From Candidatus Hydrogenedentota bacterium (GTDB lineage Bacteria > Hydrogenedentota > Hydrogenedentia > Hydrogenedentales > JAJRTN01): a stretch of DNA of 44,721 bases. Positions 1 through 44,721 of this stretch are shown here, one piece after another. Both the position numbers and the translations under genes were made by a program. Each line of letters starts with the position of its first letter. Positions within the stretch are counted from its first letter, which is position 1. Where the stretch lies: the NCBI GenBank assembly GCA_024278275.1, contig JAJRTN010000024.1:1-44721 (forward strand). The letters are read 5' to 3'. Under the pieces are notes generated by a model that was not told the DNA's origin, ran no database searches, and saw only the letters and a list, made by a program, of their open reading frames with translations.

Positions 1-2
1 GC

Positions 3-974
3 GGTATGGCCTGGCCCGTCGAGACGGACCGGGTCCGATACCTGGAACGTGACGCGGGAGGCGCGCGGCGGCCCTGGTTCGATCAATTCGGGGCGCGACG
101 CCTCGCCCGTTCATTGGGCGCCGACGTAATTAACTATCCGGCCAGCGTGGGACCGTTGACGGGCCTGCCCGGGCTTGTCCTGACGGTTCACGACCTGGAT
201 TTCCTGCGGCATCCCGAGTGGTTCGCCGCCAACCGCGCCCGTTATTACCGTTTCGCCGTGGGACGCAGCGCACGCCGTGCCAAGCGAATCATCGCCGACT
301 CGCGGGCCACGGCCAGGGACGTGACGGAACGACTGGGCATCCCGGAATCGCGGATCGACGTGGCCCACCTCGGGGTTGCTCCCGTGTTTCGGCCCCGGCC
401 GGAACAGGTGGAGGCCGTCCGGGCCAGGTACCGACTGCCCGGGCGTTTTCTGCTTTTCATGGGCACCCTCGAACCGCGCAAAAACCTGGCACGCCTCGTG
501 GAGGCGTACAGCCGCGTGGCGGAGGAAATCAAGCCGGACCTGGTGCTCGCGGGGCGCGCGGGCTGGCATGGCGAAGAACTTCGCGCCGCCCTCGATGTCT
601 CGTCCTGCCGGGGGCGCATTCACCTCCCCGGATTCATCGCCGAGGAGGACCAGGCCGCCCTGCTCACGGCCGCCGACGCCTTCCTCTGGCCCAGCCTTTT
701 CGAGGGATTCGGACTGCCGCCGCTCGAAGCCATGGCCTGCGGCACGCCCGTGCTGACCGCCAACACCTCCAGCCTCCCCGAGGTGGTGGGCGAAGCCGCC
801 TTGACGGTGGCCCCGACCGACCTTGAAGCCATGGCCGACGGTATCTGCCGCCTCGCACGCGACGGCGCGTTGCGGGAGCGCCTCGCCAGGGCGGGCACTC
901 TTCACGCGCAGCACTTCACCTGGAAGCGCTGCGCCGGGCATGTCTTGGTGGCATATCGTAAAGCCTGCGAATAA
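3..974 (+). CDS. Glycosyltransferase family 4 (GT-B fold), 5' end cut by window
   Basis: Transfers a sugar from an activated donor, probably during surface polysaccharide or glycolipid assembly at the inner face of the membrane; the acceptor cannot be read from the sequence. Numbering from the first ATG (position 6), the C-terminal GT-B lobe is clear: FLLFMGTLEPRKNL at 148-161, then PSLFEGFGLPPLEAMACG at 229-246 carrying the E-x7-E pair (E233, E241) of GT4 retaining enzymes, then SLPEVVGEAAL, a nucleotide-sugar contact region. From that ATG the protein is 322 aa, shorter than the usual 360-400 aa, and the frame is open to the window edge, so the N-terminus probably lies outside. The next gene is more than 200 bp away and looks independent. 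Confidence 0.88.
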   Translation, partial: GMAWPVETDRVRYLERDAGGARRPWFDQFGARRLARSLGADVINYPASVGPLTGLPGLVLTVHDLDFLRHPEWFAANRARYYRFAVGRSARRAKRIIADSRATARDVTERLGIPESRIDVAHLGVAPVFRPRPEQVEAVRARYRLPGRFLLFMGTLEPRKNLARLVEAYSRVAEEIKPDLVLAGRAGWHGEELRAALDVSSCRGRIHLPGFIAEEDQAALLTAADAFLWPSLFEGFGLPPLEAMACGTPVLTANTSSLPEVVGEAALTVAPTDLEAMADGICRLARDGALRERLARAGTLHAQHFTWKRCAGHVLVAYRKACE

Positions 975-1067
975 CGCGGGCGGGAATGCCCGCACGACAA
1001 TCCACGTGGGGTTTCTTTTGGCGCACCGGGAGTCTGCCGGTGATCGGATGCAACCCGGGAAATAATC

Positions 1068-1097
1068 TTGAACGTCCTTCCCGCCCGCTGATACCAT
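1068..1097 (+). promoter_or_regulatory. Candidate promoter for the ferredoxin gene
   Basis: TTGAAC, an 18-nt spacer and TACCAT lie about 90 bp upstream of the ferredoxin start. The spacing matches other candidate promoters in this window. This is a pattern match only, and the -10 box is weak. Confidence 0.25.
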
Positions 1098-1188
1098 TTG
1101 CCAGCTTCAGGCAGGAGAATGGACTTGCGCCGCCTGCACGGCGCGCATATTCCGCGGCCATCCAGGTGGCGCTACAGGAGATTTCGTC

Positions 1189-1533
1189 ATGGCGTTTATT
1201 GTTTGTGAGCCTTGCATCAAGTGTAAGTACACCGATTGCGTGGATGTGTGCCCCGTGGCGTGCTTCCACGAGGGCGAGAACATGTTGGTCATCGACCCGG
1301 ACGAATGCATTGATTGTGGCGTCTGCGTGGATGAGTGTCCGGTAACGGCCATTTTCTCGGAGGACGAGGTGCCGGAGAAGTGGGAGGAATACATCGACCT
1401 GAACGTGCAGTACGCCGCCGAGTGGCCCCTGATTGAGGAAGGACACGAGCCCTTGGATACGGCGGATGCGTTCAGGGAAGTGGAAGACAAGCGTGCGCTG
1501 CTGTCGCCCGAACCCGGCGAAGGCACCGAGTAA
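1189..1533 (+). CDS. fdxA: 7Fe-8S-type ferredoxin (FdxA/Azotobacter FdI type)
   Basis: Small cytoplasmic electron carrier. The 114-aa protein lines up along its whole length with Azotobacter ferredoxin I (106 aa). C9, C17 and C50 match the ligands of the [3Fe-4S] cluster; C21, C40, C43 and C46 match those of the [4Fe-4S] cluster; C12 and C25 are the extra cysteines typical of the family, and C6 is an additional one here. The block IFSEDEVPE at 55-63 and the acidic C-terminal helix region are also family hallmarks. AGGAG lies 8 nt before the ATG, fixing the start. It is monocistronic, followed by a strong hairpin. No partner reductase is adjacent, so its redox partner is unknown. Confidence 0.93.
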
Positions 1534-1558
1534 CCCCCGTCCCCATGGAATTACAGAA

Positions 1559-1596
1559 CGCGGGGGAGGCACGGCCTTGACCGTGCCTCCCCCGCG
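1559..1596 (+). terminator. 16-bp perfect hairpin after ferredoxin gene
   Basis: CGCGGGGGAGGCACGG, a 6-nt loop (CCTTGA), then its exact complement. It starts 25 bp after the ferredoxin stop. Only a short pyrimidine-rich run (CTTCCTTGTC) follows rather than a clean T tract, so it may be a weak or factor-assisted terminator. Confidence 0.6.
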
Positions 1597-1602
1597 CTTC
1601 CT

Positions 1603-1801
1603 TGTCATCCCGAACGTTGGCGACGTGGGCTTCGGGCGGTATCGCGGGAGAGGAAAGGGCACGGACCGTCATGCTTCGATAGGGGTCCGTGAGGGATCTC
1701 CATCGAGATTTCTCATCAACGAACGGCCATGCCCAAGCTTTCCATCGTGCCGCCGACCGGCCCGGGTACGGGCACGCGTCCCGCCAACGTTCGAAATGAC
1801 A
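1603..1801. repeat. Intergenic element with 20-bp imperfect terminal inverted repeats
   Basis: The left arm TGTCATCCCGAACGTTGGCG (1603-1622) and the right arm CGCCAACGTTCGAAATGACA (1782-1801) are complementary at 18 of 20 positions. The interior contains GAGGGATCTCCATCGAGATTTCTC. A partial relative of the end (TTTGTCATCCCGAAC) occurs at 5907-5921. The element looks non-coding and MITE/REP-like. The stretch 1802-2060 holds no gene I can support. Confidence 0.55.
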
Positions 1802-1934
1802 GGGGGGACTGGGGTGATATGGCCAGATCATGCGAAGGTTCGACCGGGGACGGTCGGAACCAGGATCAAAGGCATTGCTCCCGTGTTCGCCTGCCGCACC
1901 CTGTCGTGGGCAACGCGCCACGGGATGATTCTCT

Positions 1935-1962
1935 TTCGTGTGGTTCGTGTATTTCGTGGTTG
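1935..1962. repeat. Degenerate 'cgtgtg-ttcgtgtatttcgtggtt' repeat arm
   Basis: A lone arm of the repeat type built from GTGT/TTCGTGG units, followed by TGAAAAAA. Related paired arms occur at 12215-12266 and 16888-16956. No partner arm was recognised nearby. Confidence 0.35.
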
Positions 1963-2060
1963 AAAAAATCGAGCCCCCCCCACGGTCTTACCAGAACCGT
2001 TATTGCGAGGACCGTCGGGGAAGCGTGCGGTATGCATTCCCATGGGGCACGCGGCCGATC

Positions 2061-3893
2061 CTAAAAAGCCTTCTCGATATACACGGCTTCCCCGTCCTTG
2101 AAGTGGCCACGGGCCATGGCGCCGGGACTGAGCCGCAGGGTGTCGTCCGCCGAGGGCGGCCCCACCTTGCCGTGTACGCTGCGCAGACCGCCGAACCACC
2201 ACCGCCGGTCACACACGTAAACCAAATCCCCCGTTTCCGCAGCCATATCGGGCAGCCATGCCGCGGGGATGCCGATCAGGTCGTCGTTCTCGATGGCGGG
2301 GTCCGTCATCACATGGCCGTACATGATCCGCCCGGGGCGACGGTTCACCTCGCCGCCCTTGAACTTCCGCATGGCGTCGAGCTGGGTGCCGCTCACGAGG
2401 CCCGCGATGGCGGTCAGGGGGAGAGGCCGCGTGAAGAAGGTGACCACGACCCCCAGCACACCGCTTACCACGAGGCCGTAGAGGGCACGGGTGAATTTGT
2501 AGCTGTCGGGCCCCATGCCAAAGGAGAAGGGGGGCAGCAGCCAGGCGTCGAAGGGCGGAAAAAGGGAGACGGCAACGAGGATTCCGCCGCCCACGAGGGT
2601 GGCCATGGCGGCCGCCGGCGTGTAGCGGGGCCATAATACGCCGAGAAGAATCGCCATGACGATGGGCGGGGTCACGGCGGCGGTAAACATGCCGTGGGCG
2701 GAGTAAATGCTCTGGTTGCTGAAAAGCGGCACAAGGGCCAGCCCAAAGGCCGCGGTGGACAGGCTGGTGATGCGGGCCACGCGCAGGTAGTGGCGATCCG
2801 GGGCGTTTTCGCGGACGTAAGGCCGATAGATGTCGTTGACAAACACGGCGCTTACCGCGTTGATGAGGGTGTCGGCGGTGCTCATGAGGGCGGCCATGAG
2901 CGCGGCCAGGACGAAGCCGAATATGCCGGGACGACAAAGGAAGGCGGCGGCCTGCACGAAAGCGTGCTTGGCCTCCACGTCGAGCTCGCCGTTCTCCATG
3001 AGCGCCCGGGCAATCCACCCCCCACCGCTGACCGTGATCGCCGCGAGGGGAGCGAGCACGAGGAGCCACACCACGGACATACGGCGCGCGTCATGTACGC
3101 TGCGGAGGGCGAGAAAGCGCATCACCATGCCCTGGTTCATCAGCACGAAGGCCCCCGTGTTGGCCAGTCCGTCCTGCGCGTAGATGCCGATGAAACTGAA
3201 CTTGTCGGGCGCGTTGAAGGCCGAGAAAAGGTAGCGGTGTCCCTCGGGGAGCAAGGCCCAGAAACGGGCAAATCCGCCAAGATGCGCCACGCCGATGAGG
3301 AACACGGCCAGTCCCACGATCAGCAGGGTAATACCCTGCACGAGGTCGGTCATGATGACCGAGGTCTGTCCGCCGGCGAAAACATAGAGGGTGACGGTGA
3401 GACACGCGACGGAAGCCCCGAAGAAGACGGGCCAACCGAGGATGCTCTGGAGGGCCGTGCCGAGGGTAAGCAAGTTGATGCCCACGTAGCCCACGAGGTA
3501 GAGCAGGATGAAGACCATGGCGGCCATGCGGGCGGGACGTCCAAAACGGCGTTCAAAGTACTCGGGGATGGACTTGATGCGCTGGTAATAGATGATGGGC
3601 AGCCAGACCAGGAGCAGGATGGGCACCCAGAACCAGTCGTTGAGGTAGGACTGGGTGCTGCTGATACCGTAACTGAAACCGGCGGCGCTGTATTTCACGA
3701 AGCTGTAGCTGCCGACCGTCGTGGCAATGGCCGAGAAAGCGATGACCCACCAGGCGAAGCGCTGCCCGCCAAAGAAAAAATCCTTGGTGGTGGAGGAATA
3801 GCGGCCGAAGTAAAGGCCAAAGCCCACCACAACCACGAAATAGGTGATCATCACCGCGATATCGAGGGGGGTGCTCAGATTTCCGACCGTCAT
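2061..3893 (-). CDS. Sodium:solute symporter (SSS family) with C-terminal soluble extension
   Basis: Inner-membrane Na+-coupled uptake protein of the SSS (SLC5-like) family; the substrate cannot be told. The start is set at the ATG at 3893 (610 aa, MTVGNLSTPLDIA) because it overlaps the stop of the upstream small gene in an ATGA and follows GGGGA. The first helix is followed by FGLYFGRYSSTTKDFFFGGQ, the classic SSS N-terminal loop, and about 13 further hydrophobic segments follow, including GGQTSVIMTDLVQG and a region reading MSTADTLINAVSAVF, both typical of the family. After the last helix (TAIAGLVSGTQLD) there is a soluble tail of roughly 110 residues containing MYGHVMTDPAIENDDLIGIP and ending GEAVYIEKAF, which I do not recognise. 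It is probably translated together with the small membrane protein before it. Confidence 0.9.
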   Translation of the reverse strand: MTVGNLSTPLDIAVMITYFVVVVGFGLYFGRYSSTTKDFFFGGQRFAWWVIAFSAIATTVGSYSFVKYSAAGFSYGISSTQSYLNDWFWVPILLLVWLPIIYYQRIKSIPEYFERRFGRPARMAAMVFILLYLVGYVGINLLTLGTALQSILGWPVFFGASVACLTVTLYVFAGGQTSVIMTDLVQGITLLIVGLAVFLIGVAHLGGFARFWALLPEGHRYLFSAFNAPDKFSFIGIYAQDGLANTGAFVLMNQGMVMRFLALRSVHDARRMSVVWLLVLAPLAAITVSGGGWIARALMENGELDVEAKHAFVQAAAFLCRPGIFGFVLAALMAALMSTADTLINAVSAVFVNDIYRPYVRENAPDRHYLRVARITSLSTAAFGLALVPLFSNQSIYSAHGMFTAAVTPPIVMAILLGVLWPRYTPAAAMATLVGGGILVAVSLFPPFDAWLLPPFSFGMGPDSYKFTRALYGLVVSGVLGVVVTFFTRPLPLTAIAGLVSGTQLDAMRKFKGGEVNRRPGRIMYGHVMTDPAIENDDLIGIPAAWLPDMAAETGDLVYVCDRRWWFGGLRSVHGKVGPPSADDTLRLSPGAMARGHFKDGEAVYIEKAF

Positions 3894-4114
3894 GGCGTAT
3901 TCCCCGCGGGCAGTTGAGGAAGCCAGAAAGTGAATAGGCACGAAAGAATCAACAGCCCGATGAAACCGACCGCCACGATACCGAGCAGACGGCGGTCGGC
4001 CTTAAGTTTCAGGTCAAAGTAACCGCCCCGCGCCCCCGCCGCCAAACCAATGGCACATAAGACGCTTCCAACGCCAAACTGACAAACTATCGGCCACGCA
4101 CGCGCCCATTCCAC
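3890..4114 (-). CDS. Small two-helix membrane protein coupled to the symporter
   Basis: Protein of 74 aa with two hydrophobic stretches (about residues 10-28 and 45-66) separated by a charged loop DLKLKADRR. GGGAGG lies 9 nt before the ATG. Its stop overlaps the symporter start (ATGA), so the two are very likely co-translated. Some SSS transporters work with a small membrane subunit (DUF4212 type), but this protein lacks the DUF4212 pattern I know. A role as a small subunit or assembly factor is inferred from coupling alone. Confidence 0.7.
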   Translation of the reverse strand: MEWARAWPIVCQFGVGSVLCAIGLAAGARGGYFDLKLKADRRLLGIVAVGFIGLLILSCLFTFWLPQLPAGNTP

Positions 4115-4236
4115 GAGTCACATCCTCCCTTTTTCACCGTGTCGGCGCCTATCATACGGGCGGCGGACGGCAGGCGCAAACCGGCAGACCACCCAGTCTC
4201 GAAGAGCCCCGTGGGCCGTGACGGCGTCGCCTCGAA

Positions 4237-4266
4237 TTGCCGCTGGCGGGTTGCCTGTGATAGGAT
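4237..4266 (+). promoter_or_regulatory. Candidate promoter for the response regulator gene
   Basis: TTGCCG, an 18-nt spacer and TAGGAT, ending 28 bp before the chosen ATG at 4295. It supports the internal start, since the longer frame from 4139 would begin upstream of the promoter. Confidence 0.45.
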
Positions 4267-4294
4267 CCGGCTTTACAGGAGCAAGGCTATATCC

Positions 4295-5830
4295 ATGAGC
4301 AGTGAAAACCGCATTCTCGTCGTGGATGATGAGGTGGTAATCCGTGAACTCATGGTGGATATTCTTTCGGACGAGGGATATATCGTCGAATCGGCGGCCA
4401 ATGGAAAGGCGGCGCTGGAGCGGCTTTCCTCCGGTGACGCCTTCGTGGTGCTTTTCACCGATATCATGATGCCCGAGATGGATGGCATCGAGCTCATCCA
4501 TGAGGCCAGAAAAATCGCGCCATCCCTGGTGCCCATCGTGATGACCGGCTATGCCACCCTGGAGACCGCCCGCGCGGCGGTCAAGGAGGGCGCCTACGAC
4601 TACGTGCTCAAGCCGTTTAATCTCAGCGAGATTAAGATGGCGGTGACCAACGCCCTAGAACGAAGCCGCCTGCAGAATGAGAATGCACGGCTCCTCGAAA
4701 TCACGGATCTCTTTCACATCAGTGAAAGCATCGCGGCCATTCGTGACGAGCAGAAGCTGTTGCAATACGTACTTGGCGCCGCGCTGGACCGGGTGAACGC
4801 GGACCGCGGCTCGCTCATGCTGGTTTCGGAAAACGGCCGGCAACTTGAGGTGGCCCATAGCATCGGCCTGCCCGAGGGGATGGACAAGGCGGTGGTGGAG
4901 ATGGGCGACAGTGTTTCCGGCTGGGTCGCCGAACAGGTGCAACCCCTGCTGGTGCCCGATATTCGGGATAACGACCAGGTACGCCGCTTCAGCCGGCAAC
5001 TCCCGGGGCATTCCTTCATTTCCGTGCCCCTGGAACGGAAGGGGGCCAACGGCAACACCAAGCTGGGCACCGAGGCACAGCAACCCCACGTCCTGGCCGT
5101 GCTGAATGTTACGGGAAAACGTAATGGCGCGTCTTTCACGGAGGGCGACCTTAAAGCGCTGAGCATTCTCGCCAATCACGCGGCGGCCGCATTGGAAAAC
5201 GTGCGCCTGGTGAAAGATCTTGAGGAAGCCCAGCGAGAGATCGTTTTTACCCTCGGCGCCATTGTCGAAACGCGCTCCATGGAGACGGGGCATCACGTGA
5301 AGCGCGTGGCGGAGTACTGCAAGTACCTGGCCCTTCAACACGGGTTGAGCGAGGCCGAAGGAGAAATCCTGCGGCTGGCCGCGCCACTGCACGACGTGGG
5401 CAAGGTGGGCGTTCCCGACGCCATCCTGAACAAACCGGGAAAGCTGACCCCGGAAGAGTATGACATCATCAAGACCCACGCCGAAGTGGGCTATGACATG
5501 CTGAAAGTCAGCCGGGGCCGCATTCTGCGCACGGCGGCCGTGGTCGCCCGGGAGCACCATGAAAAGTATAACGGCACGGGATACCCGAGGGGTCTCAAGG
5601 GAACGGACATCCACATCTACGGCCGCATCACCGGCATTGCGGATGTGTTCGACGCCCTGGGCGCGGAGCGCAGTTACAAGAAGGCCTGGGAATTGGACCG
5701 CATTGTTGATTTCTTTCGCGAACAGCGGGGAGAACACTTCGATCCCGAACTGGTGGACATCTTTCTCGCCGACGTGGAGGCCATAGTCGCCATTCGCGAT
5801 GCCTTTCCCGAGAGCGGTTCTTCCGCCTGA
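4295..5830 (+). CDS. Response regulator REC-GAF-HD-GYP, c-di-GMP phosphodiesterase
   Basis: Cytoplasmic two-component output protein predicted to hydrolyse cyclic-di-GMP when phosphorylated. Start chosen at MSSENRILVVDDE (511 aa): the receiver domain begins there and a candidate promoter sits just upstream. REC is about 5-122 with D11/D12, phospho-acceptor D56, T84 and K107 all present. A GAF-like sensor domain covers about 135-302. The HD-GYP domain covers about 312-500: H333/H334, the H366-D367 dyad in HDVGK, H421-H422 and the GTGYP signature (427-431) are intact, so it should be active. No histidine kinase is adjacent, so it is probably controlled by an unlinked one. The divergent symporter pair begins about 180 bp away. 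Confidence 0.93.
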   Translation: MSSENRILVVDDEVVIRELMVDILSDEGYIVESAANGKAALERLSSGDAFVVLFTDIMMPEMDGIELIHEARKIAPSLVPIVMTGYATLETARAAVKEGAYDYVLKPFNLSEIKMAVTNALERSRLQNENARLLEITDLFHISESIAAIRDEQKLLQYVLGAALDRVNADRGSLMLVSENGRQLEVAHSIGLPEGMDKAVVEMGDSVSGWVAEQVQPLLVPDIRDNDQVRRFSRQLPGHSFISVPLERKGANGNTKLGTEAQQPHVLAVLNVTGKRNGASFTEGDLKALSILANHAAAALENVRLVKDLEEAQREIVFTLGAIVETRSMETGHHVKRVAEYCKYLALQHGLSEAEGEILRLAAPLHDVGKVGVPDAILNKPGKLTPEEYDIIKTHAEVGYDMLKVSRGRILRTAAVVAREHHEKYNGTGYPRGLKGTDIHIYGRITGIADVFDALGAERSYKKAWELDRIVDFFREQRGEHFDPELVDIFLADVEAIVAIRDAFPESGSSA

Positions 5831-5950
5831 CACGGCGCGACGCGGTCCGCACGGGACAAGTCGCCCCGCAGGAATACGCCGCTATCGCCTGTCCGCCCTT
5901 CTTTACTTTGTCATCCCGAACACGCGCGCTGATCGCCCTGGTTCTCCCGG

Positions 5951-8074
5951 TCAACGGTGGCGTTGGCCGCGCAGCAGGGGCTCGTTTCGCCAGGCCGCCT
6001 CGGGGCCGAAACGCTTGATCACCGCCCCTTGCCCGGCGGGCCGTCCGCCGTAGAGACCGGCGACCAGCGAGGCAGAGCCAACACCGGCGAAGATAAGCAT
6101 GATGACGGCCCAGCGCAGGGCGTGCATGATCGGACCCCGGTAATTGGCACGACCCATGACGGGCACCTCCCGTCCCTCATGGGGAAGGAGGAGCACCAGT
6201 ACCGTTGCCAGAACCGCGTGCATGGCGATGACCCACTCCGTGATAAGCCGGTTTTCGGCGAAGTGAGGGAGCTGGCGTTCAAAGTTTCCCACCACCATCA
6301 CCCAAAGCAGCACAAGGAACAGCATCTGCCCACGCCCAAGGGGCTTTTCCGGCACCAACGCCACGGGCCGGACGAGATGACGTCCCATCACCAGGAGGAC
6401 GGCGATGGCCAGGGTGAAGAAGGCCAGGTTAAACCAGGTAAGCGTGCTGAAGGTGACGGACTTGAAGAGGGGCGCGCACAGGGATTCGGCCACCGCGCCT
6501 TCCTGGATCCACCGGGACACATTCTTGACCAGGTTCAGGTAGGGCACGGCAAGCAGGGTGAAAGCGGCGGCCAACGCCGTGAGGCCCCGTCCCCGCCGTG
6601 GATTATCCATGAGCCGTCCCTTGGAAGCGGCCAGAATACCCATGGTCACGGCCAGGCCGATGCCGTTGATGAAACCATAACTTTGCTCCATGACACTGTG
6701 CCAGTTCGCGCTCTGCCAATGGGCCCACGTGCCTGGGGCCACGCCGCGGGCGGGGTTCCCGGGCCAAATCATGATCAGCTTGAGCAGCACCGCGCCCGCG
6801 AAGCCCAGGCCGCCGAAGGTGCCGCACACCAGGGACGTCCAGATGACCGGGGCCAGTTGATTGCGATGCAACCACAGAAGGGCGCCTAGGAAGACGCCCA
6901 AAACACCCGCCCAGTTATCGCCGCGGGGCGGTGTCATGCGGAATCCCGCGCCCCCGAAACTAAGCAGCACGGGAAAAAGGAGAAAGCCCGCGAACCATCC
7001 CAAGGCCATGTGAAGAAACAGGGAAGCGCCATTGGCGAACCTGCCGTGGCGGTGGAAGTAGATGGCGATACCGACGGCCATGCCCAGTATCCAGCCCAGG
7101 TGCGTGGGGTATCGCAGAACGATATCGGGCCAGTTCGCCACAAGCAGATCTTCCACCGGAACGTGTTGGTCGGCGGCCATCCGGCGCGCCACTTCGCCGA
7201 GGCCCTGGTAGTGAACCAACCATCGGCGGAGGAAGGCCCCGCCCCCCAGGGCGATAAAGATACGCTGCAGGAAGTGACCGGCGTAGAAGCCCGCATAGGC
7301 ATACAGCACCAGCGCCGGATGGGTGATAAACAATCCCACGAGCAGTCCGCAGAGCACCAGCACCGTAATGGCCAGCGAATAGGAGGTCAGGATCGCCAGG
7401 AGGTAGCAGCCCGCGGCAAGAATGGCCAGCATGGCGATGGCGAGGCTGAGGGGGATGCGGACACGCATGCGGTTTACCAGGTCGTAAACACAGATCGCGG
7501 CCAACGCCACGAGGGCCTGCAACCAATCGCTGTCAAACCAGTACAGGGGGTTCTCATGCCGTGACCAGGTTCCATCGCCCACCGCGGCCCAGGCGTCGAG
7601 CCGGGGTTCGATGAGCAGGGCGAAGCCGGCCCAGGCGATAAGAACGAAAAAGAGCGGGCCGAGGATACGCAGGAGCCGATCCTGGTCCAAGACGGCGGGC
7701 AGTGCGGTGCCCGCGCCCCCCATGCCCGCCCACAGGAAACCAATGACATAGAGACAGAAAAAACCGTAGACCTGGCTGGGGAAATGACCGGACTGGGTGT
7801 AGGCGATGACGTGGCCGTAGGACATGGACCCGCCGAATCCCCAGGCCAAGGCGCCGAACAGGGCGAAAAAGGCCACACGTCGCCGCCAGTCTTCGCGGCC
7901 CGCCATGAGCGCCACGGTGATGCCGGCCAGGGCTCCCGGCACCATGGCACCGTATTCATGGCCGAAGTTACCCCGGATCCCCCAGCCGATGGACAAAGCC
8001 AGCCCGGTCAGAAGAAGCGCCCCGGGACCCAGGCCGCGCAAACCGTGAAACGTGCCGTCTTCGGTGCTGGTCAT
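5951..8074 (-). CDS. Large polytopic membrane protein, family not recognised
   Basis: Protein of 707 aa with well over a dozen hydrophobic segments and short loops, so an integral inner-membrane protein. The N-terminus is GLGPGALLLTGLALSIGWGIRGNFGHEYG; conserved-looking glycine-rich motifs include GWGIRGNFGHEYGAMVPG (around 30-47) and GFGGSMSYGH (around 79-88), with further charged residues inside predicted helices. I know of no transporter or enzyme family with these motifs. Such proteins appear as conserved hypotheticals near carbohydrate genes in related phyla, but that is recollection and not shown here. It stands alone: no tightly spaced neighbour. The ATG at 8074 has no strong Shine-Dalgarno sequence, so the start is moderately certain. 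Confidence 0.72.
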   Translation of the reverse strand: MTSTEDGTFHGLRGLGPGALLLTGLALSIGWGIRGNFGHEYGAMVPGALAGITVALMAGREDWRRRVAFFALFGALAWGFGGSMSYGHVIAYTQSGHFPSQVYGFFCLYVIGFLWAGMGGAGTALPAVLDQDRLLRILGPLFFVLIAWAGFALLIEPRLDAWAAVGDGTWSRHENPLYWFDSDWLQALVALAAICVYDLVNRMRVRIPLSLAIAMLAILAAGCYLLAILTSYSLAITVLVLCGLLVGLFITHPALVLYAYAGFYAGHFLQRIFIALGGGAFLRRWLVHYQGLGEVARRMAADQHVPVEDLLVANWPDIVLRYPTHLGWILGMAVGIAIYFHRHGRFANGASLFLHMALGWFAGFLLFPVLLSFGGAGFRMTPPRGDNWAGVLGVFLGALLWLHRNQLAPVIWTSLVCGTFGGLGFAGAVLLKLIMIWPGNPARGVAPGTWAHWQSANWHSVMEQSYGFINGIGLAVTMGILAASKGRLMDNPRRGRGLTALAAAFTLLAVPYLNLVKNVSRWIQEGAVAESLCAPLFKSVTFSTLTWFNLAFFTLAIAVLLVMGRHLVRPVALVPEKPLGRGQMLFLVLLWVMVVGNFERQLPHFAENRLITEWVIAMHAVLATVLVLLLPHEGREVPVMGRANYRGPIMHALRWAVIMLIFAGVGSASLVAGLYGGRPAGQGAVIKRFGPEAAWRNEPLLRGQRHR

Positions 8075-8212
8075 GCTCTTTTCCCATCGCGTGGAACCAT
8101 ACCCGTGCCGCTTGCGCGGGCGGCGTATAGCCTACACGATGGCCCTCGGGGAGAAGCAAGCCGCAGCACCACGGGCGTACCATTTGCAAAAGGGTGGCTT
8201 TCAATAATACCG

Positions 8213-8290
8213 TTACATACCAGGTGCTGGGACCGAACGCGGTCCTGCGGATGGTTCGTAAACAAATCCTTCATTTCGCAAATGCCTTCA
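8213..8290. repeat. Dispersed intergenic repeat, copy 1
   Basis: About 75 bp beginning ACATACCAGG, with the palindrome GGACCGAACGCGGTCC and ending ATTTCGCAAATGCC. A clearly homologous copy lies at 41746-41815 (GGACCGAAGGCGGTCC ... ATTTCGCAAAAGCC). It occupies the middle of the 386-bp gap 8075-8460, in which I see no gene. Confidence 0.6.
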
Positions 8291-8350
8291 CGGGGGTTGG
8301 TTGAAAAAATACTGATAGAGTACGGGGAGCTGGCGGGAACAGGGCTTATC

Positions 8351-8359
8351 TGCTATGAT
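8351..8359 (+). promoter_or_regulatory. Candidate extended -10 box for the oxidoreductase gene
   Basis: TGCTATGAT, an extended -10 (TGn-TATGAT) about 100 bp before the start at 8461. The matching -35 region (CTGGCG) is weak. Confidence 0.35.
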
Positions 8360-8460
8360 CCCGCGCAAGGATTTCCGACCTTCACGCCGCGCCGCCCCTC
8401 TCCATTTTTATTCGAAAAACACCGCGAAGATTCAGTTATTACAACCACGGAGAAAGTGAC

Positions 8461-9759
8461 ATGTCCCGCAACATTACCCGACGCGATTTTTTCAAAACGA
8501 CCGCGTTCAGCATGGCCGCCATGAAAGCCTTCCCGGCTATCGCCAAGACCGTTTCCCCCAATGAAAAACTCGACATCGCCATTGTAGGCATCGGCGGCCA
8601 GGGCAAGTCGAATTACAACGGGGTGCGCGGAGAAAACATTGTCGCGGTATGCGACGTGGATCTTGAACGCGCGGGTTCCGCATACCAGCAATTTGAGAAG
8701 TCGAAGCAATTCACGGATTTCCGCCGGATGCTGGACAAAGTACACAAGCACATCGACGCGGTCGTTATCAGCACGCCCGACCACACCCACTTCCATCCGG
8801 CCTACATGGCCATGGAATTGGGCAAACACGTTTATCTCGAAAAGCCCCTTGCCCACTCGGTGTGGGAAGTGCGCGCCCTTACCAACCTGGCCAAACGAAA
8901 AAAACTCACCACCCAGCTTGGTGTCCAACGCCACGTCAAGACAAACATGCATCGCGTGGTTGAGCTTATTCGGAGTGGCGCCATTGGCGAGGTCTCCGAA
9001 GTTTACAGTTGGGTAAGCAGCAACCGGGGCATGTACCCCTCCAAGGGCGCGGGCACGCCCGTCCCCGCTCATCTCGACTACGACCTCTGGCTTGGCCCCG
9101 TGGAATACATGCCCTATGACCCGAAGATCACGCCTTACGGCTGGCGCTTCTGGTGGGACTTCGGTACCGGCGAAGCGGGCAATTGGGGTTGCCACATCCT
9201 CGACATCCCCTACTGGGCCCTCGACCTGGATCACGCGACCCATGTCAGCGCCACCGGCCCGGAACCCGACCCCAAAATGACCATGCAGCAATTCTCCTCC
9301 ACCCTGGATTTTCCCGCAAAGGGCAATCGGCCCGCGGTTAAACTTCACTGGGGACAACACAAGGACGGTCCCGAAATCCTCAAGGAACTCAACCTGCCTT
9401 CGAGGGGCTACAATAACCTCTTCATCGGCAGCAAAGGTATGCTGCTCTGCGGCTTTGATCAACGGACCTTACTCCCCAAAGAGCAGTTCGCCGACTTCGA
9501 AGCGCCCAAGCCCTTCATCCCCGACTCGCCGGGCTTCCACAAGGAGTTCATTGACGCCTGTAAAGGTAACATGACCCCGCCCACCTGCAACTTCGCCTAT
9601 TCCGGCCCCATGACCGAGTCCATGCTGCTGGCCAATGTGGCCTACCGCAGCAAGTCCGGGTTCGATTGGGATTACAAGACCATGACCTGCAAAGCCACGC
9701 CCGAAGCGCAGGCGTTCATCAAGCCCACCTTCAAGAAGGGCTGGGAGATGAACATTTGA
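8461..9759 (+). CDS. Tat-exported Gfo/Idh/MocA-family oxidoreductase
   Basis: NAD(P)-dependent sugar or sugar-derivative oxidoreductase, probably acting outside the cytoplasm. Protein of 432 aa. The N-terminus NITRRDFFKTTAFSMAAMKA is a twin-arginine signal (R7-R8), common for this family in PVC-type bacteria. The Rossmann fold follows: IAIVGIGGQGKSN at 39-51 (GxGxxG variant) and the acidic strand end VCDVD; EKP at 127-129, the conserved lysine motif of the family, is intact in KHVYLEKPLAHS. The C-terminal domain contains GTGEAGNWGCHILDI, with the histidine expected near the active site. GGAG lies 8 nt before the ATG. It is monocistronic, and the substrate cannot be inferred. Confidence 0.9.
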   Translation: MSRNITRRDFFKTTAFSMAAMKAFPAIAKTVSPNEKLDIAIVGIGGQGKSNYNGVRGENIVAVCDVDLERAGSAYQQFEKSKQFTDFRRMLDKVHKHIDAVVISTPDHTHFHPAYMAMELGKHVYLEKPLAHSVWEVRALTNLAKRKKLTTQLGVQRHVKTNMHRVVELIRSGAIGEVSEVYSWVSSNRGMYPSKGAGTPVPAHLDYDLWLGPVEYMPYDPKITPYGWRFWWDFGTGEAGNWGCHILDIPYWALDLDHATHVSATGPEPDPKMTMQQFSSTLDFPAKGNRPAVKLHWGQHKDGPEILKELNLPSRGYNNLFIGSKGMLLCGFDQRTLLPKEQFADFEAPKPFIPDSPGFHKEFIDACKGNMTPPTCNFAYSGPMTESMLLANVAYRSKSGFDWDYKTMTCKATPEAQAFIKPTFKKGWEMNI

Positions 9760-9761
9760 TG

Positions 9762-9787
9762 CCTGGTTCCGGCTACGCCGGGTTAGG
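9762..9787 (-). repeat. Palindromic repeat family CCTAA..CCGGC-nnn-GCCGG..AACCAGG, copy 1
   Basis: On the minus strand CCTAACCCGGCGTAGCC followed by GGAACCAGG. Near-identical copies lie at 16798-16821 and 29443-29468; only the 3-nt loop and a few positions differ. This copy starts 2 bp after the oxidoreductase stop. Confidence 0.6.
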
Positions 9788-9855
9788 GGAAGGCGCATGT
9801 CCCTGGCGCCGCGGAGGGATTATTCAAATATCCTCTTCCCGCGGGCAAAAGAAAG

Positions 9856-9922
9856 GCCGGTGCGAACGGTACCACCACCGCATCAGCCATCATCGCCGCC
9901 AAAAGGAGCCGCTCGCACCGGC
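9856..9922. repeat. 14-bp inverted repeat upstream of rarA
   Basis: GCCGGTGCGAACGG (9856-9869) pairs with CCGCTCGCACCGGC (9909-9922) with one mismatch and a 39-nt loop. It may be a terminator or repeat remnant; no T tract follows. Confidence 0.4.
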
Positions 9923-9987
9923 GCTTGTGTGAAGAACATTCCGGCGGGCCGTCTCATTCCCCGGTCTTCCAGCTTGATCCAGGGTAT

Positions 9988-10017
9988 TTGCCCGGCATTG
10001 GGCGCAGGGGCTAGGAT
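9988..10017 (+). promoter_or_regulatory. Candidate rarA promoter, implying a near-leaderless mRNA
   Basis: TTGCCC, an 18-nt spacer and TAGGAT. The -10 box ends 6 bp before the ATG at 10024, so transcription would begin at or next to the start codon. No Shine-Dalgarno sequence precedes that ATG, which fits a leaderless message. Confidence 0.4.
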
Positions 10018-10023
10018 ATCCCC

Positions 10024-11361
10024 ATGGTCGAGGATCTCTTCGAGAATGCGGCGGCGGCACGTCTCCGCAGGGAAGCACCCCTCGCACGGCGGGTGGCGCC
10101 GCGGACGCTGGACGAGCTGTTGGGGCAGGATCACATCCTGGGACGTGGCAAGATCCTGCGTCGTGCCATCGAGGCGGACCGGGTTACATCGCTCATTCTT
10201 TACGGCCCCCCCGGATGCGGCAAGACCGCCTTGGCCCGGATTATCGCCATGCAGACGAAATCCGCCTTCGAGCCATTGAACGCCGTGACTTCGGGGGTGC
10301 GCGAACTCCGTGAACTCATCGCTATCGCGAAGCAACGCCGGATCCATGAACAGCGGCGGACCATCGTGTTCGTGGACGAAATACACCGCTTCAACCGGGC
10401 ACAGCAGGACGCGCTCTTGCCGGACGTGGAAAACGGCGGCATTACCCTCATCGGGGCGACCACGGAAAACCCCTTCTTTTCGGTGGTGGCGCCTTTGCTG
10501 TCCCGTTCGCAGATCTTCGAGTTCAAGCGGCTGGAGGAAGCGGCACTGATCCAACTCATGCGCCGCGCGTTGAAACACGAAGCACTGGGGCTGGACGACT
10601 TCAAGATCGTGGTGGATGATGACGCTTTGGCCCATATCGCCACCTACGCCGAGGGCGACGTGCGGCGCTGCCTGAACGCGCTGGAGGTGGCCCTGCTTAC
10701 CACGCCGCCCGAGGAAAAGGTCATCCATGTCACCATCGAGGTGGCGCAGGAGTCCATTCAGAAAAAGCTGCTCCACTATGACGGCACGGGCGACGGGCAC
10801 TACGACGCGGCCTCGGCCTTCATCAAGAGCATGCGCGGGAGCAATCCCGATGCGGCGCTCTACTGGATGGCCCGCATGTTGGAAGCGGGGGAGACGCCTC
10901 GCTTCGTGGCCCGGCGCATCTGTATCGCGGCTTCCGAGGAGGTGGGCAACGCCGACCCCATGGCGCTGGTGGTGGCCACATCGGCCTGGCAGGCCTGCGA
11001 GTTCATCGGCATGCCCGAGGCGCGCATCATCCTGGCACAGGCGGCCACCCACGTGGCCTGCGCGCCCAAGAGCAACGCCGCCTATCGCGGTATCGACGCG
11101 GCCCTGGCGGACGTTCGCGAAGGCAAGACCATCGAGGTGCCCACGCACCTGCAAGACACGAGCTACCGCGGCGCGAAACGGTTGGGCCGGGGCGAAGGCT
11201 ACCAGTATGCCCACGGCTTCGAGGAAGGCTACGTTCCCCAGGACTACGGCGTGATCCGGGGAACCTACTACCAGCCATCGGAGCGCGGGCATGAAGCATC
11301 GTTCAAGGAACGGATGGCGCGTTTTGATGAACGGGACAGGGAAGCGCGGGACCGGAAATAA
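10024..11361 (+). CDS. rarA: Replication-associated recombination protein A (AAA+ ATPase)
   Basis: Clamp-loader-like AAA+ ATPase (RarA/MgsA/WRNIP1) acting at stalled replication forks in the cytoplasm. Protein of 445 aa, the usual length. The N-terminus DLFENAAAARLRREAPLARR matches the standard RarA start, fixing the ATG. Walker A GPPGCGKT at 61-68, Walker B VDEIHRFN at 117-124, sensor 1 GATTENP at 144-150 and the arginine finger in LLSRS (R161) are all present. The C-terminal tetramerisation part contains LYWMARMLEAGETPRFVARR and EGYQYAH. Two small envelope-protein genes follow at 15 nt and then almost no spacing, an odd partnership for a DNA-repair ATPase. Confidence 0.96.
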   Translation: MVEDLFENAAAARLRREAPLARRVAPRTLDELLGQDHILGRGKILRRAIEADRVTSLILYGPPGCGKTALARIIAMQTKSAFEPLNAVTSGVRELRELIAIAKQRRIHEQRRTIVFVDEIHRFNRAQQDALLPDVENGGITLIGATTENPFFSVVAPLLSRSQIFEFKRLEEAALIQLMRRALKHEALGLDDFKIVVDDDALAHIATYAEGDVRRCLNALEVALLTTPPEEKVIHVTIEVAQESIQKKLLHYDGTGDGHYDAASAFIKSMRGSNPDAALYWMARMLEAGETPRFVARRICIAASEEVGNADPMALVVATSAWQACEFIGMPEARIILAQAATHVACAPKSNAAYRGIDAALADVREGKTIEVPTHLQDTSYRGAKRLGRGEGYQYAHGFEEGYVPQDYGVIRGTYYQPSERGHEASFKERMARFDERDREARDRK

Positions 11362-11376
11362 CGGGAGGGAATCGAC

Positions 11377-11601
11377 ATGAGCGTTCCAGTGGCCCTATTC
11401 TTTCTATGCTTCATCTTGGTGTTGCTGGCCAATACGGCCTGGCTGGGCATGGCCCTGCTGAATCTCGTGCTGGACACGACACGTGAAACGGCCCGCGAGA
11501 GTACGCGCAATACAAAGACGAAAATCGTTGCCAGCGCGGTTGTCGAGTTCCTCATGCTGCTGGTTATAGGGATGGTTGCACGCATCATGGGGAGTACCTG
11601 A
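11377..11601 (+). CDS. Small two-helix membrane protein
   Basis: Protein of 74 aa: helix about 4-30, a polar charged middle (DTTRETARESTRNTKTK), and a second helix about 50-70. GGGAGG sits 7 nt before the ATG, 15 nt after the rarA stop. It is followed within 1-2 nt by the thioredoxin-like gene, so the three probably share a transcript. No recognised family. Confidence 0.7.
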   Translation: MSVPVALFFLCFILVLLANTAWLGMALLNLVLDTTRETARESTRNTKTKIVASAVVEFLMLLVIGMVARIMGST

Positions 11602-11602
11602 C

Positions 11603-12205
11603 GTGTCCGAGAGCAAGAAACGGCCTTTCCTGCGTGGATGCCTGGTGGGGCTGGTGCTGGGCGTACTGGGTGGCCCGGTATTGTTCGTCGCGGCCCTTCT
11701 TGCCGCGTACCAACTTTTTCCGGAGCCCTTCACCCGGCTCATGGGGGGACAACTCCGGCCGCCCGCCATCACTCGGGACCTACGGGCCGCCTATGATTGG
11801 TCCGTGAAAACCCTCGACGGCGAAACCTTCGACCTGGCGGAAACGCGGGGGAAGGCCGTGTTCCTGCACTTCTGGAGTCCCGATTGCCCCCAATGCCGGG
11901 CGGAACTGGATTCACTCAACGGCCTCCATGACGCGGTGAAAGACGACGAGCGGATTGCCTTTGTGGCCGTGGCCCGGAGTGATTTCGACAAGCTGCCCGA
12001 CTACGTGGCGCGGGGCGTGACGAGGTTCCCCGTCTACACTTTCGAAGGCGCCTTGCCCGAGCCCTACGCCCAAAAAGGGGTCCCCGTGAGTTTCCTCATC
12101 AGCCCGGAAGGCGAGGTGGTCTTCAAGCAAGAAGGCGGCGCCAAGTGGGACGACGAGGGACCGGTGAATTACCTGAAATCACTGGCGGCCCAGGTGGGGG
12201 AATAA
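11603..12205 (+). CDS. Membrane-anchored thioredoxin-fold protein (TlpA/ResA-like)
   Basis: Probable periplasmic thiol-disulphide protein. I choose the GTG at 11603 (200 aa), which follows GGAG by 8 nt and begins right after the previous stop; an ATG at 11576 would overlap that gene by 26 bp and lacks a site. One N-terminal helix (about 12-38) anchors it. The thioredoxin domain spans about 65-195: VFLHFWSPDCPQCRAEL carries the redox motif C-P-Q-C, and GVPVSFLISPEGEVV carries the cis-proline loop. AlkylHP-peroxidase-like members exist in the same superfamily, but CxxC favours TlpA/ResA. Its reductant and targets are unknown. Confidence 0.85.
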   Translation: MSESKKRPFLRGCLVGLVLGVLGGPVLFVAALLAAYQLFPEPFTRLMGGQLRPPAITRDLRAAYDWSVKTLDGETFDLAETRGKAVFLHFWSPDCPQCRAELDSLNGLHDAVKDDERIAFVAVARSDFDKLPDYVARGVTRFPVYTFEGALPEPYAQKGVPVSFLISPEGEVVFKQEGGAKWDDEGPVNYLKSLAAQVGE

Positions 12206-12214
12206 AGGCACGGA

Positions 12215-12266
12215 CGAACACGGACACACACGAACCCGCCGGGAAACATGAAGTTGTCCGTGTTCG
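12215..12266. terminator. Hairpin between convergent genes (CGGACACGGA-type repeat)
   Basis: CGAACACGGACA (12215-12226) and its exact complement TGTCCGTGTTCG (12255-12266), in the gap between the convergent genes ending at 12205 and 12279. It could stop transcription in both directions. It belongs to the repeat type also seen at 13122-13152 and 16888-16956. Confidence 0.45.
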
Positions 12267-12278
12267 TTCTCGCCCCTC

Positions 12279-13031
12279 TTACGTCGCCGTCCGACCGATG
12301 TTTTCCCCGATGAAGACGTCTATTAACTCGGGATCGAAATGTTTGCCCCGCTCGCTCAGGAGATACTCGACGGCGCTCTCGTGGGTATTGTGTGTTTTCC
12401 GGTAATGACGGGGGCTGGTCATGGCGCAGTAAACATCCAGGATCTTCATGATGCGGGCAAAACGGGGAATCTCGTCACGCTCGATGCCGTCGGGGTATCC
12501 CGTGCCGTCGTAGCATTCATGATGGCGATGAACAATGTCGGCCACGCCCGTGCAGAAGGAGCGCTCCTCGAGCAGTTTCACACCAAGGCAGGTGTGTTGC
12601 TGGAGCAGGATCCACTCGTCATAGGTCAGGACCTTGTTTTTTAGGAGTACTTCATTCGAGATGGACAGCTTCCCAATGTCACGCAGAAGCGCGCCCCGCT
12701 CCAGAAGTATCTGCTCCTCGCTGTTCAGACCGAGGGCCCTGGCGAAGCGCGTGGCATGGTCGCACACGCGACGCGATCCCCCCAAGGCGATTCCCTCGCG
12801 GCAATCGATGGCATCGGCGAGGAGGCCCAAGAGCGCTTCATGGGTGGCGGCGGCACGGAGAATGGCCTGCGGGGCATCCTCCGACACGCCATCGACGACC
12901 AGCGCGGATACCAGGCCCGAATCGATCTGGCCGGACTCGATCCGCGAAACCACGACCTCGTCGGGCGCGGCCGACCGTAATTGCGCCTCGATTTGCGCGC
13001 TTTCTCCCACGATGCCAATCTGTTTCAGCAT
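12279..13031 (-). CDS. HD-GYP domain protein with degenerate HD motif
   Basis: Protein of 250 aa. The N-terminal 60 residues resemble a shortened receiver-like fold (QIGIVGESAQIEAQL) without phosphorylation residues; the HD-GYP region covers about 64-245. The signature HRHHECYDGTGYPDG (168-182) is intact, but the HD dyad reads R117-D118 (LLRDIGKL) instead of H-D, and the usual upstream histidine in HSxRV is replaced (GSRRV, 85-89). These are metal ligands, so phosphodiesterase activity is probably lost and the protein may only bind c-di-GMP or partners. Compare the intact paralogue at 4295-5830. GAGGAG lies 9 nt before the ATG. It is convergent with the thioredoxin-like gene. Confidence 0.85.
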   Translation of the reverse strand: MLKQIGIVGESAQIEAQLRSAAPDEVVVSRIESGQIDSGLVSALVVDGVSEDAPQAILRAAATHEALLGLLADAIDCREGIALGGSRRVCDHATRFARALGLNSEEQILLERGALLRDIGKLSISNEVLLKNKVLTYDEWILLQQHTCLGVKLLEERSFCTGVADIVHRHHECYDGTGYPDGIERDEIPRFARIMKILDVYCAMTSPRHYRKTHNTHESAVEYLLSERGKHFDPELIDVFIGENIGRTAT

Positions 13032-13121
13032 AATCCGTCACTCCTCTGAATCGGTGGCAAGGTCTTTACCACCAAATAGTAACAGGACGGATGGGCCGGG
13101 ACAAGGGGGATGTCAACGATC

Positions 13122-13152
13122 TCCGTCCGTGCCCGTCCGTGTTTGTCCGTGG
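13122..13152. repeat. Tandem TCCGTG units
   Basis: TCCGTCCGTGCCCGTCCGTG followed by TTTGTCCGTGG. Same repeat vocabulary as the paired arms at 12215-12266 and 16888-16956. It lies in the reading frame that would extend the next gene upstream and so argues against that extension. Confidence 0.45.
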
Positions 13153-13177
13153 GGTCGAATCAATCGCGACAAGCCCC

Positions 13178-13183
13178 TATAAT
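13178..13183 (+). promoter_or_regulatory. Candidate -10 box for the GT2-TPR gene
   Basis: A perfect TATAAT, 31 bp before the chosen TTG start. The -35 region (TCGAAT at a 17-nt spacing) is poor. Confidence 0.35.
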
Positions 13184-13213
13184 GCCCCGGCGCGAACAGG
13201 AAGGAAGGCCCTT

Positions 13214-14590
13214 TTGCCCACGCTAAGCCTGATCATGATCGTCAAGAACGAGGCCCGCTGCCTCGCGGACTGCCTCGCCAGCGTGCGCGCGGTGGTGGAC
13301 GAAATGGTCGTCGCCGACACGGGGTCCACCGACAACACCGTGGCCGTTGCCGAGCGCTTTGGGGCGCGGGTGTTCCGGGTGCCCTGGAACGATGACTTCG
13401 CCGCGGCACGAAATGCGGGTATGGCCCACGCCGCCGGGGACTGGCTACTCCACCTCGACGCGGATGAGACGCTCGACCCGGACGGCGCGCGGCGCATACG
13501 CGCCTGGGTCGATGGGGACGGCCGGGGCGCGGACGCCATTGAATTGACCCTCGCGAATTATTGCGACGATCCCCGCGCCTGGCGTTGGCGGCCGGTGGCA
13601 CCGGGCGACCCCAACGCCCGCGGACGCGCGGGGTATATCGAAACAAGGTTGCTCCGGCTCTTCCGAAACGGGCGCGGTTTCGCTTACCGCGAGGCGGTTC
13701 ACGAAAACATCACGCCCAGCGTGGTGGAACGGGGCGGCGTGATCCTGGCCGCGCCGGACATCATCATTCACCACCATGGCTACGGTACCGCAAGCCAGGA
13801 CGGACTGGCGAAGGTGAAGCGATATCTCGCCATCGCCCGCCGCAAGCGGTCCGAGAATCCGGACGATGTAAAAGCACTCCATGATCTGGCGGAGCAGGCC
13901 CTGGCGTGCGGTCTGGTCGAAGAGGGCGAGGAAGCCTGCCGTGCCGCTGTCGCCATCGACCCCGCCCATTTGGGCGCGGCCACCACGCTGGCCAATATCC
14001 TGCTCAATCGCGGTGCTCTCGATGAGGCGAAGGAAATCCTCCTGTGTCTGCAAAGGGCGGGAAAGAACGCCGCCCATGTGGAGATGGCCCTCGGGGCCAT
14101 ATCGTACCACCAGGGCGCCTTGGAGGAAGCGCGGCGGCAACTGGGCCGGGCCATCGCGCTGGAGCCGGGCAACCTTATGGCAAGGTTGTATGAGGCCCGC
14201 GTGCTGGACGGGCTTGGCGATGTCGAAGGCGCCCGCGCGGCGTTGCGATATGCGCGAAACGCGGCGCCCGGCATTGATGAGTTCCAGCAACGGATGGATG
14301 CCCACGAGATGCGCCAGACCGGGGAGGAGCAGGTGCTTGCCGGGAAAGCCGAGGTGGCGTTGGCCACCTTCGTCGAAGCACTGCGCCTCGATCCCGAAGA
14401 TCCCGTGCTGCACAACGATATCGCGGTGGTGCTCAGTGGTCTGGAACGGCCAACGGAAGCACGGGAGAGCCTGGCGCGGGCGCTGAAGCTCTGTCCCGGC
14501 TTTGCGCCGGCACGGGAAAACCTGGCGGCGCTGGATCCGGGGAATGGAATGGACCCAGTGGACCAGGCAGACCAGGTGGACGGCGGATAG
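13214..14590 (+). CDS. Family 2 glycosyltransferase fused to TPR repeats
   Basis: Predicted inverting sugar transferase (GT-A fold) with a C-terminal helical repeat domain, a combination seen in protein or cell-surface glycosylation. I choose the TTG at 13214 (458 aa, PTLSLIMIVKNEA): AGGAAGG lies about 6 nt upstream, while the longer frame from 13091 runs through repeat DNA. GT2 signatures: LIMIVKNEARCLADCLASV (about 6-24), VVADTGSTDNT (about 32-42) and LHLDADE (DxD-like metal site, about 78-84). Repeats of about 34 residues start near 215 and run to the end (ALACGLVEEGEEACRAAV..., AFVEALRLDPEDPVLHNDI..., typical TPR pattern). The last 15 residues (DPVDQADQVDGG) are encoded by an intergenic palindrome at 14550-14624, so the tail may be a recent acquisition. 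Confidence 0.9.
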   Translation: MPTLSLIMIVKNEARCLADCLASVRAVVDEMVVADTGSTDNTVAVAERFGARVFRVPWNDDFAAARNAGMAHAAGDWLLHLDADETLDPDGARRIRAWVDGDGRGADAIELTLANYCDDPRAWRWRPVAPGDPNARGRAGYIETRLLRLFRNGRGFAYREAVHENITPSVVERGGVILAAPDIIIHHHGYGTASQDGLAKVKRYLAIARRKRSENPDDVKALHDLAEQALACGLVEEGEEACRAAVAIDPAHLGAATTLANILLNRGALDEAKEILLCLQRAGKNAAHVEMALGAISYHQGALEEARRQLGRAIALEPGNLMARLYEARVLDGLGDVEGARAALRYARNAAPGIDEFQQRMDAHEMRQTGEEQVLAGKAEVALATFVEALRLDPEDPVLHNDIAVVLSGLERPTEARESLARALKLCPGFAPARENLAALDPGNGMDPVDQADQVDGG

Positions 14591-14624
14591 GGAGCCACTT
14601 TGTTCACTAAGTCCACTGGGTCCA
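14550..14624. repeat. Inverted repeat overlapping the 3' end of the GT2-TPR gene
   Basis: TGGACCCAGTGGAC (14550-14563) and its exact complement GTCCACTGGGTCCA (14611-14624). The left arm lies inside the coding region and the right arm beyond the stop, so the element may serve as a terminator and has rewritten the protein's end. Confidence 0.5.
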
Positions 14625-14722
14625 CGCCCCGCTCTTGCCTTTGCCCCTCTCGACACGCCATGATCCCCGCTCCCTGTAGCCTGTCGCGTAACCGCTCACG
14701 GCCTGAGACGCCAATAAAGCCC

Positions 14723-14824
14723 GCAAACAAAGGGACAGACACGTCTACGCTTTCGCAAAAGAGTACTTTCGCTATCGCGCAACGGCTCGTTCCTCGCTAC
14801 GCTTGCGTCAGTCCCTTTGTTTGC
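14723..14824. repeat. 102-bp element with 18-bp terminal inverted repeats
   Basis: GCAAACAAAGGGACAGAC at 14723-14740 and GTCAGTCCCTTTGTTTGC at 14807-14824 are complementary at 17 of 18 positions. The interior holds no reading frame of note. The element ends only 14 bp before the TauE-type start at 14839 and could form part of its mRNA leader. Confidence 0.5.
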
Positions 14825-14838
14825 TAAAGGAGAATCCC

Positions 14839-15597
14839 TTGCTTTCCATGGACTGGATCATTCTGCTCGTCGGATCGGCCATCGCTTTTCTGGCGGGTTT
14901 CGTGCAGGGCTACACGGGTTTCGGCATGGCCCTTATCGCCGCGCCCGCCCTGCTCTTCCTCTATCCGCCCGAATTCGTCACCCCCACGGTGATTCTTTTG
15001 AGCACGGTGAACACGGCCTACGTGGCGTACAACGCCCGCCGTCATGTACGCCTGCGCATCGTGGGACCCCTGGTAGTGGGGGCATTCTTCGGGATTCCCG
15101 CGGGGGTCTGGGCACTTCACCACACCAACGAGGTGTGGCTGAAAATCGCCCTGGGCGCCTTCGTGCTGGCTTTCGCCCTGACCCTGCTGTCGGGCTGGCG
15201 CAAGCCCGTCGCCCGCGCCGTCCCGGCCATGATCCCCGTGGGCATGCTCAGCGGTTTTTCCGGTGGAGCGTCCAGCATGGGCGGACCGCCGGTAATCCTT
15301 TTCCTCGCCAACCAGGACACGGACCGGGACGCCTTCCGGGGCAACATCGTCTGCTATTTTCTGATTATCAACCTGTGGGCCATCGCCAATTTCCTGTGGC
15401 GCGACGACATCTCCACGGACATTGTGCGGCAGGTGGTCATCTTCGTCCCCGCCGTACTATTGGGATCTTTCACCGGCGTCCGCACCGCGCCCCACGTGCC
15501 CAATGAACTGTTCAAGAAGATCGCCATGGGCGCGGCGGCCATCATGGGATTCGTGCTGCTGGCGACCAATCTCTACCGGCTGTTCCACGGGGCGTAA
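14839..15597 (+). CDS. TauE/SafE-family membrane permease
   Basis: Inner-membrane transporter of the sulfite/organosulfur exporter family (formerly DUF81); the substrate is not evident. Start set at the TTG at 14839 (252 aa), because AAAGGAG (14826-14832) precedes it by 6 nt; the ATG at 14848 is the alternative. About eight hydrophobic segments are visible. The family's duplicated motif appears as FVQGYTGFGMALIAAPAL near the N-terminus (about 20-38) and LSGFSGGASSMGGPPVILFL near the middle (about 136-155). Both neighbours are unrelated enzymes, so no pathway context is available. Confidence 0.9.
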   Translation: MLSMDWIILLVGSAIAFLAGFVQGYTGFGMALIAAPALLFLYPPEFVTPTVILLSTVNTAYVAYNARRHVRLRIVGPLVVGAFFGIPAGVWALHHTNEVWLKIALGAFVLAFALTLLSGWRKPVARAVPAMIPVGMLSGFSGGASSMGGPPVILFLANQDTDRDAFRGNIVCYFLIINLWAIANFLWRDDISTDIVRQVVIFVPAVLLGSFTGVRTAPHVPNELFKKIAMGAAAIMGFVLLATNLYRLFHGA

Positions 15598-15626
15598 CCG
15601 TTCACATCCATCCGACCGTACCCGGT

Positions 15627-15656
15627 TTGCGGCGGAACGCCGCCGTGGGCTAGAGT
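15627..15656 (+). promoter_or_regulatory. Candidate promoter for the amidohydrolase gene
   Basis: TTGCGG, an 18-nt spacer and TAGAGT. Transcription would start about 15 nt before the ATG at 15678, leaving just room for the GGAGG ribosome site. Confidence 0.45.
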
Positions 15657-15677
15657 CGGCGGTACGGAGGATTCACC

Positions 15678-16619
15678 ATGGACCGGCGAAGCTTTCTGAA
15701 AACAACGGGCGCGGCGGCCCTGCTGGCAGGGGGACGTCCCGCGGCCGCCGTTCCCGGGGAGAAAACCATGTTGCCTTTCCCCATCATTGACACGCACGTC
15801 CATTTCTGGGACCCGGACCACCTCACCTATACCTGGATCAAGAGTTCGCCCGTGTTGAACCGGGCCTGTCTGCCCAGGGACCACGCGGCCGAGGCCAAGC
15901 CCTATACCATCGACAAACTGGTCTTCGTACAGGCCGAATGCGCGCGGGACCAGTGGAACGACGAGGCGGCGTGGGTGAGCGGCCTCGCGAAAGAAGATCC
16001 GCGTATCCGGGCCATCGTGGCCGCCGCGCCGTTGGAAGAGGGGGAGGCCATTTTTCCCACGCTGGAGAAGCTGGCGGAGGCTCCCCTGTTGCGTGGTATT
16101 CGCCGCCTGATCCAGACGGAACGTGAACCGGGCTGGTGCCTGCGGCCGGACTTCGTGAAGGGCGTGCAACGGTTGGAGAAAGTGGGCTTCACCTTCGATC
16201 TCGGTGTGACGCGCCACCAGTTGGAGGACGTGACGGAACTGGCGCGGCGGTGTCCGAACATCCGTTTCATGCTCGACCACATCGGCGGCCCCGACATCGC
16301 GGGCGGAAACCTCGACCCGTGGCGGGACCACCTGCGCAAGCTGTCGGAACTGCCCAACGTCTACTGCAAGATGTCCGGCGTGGCCACGGTGGCCAAACGC
16401 CACGCATGGACCCCGGAGGACCTGAAGCCCGCCATCGACCATGTGCTGGACTGCTTCGGCTTCGAACGCACGGCCTTCGGCAGCGACTGGCCGGTCATGT
16501 TGCTCGGGACGAAGTACGCCCAGTGGGTGGACGGCCTATGCACGGTTATTCAGGGCTGCTCGAAGGATGAATTGCGTCGGCTCTTCCGCGGCACGGCGGA
16601 GGATTTCTACCGGGTGTAG
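15678..16619 (+). CDS. Tat-exported amidohydrolase, sugar-lactonase type (COG3618-like)
   Basis: Metal-dependent TIM-barrel hydrolase of the amidohydrolase_2 group; the closest pattern I know is L-fuconolactonase / L-rhamnonolactonase, which open sugar lactones to sugar acids. Protein of 313 aa. The N-terminus DRRSFLKTTGAAALLAGG is a Tat signal (R3-R4). Catalytic markers: IIDTHVHFWDP (H40, H42 metal ligands), the second histidine region FMLDHIGGPD and the late aspartate motif FGSDWPV. GGAGG precedes the ATG. It may act on products of the oxidoreductase at 8461-9759, since a sugar dehydrogenase would yield a lactone, but they are 6 kb apart and that link is inference. Confidence 0.87.
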   Translation: MDRRSFLKTTGAAALLAGGRPAAAVPGEKTMLPFPIIDTHVHFWDPDHLTYTWIKSSPVLNRACLPRDHAAEAKPYTIDKLVFVQAECARDQWNDEAAWVSGLAKEDPRIRAIVAAAPLEEGEAIFPTLEKLAEAPLLRGIRRLIQTEREPGWCLRPDFVKGVQRLEKVGFTFDLGVTRHQLEDVTELARRCPNIRFMLDHIGGPDIAGGNLDPWRDHLRKLSELPNVYCKMSGVATVAKRHAWTPEDLKPAIDHVLDCFGFERTAFGSDWPVMLLGTKYAQWVDGLCTVIQGCSKDELRRLFRGTAEDFYRV

Positions 16620-16626
16620 TTCGGAC

Positions 16627-16648
16627 TTGGTGGGCCAAGGCCCACCCA
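16627..16648. repeat. Direct repeat copy 1 (palindromic GTGGGCC-AAGGCCCAC)
   Basis: CTTGGTGGGCCAAGGCCCAC plus CC. A second copy with one change (GGCT for GGCC) lies at 17060-17081. The core is self-complementary. The pair brackets the repeat-rich relic region. Confidence 0.5.
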
Positions 16649-16692
16649 AACCGGTACCGCGCCCTTCGTGCCGTGGATGTGGGAATCGACAT

Positions 16693-16762
16693 GATTTACA
16701 GGATGAACAAGATTGCTTTGCCTTTTCTTCTCTTCCATCTTGTCCATCTTGTTAATCCTGTC
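16693..16762. repeat. 'atttacaggatgaacaagat' inverted-repeat element
   Basis: GATTTACAGGATGAACAAGA (from 16693) and ATCTTGTTAATCCTGTC (16746-16762) form imperfect arms around a pyrimidine-rich centre. Sequences of this wording recur in intergenic DNA of many bacterial phyla (recollection). Confidence 0.45.
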
Positions 16763-16797
16763 GAGTTCCACGGGTCTTGCAACAAACGGTCCTTCAC

Positions 16798-16821
16798 CCT
16801 AACCCGGCTTGGCCGGAACCA
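16798..16821 (+). repeat. Palindromic repeat family CCTAA..CCGGC-nnn-GCCGG..AACCA, copy 2
   Basis: CCTAACCCGGCTTGGCCGGA followed by ACCA; see 9762-9787 and 29443-29468 for the other copies. Confidence 0.55.
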
Positions 16822-16887
16822 AAAAGTGTAGCCGTTCACGGCTCATTTATGAACTTCAATCACCTTGCCTTCAAGGTACTTATTTTT

Positions 16888-16956
16888 ACCACGGAACACA
16901 CGGAATACTCGGACATTAATACTCCTTTGGTCCGTGTTTTCTGTGTTTTCCGTGGT
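16888..16956. repeat. Inverted repeat ACCACGGAAnACAC...GTGTTTTCCGTGGT
   Basis: ACCACGGAACACACGGA begins the left arm (16888-16913) and the right arm ends TCTGTGTTTTCCGTGGT (16931-16956). It lies immediately beyond the stop codon of the GxxExxY remnant, as a 3' hairpin would. Confidence 0.5.
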
Positions 16957-16964
16957 TCTATTCT

Positions 16965-17059
16965 TCATCTGATTATGCTCTCGATAATCGCTTTGGGATA
17001 ATGCCCAAAGTTCACCAGCAATCCAAGTTTCAACAGCGTTTCGCCGTCAAGGTTTCCGT
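16965..17059 (-). pseudogene. 3' remnant of a GxxExxY-family gene
   Basis: Reading the minus strand from 17059, the frame gives DGNLDGETLLKLGLLVNFGH followed by YPKAIIESIIR and a TGA at 16965-16967. The string LLxLGLLVNFG plus a short tail matches the C-terminus of GxxExxY proteins, small PD-(D/E)XK-superfamily proteins that are widespread in PVC and FCB bacteria. Only about 31 codons remain, and an in-frame stop lies just upstream, within the 17060-17081 direct repeat. The rest of the gene is missing. Confidence 0.6.
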
Positions 17060-17081
17060 CTTGGTGGGCCAAGGCTCACCC
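17060..17081. repeat. Direct repeat copy 2
   Basis: Matches 16627-16648 at 21 of 22 positions. Its end coincides with the stop codon of the minus-strand gene at 17081-19069 and with the broken end of the GxxExxY remnant. Confidence 0.5.
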
Positions 17082-19069
17082 TATCGCATGGTGACCTCCA
17101 GGGCATCGAGGGGTATCCGGCCTTCCACGGCCCGCAGCTTCAGGGCGTGGTAGTTCCCCTGGAGATCGCTCCACGTGAGCCGGGGCGCGCTGGCTTGCGG
17201 GGCGGGCGCGTTGAAATCCACCACGCCGAGGGAGACGCCGTCGATCCATACCTCGGCCTTGCCGTAGTCCGGTCCCTTGGGGGCGTACAGCACGAACGCC
17301 TCTCCCTCGAAGTTCCATTTGGCTTCAACGCCCGCCGACTTCGACACCGCCCCCTCGCCATACAAGAAAGCGTCGTCCTTCACAACCTCCCAGTCCGCCA
17401 TGTTCTGGGCCGCGCCCAACAGGGCTTCCACATACAGGTACCGCGCCTTGGCGGGCTGGAAGTCCCCCGTAACCCGCAACGTCTCGACCTTGGCATGACT
17501 GGACGGTCCCAGGAGAAGCGCGCACACGCCGGGTCCCGTGGGCAGGGCGCCTTCGTACACGCTTTCTCCACCGAGCGTCACCCGCGCGGTGTCTCCGGTC
17601 CACTGAATGTCGAGCTCGGTGCGCGGGGTGGATTTCGCCTTGCCCGAGGCAATCTTACTTCGTCCCCCCGCCGCGTCCACCCGCACGAGGGACCATTTTT
17701 TCCCCGCCCATTCAAGCCCCACGTAGTCGGTGGACATGAGTGCGTTGGGTTGGGCGTCGGAGCGCGCCGCGTTCGGTCCCAGGGGCGCGCCCATTTGCCA
17801 CGCCAGAGTTACCGTGCCCCGGAGGTCCCCGGCAAATTGAACGCGTGACGGGACCACGCCCGTCTTGGTGCGTACCACCGTGGGACCGGCGTTGCCGCTC
17901 ACGGTGAAGCCCCGCTCCCGGTAGGGCCGGTCCCAGGGCCGTCGCGCCAGGTTCAGCGTTCCCCAGCCCTTCTCGTTCCGGCTCGGGAACATGACGTTGA
18001 AAACGCCGTCGTCGATGAATCCCGAGAAGGTTTGGCCCCAGATGCCGAAGTGCTCGTTCGGCACGGGTTCGGCGTGCCAGACGGAACCGTACTGGTAGAT
18101 TTCCCAGGCCTCGGGATTCATGGCTTCCTCCATGGGCGCGCGGAAGACCACCTGGAAATTACGGTTGGCGGCCACGCTGGTGCTGGGCGCGTAAATATAG
18201 CCCTCGTGGGCGAAGGCTGGAAAGAACTCCATGAGCGGCGGATGGAAGCGGCCCTGCTCACAGTTGAGCAGGAGCTTCGCCCCGCTGTACGGCCCTTCCG
18301 GGGTCGGGGCCGTGCTGCCCACCAGCGCCCAGCCGAAGTACGGGCCGGAATCGGTGAGGGTCAGGCACAGCCAGTCATTCTCCCGGGGAATGAGCGACGA
18401 GGCATACATGCGCCGGTACTTGCTGAGAAAGGGCTTCATCTCCCGCGTGGTGATGATGGGCCGTTTCGTGATGTGGAAGGGCCCCTCCGGCCGTTCGGCC
18501 CAGGCATGGGCCGCGCCACTGTTGGTGTCGGGCGACGGGTCATGGGCGTGTTGCCACGTGAAGTTCTTCGTGGAGAAGTCGAAGCACATGTGGTACTTGC
18601 CATCCACGTAGGTAACCTGCGTATCGGGATAGCTGCGAAGGCCGTTCACCTCGCCTTCGAAATGGAAGTCCGTGTCCTCGAAGATACCGCCCAGCCTTTC
18701 CCACGTTTGGCCCGCGTCGGTGGAGCGGTAGACGCGGCACATGCTGGGCGCCTCCTCCTTGACCGCGTAACCGTAGGCATACAGGCCCGCGTAGAGATAC
18801 CAGTTTCCGCTCACGGGGTCCTTGAAGAGGGAGCCGTTCACGGGCCATTCATAGGGTTCCTCACCCGCCACCACGGGATTGCCCGGCAGCCGCTCGAAGG
18901 TGTCGAAGGACGGGTCGCCATAGACCGGATGCCGGAGCCAGGCATCGCGGTTCGCGCCGAGGGCGAAATCCATGGTTTTCATCGCATCGTCTCCTTCCGC
19001 CACGGCCGCGTCAAGCGGTCGGACCATGGCCACGGTCAGCCAAGACAGCAGAACCATTGTACGTATCAT
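17081..19069 (-). CDS. Secreted five-bladed beta-propeller glycosidase-like protein (GH43/GH32 superfamily)
   Basis: Predicted exported protein of 662 aa. Start chosen at MIRTMVLLSWLTVAMV (19069) because GGGAGG lies 5 nt upstream; cleavage is likely after about residue 25. The N-terminal 350 residues look like a GH43/GH32-type propeller: NGSLFKDPVSGNWYLYAG, MCRVYRSTDAGQTWERLG, VTYVDGKYHMCFDFS and WAERPEGPFH are repeated blade-like strands with the usual D-P and Y-x-S-x-D features. The C-terminal half contains a concanavalin-like beta-sandwich (VQFAGDLRGTVTLAWQ...) and a final domain with KAEVWIDGVSLGVVDF, which resembles carbohydrate-binding accessory modules. Catalytic carboxylates cannot be assigned with certainty, so the activity is open. 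It follows the secreted protein at 19385-22606 on the same strand. Confidence 0.65.
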   Translation of the reverse strand: MIRTMVLLSWLTVAMVRPLDAAVAEGDDAMKTMDFALGANRDAWLRHPVYGDPSFDTFERLPGNPVVAGEEPYEWPVNGSLFKDPVSGNWYLYAGLYAYGYAVKEEAPSMCRVYRSTDAGQTWERLGGIFEDTDFHFEGEVNGLRSYPDTQVTYVDGKYHMCFDFSTKNFTWQHAHDPSPDTNSGAAHAWAERPEGPFHITKRPIITTREMKPFLSKYRRMYASSLIPRENDWLCLTLTDSGPYFGWALVGSTAPTPEGPYSGAKLLLNCEQGRFHPPLMEFFPAFAHEGYIYAPSTSVAANRNFQVVFRAPMEEAMNPEAWEIYQYGSVWHAEPVPNEHFGIWGQTFSGFIDDGVFNVMFPSRNEKGWGTLNLARRPWDRPYRERGFTVSGNAGPTVVRTKTGVVPSRVQFAGDLRGTVTLAWQMGAPLGPNAARSDAQPNALMSTDYVGLEWAGKKWSLVRVDAAGGRSKIASGKAKSTPRTELDIQWTGDTARVTLGGESVYEGALPTGPGVCALLLGPSSHAKVETLRVTGDFQPAKARYLYVEALLGAAQNMADWEVVKDDAFLYGEGAVSKSAGVEAKWNFEGEAFVLYAPKGPDYGKAEVWIDGVSLGVVDFNAPAPQASAPRLTWSDLQGNYHALKLRAVEGRIPLDALEVTMR

Positions 19070-19116
19070 GTCAACCTCCCGGCAGCCACGGCGGGCCGCG
19101 CTTTGATGCACCATTT

Positions 19117-19307
19117 CTTATGTGGCACAGCCGCCCCCGGCTGTGGGCCGTACTCGGCCCGAACCGGGGGCTGTGGAACCCGCAGGGTTTTATCTCCGTT
19201 CCTACGGATTCTTGACCTCCGCGAGCAACCGCCTTGAATTGGAACGAAAGTTCAACTTGAATTAGGGCCTATCGGCCCCACAGCCGAGGGCGGCTGTGCC
19301 ACATAAG
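19117..19307. repeat. 190-bp element with about 33-bp terminal inverted repeats (MITE-like)
   Basis: CTTATGTGGCACAGCCGCCC starts the left end (19117-19149) and GGGCGGCTGTGCCACATAAG closes the right end (19274-19307); the arms differ at only one or two positions. A further internal GGGGGCTGTGG unit is present. It fills the gap between two same-strand genes and contains no frame of note. Confidence 0.6.
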
Positions 19308-19384
19308 GCCCCGTATTCGTTGTCTTGTGGTAACGACGCGACATCCTTGAAATACAAGCCCCGTCGTCCCACTACGCGGATTGA

Positions 19385-22300
19385 TTACAACACATCAAAG
19401 GTCACGCCGCCACGGTGGCGGCGTCCGGTAAGGATACCCTTGGGCAGTTTCGTGGACTGTTCCGCGTGACGGACCATTTGGACGTCCCCCAGAGTCACGC
19501 CGTCAACACGGACCCGAAGCTCGATATCTTCGACCGGCAGTTGCGCCCGCAGAATGTAGCGGCAGAACGGGTTCTTCCTGCCGGGGGTGAAGACCGCGTC
19601 CAGGCCCGGCAGGGCAACGCCGTCGCGAAGGACGCTGATGGTTACCGCGCCGGCCGGCGCATCGGCGGTGGCCCGGAAGGTCAGCTCCAGTTGGCTCCCC
19701 GAGTCGAGGCCCGCTATCGGCCCGAAGGCGATGCCTTCTCCCGGCGTCCGCGGCACGCGCTGAATGGCCACGTGGGCGTGGAAAGGCTGCACGTAGACCG
19801 ATCCCTCCCAGGAACCGTCGGCGTTGACGCTCTTGAGCAGTCCCGTCCGCTCCGGTCCCGCGCCAATCTGCACGATGTTGTAGCGCCGGGCGTCCTGGAC
19901 CACGGGCACGATTTGCCCCACGCCGCCCACGATGCCGGGCCGGGGCGGGTCCTCCGCGATAAGCCGCCGCAGGGCCGCGTCCATGCTGTCGTTGAAGCCC
20001 TTGTCGAAGTCCTTGGGCCACAACATGCAGTGAACGCTGCTGCCGCCGTGGTCGAAGATGTAGCGAAGCTGGCCGTAAGCGTCCTCGACGCTCGAGGTGA
20101 GCGCCTGGTACTCGCCGAGGGTCACGTGGTTGAAGCCGGAAGACCAGGCGCCCTGCATGCAGTTGAACTCGTTTTTGTACCACACCGAATAGCGGGTGAA
20201 GCCGTAGCCCACGCCCGCGTTTATGGCGTAATCGATAGGCGTGTAGCGCGAGGTGATGTCGCTGAAGGCGTCAAGATTCCCGATGGCGTAGGTGTCGGGA
20301 ATCTGGTGCGACCGGATGATCTCCGGCGGGAACCCGGCCAACAGGGCCTCGCGGAAGGTCTGGGCGAGGCGGCGGTTCACGATGTAGCGCTGGTAGGCGA
20401 TCCACTCCCGGAAGTAGGGATTGGTGTCCTCGTAAGTGTCCCACGGGCCCCGTTCCCAGTTGCGGGGCGCGTCGAAGTACTTGCCCCGCAACGGCACTTT
20501 CAGGGCTTGGCCAATGGCCCGGTTGTCGTCGCCGAAGAAAGTACGAAGGTACTGGTAGTATCCCGCGATGTTCCACAGATTATAGTCGCCCCGCGTGCTT
20601 TCCTGGCCCACGGCGATCTCGTGTTCGTGGTTCGGCTCCAGGCACACGAAATGTTCCGGGTTGTTGCGGAAGGGCCGCACCAGTTCCCGCAGATAGGCCC
20701 GCAGGGGGAGAATGTAGAGCTTCTCCAAGGCAGGTAATCCGTAAGCATAAGTACTGGCGAAAAAGGTGATTCTTCCAAACTCGCCGTACTTGGCCATGTG
20801 GTTGTTGCGCGTGAGCATGGTGTACTTGGGGAAGCCCGACTCTTTCTCCGTCTGCTCCGCCCACGCATCGAAACCGCCAATACCCATGCGGTGCGTGAAG
20901 CACGGCTCCCACGCCTTCGGTGGGTCCGTGTCGTAGTTGGCAATTTCCCGGCGCGCGTTTTCCCTGAAGTATTCGCCCGCCCAGATCTCCGGGTCGTCGC
21001 TCTTGAAGCCCGCCTGGCCCCACGCGCGCGACCGGTTGTCCGTTCGCAGATGCGCGTAGACCGAACGCTTGATGTGCTCGCCGTCCGCCGGGAAATCCGC
21101 CACATCCGTGCGGTACCACTGGTACCAGAGCTTCTTCTCGCGGGTACCGAGGTCGATGGGAGAACGGTTTGCATCGGCCTTTGTGGCGACCACCATCGAT
21201 TCCGACTTCGAAGGCTGTGCCGTCCAGATCGGGTCTTCCGGGAAAGCCGAAGGATAGAGGTCGCCGCCTTCGACCTTTCGTGACCGCAGTTCGGCAATGA
21301 GACCGCCCCGCGCCTCGTTCCCGGCATTCCGGTCCAACTGGTCCACGGTCAGGTACAGCGTCTCCCCTCCGCTGGATTCCGCGGGGCCGCGGGCCATGGC
21401 AAGGCGACCATGAAGATCCCGCAAACTCTTTCGTGTTACTTCGTTACCGTGACCATCGAGGATCAGCAGCACGCGATCCCGGGCTTTATCACGAACGGAG
21501 GCCACGGCGATCTCGTCACCGCCTTGACCGGGCACCAGGTCGCCCACCGCCACGGCATAGGGTGGCTGCACATCCTTGCCCGGATCAAACTCGCGCACCA
21601 ATCCACCCTTCGTATCGAAGAGGCGAATCTTCCGCACCGTGTCATCCACCAGCGGACAGGCCACGATGCCCACCTCGCCATCAAGAATCCGACCTGCCTG
21701 GACGCGCACGCCGCCCCTCACTTCGGGCGGGTAGGCGAGGAACTGGTACTCGGCGATGTGGTAGCGGTTGAGGATACGAACAACGGTGTGGTTGTCCGGA
21801 TCAGCCCCTTCGCCCACGACCAGCGCGGGGGGTTGTGGCACCGGGGGCGGGCCCGTCCTGGCTTCCGTGTCGCGCAGCATGGCGGGCAGGTCCAACTGCG
21901 GGTCAAATACGGCGACGATGGTCGCGGCCGCGTCTTTCGCCGAGACCTCGACCACGCGCCTGGGCAGGGGCTGCGCCTTCAAGGTGTCGTAAGCGAGCAA
22001 GGAAACCTTCGGCCCTTCTTTCATCTTCGCTTTCCTCCCCTCGATGAGGATACGCGGACTGCCCCAGAAGGCCCAGTCTCCCGCCGTGTTGCTCCGGGGT
22101 TCCATGACGAAGTCCACGGAAATCGTTTCCCCCGCGCGGTCGGTCAGGTCGAGGATCCACTCGCTTCCCACCTGGTCCCGCATGGCCAGGCCGAAAACCT
22201 GGTTGCCGTCGATGCGCAGGATGAAAGCGCACCCGTCCGCCCCGGGGCTCTTCGACAGGTCGATACGCTCGGAAATGACCACGTAGAAGTGGAAGATCAG

Positions 22301-22606
22301 CTTCTCGTTGGCCTGAATGGCAGGGAGCTTCACGTTTTTGAAGTGGAGTTCCGCGATACGGTTCTTGTCGAGGTTCGGGTGCTGAAAGATACCGTTCCGC
22401 ATGACGCCCTGTATCTTTTCGGTTTGCGCCGTTGCCCCTTGATCGTTGATTCGTTCCGCGTCGTCCAGGCGTTCGGCGAAGTCATAGACCACCGCCCAGT
22501 GCGCCTTCTCGACCTTGCCCCGCCGTTCCGACGTGAACGGCGATACCAACTCACACCAGGCACCGGCACAGAAAAGCATCATTGTCATGGCTGCCACGTA
22601 TCGCAT
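19385..22606 (-). CDS. Large secreted protein, possible TIM-barrel glycoside hydrolase; family not recognised
   Basis: Protein of 1073 aa. Start chosen at MRYVAAMTMMLFCAGAW (22606) with AGGAG 8 nt upstream; this is a signal peptide, with cleavage near residue 18. Residues about 20-190 look like a carbohydrate-binding-type beta-sandwich (AELHFKNVKLPAIQ, DGCAFILRIDGNQVFGL). About 240-440 has propeller-like strands ending in DGHGNEVTRKSL. The central 480-850 region is rich in aromatic and acidic residues and has barrel-like motifs: WYQWYRTDVADFP, CLEPNHEHEIAVGQ (about 655-669), NPYFREWIAYQRYIVNRRL and SHQIPDTYAIGNLDAFSD. A GH-A-clan hydrolase (GH42-like) would fit but is not demonstrated. The C-terminal 150 residues form another beta-sandwich. 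It lies downstream of, and probably co-transcribed with, the URO-D-like gene. Confidence 0.6.
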   Translation of the reverse strand: MRYVAAMTMMLFCAGAWCELVSPFTSERRGKVEKAHWAVVYDFAERLDDAERINDQGATAQTEKIQGVMRNGIFQHPNLDKNRIAELHFKNVKLPAIQANEKLIFHFYVVISERIDLSKSPGADGCAFILRIDGNQVFGLAMRDQVGSEWILDLTDRAGETISVDFVMEPRSNTAGDWAFWGSPRILIEGRKAKMKEGPKVSLLAYDTLKAQPLPRRVVEVSAKDAAATIVAVFDPQLDLPAMLRDTEARTGPPPVPQPPALVVGEGADPDNHTVVRILNRYHIAEYQFLAYPPEVRGGVRVQAGRILDGEVGIVACPLVDDTVRKIRLFDTKGGLVREFDPGKDVQPPYAVAVGDLVPGQGGDEIAVASVRDKARDRVLLILDGHGNEVTRKSLRDLHGRLAMARGPAESSGGETLYLTVDQLDRNAGNEARGGLIAELRSRKVEGGDLYPSAFPEDPIWTAQPSKSESMVVATKADANRSPIDLGTREKKLWYQWYRTDVADFPADGEHIKRSVYAHLRTDNRSRAWGQAGFKSDDPEIWAGEYFRENARREIANYDTDPPKAWEPCFTHRMGIGGFDAWAEQTEKESGFPKYTMLTRNNHMAKYGEFGRITFFASTYAYGLPALEKLYILPLRAYLRELVRPFRNNPEHFVCLEPNHEHEIAVGQESTRGDYNLWNIAGYYQYLRTFFGDDNRAIGQALKVPLRGKYFDAPRNWERGPWDTYEDTNPYFREWIAYQRYIVNRRLAQTFREALLAGFPPEIIRSHQIPDTYAIGNLDAFSDITSRYTPIDYAINAGVGYGFTRYSVWYKNEFNCMQGAWSSGFNHVTLGEYQALTSSVEDAYGQLRYIFDHGGSSVHCMLWPKDFDKGFNDSMDAALRRLIAEDPPRPGIVGGVGQIVPVVQDARRYNIVQIGAGPERTGLLKSVNADGSWEGSVYVQPFHAHVAIQRVPRTPGEGIAFGPIAGLDSGSQLELTFRATADAPAGAVTISVLRDGVALPGLDAVFTPGRKNPFCRYILRAQLPVEDIELRVRVDGVTLGDVQMVRHAEQSTKLPKGILTGRRHRGGVTFDVL

Positions 22607-22659
22607 TCCATGGTCTCCTGTGGGCTGAGCCCGGCCCGCCCCGCATTGCAATTGCATGC

Positions 22660-23799
22660 TCACCCCAGCTTTGCGAAGTTCCCCTCCAGCAGATCCATCT
22701 TCGCGTCCATGTAATACCGCCAGTTGTCGAAGGAAATGTCCGGCGGCGCGGCATGGTCCAGGTGGGGGATGAAACCGCCTTCTTCAATAAGCGGCGCCAG
22801 CTCCAGCAGGTGCGGGCGGATCGCGTCGGGACCCTTGGCCACTTCCCGCTTATCGATGCCCCCCATGAGCAGCAGGTCGCGCCCGAACTCCTTGCGCCAG
22901 TCCAACGGGCTGACCTCGGAAGCCCGCTCAATGGGCCACAGGATGTCCACCCCGGCCTCCATGAACAGGGGAATAAGCACCGTGGGGTCGCCATCCGTGT
23001 CGAGACCGAAGTAGCGTGTGCCGTGGCTTTTGAAAAACTCGACCATCCGCTTGAGGTGGGGGAAGATGAACTCCCGGTAGAGATCCGGCCCCAGGAGCGG
23101 TCCCGTCTTCATGGACAGATCCTCGTTCAGCGTGAAGTACTCGACGCCCCCCACCTTCTCCAGCACGGGGCGGCTGGTTTCGATGATGAAGTCGGCGAAG
23201 TACTCCATGATCTCGTGCATCATGTCGGGATACATATAGAAGGCCAGCGACAGGTTCTCCGTGCCCATGAACTCCCGGGCGCGCCAGTAGAAACCGTTGG
23301 CCGCGCAATTCTCACCGAGGATAAGGGGGAAGTCCCGCTCCTTCCACGCCGCCAGGCGCGCATCCAGGTCGGCCGGGTAGCGCTCCGGCGCGGCCGCCAC
23401 CAGCCGTCGCTTCAGGTCGGGCCAGTCCTCCGGCGTCTTCAGGGGGTGTTCCAGGTGCTGATCCATGGACATGCGGCCGCCGCCCACCGTGCCGCGGGTG
23501 AGCGCCTTCGTGATGGAGCCGTCGGGATGGCGAAGGATCTCGTAATCCTCCGTGCGCTCGAAAACTTCCACCTCGAAAGGCGGTATGAAGAAGAAGTTGA
23601 CCGGGATATAGTCACGCCGGTCCAGCTTCATCAGGGGCTCCCGGTGAAACCAGTTCCAGGTGTAGTCCTTGATAATATGGGGTGCCTCCCGCATCCAGCG
23701 TTCCTTCGTCTGGGGCCACGCACACAACTCGTGGTTGGGCCGCCGGTCGCTGGTCCGGTACTCCATGCAGGCCAGGAAACGTTCCAGATCGGTTGTCAT
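22660..23799 (-). CDS. Uroporphyrinogen decarboxylase-like (URO-D superfamily) protein
   Basis: Start set at MTTDLERFLACMEY (23799, 379 aa) with GGGAG 9 nt upstream. The fold is that of URO-D/HemE, cobalamin methyltransferases (MtaA/MtbA) and many uncharacterised paralogues: YFTLNEDLSMKTGPLLGPDL, YFGLDTDGDPTVLIPLFMEAG, LLLMGGIDKREVAKG and FIPHLDHAAPPDISFDNW are the family's barrel-strand motifs. True HemE signatures at the N-terminus (RPxWxMRQAGRY) are absent, so haem synthesis is unlikely. Such paralogues are abundant in PVC-type genomes next to sugar-degradation genes; a role in demethylation or C1 transfer is only a possibility. It sits 53 bp upstream of the large secreted protein gene. 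Confidence 0.85.
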   Translation of the reverse strand: MTTDLERFLACMEYRTSDRRPNHELCAWPQTKERWMREAPHIIKDYTWNWFHREPLMKLDRRDYIPVNFFFIPPFEVEVFERTEDYEILRHPDGSITKALTRGTVGGGRMSMDQHLEHPLKTPEDWPDLKRRLVAAAPERYPADLDARLAAWKERDFPLILGENCAANGFYWRAREFMGTENLSLAFYMYPDMMHEIMEYFADFIIETSRPVLEKVGGVEYFTLNEDLSMKTGPLLGPDLYREFIFPHLKRMVEFFKSHGTRYFGLDTDGDPTVLIPLFMEAGVDILWPIERASEVSPLDWRKEFGRDLLLMGGIDKREVAKGPDAIRPHLLELAPLIEEGGFIPHLDHAAPPDISFDNWRYYMDAKMDLLEGNFAKLG

Positions 23800-24012
23800 G
23801 TTTCGAGTCTCCCGCGGGTTTTCCATGGGCACCGCGCGTCTTCCCGCGCATGGTCCGCCGATACTGACCCTTATGGGATGCCCATTTCAAGCGTTTGTGC
23901 AAGTCCGTGTTGGTCCATGTCCCTCCATCACCGTCCTGCCGGTTCTTGGTTTTACGGCTATGCGGTTTCTGGGACTTTCTTTCCATCACGAAAGGGCATA
24001 AAACGTTGATTG

Positions 24013-24040
24013 TTGACGTGGTTGCTGGTATATTTAGATT
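24013..24040 (+). promoter_or_regulatory. Candidate promoter for the VTC operon
   Basis: TTGACG, a 16-nt spacer and TAGATT, in a locally AT-rich patch about 75 bp upstream of the VTC start. The surrounding gap 23800-24116 holds no gene I can support. Confidence 0.35.
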
Positions 24041-24116
24041 GTGTTAGCAAATAGTCGCGGGGGTGTGGCGTTCGGGGATCCCTGTGCTCCGCGAAGGCCC
24101 GCCCGGAAAGGGACGG

Positions 24117-24908
24117 ATGTACGCGGGTGCGGATAACCTCAAGCAGGGCGCGGTGTTCCAGCGTTTCGAGGCCAAGTACTTCCTGGGCGAGATGGAAGCG
24201 CAGGCCGCGCTGGATTTCATTCGTCCTTACGTTGCGCCTGATCCGCATGCGCCGGCGGGCGGCCATTATCCCATCAACAGCCTGTACCTGGACAGTCCGG
24301 ACCTGGTTCTTTTCACCAGTTCTCTTTTTGGCGAGAAAAACCGTTTCAAGCTTCGCATACGCAGCTACAGCGATGATCCGGACACACCGGTATTCTTCGA
24401 GATCAAGCGGCGCATGGACCAGATCATCCTCAAGCAGCGGGTGGCGGTGAAACGCGCGTCCCTCTCAGCCCTGCTGTCCGGGCGCGACTGTTCCCCGGAT
24501 TGCCTGGTCCGTCCCGGCGAGAAGAACCTCGTAAAGCTCTATCATTTCCGTGACCTCATGGAGCGCATCTGCGCCATGCCCAAGTGCATGGTACGCTACC
24601 TGCGCGAAGCCTACATGAGCGCCCTGGAAGAGCCTGTGCGTATTTCCTTCGACCGCCGTCTGTCGGCCTTTCCCGCACTGGATTACGACCCTTCCGTATG
24701 GACCCATGGCCCCCACTGGTACGCCGTGGATTTCCCGGAAGTGGTGATGGAGATCAAGTTCACCGACGCCTTTCCCCTTTGGGTAAAACGGCTGATTCAG
24801 CATCTTGAATTACGCCGTGTTTCCGCGGCCAAGTACGTGGAATGCGTCAAGTGTCTCGATGGCGTGGGCCTGCCCCTCCATGGCACGCCGATGGGGGTGA
24901 TGGTTTGA
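24117..24908 (+). CDS. VTC-domain protein (polyphosphate-polymerase-like, triphosphate tunnel fold)
   Basis: Protein of 263 aa from the ATG at 24117; the longer frame from 24063 lacks a ribosome site. The VTC domain fills nearly the whole length, with alternating charged strands that line the tunnel: RFEAKY (16-21), SLYLDS (55-60), KLRIRSY (78-84), FFEIKRR (93-99), KQRVAVKR, VRYLREAY, RISFDRRL and VMEIKF. In yeast Vtc4 this fold polymerises phosphate from ATP; bacterial members are little studied. It is the first gene of a coupled set: its TGA overlaps the TTG of the DUF4956 gene (TTGA). The usual VTC/DUF4956 pairing is preserved. Confidence 0.88.
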   Translation: MYAGADNLKQGAVFQRFEAKYFLGEMEAQAALDFIRPYVAPDPHAPAGGHYPINSLYLDSPDLVLFTSSLFGEKNRFKLRIRSYSDDPDTPVFFEIKRRMDQIILKQRVAVKRASLSALLSGRDCSPDCLVRPGEKNLVKLYHFRDLMERICAMPKCMVRYLREAYMSALEEPVRISFDRRLSAFPALDYDPSVWTHGPHWYAVDFPEVVMEIKFTDAFPLWVKRLIQHLELRRVSAAKYVECVKCLDGVGLPLHGTPMGVMV

Positions 24909-25597
24909 GCAGCCTCATGGAGATGTTTCGGGGGGGAGCGGCGTTCGCGCCGGGTGTCACGGTGGAAGAAGCCGTCATGGTGCTGCTGTTGGCCTTCGTG
25001 TTGAGCCAGCTCACCGCGTGGGTCTACATCTACACGCACCACGGCCTCTCCTACTCCCGGGCCTATGTGCAGTCCATCGTGCTGCTCACCATCATCCTGG
25101 CCCTGGGCATGATGGTCATCAACAACAACGTGGCCATCGCCTTCGGTCTTGTGGGGGCGCTTAGTGTCATCCGTTTCCGCAACATTCTCAAGGATACCCG
25201 GGACACGGCCTTTATCTTCTTTGCCCTGATCAACAGCATGGCCTGCGGCACGCGGAACTTCGGCCTGGCCGTTTTGGGTACCGTGGTTTTCTGCCTCTTG
25301 GCCCTGTACCTGCATTGGTCCCAGTTTGGCAGCCGCCATACGGGAGACGGCTTCGTGCGATTCCACTGGGACATGCAGCGAACCGGTCGGCCCGAGTGGC
25401 AGACCGCCTTGCGGCATCACTGCCGAAGCATGCAGCTTGTTTCCCAACGCTTCGCCGAAAGCGGCCACGGCGAGGTAGCCTACCGGCTGACCATGCGCGA
25501 CCCATCGCGGGCGGAACTGCTGGTTGATGAACTGCGCGGCACCCCGGGTATTTCAAACGTGACCTTTGTTCTCCAAGAGGAGGAAGCGGAAGTCTGA
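24905..25597 (+). CDS. DUF4956 membrane protein, partner of VTC domain protein
   Basis: Start at TTG 24905 (230 aa), overlapping the VTC stop and preceded by GGGGGTGA; ATG 24917 is the alternative. Four hydrophobic segments occupy about 20-130, the most diagnostic being VAIAFGLVGALSVIRFRNIL and KDTRDTAFIFFAL, the conserved centre of DUF4956. The soluble C-terminus (about 140-230) contains YRLTMRDPSRAELLVDELRG and may be an ACT/ferredoxin-like fold. Membrane location and constant association with VTC proteins suggest a polyphosphate-related envelope system, but the biochemical role is not known. Confidence 0.88.
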   Translation: MSSLMEMFRGGAAFAPGVTVEEAVMVLLLAFVLSQLTAWVYIYTHHGLSYSRAYVQSIVLLTIILALGMMVINNNVAIAFGLVGALSVIRFRNILKDTRDTAFIFFALINSMACGTRNFGLAVLGTVVFCLLALYLHWSQFGSRHTGDGFVRFHWDMQRTGRPEWQTALRHHCRSMQLVSQRFAESGHGEVAYRLTMRDPSRAELLVDELRGTPGISNVTFVLQEEEAEV

Positions 25598-26772
25598 TGG
25601 CGAGTACCGTTGCACGCACGCCTGTTCGCACCCCCCTTCGACGGCGGTTCCGGATCTGGCGTCAACGCTTTTTGCCCGTGACCGTGTGGCTGGGCGCCAT
25701 CGCCCTGTTGCTGGTGTTGTCGCAGCGTCAGCAATCCGGCATGGCCGTTCTGCCCGGCGTGGTTGAGGTGAACGAGGTTACCGTGGCCCCCTTGGCCGAC
25801 GGCATGGTGGGCGGGATTACGGTGGATGTACTGGACGTGGTGGCCGGCGACCAGGTCGTGGCCCTCATGGACGACACCCTCATTCGCGGAGAATTGATCA
25901 CCGCGCAGGCGGAGTTGGGACGGTTGCGGGCCACGCTGCGTGATGAAAAGCGCCGCATCGCCCAACGCAAGGGCGATCAGGATACCAACATGCGCCGCTT
26001 CGCCCTGGACCTGGAAGAGGCCCGCCTCGAACACCTGGAGCGTTGGGCGCGGCAGGAAAGCGACAAGGTGACCCTGCGGCGGCTTGAAATCCTGGCCGAG
26101 CGCCAGCGGGCCCTGGTGGATGATGGCGTCTTTGACGAACTGACCTGCGAGCAAACCGAGTTGGAATGCGAGGCGTTGCGGCGGCGCGTCGAGGAAAGCG
26201 AGGCCGTACTGCAGGAAGCCGCCACCCAGATTACCTTGGCCGAGGCGCGCCTGGCCGAATACCATGAGACCGCGGAGGGAATCCAGAACGATGCCGCCAT
26301 GGCTCCCGTAGTGGAGGCTATCGCCGTGCAGCAGGCCCGTATCCAGGGCATCACCGAACGAATGGCCAGGCTGGTGTTGCGCGCCCCCATCGGCGGCAGG
26401 GTCGCCCGCATTCTTCACCGTCCCGGCGAGACCGTGGCCATGGGCGCGCCCCTCATGACCATCACCGATCCCCATGCGCGCCGCATCATAGCCTACGTGG
26501 ATGAAAACACCGCCGTCGATATCAAGGTTGGCGACGAGGTGGAAGTTTTCACCCGGACCCGGCCCGACCATGCGGTTATCGCCAAAGTGCTCAAGGTGGG
26601 TCCGCGCGTGGAGCCTTTCCCGGAGCACTTGCAGCGCAACGCCATGGTAACACAGTGGGGGCACCCGGTCCTTCTCGGCGAACTTCCCGAGGGTGCTTTC
26701 CTGCCGGGGCAGTCCGTCATGATCCGCTACACCCCGAATCGGCCCTTCCCCTTTCTGAACAGCCTGCTGTAG
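25597..26772 (+). CDS. HlyD-type membrane fusion (periplasmic adaptor) protein
   Basis: Protein of 391 aa whose ATG overlaps the DUF4956 stop (TGATG), so translation is coupled. One N-terminal helix (about 26-43) anchors it in the inner membrane. A biotinyl-lipoyl-like half (TVAPLADGMVGGITVDVLDV) is followed by a long coiled coil (about 95-225, AELGRLRATLRDEKRRIAQR...), the second half-motif RAPIGGRVARILHRPGETVA, then a beta-barrel with VGDEVEVFTRTRPDHAV. Adaptors of this kind normally bridge an inner-membrane pump to an outer channel; no ABC, RND or MFS pump is adjacent. The partner may be DUF4956 itself or an unlinked transporter. Confidence 0.87.
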   Translation: MASTVARTPVRTPLRRRFRIWRQRFLPVTVWLGAIALLLVLSQRQQSGMAVLPGVVEVNEVTVAPLADGMVGGITVDVLDVVAGDQVVALMDDTLIRGELITAQAELGRLRATLRDEKRRIAQRKGDQDTNMRRFALDLEEARLEHLERWARQESDKVTLRRLEILAERQRALVDDGVFDELTCEQTELECEALRRRVEESEAVLQEAATQITLAEARLAEYHETAEGIQNDAAMAPVVEAIAVQQARIQGITERMARLVLRAPIGGRVARILHRPGETVAMGAPLMTITDPHARRIIAYVDENTAVDIKVGDEVEVFTRTRPDHAVIAKVLKVGPRVEPFPEHLQRNAMVTQWGHPVLLGELPEGAFLPGQSVMIRYTPNRPFPFLNSLL

Positions 26773-26782
26773 AGGTCACCTT

Positions 26783-26837
26783 TATAGGACCCATAGGACC
26801 CATAGGACATAGGTCCCATGGGTCCCATAAGTCCCAT
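26783..26837. terminator. Imperfect hairpin of 'ataggacccatagg' units between convergent genes
   Basis: A left arm of TATAGGACCCATAGGACC type (26783-26808) faces a right arm of GGTCCCATGGGTCCCATAAG type (26811-26837). It fills the 66-bp space between the convergent adaptor and mannosidase genes and could terminate both. Confidence 0.45.
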
Positions 26838-26838
26838 G

Positions 26839-29310
26839 CTACCGCTCCAGCATGTCCGTTTCGCGGACCGATCCACCCGTGTCGACCACAAGGGTTTTCA
26901 CCTCGAAGCCGCCCAGGCGCACCTTCTCCGTCACCCCCAGCGCGGGGATGGATAGGGTCGTCGTTCGTGCCGTTCCCGTAGGCTCGAAAAGGCGCACCAC
27001 GTAGCCCGCGCCGGATTCGCATTGTTTGAGCGCCGCCATCTGCACGACATCGTCGTCGAGCATGATCGCGGGTTTCGGCAGTTCGCCCTCCCCGCACGGG
27101 AAGAAAGACAAGGCGTAGGGCTTTTCATTGTGGGCCGCCGCCTCGCGGTCCACGAGAGCGAGGCGTGTTTCCCGCTTGCCGCCATTGAGCCAGAAATGAA
27201 AGAGCCGCTCGCCCTGGTCGATGCGCGGCGTGTAACGATCCTGCAGCACCACCGGGCGCTCCAGGAAGGGGTGGGCGCAGTAGGCGGGAGACCGCAGGAG
27301 GGTCATGCGAAAGACGCCCTCCGTGAAGTCCGATCCGTAGGTTCCGTCGTTGGCGCAGGTGAGGGCCAGGTCGTCTTCCGCCGATACCACCGCCACCCAC
27401 CGTTGTGCCACCGCCTCATCACCGTTGTCCGGCAGTTTCTGCACGCCAAAGGCATGCTGCCCCACGTATTCCATGGCCGCCAGGTTCACGGGAACGGCCC
27501 ACTTGAGCATGCGGTCCTTTTCATTCCAGTGAACGCGGATCTCCACCTCCATCTCCGTGCCCCGCTTGGGAATCCGGTAGGTCTGGAGAAGGCAGGAATC
27601 ACCATACTTAAAGGAAGTTTCAACGACCCACCGTACCGCCCCGTCTTCGATGACCCGCACGGGCTCGAGGGTGCCGGCATCCACGGCCGCGAAGCGGGCG
27701 CTTTCTTCCGGGGACATGAGCGTGAATTCGCCCGCCTGCTCCGGGAAACCACGCACTTCCATGCCCCAGGGGTCCTGGTTGTCCTTCATTACCACGGGCA
27801 GACAGGCCGAGGCCTTCAGCATGTCCCGCCCGCCCACGGCATACCGGTCGATCAGGCCCGTGGCGCAGTTGATCACCACCTCGATCTCGTCCGTTTTCAG
27901 GGTGATCACGCCGTTCTCCGGCTTGACATCGGAAACGGGCCGTGCCTTATGGACCTCGAAGGTACTGTCGAAGCGCGTTACCTGGCCGGGCGCCAACTCG
28001 GCGTGGAAGACCGCCCGCTTACGCCAGTCGAGACTGACGTTGCCGTGCTCCTTCTCCACCTGGCAGGGGATGGGTTGGCCGTCCTGCAGGATCACGGGAA
28101 CGGTGAACTGGTCCTCGAAGAGGACGTCCGCCAATTGGAACTCACATTCAAAAGTGCCGGTCACCGGGTAGGGGTGGGGGTTGTAGACCATGACGGGGGT
28201 CTGCCCTTCGATGGCCCTGGGCTGGCCCGAACAAAGCGCGAAGAGCGCCCGCGTCTTGACACGCGATACCAGTTCGAGACCGTGGTAGAGCAGACGCAGG
28301 GCCGACTCCTCCACCGGCTGAATGGAGGAACCGGGGAGAATGTCATGGAACTGGGCGGTGGCCAGGTCACGCTGGGCCTCCTTCAATTCCTCCGCCGGGT
28401 AGGCCATAAGTCCCTGCATGGCGGCGGCCGCGGCCATTTTCTCGGTCATGTAAAGTTCATTTTCGAGTTGGCGGTGCTTTTGCTTCACCCGCACCATGGA
28501 GGTATAGCAACCCACGCCCCAGGGGTTGATGTCGTTGGCGTGTTTCGGGCGTTCCGAGGCTTCCGCGCGTTCGCGGAAAAACCGTTCCGGCGTGGAGTGG
28601 AAAATCTCGCGATCCCCGGTTTCCTCGGCCAAGGCATCCAGCGCTTCGATATCCTGACGTGACGGCCCCCCGCCGTGGTTGCCCACGCCCCACAGCACCA
28701 CGCCGATCTCCCGGTCCCCCGAGGATTCGATCCAGCTTTCCACCTTGGCGCGGGCCTTACCGAGTTGGGCGTTATAGAAGCTCGACACTCGATGCCCGGC
28801 CACCTCGGACCCGTCGAAACCGACCCAGATAAAATCGTCGTCTTCCAGTTGCGTCCACGTCTGATCGGGACGGCAGAAGAGGTAGGAATCGTAGCCCGTC
28901 TTCTTGAGAATCTGGGCCAGCCCCCGCGTGTGGCCGAAGGGATCGAAATTGATGGCCGTCGTCGGTTCCACGCCAAACTTTTCCATGAAGTAGGATTTGC
29001 CCAGAAGAATCTGGCGCACGAAGGACTCGCCGCTGGGCATGTTGCAATCGGGCTGGAGATACCAGCCGCCCATGATGTGCCATTTGCCGGCTTTCACCAG
29101 CCCCTGGATCCGCTTAAAAAGGCTCGGCTCATACTCCTCGATCCAACGGTAGAGAATCACTTCGTTGTGGTTGAACACGAAGCTGCCGTATTCCTCGCAC
29201 AAGTCCGCCGCCGTGCGGAAAGTGGAGATGGCCGCTGCCGCTCCTTCGTCCCAGTCCCATTGCCAGTAAGGGTCAAGATGCGCGTTACAGATGAGATGGA
29301 GGCGTTTCAT
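26839..29310 (-). CDS. Alpha-mannosidase, glycoside hydrolase family 38
   Basis: Zinc enzyme that removes alpha-linked mannose, probably cytoplasmic as no signal peptide is seen. Start at the ATG at 29310 (823 aa), with AAGGAT 7 nt upstream; a TTG two codons earlier is less likely. N-terminal catalytic domain: HLDPYWQWDWDEG supplies zinc ligands H11 and D13; INFDPFGHTRGL supplies the nucleophile D123; WGVGNHGGGPSRQD supplies the late zinc histidine. The long C-terminal beta-sandwich region (about 360-820) matches GH38 architecture, and the overall length is typical. It may work with the other carbohydrate genes on this strand, though palindromes and opposite-strand genes separate them. Confidence 0.93.
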   Translation of the reverse strand: MKRLHLICNAHLDPYWQWDWDEGAAAAISTFRTAADLCEEYGSFVFNHNEVILYRWIEEYEPSLFKRIQGLVKAGKWHIMGGWYLQPDCNMPSGESFVRQILLGKSYFMEKFGVEPTTAINFDPFGHTRGLAQILKKTGYDSYLFCRPDQTWTQLEDDDFIWVGFDGSEVAGHRVSSFYNAQLGKARAKVESWIESSGDREIGVVLWGVGNHGGGPSRQDIEALDALAEETGDREIFHSTPERFFRERAEASERPKHANDINPWGVGCYTSMVRVKQKHRQLENELYMTEKMAAAAAMQGLMAYPAEELKEAQRDLATAQFHDILPGSSIQPVEESALRLLYHGLELVSRVKTRALFALCSGQPRAIEGQTPVMVYNPHPYPVTGTFECEFQLADVLFEDQFTVPVILQDGQPIPCQVEKEHGNVSLDWRKRAVFHAELAPGQVTRFDSTFEVHKARPVSDVKPENGVITLKTDEIEVVINCATGLIDRYAVGGRDMLKASACLPVVMKDNQDPWGMEVRGFPEQAGEFTLMSPEESARFAAVDAGTLEPVRVIEDGAVRWVVETSFKYGDSCLLQTYRIPKRGTEMEVEIRVHWNEKDRMLKWAVPVNLAAMEYVGQHAFGVQKLPDNGDEAVAQRWVAVVSAEDDLALTCANDGTYGSDFTEGVFRMTLLRSPAYCAHPFLERPVVLQDRYTPRIDQGERLFHFWLNGGKRETRLALVDREAAAHNEKPYALSFFPCGEGELPKPAIMLDDDVVQMAALKQCESGAGYVVRLFEPTGTARTTTLSIPALGVTEKVRLGGFEVKTLVVDTGGSVRETDMLER

Positions 29311-29408
29311 GGACAATCCTTTTTGACGTCGTCAGTGGGTGTTTGAGGGAAATGAGGATTTGGGGGGCAATTTTGCCCGAGACGGGGGATTCAGTGCAAC
29401 AAGAGACG

Positions 29409-29440
29409 AAAAAAACGCCCCGGCGGGTTACGCCGGGGCG
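29409..29440 (-). terminator. Rho-independent terminator of the prepilin-like gene
   Basis: On the minus strand CGCCCCGGCG, loop TAACC, CGCCGGGGCG, then seven T residues. This is the cleanest intrinsic terminator in the window: a perfect 10-bp GC stem plus a T tract, 160 bp past the stop of the gene at 29602-30669. Confidence 0.85.
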
Positions 29441-29442
29441 CG

Positions 29443-29468
29443 CCTAAACCGGCTCCGCCGGAACCAGG
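29443..29468 (+). repeat. Palindromic repeat family CCTAA..CCGGC-nnn-GCCGG..AACCAGG, copy 3
   Basis: CCTAAACCGGCTCCGCCGGA followed by ACCAGG, directly next to the terminator at 29409-29440. Confidence 0.6.
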
Positions 29469-29601
29469 CATCGTTGCCGCCGTCCGTGCCACGACCCGCC
29501 GTCATCCCCGCGGAAGGGAGCGGCAACGATGTTTTCGTGGCCATTCGTGCGGAACTTCACGGGCAAGGGACGCATCATGTTCGTAAATGGGCGACCCTGG
29601 A

Positions 29602-30669
29602 TCAGCCGTAACCCCCGAAGAGATACATCCACAAACCCACCTGGGTCTTGAGCTCCATGCCTGTGCCCTTGTTCAACATGGGCATCTTGGTGTTGTACTT
29701 GAGAAACTCCACGTGACCATCCATGTAGAGCACGTTGGAGCCTCCGGGAATGTGATTGTAGAAGGTAACGGGGTTTTGCGCCGCGGGGAAACCAACCCAT
29801 CCGGCGGCGGCCTGGCCCAAATCCGAGTTCGACCAGGCATCATACATGACGACCAGGTTGCTTTGGGCCTGTGCGCCGGCGGCGGGGTTGTTGATATCGG
29901 TGATCATGAAGCGTTCGATGCCGTCCCGCATGCGGTTGTACGTGGTGGGCAAAGGCACCAGTCCATCATCCAGCCAGCCCACCGTGCTTGGACTGGTGCC
30001 GGCGGAGAGGGTGCTGGAGATGTCAATCTGGTTCACGTCGTTCGTTTGCCAGATACCGAAAGCGCAGCCCACGTTGTCAAGGTCACCGATGTTGGCGGCA
30101 ACCCACGATGCGGAGGGCCACCAGAGCGATTGAATGAACTGAATATCCAGCAACTGGCTGGCGGTTCGAACGGCATAAGGCACGTAAATGTAGGACAGGG
30201 GTACGGAAAGCATGGCGTTCAGGCACAGCTTGTTGCCCGTGGAGGCCGCCAGCGTACCCAGGCGGGAAATCTGCGCGGCGTAGTCATCCTCCACCCCATA
30301 GTCCACGCCCCCCGCGTTTGGACTGTAGTCCGTGCGCGAATCGGAGGGACACACCGAAATGTTGGGATCGGTCCAGTAATCCGGATACAACGACTCGCCG
30401 TTGAATCCACACATCCACCCCCGATGCTGGCCGGCGGTGAGCACGGGCAGGTAGCGCGGTCCGGGAGGATAAAGTCCGTTCTTGGATTCGTTGGCATACA
30501 TCTTGAAGATGACCCCCCATTGCTTGAGGTTGTTGGCGCACGACGCCCTCCGGGCGGCCTCCCGCGCGCGTGCCAGCGCCGGCAGCAGGATGGCCGCCAG
30601 GATCCCGATGATCGCGATGACCACCAACAGTTCGATGAGCGTGAACCCGATACGTTTCCCTGTTCTCAT
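29602..30669 (-). CDS. Type II secretion/type IV prepilin-like protein (DUF1559-like)
   Basis: Exported pseudopilin-like protein of 355 aa. The N-terminus [20 protein letters not shown] carries the prepilin peptidase site after G8, with F9 methylated and E13 (fifth residue of the mature protein) present; the hydrophobic helix runs to about 28. [20 protein letters not shown] is the usual helix after it in the DUF1559 and related groups, and the C-terminus has [20 protein letters not shown], a variant of the H-X9-DG processing-associated motif with one extra residue. Such proteins are strongly expanded in PVC bacteria; their assembly role is not established. GGGAG lies 7 nt before the ATG, and a strong terminator follows the gene. 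Confidence 0.9.
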
Positions 30670-30858
30670 GTGATTACTCCCTGGTTATGTTGATGCACAC
30701 CCGGGCCATCGGCCTCGCCCGTGGCGGCTGACTCTTATGGGACGACTTCCAAGCGTTCCCTTTCGGCTATCCTGAACCAACGGGTGGCGCGGGTTCAAGG
30801 CGGCGAAGCGCATTTGCCACGCGCTCGGGAATGGCGGACGGCGCGACGCTGTTCCGAA

Positions 30859-30877
30859 ATTGCCGGTAAACGGCAAT
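30859..30877. repeat. 7-bp perfect inverted repeat in the gap before the VWA gene
   Basis: ATTGCCG, GTAAA, CGGCAAT, about 93 bp upstream of the start at 30970. It could be an operator or attenuator; nothing else is visible in the 300-bp gap 30670-30969. Confidence 0.25.
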
Positions 30878-30969
30878 AGCAATGCTTCGCCGTGGGTTGT
30901 CCGGTGATGCGATGGTCTTGGTGGAGGAAGCGCCGCCGCTTTGCGGATTGGCGTGGTGGAGGTGTCCCC

Positions 30970-33879
30970 ATGTTCTGCCGGTTTCGATGCGGTGTCCTGT
31001 TTACCTGCGTTTTCCTGATGAGCCCGGGTGATGGCTGGTCCAACAATCATCCCCTCTCCCGTTCGGAATATGACGAAGCCGCGGACACGACCTATTTCGA
31101 TCTTGTGGTGACGCTGGACTGGACACCTGGTGCGCAGGATTTGAACCAGTACCTTCCCGATATCTTTCACGAGGCATCGCGCCGCATCCACAATGCCACG
31201 GAAGGCAGGCACCAACTCCGCACCATCTACGTCTATCCCGACGACATAGGGAAGGAAATGTGTGATCTCTATTTCCAGGACGAGGCGGGTCGTGCCAACG
31301 CCGCCGCGAGTGCCTTCGGGACCCCGGGGGGCAGGATCAGGCTCTTTACCACAAACCCATCCGGCCAACTGCAGAACGCGAGTACCCTGGGGCGCACCGT
31401 GGGGCACGAATTCGGTCACTACGTCTATGGCTTACGGGACGAGTACCAGGAGCCCACCGATCAATTCGATGAATTCACGGGGATGCCCCATTCCACGGAC
31501 ATCGCCTGTGATTGCTTCATGGGCAATTACGTGCTCAACGGGCAGGGGGAGTTTTGCATTTTCACGAACCATTCCACGGAGACGGCCCAGGAGCGGATTT
31601 TTGGCAGATCCTGTTGGGCCACGCTCGTGACCGACCCGCAGGACGATCCACCCTTGGCCTCGGAAACGGCGGGGCGTGTCCGCGTGCGCTACCTGGACCT
31701 CATGTTTCCCTCCGCCGAACCGATCACCCAGCCCGGAGGCGACGATTCCGTGTTCATTCAGTTTCAGGAAAAGCCCGGCGTGCAGATGATCACGCTGGTG
31801 GACCTGTCGGGCAGCATGAACCAGGACAGCAAACTAACCTTCGCGAAGTCCGGGGCCAACGTGCTGAGCAGCTTGACCCACTTGGGTGATGCCGTCGGGA
31901 TAATCGGCTTTAACGACGAAACCACCGACGTGGCCATGCCGCCCGTGGGCATCTTCGAGGATCCGCCCCACCCGGCCGTGGAAAGCCCCCTTCTGACGCT
32001 GACGGCGGAGGGACTTACGGCCATCGGCGAAGCGCTCAAACGGGCGTACCTCTTTCACGTGAACTCGATTATTCTCAGCGCCGAGGGCATTGTGCCCAAC
32101 GCCGACCCCAATCGGCCGCGCGCGGTCATACTCCTCAGCGACGGCCTCAACACGGCGGGAGAGGATCCCAGGGAGTGGATTACGCCCTATGCGCAGGCCG
32201 GGATCAATGTGTACAGTGTCGCCATCGGAAACGACGCGGACACCGACCTGCTTTTTGACCTTGCTTCCCAGACCGGTGGCGCCGTGTTTTTCGCCACGGA
32301 AGCCACCTATATCCCGACGCTTTACGGCATGCTCGAGGAGGAGGTGAGCGCGAACGACACCCTCGTGGACAATGCCGACGATACGGCGGACGGGAAAGCA
32401 GCGGAACCCGTGGTGGTGCGCGCCTGGCCCGTGGACGACACGGTAAAGGAGATTACCTTTCTCGTCTCCTGGGCGGTGGAGGATAACTTTGATGTAGTGC
32501 TTATCGACCCCGACGGGAACGCCATCAGGCCGGGCGATCTTACGGAGGAAAAAGGCTTTTTCGTCGGCATGGACCTGACGGCCATCTACCGTATCCGTAA
32601 TCCCAGGCCCGGGAAATGGGCGCTTCGCTCGGAATGGATAAAGCAGGGCGGCCCCGGCCTGTTGCGCTACCATGTGCAGGCTCGCGCCGATATCCACCTT
32701 CGCGCGGAGTCCCCGAACCCGCGAATTCTCTATCCCCAGCCCATCCACATCATGGCCACCCTGACCAAGGATTTGCCCATAGCCGCGGCCACGGTGGTGG
32801 CCACCGTCACCATGCCGGGGGGGGCACGGGCAGACATTCCCCTGAACGACGAAGGCAAACTGGTGGACGCACTCCCTTTTGACGGTATCTACAGCGGGGC
32901 GTTTGACGGCTACGACCTGGGGAAGGACGGTTTCTACGAAGTGACGGTGCGTGCCACGAATCCCACGGGCCGTGCATTCGAGACCGACGGGGGGGGAACC
33001 CATGTCTCGGCGAAAGCCTCGGCCATTGATCGTGACCGGGCGGCTCGCCGGCTCGAAGGGGATTTTCAACGGGCCAGGACCTTTTATGTTCGTGTATCCG
33101 GCATAAGGAGCGACGATCATTCCAGTGACCGCCTCCGGGCCGCCGTTTACCCCAGCGACAACACGCCTGTTTGGGGCCGCATCGAGGTGCCCGGCGATGT
33201 GGACTATTTCAAAGTGGACTTGCCCTCCAAAGCCATTTGCAATATACGCACTTCCCAACTCAATGCGGTTATGGACACCCTCATTCAGCTATACGATCCA
33301 AAAGGACGGGTGGTACGCAGGGACGACAACCGTGGAGGCGGGAAATCTTCCTGGATTCGCTGGAAGACACGCCGGGGTGGCGCGTATTACGTGAAGGTGG
33401 CTCACACCGACGCCCGTAGAGGCGTGGGGTCCTATGTGCTCCAGGTAAAAGGCGATCCCGACCCCGATCCCCTGCCCGAAGTGCCCACGGTGGAAGAACT
33501 CAATACCGCGGCCCGGGCGTTGCTGGCGGATTTCGCGGGCTTTGATGTGGATCAGGATGGCGGGCTTTCTTTCGGGGAAGCCATTGACGCCTACCTGAAC
33601 CTGGATTCCGACCTTTTCGATCTCATGGACGCCGATGCCAACGACAGCCTTAGCGGCGCTGAATTGGAAGCCTATCAAGCCGGTGGAGAAGGAGAAGGAG
33701 AAGGAGAAGGAGAAGGAGAGGGAGAGGGAGAGGGAGAGGGAGAGGGAGAGGGAGAGGTTCCCATAGCATGCCATGTTGGCAGTGCATCAAATGCCGGCGG
33801 GAGTATGGGAGACGCGGTATTGTTCGTTTCTTTCCTCCTGTTGGCGGTGTTTTCCCATGGCTCCCGGAGGACCGCCTGA
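30970..33879 (+). CDS. CLCA-like metallopeptidase-VWA surface protein with PPC domain, EF-hands and sorting tail
   Basis: Start at ATG 30970 (969 aa), 7 nt after GGAGG; a signal peptide covers the first 20-25 residues. An N-terminal peptidase-like domain ends in VGHEFGHYVYGLRDEY: H146, E147, H150 and D157 match in identity and spacing the zinc-site pattern HExxH-x6-D-E-Y of animal CLCA proteins (peptidase family M87). A VWA domain follows (about 270-470) with MIDAS DLSGS (278-282). Next are a CLCA-like beta-sandwich region (AGATVVATV-type strands near 610-690), a PPC-like domain (GRIEVPGDVDYFKVDLP to YYVKVAHTD, about 760-840) and two EF-hand loops (DVDQDGGLSFGEA, DADANDSLSGAEL). After these come twelve Gly-Glu repeats, then CHVGS..GGSMGDAVLFVSFLLLAVF and arginines, a sorting-type tail. 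It is probably anchored or exposed at the outer surface. Confidence 0.85.
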   Translation: MFCRFRCGVLFTCVFLMSPGDGWSNNHPLSRSEYDEAADTTYFDLVVTLDWTPGAQDLNQYLPDIFHEASRRIHNATEGRHQLRTIYVYPDDIGKEMCDLYFQDEAGRANAAASAFGTPGGRIRLFTTNPSGQLQNASTLGRTVGHEFGHYVYGLRDEYQEPTDQFDEFTGMPHSTDIACDCFMGNYVLNGQGEFCIFTNHSTETAQERIFGRSCWATLVTDPQDDPPLASETAGRVRVRYLDLMFPSAEPITQPGGDDSVFIQFQEKPGVQMITLVDLSGSMNQDSKLTFAKSGANVLSSLTHLGDAVGIIGFNDETTDVAMPPVGIFEDPPHPAVESPLLTLTAEGLTAIGEALKRAYLFHVNSIILSAEGIVPNADPNRPRAVILLSDGLNTAGEDPREWITPYAQAGINVYSVAIGNDADTDLLFDLASQTGGAVFFATEATYIPTLYGMLEEEVSANDTLVDNADDTADGKAAEPVVVRAWPVDDTVKEITFLVSWAVEDNFDVVLIDPDGNAIRPGDLTEEKGFFVGMDLTAIYRIRNPRPGKWALRSEWIKQGGPGLLRYHVQARADIHLRAESPNPRILYPQPIHIMATLTKDLPIAAATVVATVTMPGGARADIPLNDEGKLVDALPFDGIYSGAFDGYDLGKDGFYEVTVRATNPTGRAFETDGGGTHVSAKASAIDRDRAARRLEGDFQRARTFYVRVSGIRSDDHSSDRLRAAVYPSDNTPVWGRIEVPGDVDYFKVDLPSKAICNIRTSQLNAVMDTLIQLYDPKGRVVRRDDNRGGGKSSWIRWKTRRGGAYYVKVAHTDARRGVGSYVLQVKGDPDPDPLPEVPTVEELNTAARALLADFAGFDVDQDGGLSFGEAIDAYLNLDSDLFDLMDADANDSLSGAELEAYQAGGEGEGEGEGEGEGEGEGEGEGEGEVPIACHVGSASNAGGSMGDAVLFVSFLLLAVFSHGSRRTA
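33685..33756 (+). repeat. In-frame hexanucleotide microsatellite encoding (Gly-Glu)12
   Basis: Five GGAGAA units (33685-33714) followed by seven GGAGAG units (33715-33756). As the unit is six bases, slippage would change the length of the linker without shifting the frame. Confidence 0.9.
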
Positions 33880-33923
33880 ACCGTGTGATCACCTTGCGAC
33901 GCCTCCCCAAGGGCGAAATGGAT

Positions 33924-33956
33924 CCCATGGGAGCCGGGCTGACGCCGGCTCATGGG
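33924..33956 (+). terminator. Hairpin downstream of the CLCA-like gene
   Basis: CCCATGGGAGCCGG (33924-33937) pairs with CCGGCTCATGGG (33945-33956) apart from a 2-nt bulge. No T tract follows. It lies 45 bp after the stop. Confidence 0.4.
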
Positions 33957-34047
33957 CCGCCGCTCCATACGTGCCCCTCTGCGATTTGCCGGGTTGACCC
34001 ACGGCCCCGGGCATGGGAAAATGGGCGTGCCCTGCGAGGAGGTCCCC

Positions 34048-35331
34048 GTGAAGATCCACATGCCCTATGGCGACGAGACCCTTGAAGCTTCCCTGGAAGG
34101 CGTTTGCCCTCTGGACACCCTCGATATAGCCGACACGCCGGCGCTTCCCGACGTGACCGCCGCGGCCCGGGCGGGCTTCCTCGACCCTACCGGTCCCGTG
34201 AAGCCTTTGCCCGAGATCGTTCGACCCGGCGAACAGGTGGCCATCGTGGTTTCGGATTCCTTTCGGACCACCCGCGTCGAACGGATACTGCCCCTGTTAC
34301 TCGACACCCTGCGGCACGCCGGCATCCGTGAAGAAGACACCTGTTTCGTGTTCGCCACCGGTTCGCACCGGGGCCCCACGGAAGACGAAAAGGCCGTCAT
34401 TCTCGGGGAGGCGGTGTACCGGCGCTTCAAAGACCGCGCCTTCTCCCACGACCCCGACGACCCGGCGAATCTTGTCTGCCTGGGGGAGACCTCACGGGGC
34501 ACGCCCGTCGAGATTAACCGCCGTGTCCACGAGGCGGACCGGGTGATCGCCACGGGCGCCGTGGTGCTCCACTACTTCGGCGGATTCGGCGGGGGGCGCA
34601 AATCCATCGTGCCCGGCCTGGCCTCCAAGCGGACCATTGCCCACAACCACGCACGAAACCTGCACGCCACGGAAGACCGGCTCGACCCGGCGGTACGCAT
34701 CGGCGCACTCGATGGAAACCCCGTGGCCGAAGACATGCTGGAAGCGGCTTCGCTGGTACACGTCGATTTCATGATCAACACCGTGCTCAACCGTGACGGC
34801 GAGATTGCCGGGATCTTCTGCGGTCACCTGGACCAGGCCCACCGCGCGGCCTGTGCCTTTGCCCGAACCCTTTTCACGGTCGAGATCCCCGAACAGGCCG
34901 ACCTCGTGATCGCGTCGGCGGGCGAGGCCAAGAACTTCATCCAAAGTCACAAGGCCCTGTTCAACGCCTTCCAGGCCATGAAACCCGGGGGGAGAATCGT
35001 CTTTCTCACCCGCTCCCCCGAGGGCTTCGGAGGCAACAAGTTCGCCCAATGGCTGGCCCTGCGCACCCCCGGGGCCATCATCCGCGCACTGCGGGAGGAT
35101 GCCGAGATTAACGGCCAAACCGCCCTCTCCACCGTCGAGAAAGCCCCCTCCACGCTCTTTGTCACGGAGCTTTCCAACGAAGCCGTGACCCTCCTCGGCG
35201 GTCGGAAGGCCCCGGGTTTCCAGGCGGCCCTGGACCTGGCGAAAACGGAGCTTGCCGCGGCGGGTATTACCCGGCCCACCGCCTATCTCATGCCCTCCGC
35301 CAGCTACAGCGTACCCTTCCATCCCGCGTAA
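34048..35331 (+). CDS. larA: LarA-family (DUF2088) nickel-dependent racemase-like protein
   Basis: Cytoplasmic racemase/epimerase-like enzyme related to lactate racemase LarA. Start at GTG 34048 (427 aa, KIHMPYGDETLE), 5 nt after GAGGAGG. Landmarks: VSDSFRTTRVERILPLLL near 69-86, FATGSHRGPTEDE near 104-116 (the His of the nickel-pincer environment), HYFGGFGGGRKSIVPGLAS near 172-190 (the lysine bound to the cofactor in LarA) and the following H in TIAHNHARN. No larB/C/E cofactor genes are adjacent, and many DUF2088 proteins act on other 2-hydroxyacids, so the substrate is open. The last codons and stop lie inside a 28-bp repeat that recurs 5.4 kb downstream. Confidence 0.85.
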   Translation: MKIHMPYGDETLEASLEGVCPLDTLDIADTPALPDVTAAARAGFLDPTGPVKPLPEIVRPGEQVAIVVSDSFRTTRVERILPLLLDTLRHAGIREEDTCFVFATGSHRGPTEDEKAVILGEAVYRRFKDRAFSHDPDDPANLVCLGETSRGTPVEINRRVHEADRVIATGAVVLHYFGGFGGGRKSIVPGLASKRTIAHNHARNLHATEDRLDPAVRIGALDGNPVAEDMLEAASLVHVDFMINTVLNRDGEIAGIFCGHLDQAHRAACAFARTLFTVEIPEQADLVIASAGEAKNFIQSHKALFNAFQAMKPGGRIVFLTRSPEGFGGNKFAQWLALRTPGAIIRALREDAEINGQTALSTVEKAPSTLFVTELSNEAVTLLGGRKAPGFQAALDLAKTELAAAGITRPTAYLMPSASYSVPFHPA

Positions 35332-35345
35332 ACCGTTTGACTTGC
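35318..35345 (+). repeat. 28-bp perfect direct repeat, left copy (candidate attachment site)
   Basis: Begins TCCATCCCGCGTAAACC and ends GTTTGACTTGC. It contains the final codons and TAA of the LarA-type gene. Identical over 28 bp to 40780-40807. Confidence 0.85.
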
Positions 35346-35428
35346 TTGCTGCGCTCGGGTCTTGATACGCGCCATCCCGTATGTTCGGATATACCGAAAA
35401 GTGTCTTCCTGTAAATGACCCCGTATTA

Positions 35429-35457
35429 TTGATCTGTTCGGCCTGCCCGGGTAAACT
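35429..35457 (+). promoter_or_regulatory. Candidate promoter of the helicase-nuclease gene
   Basis: TTGATC, a 17-nt spacer and TAAACT, about 135 bp before the ATG at 35593 and inside the putative cassette, so the gene carries its own promoter. Confidence 0.35.
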
Positions 35458-35592
35458 GATGATGGTTTTTTTGGTCGAATCGTGGATGAAAAAGCTCCGG
35501 GAAAGGGGGATGGATGAAAAAGGTTGGCAGGCTCTCGGCGAAACAACCTTGCGCTAATTATTCAATATGGTCTTCTCGGAGTTTTTCCCATT

Positions 35593-38500
35593 ATGAATGA
35601 TTTGCAGAACAAGGGGCACAACGAAAAAGCGGTTCGTTTGGTTGAATACCTTCTTCGCTTGGCATCTCTGCGCACCAAGACAATTCGCGATATTCAGGAG
35701 TACAAGGACGAAAAAGGGCAAGTCCTCTGGATTTCTTCCATCCCCCGGGAAAAAGGCTGCTTCACGCAGGCGTGGGGGCGTGACGCGGCATTTGATCCAG
35801 ATGTTTGGGTAGAAATTCAGAATGAAAATGAACCCGACTTACCCAGTGTGCCTGACACGTGTGAAGACTGGGTTGAAAGAAGCTCGCTACGCAACAAGGC
35901 TGATCTGCCTGAACTCCGGCCTACAATCACGATAGAGGTTGAGAATCCACATTGGGGGGAAGGGAACAACGTTTCTCCCGCCAAACAGATCGGCCAATCG
36001 CTGGAGGTTACAAGTACAGATTGGAAGGAAGGGAGCGAGGAATCAAGATACCTCTCGCAGACCAAGAGCCTTGAAGATCATCCGGAAGTCCAACAGGCTT
36101 GGAACCGTTACGTTGAAGACCAATGGCTTCCCTGGATGGAGGAACACAATCGATGGGAAAGCGTTCATAAGCTTTACTCTGAATTGTTCGCTATCCACCA
36201 GGAGCAGATTCGACTTGGCGAGGAATATGAACTTGTTCTTGGCCTTGGTCTATTGACCTGGAAGACGCCCACGGGCCAGCACGTATGTCGCCACCTGATT
36301 GTTGCCAACGCCCTTCTTGAATTTGAGGCGCGTTTGAAAAAGTTCACGGTCCGACCAATGCCGGATGGCGCAATCCTTCGCCCCGAACTCGACATGCTGG
36401 ACATTGAGGAATGTCCGGCACGATCCGAGGAAACAGCAAAGTCTGCACTGCGCAACGCTAATGACGATCCGTGGGAAAAGGTTTGTATTGAAGGTGTATT
36501 GCAAGCCTTGGTGCATTCAATCAGTTCACAGGGCGAATATGACGACACTTTGGAAAAGAAAGGGGTTCGGGCATCCGACAAACCCGTTGTTGAATACGCG
36601 CCGGCCCTTATACTCCGCAAACGTTCCGGCAAGGGTCTCACCGAGACCCTGAAGAGAATCAAGATTAGCGTCGAACAGGGTGGAGAGATACACCCGGAAT
36701 TCGCAGATCTTGCGGAGATTCGTCCGAAACAGGATGCCGACCCGGGTAACGAGTACCACGATCCCGGAGATACGAGCGGGGGGTTCGACGGCGAGATTTT
36801 CTTTCCCAAGCCATCGAATAAAGAACAGCGGCGCATCGTAGACAAGCTTCGGGTGGCCAGCGGTGTTCTTGTGCAGGGCCCACCCGGAACAGGAAAATCT
36901 CACACCATTGCGAATCTGATCTGTCACCTGTTGGCAACTGGCCAGCGAACACTTATCACGGCCAAGACACCGCGCGCGCTTCGGGTACTTGAAAAACTCA
37001 TTCCCGAAGAATTGCGGCCCCTTTGTATCAACCTTCTTGGCAATGGTCCGAATGAAAGACAGTCCCTTGAGTCCAGCGTCGACGGTATTCTCCGGAAGAA
37101 TAATGCATGGAATGAAGACAAAGCCAAAGAAGAGTGCGAGGACCTTAAGGCGCGACTCCGAAAACTTCGTGAAGAAAAGACCGAGTTGGATCGAAGACTT
37201 CGCGCCATCCGGGAATCGGAAACTCATTCTCAATCCGTGGCGGAGGGAACCTATAAAGGCACGGCCGCCCGAATCGCGGAAGCCGTCAATCGTGACAGAA
37301 GCGCCTATGAATGGTTCACGGATATTGCGGCACTGGATCAGCCCTGCCCTGTTTCCGAAACCAATCTAAGACGCGTTCTTGAGGAACTCCGCCATTTCAC
37401 GCCCGAGAAGCGAGAAGAACTGAACCTTCTTTGGCCCGGAGCATTGCCGTCGGCGATCAAGGTAAACAGCCTTTTTGAACAACAAGAAAAAGCCGGACAG
37501 AATGAAAAGCTGTGTTTGGAAAAGGGTGCGGAAGAGCAGATCGCCAAGGCTTTGATACCCGAGTCTCCTGTTTGTGGTTCATGTCGTGCATTATTAGTAT
37601 TACAAGATGATAGCAATTCTTCAACCGATTCGGAGCAGTTTTGTTCCAAGTGCGGAACGCAAAACCGAGTTCGAGCCTATGTCAGTCGTGAAAGCGTTCG
37701 TGCCGCGTATGATGCGCTTCGCGCCGTTCAATTGAAGCTCCGGCAAATATCGTCGAAAAGTGCTCCCTGGATGATTAATGCACTTCGCGATGTTCTTGTT
37801 GGCAGTCCTGCTTCATGGCGCAAGATCCTTCATTCTACCAGAGCTATAATCGCCCCGATTGAAAAACGGGTGGCGCTTACGGACAATGCTAATCTACACT
37901 TCCCGGATGATATGGATATACAGACGTTGTTCGCAGATGCCTGCAAGCTGAAAGAGCACCTGCAAAATGATGGAAAATTGGGCTGGGGTCCATTTCGTCC
38001 AAGAGTGGTCAAGGACTGCATACGGATAATAAAATCAGTCCGAGTTGATGGCCGGCCCTGTTCTACTCTTGACGCGGTTTCCACCCTGGCGGACGTGCTA
38101 CATGTCCGCATCGAGTTTAAGAAAGCATGGAGCTTTTGGATGGGGGTGCGTGCCCAAAGGACCCAAGGTCCTTACACGTTGCAGCTTCATGCACTTAAAG
38201 CGCTGTACGATAGCCTTGAAAGCGTCTTGTCGATCAAGGGACTCATCGAGAAGTGCCGGGAGACGATGCGGCGGTGTCTTGTGGCTGACGAGCCCGTGTG
38301 GTCCGATGAATCTCAGGTTGAGAAAACAGTCGCGTCCTTTCGTCTTGCACTTGTCTTTTATGAAAAACGCCGTGCTTACAAGAAAATAAAAGATATTGAA
38401 GCCCTCGTATCCAGTATCGCCGATGGGAGTGATGCGCACCCAATAGCGAGCGAACTGCTTGAGGCAATCCGTCAACGCGATAAGGATGGCTATGCCCAAG

Positions 38501-40692
38501 CTATGGATAAAGTTCAAACTCTTCGCTTAGAGCGCGAGCGTGTTCAAAAGCTGGATGAATACCTCTTGGAATTGGCCGCTGATCTTCCATCATTGGTGGA
38601 GGATTTGAAGCGAAATCCGGAGAGTGCCTGTTGGGATGAGCGCCTGTCTATGATTAACGATGCCTGGCACTGGGCACAGGCACGACATTGGATCGAAGAA
38701 TACATTCGAAAAGAGGATCTTCCCGCACTCGCCCAGCGGGCGAAGCAGATTGAGGACGAGATCAACGCCACCATTGCGAAGCTTGCATCACTCCGTGCCT
38801 GGTCTTACTGCTTTTCGCGTCTTGAAGAAGGTCACCGCCGAAACATGAAGGCTTGGCAAAAAAATGTCAGCAAGATAACCAAGTCTGGTACAGGGAAACA
38901 GGATTATTTTCACCGAAAAGAGGCCCAGAAGAATCTGAACAATTGTCGTTCGGCGATCCCAGCGTGGGTAATGCCGCTACACCGCATCTGGGACACGGTG
39001 CCGCCAGAGCCTGGCATGTTTGATTTGATCATCATTGACGAGGCCTCACAGTGCGGATTCGAAGCACTTCCGCTGTTCTTTATGGCCAAGAGGATTTTGA
39101 TTGTTGGGGATGACAAGCAAATCAGCCCAGATGCGGAAGGCGTCAAGTTAAACACGGTAACTCAACTGATTAACCAATTTCTAAACGACTTCGAGCAAAA
39201 GTCATCGTTTAACATCACTCGAAGCCTTTTTGACCAAGGGGAACTCAGGTATAGCGCTAGCCAAATTGTCTTGCGTGAGCATTTCCGCTGTATGCCTGAG
39301 ATCATACGTTTCAGTAGTGATCATTGGTATACACCGCCAGGTTTGACCCCATTGCGACAGTACGGGCCAAACCGCTTGCCGCCGATTGAACATGTTTTTG
39401 TCAAAGGCGGCTATCGAGAAGGACAAAATAACCATGTGGTCAACCGACCGGAGGCCGATGCCGTCGTCGAAAAGATCATCGAATTATGTAAAGATAAACG
39501 TTACTCGGAAAAGACAATGGGGGTCATCATTCTGCAGGGCAATGCACAGGCGGGCTTGATTGAAGGCCAATTGCTTGAGCGACTCGGTGCGGAGGAAATG
39601 GAGAAGCGGCGTCTTATCTGCGGAAACCCCTACAGTTTTCAGGGAGACGAGCGCGACATTATATTCTTGTCGATGGTGGCCGCCAGTAATGAGCGGATCG
39701 GCCCGCTCACCAAAGCCGCAGACGAGAGACGGTTCAATGTAGCGGCCAGCCGTGCCCGAGACCAGATGATTCTGTTCCATTCCGTAACAAGTGATGACCT
39801 GAGCGCGGCATGCCTCCGACGGAAATTACTTGAGTTTTTTGAGAATTTGAAACCGCAAGAAATCGCCGGGATTGGCCGAGATGTGCTTGAACGACACGCA
39901 TCCCAAGATAATCGGAGTATTCTGAGTCCCCCCTCGCCTTTTGATAGTTGGTTCGAGGTTGATGTCGCTCTGGCATTGCTACGCAAGCATTTCGTTGTTC
40001 TCCCTCAGTATGAAGTGGCGGGCAAACGAATTGACCTCGTGGTGGAGGGCGGGCAAGCACGATTGGCGGTCGAGTGTGATGGGGATCACTGGCATGGTGC
40101 CGACCGATACGAAGAGGACATGGAGCGGCAACGGCAGTTGGAACGTTGCGGCTGGGAGTTCTTTCGGGTCAGCGAAGCCGCCTTCTATTCGAATCAAGAG
40201 GAAGCATTGGCCCCTCTTTGGCGAATGTTGGAAGATCGGGGTATTCTGCCTGATAATGCAACAGTTTATGAGAACGCAATATCCGGCGAGCAAAATGGCA
40301 ACGGCCATGAATCCGACGAAAATTCCGATGATGAAGTGGAGGAAGATGATAATGAGGAAGATGTCCTCGAATCGTCTTCCGACAGTGGCACCCCCAATAC
40401 CCAGTCCCGGCGTCACCCGGAAGAAGTCTCGTCTCAAGAGATTTCGGAGGCAATTATCCGCGCCTTGCGAAAACGCCCGAATAATTCATGCACATTACAT
40501 TCCTTGACAGGACGCGTCCTCAAAGAAGTGGGCGTACTCACACGTGGCAACCCGCGCGCGAAGTTTGAGAAGCGCGTACGACGCATGGTTAGATCGCTGT
40601 GCGAAAAGGATCAAATTGAGGAGTACAAGGCCAAGAATAAGCGCGTTCGGCTGTTGGAATCGTCTTATCAGGAGTCCCTTTTTCCCCATTGA
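35593..40692 (+). CDS. SF1 helicase-nuclease (Vsr-like PD-(D/E)XK), Hhe-like putative anti-phage protein
   Basis: Protein of 1699 aa from ATG 35593; an in-frame TTG at 35524 would add 23 residues. Unrecognised N-terminal region to about 400 (VEYLLRLASLRTKTIRDIQE, VLWISSIPREKGCFTQAWG). SF1 helicase: Walker A GPPGTGKS at 429-436, Walker B IIIDEAS with D1149-E1150, GDDKQ at 1172-1176, YSFQGDERD near 1347 and RRFNVAASRARDQ near 1379-1391. Between the two RecA lobes lies a long insert, partly coiled coil, with a zinc ribbon (C661, C664, C684, C687). Nuclease domain about 1450-1550: E1455, D1481 and E1494-C-D1496 in LAVECDGDHWHG, Vsr/DUF559-like. An acidic low-complexity linker (about 1570-1600) precedes a winged-helix-like C-terminus. 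Helicase plus Vsr-type nuclease in one chain recalls Hhe anti-phage proteins, but DUF4011 is not seen. Confidence 0.85.
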   Translation: MNDLQNKGHNEKAVRLVEYLLRLASLRTKTIRDIQEYKDEKGQVLWISSIPREKGCFTQAWGRDAAFDPDVWVEIQNENEPDLPSVPDTCEDWVERSSLRNKADLPELRPTITIEVENPHWGEGNNVSPAKQIGQSLEVTSTDWKEGSEESRYLSQTKSLEDHPEVQQAWNRYVEDQWLPWMEEHNRWESVHKLYSELFAIHQEQIRLGEEYELVLGLGLLTWKTPTGQHVCRHLIVANALLEFEARLKKFTVRPMPDGAILRPELDMLDIEECPARSEETAKSALRNANDDPWEKVCIEGVLQALVHSISSQGEYDDTLEKKGVRASDKPVVEYAPALILRKRSGKGLTETLKRIKISVEQGGEIHPEFADLAEIRPKQDADPGNEYHDPGDTSGGFDGEIFFPKPSNKEQRRIVDKLRVASGVLVQGPPGTGKSHTIANLICHLLATGQRTLITAKTPRALRVLEKLIPEELRPLCINLLGNGPNERQSLESSVDGILRKNNAWNEDKAKEECEDLKARLRKLREEKTELDRRLRAIRESETHSQSVAEGTYKGTAARIAEAVNRDRSAYEWFTDIAALDQPCPVSETNLRRVLEELRHFTPEKREELNLLWPGALPSAIKVNSLFEQQEKAGQNEKLCLEKGAEEQIAKALIPESPVCGSCRALLVLQDDSNSSTDSEQFCSKCGTQNRVRAYVSRESVRAAYDALRAVQLKLRQISSKSAPWMINALRDVLVGSPASWRKILHSTRAIIAPIEKRVALTDNANLHFPDDMDIQTLFADACKLKEHLQNDGKLGWGPFRPRVVKDCIRIIKSVRVDGRPCSTLDAVSTLADVLHVRIEFKKAWSFWMGVRAQRTQGPYTLQLHALKALYDSLESVLSIKGLIEKCRETMRRCLVADEPVWSDESQVEKTVASFRLALVFYEKRRAYKKIKDIEALVSSIADGSDAHPIASELLEAIRQRDKDGYAQAMDKVQTLRLERERVQKLDEYLLELAADLPSLVEDLKRNPESACWDERLSMINDAWHWAQARHWIEEYIRKEDLPALAQRAKQIEDEINATIAKLASLRAWSYCFSRLEEGHRRNMKAWQKNVSKITKSGTGKQDYFHRKEAQKNLNNCRSAIPAWVMPLHRIWDTVPPEPGMFDLIIIDEASQCGFEALPLFFMAKRILIVGDDKQISPDAEGVKLNTVTQLINQFLNDFEQKSSFNITRSLFDQGELRYSASQIVLREHFRCMPEIIRFSSDHWYTPPGLTPLRQYGPNRLPPIEHVFVKGGYREGQNNHVVNRPEADAVVEKIIELCKDKRYSEKTMGVIILQGNAQAGLIEGQLLERLGAEEMEKRRLICGNPYSFQGDERDIIFLSMVAASNERIGPLTKAADERRFNVAASRARDQMILFHSVTSDDLSAACLRRKLLEFFENLKPQEIAGIGRDVLERHASQDNRSILSPPSPFDSWFEVDVALALLRKHFVVLPQYEVAGKRIDLVVEGGQARLAVECDGDHWHGADRYEEDMERQRQLERCGWEFFRVSEAAFYSNQEEALAPLWRMLEDRGILPDNATVYENAISGEQNGNGHESDENSDDEVEEDDNEEDVLESSSDSGTPNTQSRRHPEEVSSQEISEAIIRALRKRPNNSCTLHSLTGRVLKEVGVLTRGNPRAKFEKRVRRMVRSLCEKDQIEEYKAKNKRVRLLESSYQESLFPH

Positions 40693-40779
40693 TCAGACGA
40701 ATGGGGGGTAGTTCTCTCCCGAGTCCATTGGGGAACTCCAGGGGATGCTCCCCGGGAAACTTCCAAGCAGACCTCGGTC

Positions 40780-40807
40780 TCCATCCCGCGTAAACCGTTT
40801 GACTTGC
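40780..40807 (+). repeat. 28-bp perfect direct repeat, right copy
   Basis: Identical to 35318-35345. Immediately before it is the small palindrome AGACCTCGGTCT. Its last bases supply the TTGACT -35 hexamer of the downstream operon promoter. Confidence 0.85.
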
Positions 40808-40828
40808 AGGGGATGCCTTTGTTAGACT
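40799..40828 (+). promoter_or_regulatory. Promoter of the yceD-rpmF-plsX-fabD-fabG operon
   Basis: TTGACT (40799-40804), an 18-nt spacer and TAGACT (40823-40828). It is the best-scoring promoter by eye in the window. The -35 lies in the 28-bp repeat and the -10 just outside it. Transcription from here excludes the TTG at 40804 and ATG at 40813 as starts of the next gene. Confidence 0.55.
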
Positions 40829-40878
40829 CGCCCGGATGTTTTCCCATGCAGGGCTTCCACACGCAAGGTCCGGTCGCC

Positions 40879-41463
40879 GTGAACAGCCTCCGCATTCCCA
40901 TAGTTTCAATCGGCGCGGATGGTCTGTGGATTGAAGAGACGGTGGATCTCGCGTGTTTTCGCCCCGTGGACGGGCAATCGCTGCCCCTGGAGCGTCTGGG
41001 TCTGTCCGGTGATCTTTCGATCCTGGGTGAAGATGAGCTGCTTTTCCGGGGTTCGGTGAAGGGTGTTTTTTCCCGGCCCTGCGACCGCTGCCTCGCGGCG
41101 GCGGTATTTCCCTTCGAGGTGGATGTCATCTGGCGCTTCATTGCCGCGGCGCCGGGTGTGGCGCCGGAGGAAGGGGAGGACGTGGTGCTGGCCGCCGAGG
41201 AACTTAACGACCCGGCCATGGATTACAGTTTTCACGGGACCGAGGTTGATTTGACCCCGGCCCTTTGGGAGGAGGCGGAGACGGCCCTTCCCGCGAAGTT
41301 TGTATGCCGTGCGGATTGCCGGGGCCTGTGCCCGGTGTGTGGTGGCAACCTTAACGAGACGCAGTGCGCCTGCGACACGGCGCCCGAAGCGGAAATCAAC
41401 CCGGGCTTGGCGGGACTGAAGGACTTGTTCCCCGATTTGCCCGAACAGCGTGCAGAGGAGTGA
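40879..41463 (+). CDS. yceD: DUF177/YceD family protein
   Basis: Small conserved protein encoded before rpmF in most bacteria and thought to act in ribosomal RNA or ribosome biogenesis. I choose the GTG at 40879 (194 aa, NSLRIPIVSIGADGLWI) since earlier starts lie within or before the promoter; ATG 40846 is possible. Family markers: FRGSVKGVFSRPCDRCLAAA (the CDRCL motif, about 58-77), the acidic middle, and the C-terminal zinc-like cluster CRADCRGLCPVCGGNLNETQ followed by C-A-C, then GLAGLKDLF. It is followed by rpmF after 6 nt. Confidence 0.88.
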   Translation: MNSLRIPIVSIGADGLWIEETVDLACFRPVDGQSLPLERLGLSGDLSILGEDELLFRGSVKGVFSRPCDRCLAAAVFPFEVDVIWRFIAAAPGVAPEEGEDVVLAAEELNDPAMDYSFHGTEVDLTPALWEEAETALPAKFVCRADCRGLCPVCGGNLNETQCACDTAPEAEINPGLAGLKDLFPDLPEQRAEE

Positions 41464-41469
41464 CGAAAC

Positions 41470-41652
41470 GTGCCGGTACCAAAAAGAAAAACGGGCAAGG
41501 CGAAGAAGAACATGCGCCGTTCGCACCATGCCCTCAGCGTTCCCAATTTCACGGAATGCCCGAGCTGTGGCGAGCGCATCATGCCGCATCGGGTCTGTCC
41601 CAAGTGTGGACACTACAAGGATCGCCTCTCGGTCACTGTCAGGGGCGATTAA
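41470..41652 (+). CDS. rpmF: Large ribosomal subunit protein bL32
   Basis: Protein of 60 aa with a GTG start; GGAG overlaps the yceD stop, 9 nt upstream. VPKRKTGKAKKNMRRSHHAL is the basic N-terminus of L32. The zinc ribbon is intact (C30-x2-C33 ... C43-x2-C46), so this is the zinc-binding form. It lies in its conserved position between yceD and plsX. Confidence 0.97.
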   Translation: MPVPKRKTGKAKKNMRRSHHALSVPNFTECPSCGERIMPHRVCPKCGHYKDRLSVTVRGD

Positions 41653-41745
41653 TCGGGGGCCATTCGCGACAGGGCGGTTTCAACGGGACCGCTGCATGGC
41701 CATATAATCCTGTACGTTGCGCTTTTCTGCACGGCAAGGTACGAA

Positions 41746-41815
41746 ATACCAGGACCGAAGGCGGTCCCACGGATGGCACGGGATGACAAGCCCGATTTCG
41801 CAAAAGCCTCATCGA
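41746..41815. repeat. Dispersed intergenic repeat, copy 2
   Basis: Homologous to 8213-8290: ATACCAGGACCGAAGGCGGT, then CC...CGGATGG...ATTTCGCAAAAGCC, with a 6-bp deletion relative to copy 1. It lies in the rpmF-plsX gap and overlaps the frame that would lengthen PlsX, so that extension is spurious. Confidence 0.6.
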
Positions 41816-41838
41816 ATACCTTTCGGAGAAGCCCCCTC

Positions 41839-42903
41839 ATGCTGATCGCTGTTGATGCCATGGGCTCGGACGGCGCGCCTGACGTGGAGGTGGAAGGCGC
41901 GGTGGCCGCCAGCCTGGACAGCGACGTGGAGGTTGTCCTGGTCGGGGACGAGGCGGTACTGAAAGAGAAGCTGGCCGCCTTTCCCAAGACGGACGCCATT
42001 CGCGTGGTGCATGCCTCCCAGGCCATTGGCATGGACGAGTCGCCGGGTATTGCCGTCCGAAAAAAGAAGGACTCCTCCATGCTGGTCGCCATGCGGCTGG
42101 TCAAGCGGGGGGAGGCCCAGGCCTTCGTCAGCGCGGGCAACACGGGCGCCCTCATGTTCGGCGCGCGCGCCATCATTGGTCCCATTCGCGGGGTGGCCCG
42201 CTCCGCCCTGTGCCAGACCCTGCCCAATCGCAAGGGCCGGGTGGCTTTGCTCGACCTGGGGGCTACCGTGGATTGTACGGCGCGCCATCTTTGCGAGTTC
42301 GCTGAAATGGGCATCGCCTATTCCCAGTACGCCCTTGGGGTGGAAAATCCCCGGGTCGGCCTGTTGAATATCGGCGAAGAGGATTTCAAGGGTGACAATG
42401 TGTCGAAAGAGGTCCACGCCAAGCTCCGCGCCTCTTCCCATGTGAACTTCATCGGCAACATCGAGCCCAAGGCCATGTACGACGGGCAATCCGACGTGGT
42501 GGTCTGCGACGGGTTCATGGGCAACATCATCCTCAAGACCAGCGAATCGGTGGCGGGATTCATGGCCCAACTGGTGCGGGACAAGTTCGAGCAATCCTCC
42601 ATGAGCAAACTGGGGGCCGTGCTGGCCCGGCGGTCGCTGCAGGATCTGAAGGCCACCATCGATCCCAATGAATATGGCGGCGCACCGCTCCTCGGCGTGA
42701 AGGGCATTGTCATCAAGGTCCACGGTTCCTGTACGTCGCAGGGGGTCGCCAACGGTATCCGGGGGGCCGCGGTGGCTTGTCAGAACCGCCTCATCGAGCA
42801 CATCAAGGAAAACATCGAGGAACTCCGCAAGGTGGAACGGTCGATGCAACCCGATGCGCCCGATGAGAAAAATGCCGTGGACGCGGCGGAGACCGCTTCA
42901 TGA
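41839..42903 (+). CDS. plsX: Phosphate acyltransferase PlsX
   Basis: Converts acyl-ACP to acyl-phosphate, the first step of phospholipid synthesis via PlsY; peripheral to the inner membrane. Start at ATG 41839 (354 aa), with GGAG about 10 nt upstream; the N-terminus MLIAVDAMGSDGAP is the PlsX signature. Other markers: FVSAGNTGALMFGA, LLDLGATVDC (usually GANVDC), VGLLNIGEEDFKG, VVVCDGFMGNIILKTSE and the C-terminal YGGAPLLGVKG with the helix beyond. Its stop overlaps the fabD start (ATGA). Confidence 0.96.
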   Translation: MLIAVDAMGSDGAPDVEVEGAVAASLDSDVEVVLVGDEAVLKEKLAAFPKTDAIRVVHASQAIGMDESPGIAVRKKKDSSMLVAMRLVKRGEAQAFVSAGNTGALMFGARAIIGPIRGVARSALCQTLPNRKGRVALLDLGATVDCTARHLCEFAEMGIAYSQYALGVENPRVGLLNIGEEDFKGDNVSKEVHAKLRASSHVNFIGNIEPKAMYDGQSDVVVCDGFMGNIILKTSESVAGFMAQLVRDKFEQSSMSKLGAVLARRSLQDLKATIDPNEYGGAPLLGVKGIVIKVHGSCTSQGVANGIRGAAVACQNRLIEHIKENIEELRKVERSMQPDAPDEKNAVDAAETAS

Positions 42904-43793
42904 GTTTCTTCCTCTTTCCCGGCCAGGGCAGCCAGAAGCCCGGCATGGGACAATCGCTGTATGAGCAGGCGCCGGCGGCACGGGCGCTCATGGATGAGGC
43001 GGCGGCGCTGCTGCCCGACGGTTTTTTCCCGTTGCTGTTCGACGGACCGGCCGAAACGCTTGCCGACACCCGCCATGCCCAGCCCGCCCTGGTCACCGTG
43101 GGCGTGGCGGCGGCGGCCCATCTTCAGACCCTTGGCATCGCGCCGTCCGGGTGTGCCGGGCATAGCGTCGGCGAAATCCCCGCGTTGGTGGTTTCGGGCG
43201 TACTTTCCTTTGCCGACGCCATCCGGATTACCGTTGAGCGCGCCCGGCTCATGAGCGAGGACGTGCCGCCCGGCGGCATGGCCGCGGTCATTGGGCTTCC
43301 CGCCGGGGACATCGCCCCCCTGCTGCCCGAGGAGGTGGGGATCGCCAATTTCAACGGACCCGGCCAAACCATTATCAGCGGGACGAAAGCCGGACTGGAG
43401 CTGGCGGCCCTTGCCCTCAAGAAAGGCGGTGCCAAACGGGTGTTGCCCCTCAAGGTTTCCGGGCCTTTTCACTCGCAATTCATGATTCCCGCGGCCAAGA
43501 TCTTTGCCGAATTCCTGACGAAGTTTGACTTTGCCGCGCCCGCCGTCCCCTTTGTTTCCTCCGTGAGCGGAGGAGGCGAGACGGATCCCGAAAGGATCCG
43601 CGAACTGCTGGCACAACAGCTCTATTCACCCGTCCGGTGGACGGAGGTCATGGAATACATCGGCACCGGGGCGGCCCTTGAGGTGGGGCCCGGCAGCGTG
43701 CTCAAAGGCCTGGCCAAGCGGATGAAGGGCGGCCCCCTCGTCCGTCTCGCCGGGACCGTGGAAGATATTAACCAACTGGAGATGCAGGGATGA
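42900..43793 (+). CDS. fabD: Malonyl-CoA:ACP transacylase
   Basis: Loads malonate on acyl carrier protein for fatty-acid elongation. Protein of 297 aa. FPGQGSQKPGMGQ at 6-18; the nucleophile S89 in AGHSVGEIPALVVSG; R116 in ERARLM, which binds the malonyl carboxylate; and H191 in GPFHSQFM are all in place. It overlaps plsX by 4 nt and fabG by 4 nt, so translation is coupled. fabH, usually found between plsX and fabD, is absent here. Confidence 0.96.
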   Translation: MSFFLFPGQGSQKPGMGQSLYEQAPAARALMDEAAALLPDGFFPLLFDGPAETLADTRHAQPALVTVGVAAAAHLQTLGIAPSGCAGHSVGEIPALVVSGVLSFADAIRITVERARLMSEDVPPGGMAAVIGLPAGDIAPLLPEEVGIANFNGPGQTIISGTKAGLELAALALKKGGAKRVLPLKVSGPFHSQFMIPAAKIFAEFLTKFDFAAPAVPFVSSVSGGGETDPERIRELLAQQLYSPVRWTEVMEYIGTGAALEVGPGSVLKGLAKRMKGGPLVRLAGTVEDINQLEMQG

Positions 43794-44524
43794 GTGAGTT
43801 CGACGGAAAAGTGGCCTTGGTAACGGGTGGCGCGCGGGGCATCGGCTATGCCATCGCCGAGCGTTTCGTGCGGGGCGGCGCCAGGGTGGCTATCTGCGAC
43901 CTGGTGGAAGACGACGTAACGGCCGCGGCGGAGAAGCTGGGCGGGGGTACTCGTGGTTACCAGGCTAACATCACCGAACCCGACACGATCAAGGCCATGA
44001 TCAAGGCCATCGGCGCCGATTTGGGGCCCGTCGCCATCCTCGTGAACAACGCCGGCATCACCCGCGACACCCTCTCCATGCGCATGAAGGACGACCAGTG
44101 GCGCGCGGTCATCGAGACCAACCTGACGGGCACCTTCTTCTGTTGTCGTGCCGTTGAGCGTGACATGATCAAGCAGCGCTACGGCCGAATCGTCAACATT
44201 TCCTCCATCGTCGGCCGCCGCGGCCAGGCGGGCCAAGCCAACTATGCCGCCGCCAAGGCGGGGGTCATCGGCATGACCAAGGCCCTCGCCCACGAGCTGG
44301 CCTCCCGCAACATCACGGTGAACGCCGTGTGTCCCGGCTACATCGAGACCGCCATGACCGACGCCCTCCCGGAAGAGGTGCGCAACGCCATCGTCGAGCG
44401 CATTCCCATGGCCCGCCGCGGCACGAGCGAGGAAGTGGCCAACGCGGTCGCCTTCCTCGCCAGCGACGCCGCCTCCTATACCACGGGTTCCATTCTCGCC
44501 GTGGATGGTGGCATGGCCATGTAA
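43790..44524 (+). CDS. fabG: 3-oxoacyl-ACP reductase
   Basis: NADPH-dependent reductase of the fatty-acid cycle; classical short-chain dehydrogenase of 244 aa. TGGARGIG at 12-19 binds the cofactor, NNAG at 86-89, and the catalytic S139, Y152 and K156 (NISSIVG and NYAAAKAG) are present. The C-terminal VCPGYIETAMTDALPEEV and GSILAVDGGMAM are typical FabG. It overlaps fabD (ATGA). acpP and fabF would be expected next, but an insertion-sequence end is found instead. Confidence 0.96.
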   Translation: MSEFDGKVALVTGGARGIGYAIAERFVRGGARVAICDLVEDDVTAAAEKLGGGTRGYQANITEPDTIKAMIKAIGADLGPVAILVNNAGITRDTLSMRMKDDQWRAVIETNLTGTFFCCRAVERDMIKQRYGRIVNISSIVGRRGQAGQANYAAAKAGVIGMTKALAHELASRNITVNAVCPGYIETAMTDALPEEVRNAIVERIPMARRGTSEEVANAVAFLASDAASYTTGSILAVDGGMAM

Positions 44525-44534
44525 CGCGGTCCCA

Positions 44535-44721
44535 GCCAATTGGTTCCGAATAGCGCCACGTGAAAAAAGCGTTTTTCCGCCGGGCCTGCGTCAATTTTGG
44601 GGGTTTTCATGCGGCGCGCTGCTCCCAGTATTCCTCGAACCGTCCTGATTGAATGACGCAACGCAGTGCGGTGATTGCGTTTGCACCGCGTACGGTCCAC
44701 TCCATGCCGGATTGTTTGAGC
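44535..44721 (-). mobile_element. End of an insertion sequence (ISKra4-like), running off the window
   Basis: Transposase coding sequence enters from the right edge and stops at 44607, leaving about 70-80 bp of non-coding DNA before fabG ends at 44524. A terminal inverted repeat is expected around 44535-44575 but cannot be confirmed without the other end. Confidence 0.5.
44607..44721 (-). CDS. Transposase C-terminus, partial (ISKra4-like)
   Basis: Minus-strand frame from the window edge reads LKQSGMEWTVRGANAITALR, then CVIQSGRFEEYWEQRAA and a TGA at 44607-44609. The pattern W-x-V-x-GA-x-A-x-x-x-LR followed by G-R-x-x-x-YW is the C-terminal end I associate with ISKra4-family transposases. Only 37 residues are visible, so whether the gene is intact cannot be said. 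Confidence 0.65.
   Translation of the reverse strand, partial: LKQSGMEWTVRGANAITALRCVIQSGRFEEYWEQRAA

What the first reader, a model, noticed from the sequence alone, without database searches (positions are those of the whole stretch)
35318..40807. Single-gene defence-like cassette between perfect 28-bp direct repeats at the 3' end of larA
Seen: two identical 28-bp repeats enclose one AT-richer 5.1-kb helicase-nuclease gene; the left copy contains the larA stop codon, so the gene end is left intact. Known: many integrative elements use gene 3' ends as attachment sites and leave direct repeats. Inference: a minimal cassette that moves a defence gene without its own recombinase.
Basis: partly seen in the sequence, partly recalled or inferred. 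Interest (0 to 1): 0.85.

Follow-up and report, generated by a model that had tools for sequence, protein, structure and literature searches.

The report
Foreign defence gene between perfect repeats
A bacterium from a little-studied phylum carries one large, recently acquired, probably anti-virus gene that was inserted between two housekeeping genes and is bracketed by two identical 28-base copies of the target; a close relative in another phylum sits in an independent, equally bare insert, while other relatives travel as integron cassettes or phage cargo, so the gene clearly moves, but what inserted it here is unknown.

Summary
Two identical 28-bp repeats (35318-35345, 40780-40807) bracket one 5.1-kb gene and occur nowhere else in the 5.35-Mb genome. 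In ten of 29 order relatives examined larA is followed within 43-181 bp by yceD with no insert, so the insert is derived. The repeat holds the larA stop and the -35 box of the yceD promoter, so both neighbours stay intact. GC is 51% against 62%. The gene (UPF1-like helicase plus MTES_1575 nuclease) is mobile. Its two closest sampled relatives (Nitrospirota, Planctomycetota; sister in the tree) and four others end in attC-like sites; four of those six genomes encode an integron integrase. Three copies are phage cargo; a distant one ends a tRNA-Ala island with its own integrase. The Planctomycetota copy lies in a second bare insert with unrelated, unique 38-bp repeats. Most likely this is an att-type integration whose recombinase is gone or acted in trans. 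That is not shown: the two cases share no repeat motif or ends. Staggered-break capture or transposition with a long target duplication remain open.

The parts
33952..35331 (+). larA-like gene (lactate racemase family), left neighbour, intact to its stop codon
   Evidence: Pfam Lar_N E=1.5e-57; matches in 56 of 60 relatives
35318..35345 (+). Left copy of the 28-bp direct repeat TCCATCCCGCGTAAACCGTTTGACTTGC; contains the larA stop codon and TTGACT
   Evidence: Exact repeat; two copies in the whole genome
35346..35592 (+). Left non-coding end of the insert (247 bp); no terminal inverted repeat, no homologue among related loci
35593..40692 (+). SF1 (UPF1-like) helicase with MTES_1575 PD-(D/E)xK nuclease, 1699 aa (ATG start; 1722 aa from TTG 35524); candidate anti-phage gene
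   Evidence: Pfam MTES_1575 4.5e-27, AAA_12 3e-17, AAA_11 4.8e-16; PADLOC PDC-S37 9.7e-56 and NCBIfam ProA 6.1e-58, partial; catalytic motifs present
40693..40779 (+). Right non-coding end of the insert (87 bp); not an attC site
40780..40807 (+). Right copy of the 28-bp direct repeat; supplies the -35 box of the yceD promoter
40799..40828 (+). yceD promoter TTGACT-N18-TAGACT; the -35 box lies inside the repeat
   Evidence: the same kind of promoter lies in front of yceD in ten relatives
40804..41463 (+). yceD (DUF177), right neighbour (ORF from the first possible start; the true start is probably further in)
   Evidence: Pfam YceD 6.4e-23

Best explanation
A foreign 5.4-kb DNA holding a single helicase-nuclease gene was inserted into the larA-yceD junction, and 28 bp of target now stand on both sides. 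Shown: the insert is derived, foreign in composition, and leaves larA and the yceD promoter intact; the gene's lineage is mobile by several vehicles. Inferred: the 28-bp copies are attL and attR of an integrative element joined by site-specific (tyrosine-recombinase type) recombination at a gene 3' end, and what we see is its bare form, with only the cargo left or with the recombinase acting from elsewhere. Inferred: the protein is an anti-phage helicase-nuclease.
For: Exact unique repeat at a gene 3' end. Ten relatives without the insert. Foreign GC and GC3. A related gene (37% identity) is the last gene of a canonical 13.2-kb island between 49-bp tRNA-Ala repeats with its own integrase, 288 bp from the repeat; losing the rest of such an island would give the arrangement seen here. 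A second bare single-gene insert with 38-bp unique repeats occurs in G060. The copies nearest the window are followed by attC-like sites, so the lineage is used to travelling as a single gene.
Against: No recombinase or remnant of one in the insert. No shared att motif or ends with the second case. The target is not conserved DNA such as a tRNA: the larA-yceD spacer differs in every relative. The genome's tyrosine recombinases are XerC, XerD, one phage-like gene and two fragments, none linked to the site. Only one insertion is known for this site. Two independent inserts both trimmed to one gene would be a coincidence if both are decayed islands.
Confidence: 0.45

Rival explanations
1. Capture of a linear foreign DNA fragment in a staggered double-strand break: the ends were filled in, which duplicated 28 bp here and 38 bp in the Planctomycetota case. 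No recombinase was ever involved, and selection for defence kept the gene.
For: Repeats differ in sequence and length between the two cases and the ends share nothing. The Planctomycetota insert carries an attC-like site internally plus unrelated flanking DNA on both sides, as a random fragment would. No terminal inverted repeats.
Against: Both inserts hold exactly one gene with under 300 bp on either side, which random fragments would rarely give. End-joining proteins were not searched for.
Confidence: 0.22
2. Transposition by an unlinked transposase that makes long target duplications of variable length, as reported for IS1549 and IS1634 (8-514 bp; PMC2266710).
For: Long, perfect duplications of different length at unrelated targets.
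Against: No terminal inverted repeats and no shared ends. No related copies of the ends elsewhere in the genome.
Confidence: 0.1
3. The gene entered as an integron cassette and its attC site has since been lost; the repeats arose from integrase action at a secondary site.
For: The two closest homologues carry attC-like sites, and four of six attC-bearing genomes encode IntI.
Against: No attC in the window, no integron integrase in the genome, and cassette insertion is not known to duplicate 28 bp (own knowledge).
Confidence: 0.1
4. The repeats are chance or a dispersed repeat family and the gene is an old resident.
For: The genome has REP-like palindromes, one of which resembles part of the left end.
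Against: The 28-mer is unique, GC3 is foreign, relatives lack the gene at this place, and no other such repeat exists in 1.07 Mb.
Confidence: 0.02

Closest known systems
Integrase-bearing genomic islands and phage defence elements at gene 3' ends (for example the tmRNA islands of PMC12595487; here L090 at tRNA-Ala)
   Same: Defence-like cargo between direct repeats at a gene end; a related gene is the last gene of one such island
   Different: Here there is one gene, no integrase, and a target that is not an RNA gene and not conserved in DNA sequence
Integron gene cassettes carrying anti-phage genes (Science 2025 eads0768 and eads0915; Nat Microbiol 2025 10:724, as cited in PMC12444791)
   Same: A single gene as the mobile unit; six close homologues have attC-like sites
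   Different: The window copy has no attC, its genome has no integron integrase, and it is bracketed by a 28-bp target repeat
IS1549 and IS1634 insertion sequences (PMC2266710)
   Same: Long target duplications of variable length
   Different: No transposase and no terminal inverted repeats in this insert
PDC-S37, ProA and Hhe helicase-nucleases
   Same: SF1 helicase followed by a nuclease domain; the C-terminal half aligns with these families
   Different: Only partial matches, far below the curated cut-offs of ProA and Hhe (196 against 1500 and 141 against 2000 bits)

Membership tests
Integrative element with att repeats | Identical direct repeats at both ends that include part of the target | tested here: met
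Integrative element with att repeats | Carries or is served by a site-specific recombinase | tested here: inconclusive
   None in the insert; none of the genome's tyrosine recombinases can be tied to the site. Service in trans cannot be excluded and serine recombinases were not searched
Integrative element with att repeats | Uninserted chromosomes carry one copy of the site | tested here: inconclusive
   Ten order relatives lack the insert, but the spacer is too diverged to compare 28 bp; no genome of the same family is held
Integron gene cassette | attC site next to the gene | tested here: not met
   The right flank shows no core sites and folds no better than shuffles; attC-like sites are found in six homologues
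Integron gene cassette | Integron integrase in the genome | tested here: not met
   TIGR02249 absent from G000 (96% complete), present in four of six attC-bearing genomes
Transposon or insertion sequence | Terminal inverted repeats and transposase | tested here: not met
   No inverted repeats at the insert ends; only one gene, not a transposase
ProA or Hhe (NCBIfam) | Curated score cut-off | tested here: not met
   196 against 1500 bits and 141 against 2000 bits
SF1 helicase with MTES_1575 nuclease | Domains and catalytic motifs | tested here: met
   Domains over Pfam cut-offs; GPPGTGKS, IIIDEASQ, GDDKQ, RFNVAASRA and RIDLVVE..AVECDGD present
Anti-phage defence system | Protects against phage | not testable with these tools
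   Needs a plaque assay

The most novel reading that the evidence does not exclude
A class of minimal single-gene inserts exists in which defence genes with no recombinase of their own are integrated, probably by a factor in trans, at unrelated targets with long perfect duplications of variable length (28 and 38 bp seen so far), as an alternative route for genes that elsewhere move as integron cassettes.
Probability: 0.15. Interest if true: 0.8.

Novelty: new variant of a known kind. Interest (0 to 1): 0.5.

Why it matters
How defence genes jump one at a time between distant bacteria is poorly understood outside integrons and large islands. Here one gene lineage is seen in four settings: attC-type cassettes, phage cargo, a tRNA island, and bare inserts between unique long repeats. 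The two bare inserts make the question testable, because each predicts an exact resealed site and a circle of known sequence. A helicase-nuclease of about 1,600-1,700 residues is also large for a gene cassette (own knowledge).

Tried and rejected
Shared ends or shared repeat motif between the window and L076: alignments no better than shuffles. Decayed HTH_17 gene in the left end (an intact one precedes the phage copies L145 and L146): not supported, p=0.17. attC in the right end: none. Rfam RNA at the insertion site: none; for L076 only a sub-threshold match. The 38-bp target of L076 as a widely conserved RNA gene: only one relative, G576, has it clearly, over 72 bp that begin at the repeat's first base. 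L063's long repeats belong to a local palindromic repeat family, not a clean insertion repeat. The 650-bp repeats around the G012 copy are diverged and end near a contig edge, so were set aside. L100's repeat is low-complexity. The 28-mer in viral contigs: no match. Terminal inverted repeats: none. The resemblance of 28 bp to the length of a dif site was considered and not pursued, since the sequence does not look like one (own knowledge, not tested).

Full report
Observation. The two 28-bp copies TCCATCCCGCGTAAACCGTTTGACTTGC are exact at 35318-35345 and 40780-40807. They are the only two copies in the 5.35-Mb genome, even allowing three mismatches. I fetched about 1.07 Mb of the genome: apart from this pair, no exact two-copy repeat of 21 bp or longer lies 3-15 kb apart; the others are coding duplications, tandem repeats or multi-copy palindromes. 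In a test of 45 homologous loci, with mismatched upstream/downstream pairs as null (524 pairs, highest score 14), the window scored 28.

What is inserted. One gene of 1699 codons fills the insert. Pfam gives UPF1-like SF1 helicase domains and an MTES_1575 nuclease. All expected catalytic motifs are present and conserved in nearly all homologues. The nearest described defence families are PDC-S37, ProA and Hhe, matched only in part and, for the two with curated cut-offs, far below them. Solved structures with sequence similarity include UPF1, Sen1, SMUBP-2 and DNA2. Insert GC is 51.3% against 62.3%; GC3 is 0.54 against 0.72-0.85.

The target. The left copy holds the larA stop codon. Both copies hold TTGACT, and in the right copy it forms the -35 box of TTGACT-N18-TAGACT in front of yceD. 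The phylum search covered 68 genomes, none in the same family as the window's. In ten of 29 larA loci of order relatives, yceD follows larA after 43-181 bp with the same kind of promoter and no insert. The insertion is therefore derived, and the duplication preserves both neighbours. The spacer DNA differs in every relative, so an exact one-copy empty site could not be shown.

The gene's other homes. Homologues at about 55-68% identity occur in Nitrospirota, Planctomycetota, Pseudomonadota, Chlorobiota, Myxococcota, Zixibacteria and other Hydrogenedentota. Six of them (L063, L064, L068, L074, L076, L159) are followed by attC-like sites whose sequences align over their length. Two fold significantly better than shuffles and one marginally; L063, L076 and L068 do not, and L068 has a damaged core. 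Four of the six genomes encode an integron integrase by TIGR02249; the window's genome, G060, the L068 genome and two other relatives do not. In the tree the window is sister to L063 plus L076 with support 97/85; L108 is frameshifted and its position is not trusted. Three copies (L121, L145, L146) lie beside what I read as a phage head-morphogenesis gene, two of them on IMG/VR contigs and with an intact HTH_17 gene upstream. A distant copy (L090, 37%) is the last gene of a 13.2-kb island between 49-bp tRNA-Ala repeats with its own integrase and a Prim-Pol replication protein.

A second case. In G060 (L076) the gene, with its attC-like site, lies between two copies of a 38-bp repeat that occur nowhere else in that genome, period 4612 bp. 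The insert holds this one gene. Neither its repeat nor its ends resemble those of the window, and the genome has no integron integrase. Among about 20 close homologues these are the only two clean cases.

Mechanism. The anatomy fits attL and attR of an integrative element reduced to its cargo, and L090 shows what a full form could look like. It fits less well in that there is no recombinase, the target is unconserved, and the two cases share no motif. Capture of a linear fragment at a staggered break would explain unrelated repeats of different length but not why both inserts hold exactly one gene. IS1549 and IS1634 show that duplications of 8-514 bp are possible by transposition (PMC2266710), but this insert has neither inverted repeats nor a transposase. 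I give 0.45 to the att reading, 0.22 to break capture, and 0.10 each to transposition in trans and to a lost attC.

Novelty. Anti-phage genes in integron cassettes and in repeat-bracketed islands are known (PMC12444791, PMC12595487). New here, as far as I could find, are this helicase-nuclease lineage as cassette cargo of about 5 kb, and two independent bare single-gene inserts between long unique repeats. A general new mobility class is possible but unproven.

Noticed in passing
L074 around 7,900-12,900 (Chlorobaculum parvum MAG): A lone 4.9-kb cassette, from GTTAGGC to GGGCGTTATC, holding the homologue sits between two ordinary chromosomal genes (the right one reads as metK), outside any visible array, although the genome encodes an integron integrase.
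   Followed up: partly
L145 and L146, directly upstream of the homologue: In these phage-borne copies a small excisionase-like HTH_17 gene (Pfam 8e-19) stands directly before the helicase-nuclease gene and may be a second component of the system.
   Followed up: partly
G576:C1:828462-828533 (L225) and L076: A 72-bp stretch that begins at the first base of the 38-bp repeat of L076 is conserved at 89% in one Planctomycetota relative, in unrelated surroundings.
   Followed up: partly
window 16620-17081, 19117-19307 and elsewhere in the genome: Dispersed palindromic repeats such as GTGGGCCAAGGCCCACC (up to 16 counts of an 18-mer over both strands in 1.07 Mb) and CTCGTTCCCACGGTCCTCCGTGGGAA.
   Followed up: no
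window 35366-35385 and L127, L128: GCGCCATCCCGTATGTT in the left end of the insert resembles half of a palindromic repeat found elsewhere in the genome.
   Followed up: no
L120 4325-4973 and 10185-10834 (G012): The homologue in another Hydrogenedentota genome lies between two 650-bp direct copies of a diverged non-coding repeat.
   Followed up: no

Follow-up and report, generated by a model that had tools for sequence, protein, structure and literature searches.

In the window, which is a 44,721-nucleotide stretch of a Candidatus Hydrogenedentota genome (contig JAJRTN010000024.1), one open reading frame encodes a protein of 1699 amino acids counted from its ATG. The gene stands alone between LarA and a YceD-PlsX-FabD-FabG cluster (Table 1). 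An earlier note on this DNA had described complete SF1 helicase motifs, and we located the full UPF1-like set from Q through VI: Q at residues 409–416, I (GPPGTGKS) at 429–436, Ia at 453–463, II (DEASQ) at 1149–1153, III (GDDKQ) at 1172–1176, IV at 1226–1241, V at 1347–1362, and VI at 1379–1395. By phmmer, the solved structures nearest to the helicase core were senataxin, Sen1, UPF1, and SMUBP2. The E/D/E-x-D nuclease core, also described earlier, was found as WFEVD (1453–1457), IDLVV (1480–1484), and ECDGDHWHG (1494–1502) around the match to the MTES_1575 family, and these residues were nearly invariant in an alignment of 35 full-length sequences, which come from many phyla. Since the conserved motifs recur throughout these 35 sequences, the architecture lies far beyond chance, and the intact motifs predict both ATPase and nuclease activity.

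Table 1. Positions of the features discussed. Coordinates refer to the window, except for the attC-like sites, which lie in relatives.
Feature	Position	Strand	Evidence or remark
Helicase-nuclease CDS	35593..40692	+	1699 aa
N-terminal module, residues 1-400	35593..36792	+	AlphaFold2 mean pLDDT 86.4
DUF4011-like part, residues 193-261 (ELVLGLGLLTW...CRHLIVANALLEF)	36169..36375	+	P-values of 2e-4 to 5e-5 with DUF4011 profiles in hhalign
RecA-like domain 1 (motifs Q, I, Ia), residues 405-500	36805..37092	+	Pfam AAA_11; UPF1 by phmmer
Helical insert (motif Ia to motif II), residues 505-1090	37105..38862	+	Almost entirely helical in the AlphaFold2 model (mean pLDDT 86.1)
Zinc-ribbon-like CGSC...CSKC pair, residues 661-687	37573..37653	+	Private to the window copy
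Helicase core, motif II-VI part, residues 1140-1400	39010..39792	+	Pfam AAA_12 3e-17; senataxin/Sen1/SMUBP2 by phmmer
Vsr-type nuclease REase_MTES_1575, residues 1454-1546	39952..40230	+	Pfam PF18741 4.4e-27, full-length profile
Acidic linker, residues 1580-1597	40330..40383	+	Sequence
Basic C-terminal domain, probable winged helix, residues 1613-1688	40429..40656	+	Alignment of 14 sequences; fold read from sequence pattern
Direct repeat, left copy	35318..35345	.	Perfect 28 bp; spans LarA stop codon
Direct repeat, right copy	40780..40807	.	Perfect 28 bp; just upstream of YceD
attC-like sites	L002:6419-6484; L003:14852-14935; L013:14822-14894; L015:14147-14217		At or just after stop codon

Downstream of the nuclease, the acidic linker and the basic helical end (residues 1613–1699) were present as described. 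The winged helix proposed for this end is read from the sequence pattern, which makes the tail probably winged-helix-like; a search for a winged helix there gave no Pfam match and no convincing PDB profile match. The tail is kept in close relatives and is swapped or absent in many distant ones.

The long insert between motifs Ia and II was modeled as almost entirely helical. A Foldseek search with the model of the first helicase domain plus the insert returned mainly long coiled-coil proteins with poor TM-scores and was uninformative. The CxxC...CxxC pair reported earlier as an inserted zinc ribbon does lie within this insert, with CGSC at residues 661–664 and CSKC at 684–687. It falls in an insertion of about 40 residues, partly with pLDDT below 50 in the AlphaFold2 model, that all 34 other aligned full-length relatives lack at the corresponding position. 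Present at that position in one of 35 aligned sequences, the ribbon was ruled out as a family-defining feature and is idiosyncratic to the window copy. The homologue L014 carries a ribbon farther along the insert (residues ~698–721, CPACGRDNRVR...VCGSC), with its halves in reversed order relative to the VCGSC...CSKCGTQNRVR of the window copy. The homologue L015 (L015:9968-14152), about 68% identical to the window protein in the best segment, lacks some 220 insert residues in frame, reflecting either a natural deletion or decay.

The N-terminal module consists of helices, including a long helix at residues 164–211, followed by long strands at 212–256, and it was conserved throughout all branches of the family. 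When its AlphaFold2 model (residues 1–405) was compared with the PDB, no fold match had an E-value below 0.27, and a sequence search against the PDB likewise found no match; we therefore dropped the idea of a known solved fold. DUF4011 (PF13195) was absent from the 25 top-ranking Pfam families of the protein, a list that reached E = 0.32, and an HMM search did not find PF13195 in the genome. A profile of the family N-terminus, compared by hhalign, nevertheless aligned residues 193–261 with the second half of DUF4011 at a score of 40–44, whereas none of 160 column-shuffled profiles scored above 23 and the reversed profile scored 13. The first half of DUF4011 was undetected. A long helix followed by an LxLGfLxW...hPLl/RHLl element, placed upstream of the helicase, is common to the family and to DUF4011 proteins. 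On these profile comparisons, the N-terminus and DUF4011 likely share a common origin, as distant cousins. The description of this region as unrecognized and unlike DUF4011 thus holds for Pfam, which gave no clear DUF4011 match, and for the PDB, where a model with a pLDDT of 86 found no counterpart, but not for the stretch that aligns with the second half of DUF4011.

The gene was recently acquired by horizontal transfer, as indicated by its low GC content (0.513, compared with 0.623 in the rest of the window), by its nearest relatives in the tree, which belong to Competibacteraceae, Nitrospirota, and Planctomycetota, and by a perfect 28-bp direct repeat (TCCATCCCGCGTAAACCGTTTGACTTGC) that brackets it. 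The repeats enclose a low-GC insertion of 5.46 kb without a recombinase gene inside. Only these two copies were found genome-wide when 3 mismatches were allowed, and a chance origin was rejected, its probability being near 1e-11 over 500 x 500 bases. Relatives share 55–73% identity across phyla, and one of them (L004) comes from a genome of the same order (G001). Any match to the protein was found in 18 of the 68 genomes of the phylum, a distribution compatible with defence or any other accessory role. Flanking repeats also occur in three of the closest relatives. Those of L015 measure 38–45 bp and those of L003 40 bp at 98%; the repeat flanking L002 spans 114 bp at 68–95% and is palindromic and attC-like. 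Between the repeats of L002 we also read by eye a hicBA-like toxin-antitoxin pair (~6680–7100).

The gene ends within GCC(TAA/TGA)C, which contains its stop codon, in four relatives (L002, L003, L013, and L015), and a palindrome with the attC extrahelical-base pattern and a GTT core follows. The distant relative L053 shows the same arrangement slightly downstream of its stop codon at 15262. The palindromes were scored with the sites already in view, after the sequence past each stop codon had been read; on this basis L003, L013, and L053 scored 15–19, and 0.5% of random windows reach 15. Scores were weaker for L015 (12, reached by 2.9% of random windows) and L002 (11, reached by 6.1%), and these two calls draw on the position of the sites and their near-identity to each other. 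The integron integrase TIGR02249 exceeded its cut-off in the L002, L003, and L013 genomes, counted per genome and not per contig of the gene. It also did so in those of L005 and L006, which showed no attC next to the gene. It fell below the cut-off in the L015 genome and exceeded it in none of 14 control genomes. In L013, a GTTAGGC core before the gene marks off a cassette some 4,951 bp long. In the window, an attC site was rejected after scanning found none downstream of 40692, and no TIGR02249 integrase exceeded the cut-off in its genome (G000). Close relatives may therefore travel as unusually large gene cassettes, with the window gene itself outside this arrangement. Tentatively, and as a reading that we regard as quite possible, the family would be an unnamed clade in its own right, made up of immune proteins that join helicase and nuclease in a single gene and that spread between phyla partly in unusually large integron cassettes of about 5 kb and also by chromosomal insertions leaving direct repeats of 28–45 bp.

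Among known systems, ProA and Hhe were the best NCBIfam matches, with scores of 196 bits for ProA (NF058533, cut-off 1500) and 141 bits for Hhe (NF042953, cut-off 2000). None of 10 genomes of relatives exceeded the ProA cut-off. The window protein resembles Hhe in combining an SF1 helicase with a Vsr-type nuclease in one giant protein and in having a module upstream of the helicase, here with its remotely DUF4011-like stretch. It differs in lacking DUF4011 by HMM, in scoring far under the cut-off, in belonging to a separate clade, and in the distance from Walker A to motif II, which is about 720 residues compared with 940 in Klebsiella Hhe. The ProA match (7e-58) covered the helicase, the nuclease, and part of the C-terminus, whereas the first ~600 positions of the ProA profile were unmatched in the family. 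PDC-S37, a PADLOC candidate, was the best PADLOC match (8e-56), although the match was partial and in two stretches, the best of which covered positions 932–1450 of 1550. Literature searches on PDC-S37 and on a defence role of ProA returned nothing usable. The HEPN-transglutaminase-SF1-Vsr-wHTH giants (MTES_1575; PMC3710099) share the SF1 helicase, the MTES_1575-type Vsr nuclease, and a C-terminal wHTH/DUF3320; the window protein differs in having no HEPN or transglutaminase match, and DUF3320-like tails occur only in some distant members of its family. A tree built from the helicase and nuclease segments, which included some but not all of the other Hydrogenedentota homologues, resolved the family as a separate clade (98–100% support; stem length 1.64 substitutions per site), distinct from Hhe and ProA as well as from further DUF4011 proteins. 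Judged by sequence, the window protein thus belongs to a widespread, unnamed family of its own beside the DUF4011 helicase-nucleases Hhe and ProA, which agrees with the earlier suggestion of a subfamily distinct from Hhe.

The protein could instead be a divergent but ordinary member of the Hhe/ProA type, with the same family and mechanism and a DUF4011 too diverged for Pfam. Its parts follow the same order, residues 193–261 align with the second half of DUF4011 in profile comparison, and ProA and Hhe lead the NCBIfam matches, all of which this reading would accommodate. We regard it as unlikely given the absence of DUF4011 in Pfam together with the undetected first half of that domain, scores at 7–13% of the curated cut-offs, and a separate clade on a long stem. 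We consider it probable that the horizontally acquired gene encodes, on its own, an anti-phage defence protein of a separate family, in which a UPF1-like SF1 helicase with a long helical arm is joined to a Vsr-type nuclease and a probable DNA-binding tail. This role is inferred from homology and from some defence-gene neighbours. The nearest named families, ProA, Hhe, PDC-S37, and Mokosh, are defence proteins or candidates, and the intact motifs and horizontal acquisition also speak for this role. In L006, pglZ lies directly downstream of the homologue, a family match on an Acinetobacter plasmid adjoins BREX brxL, and a Sphingobium homologue is flanked by a restriction endonuclease gene on one side and AbiE genes on the other. 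Among 146 pooled neighbours, genes of the restriction, BREX, SspE, and Pbe types occurred alongside many ordinary ones, a tally made without a matched control, and when the neighbours of the closest clade were checked singly, PglZ was the only known defence gene, in one of ten cases. The neighbours in the window (LarA, YceD, PlsX, FabD, and FabG) are housekeeping genes that form no defence island, which counts against a defence role. A purely housekeeping context, which the earlier note had named as evidence against its reading, therefore describes the window copy and not the several relatives that adjoin defence genes.

A DNA repair or mismatch-type enzyme, pairing Vsr with a helicase for the host or a mobile element, would fit the Vsr fold, the single-gene organization, and a helicase core whose nearest solved structures include UPF1, senataxin, and SMUBP2. 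The patchy, horizontally acquired distribution and the defence neighbours of several relatives make this improbable, more so than the Hhe/ProA-type alternative. Carriage by phages was set aside: phage records held two partial matches only, and four IMG/VR contigs (putatively viral) carry relatives. On an Acinetobacter pittii plasmid (L196, 2179–8395), a family match without an annotated CDS adjoins BREX brxL; the longest reading frame there to include a Walker A motif has 991 amino acids, so this gene may be broken. In Rhodococcus, two family members (L040 and L042) lie near each other on one contig.

For the defence protein that we favour, the tail and the N-terminal module would engage or recognize DNA, and the helicase motor would translocate on it or remodel it, with a 5'-3' polarity predicted from UPF1-like relatives. 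The nuclease would then cut the DNA, so that foreign DNA would be destroyed, or the cell killed if host DNA were also cut. We infer this sequence of recognition, remodeling, and cutting by analogy; the substrate, polarity, trigger, and phage restriction are likewise predicted. Invader DNA has been proposed as the direct target, without a modification partner, of the HEPN-transglutaminase-SF1-Vsr-wHTH giants (PMC3710099), and in Hachiman a sensor helicase can release a nuclease on damaged DNA (PMC12278908).

Set apart from Hhe and ProA, the clade can be named and tested in its own right. The remote profile match suggests that the DUF4011-like module would be older and broader than the DUF4011 HMM reveals. 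Integrons store anti-phage systems, according to Darracq et al., Getz et al., and Kieffer et al. 2025 as cited in PMC12444791; if the attC reading is true, such integron-stored systems would extend to a single-gene enzyme of 1,600 residues found in several phyla.
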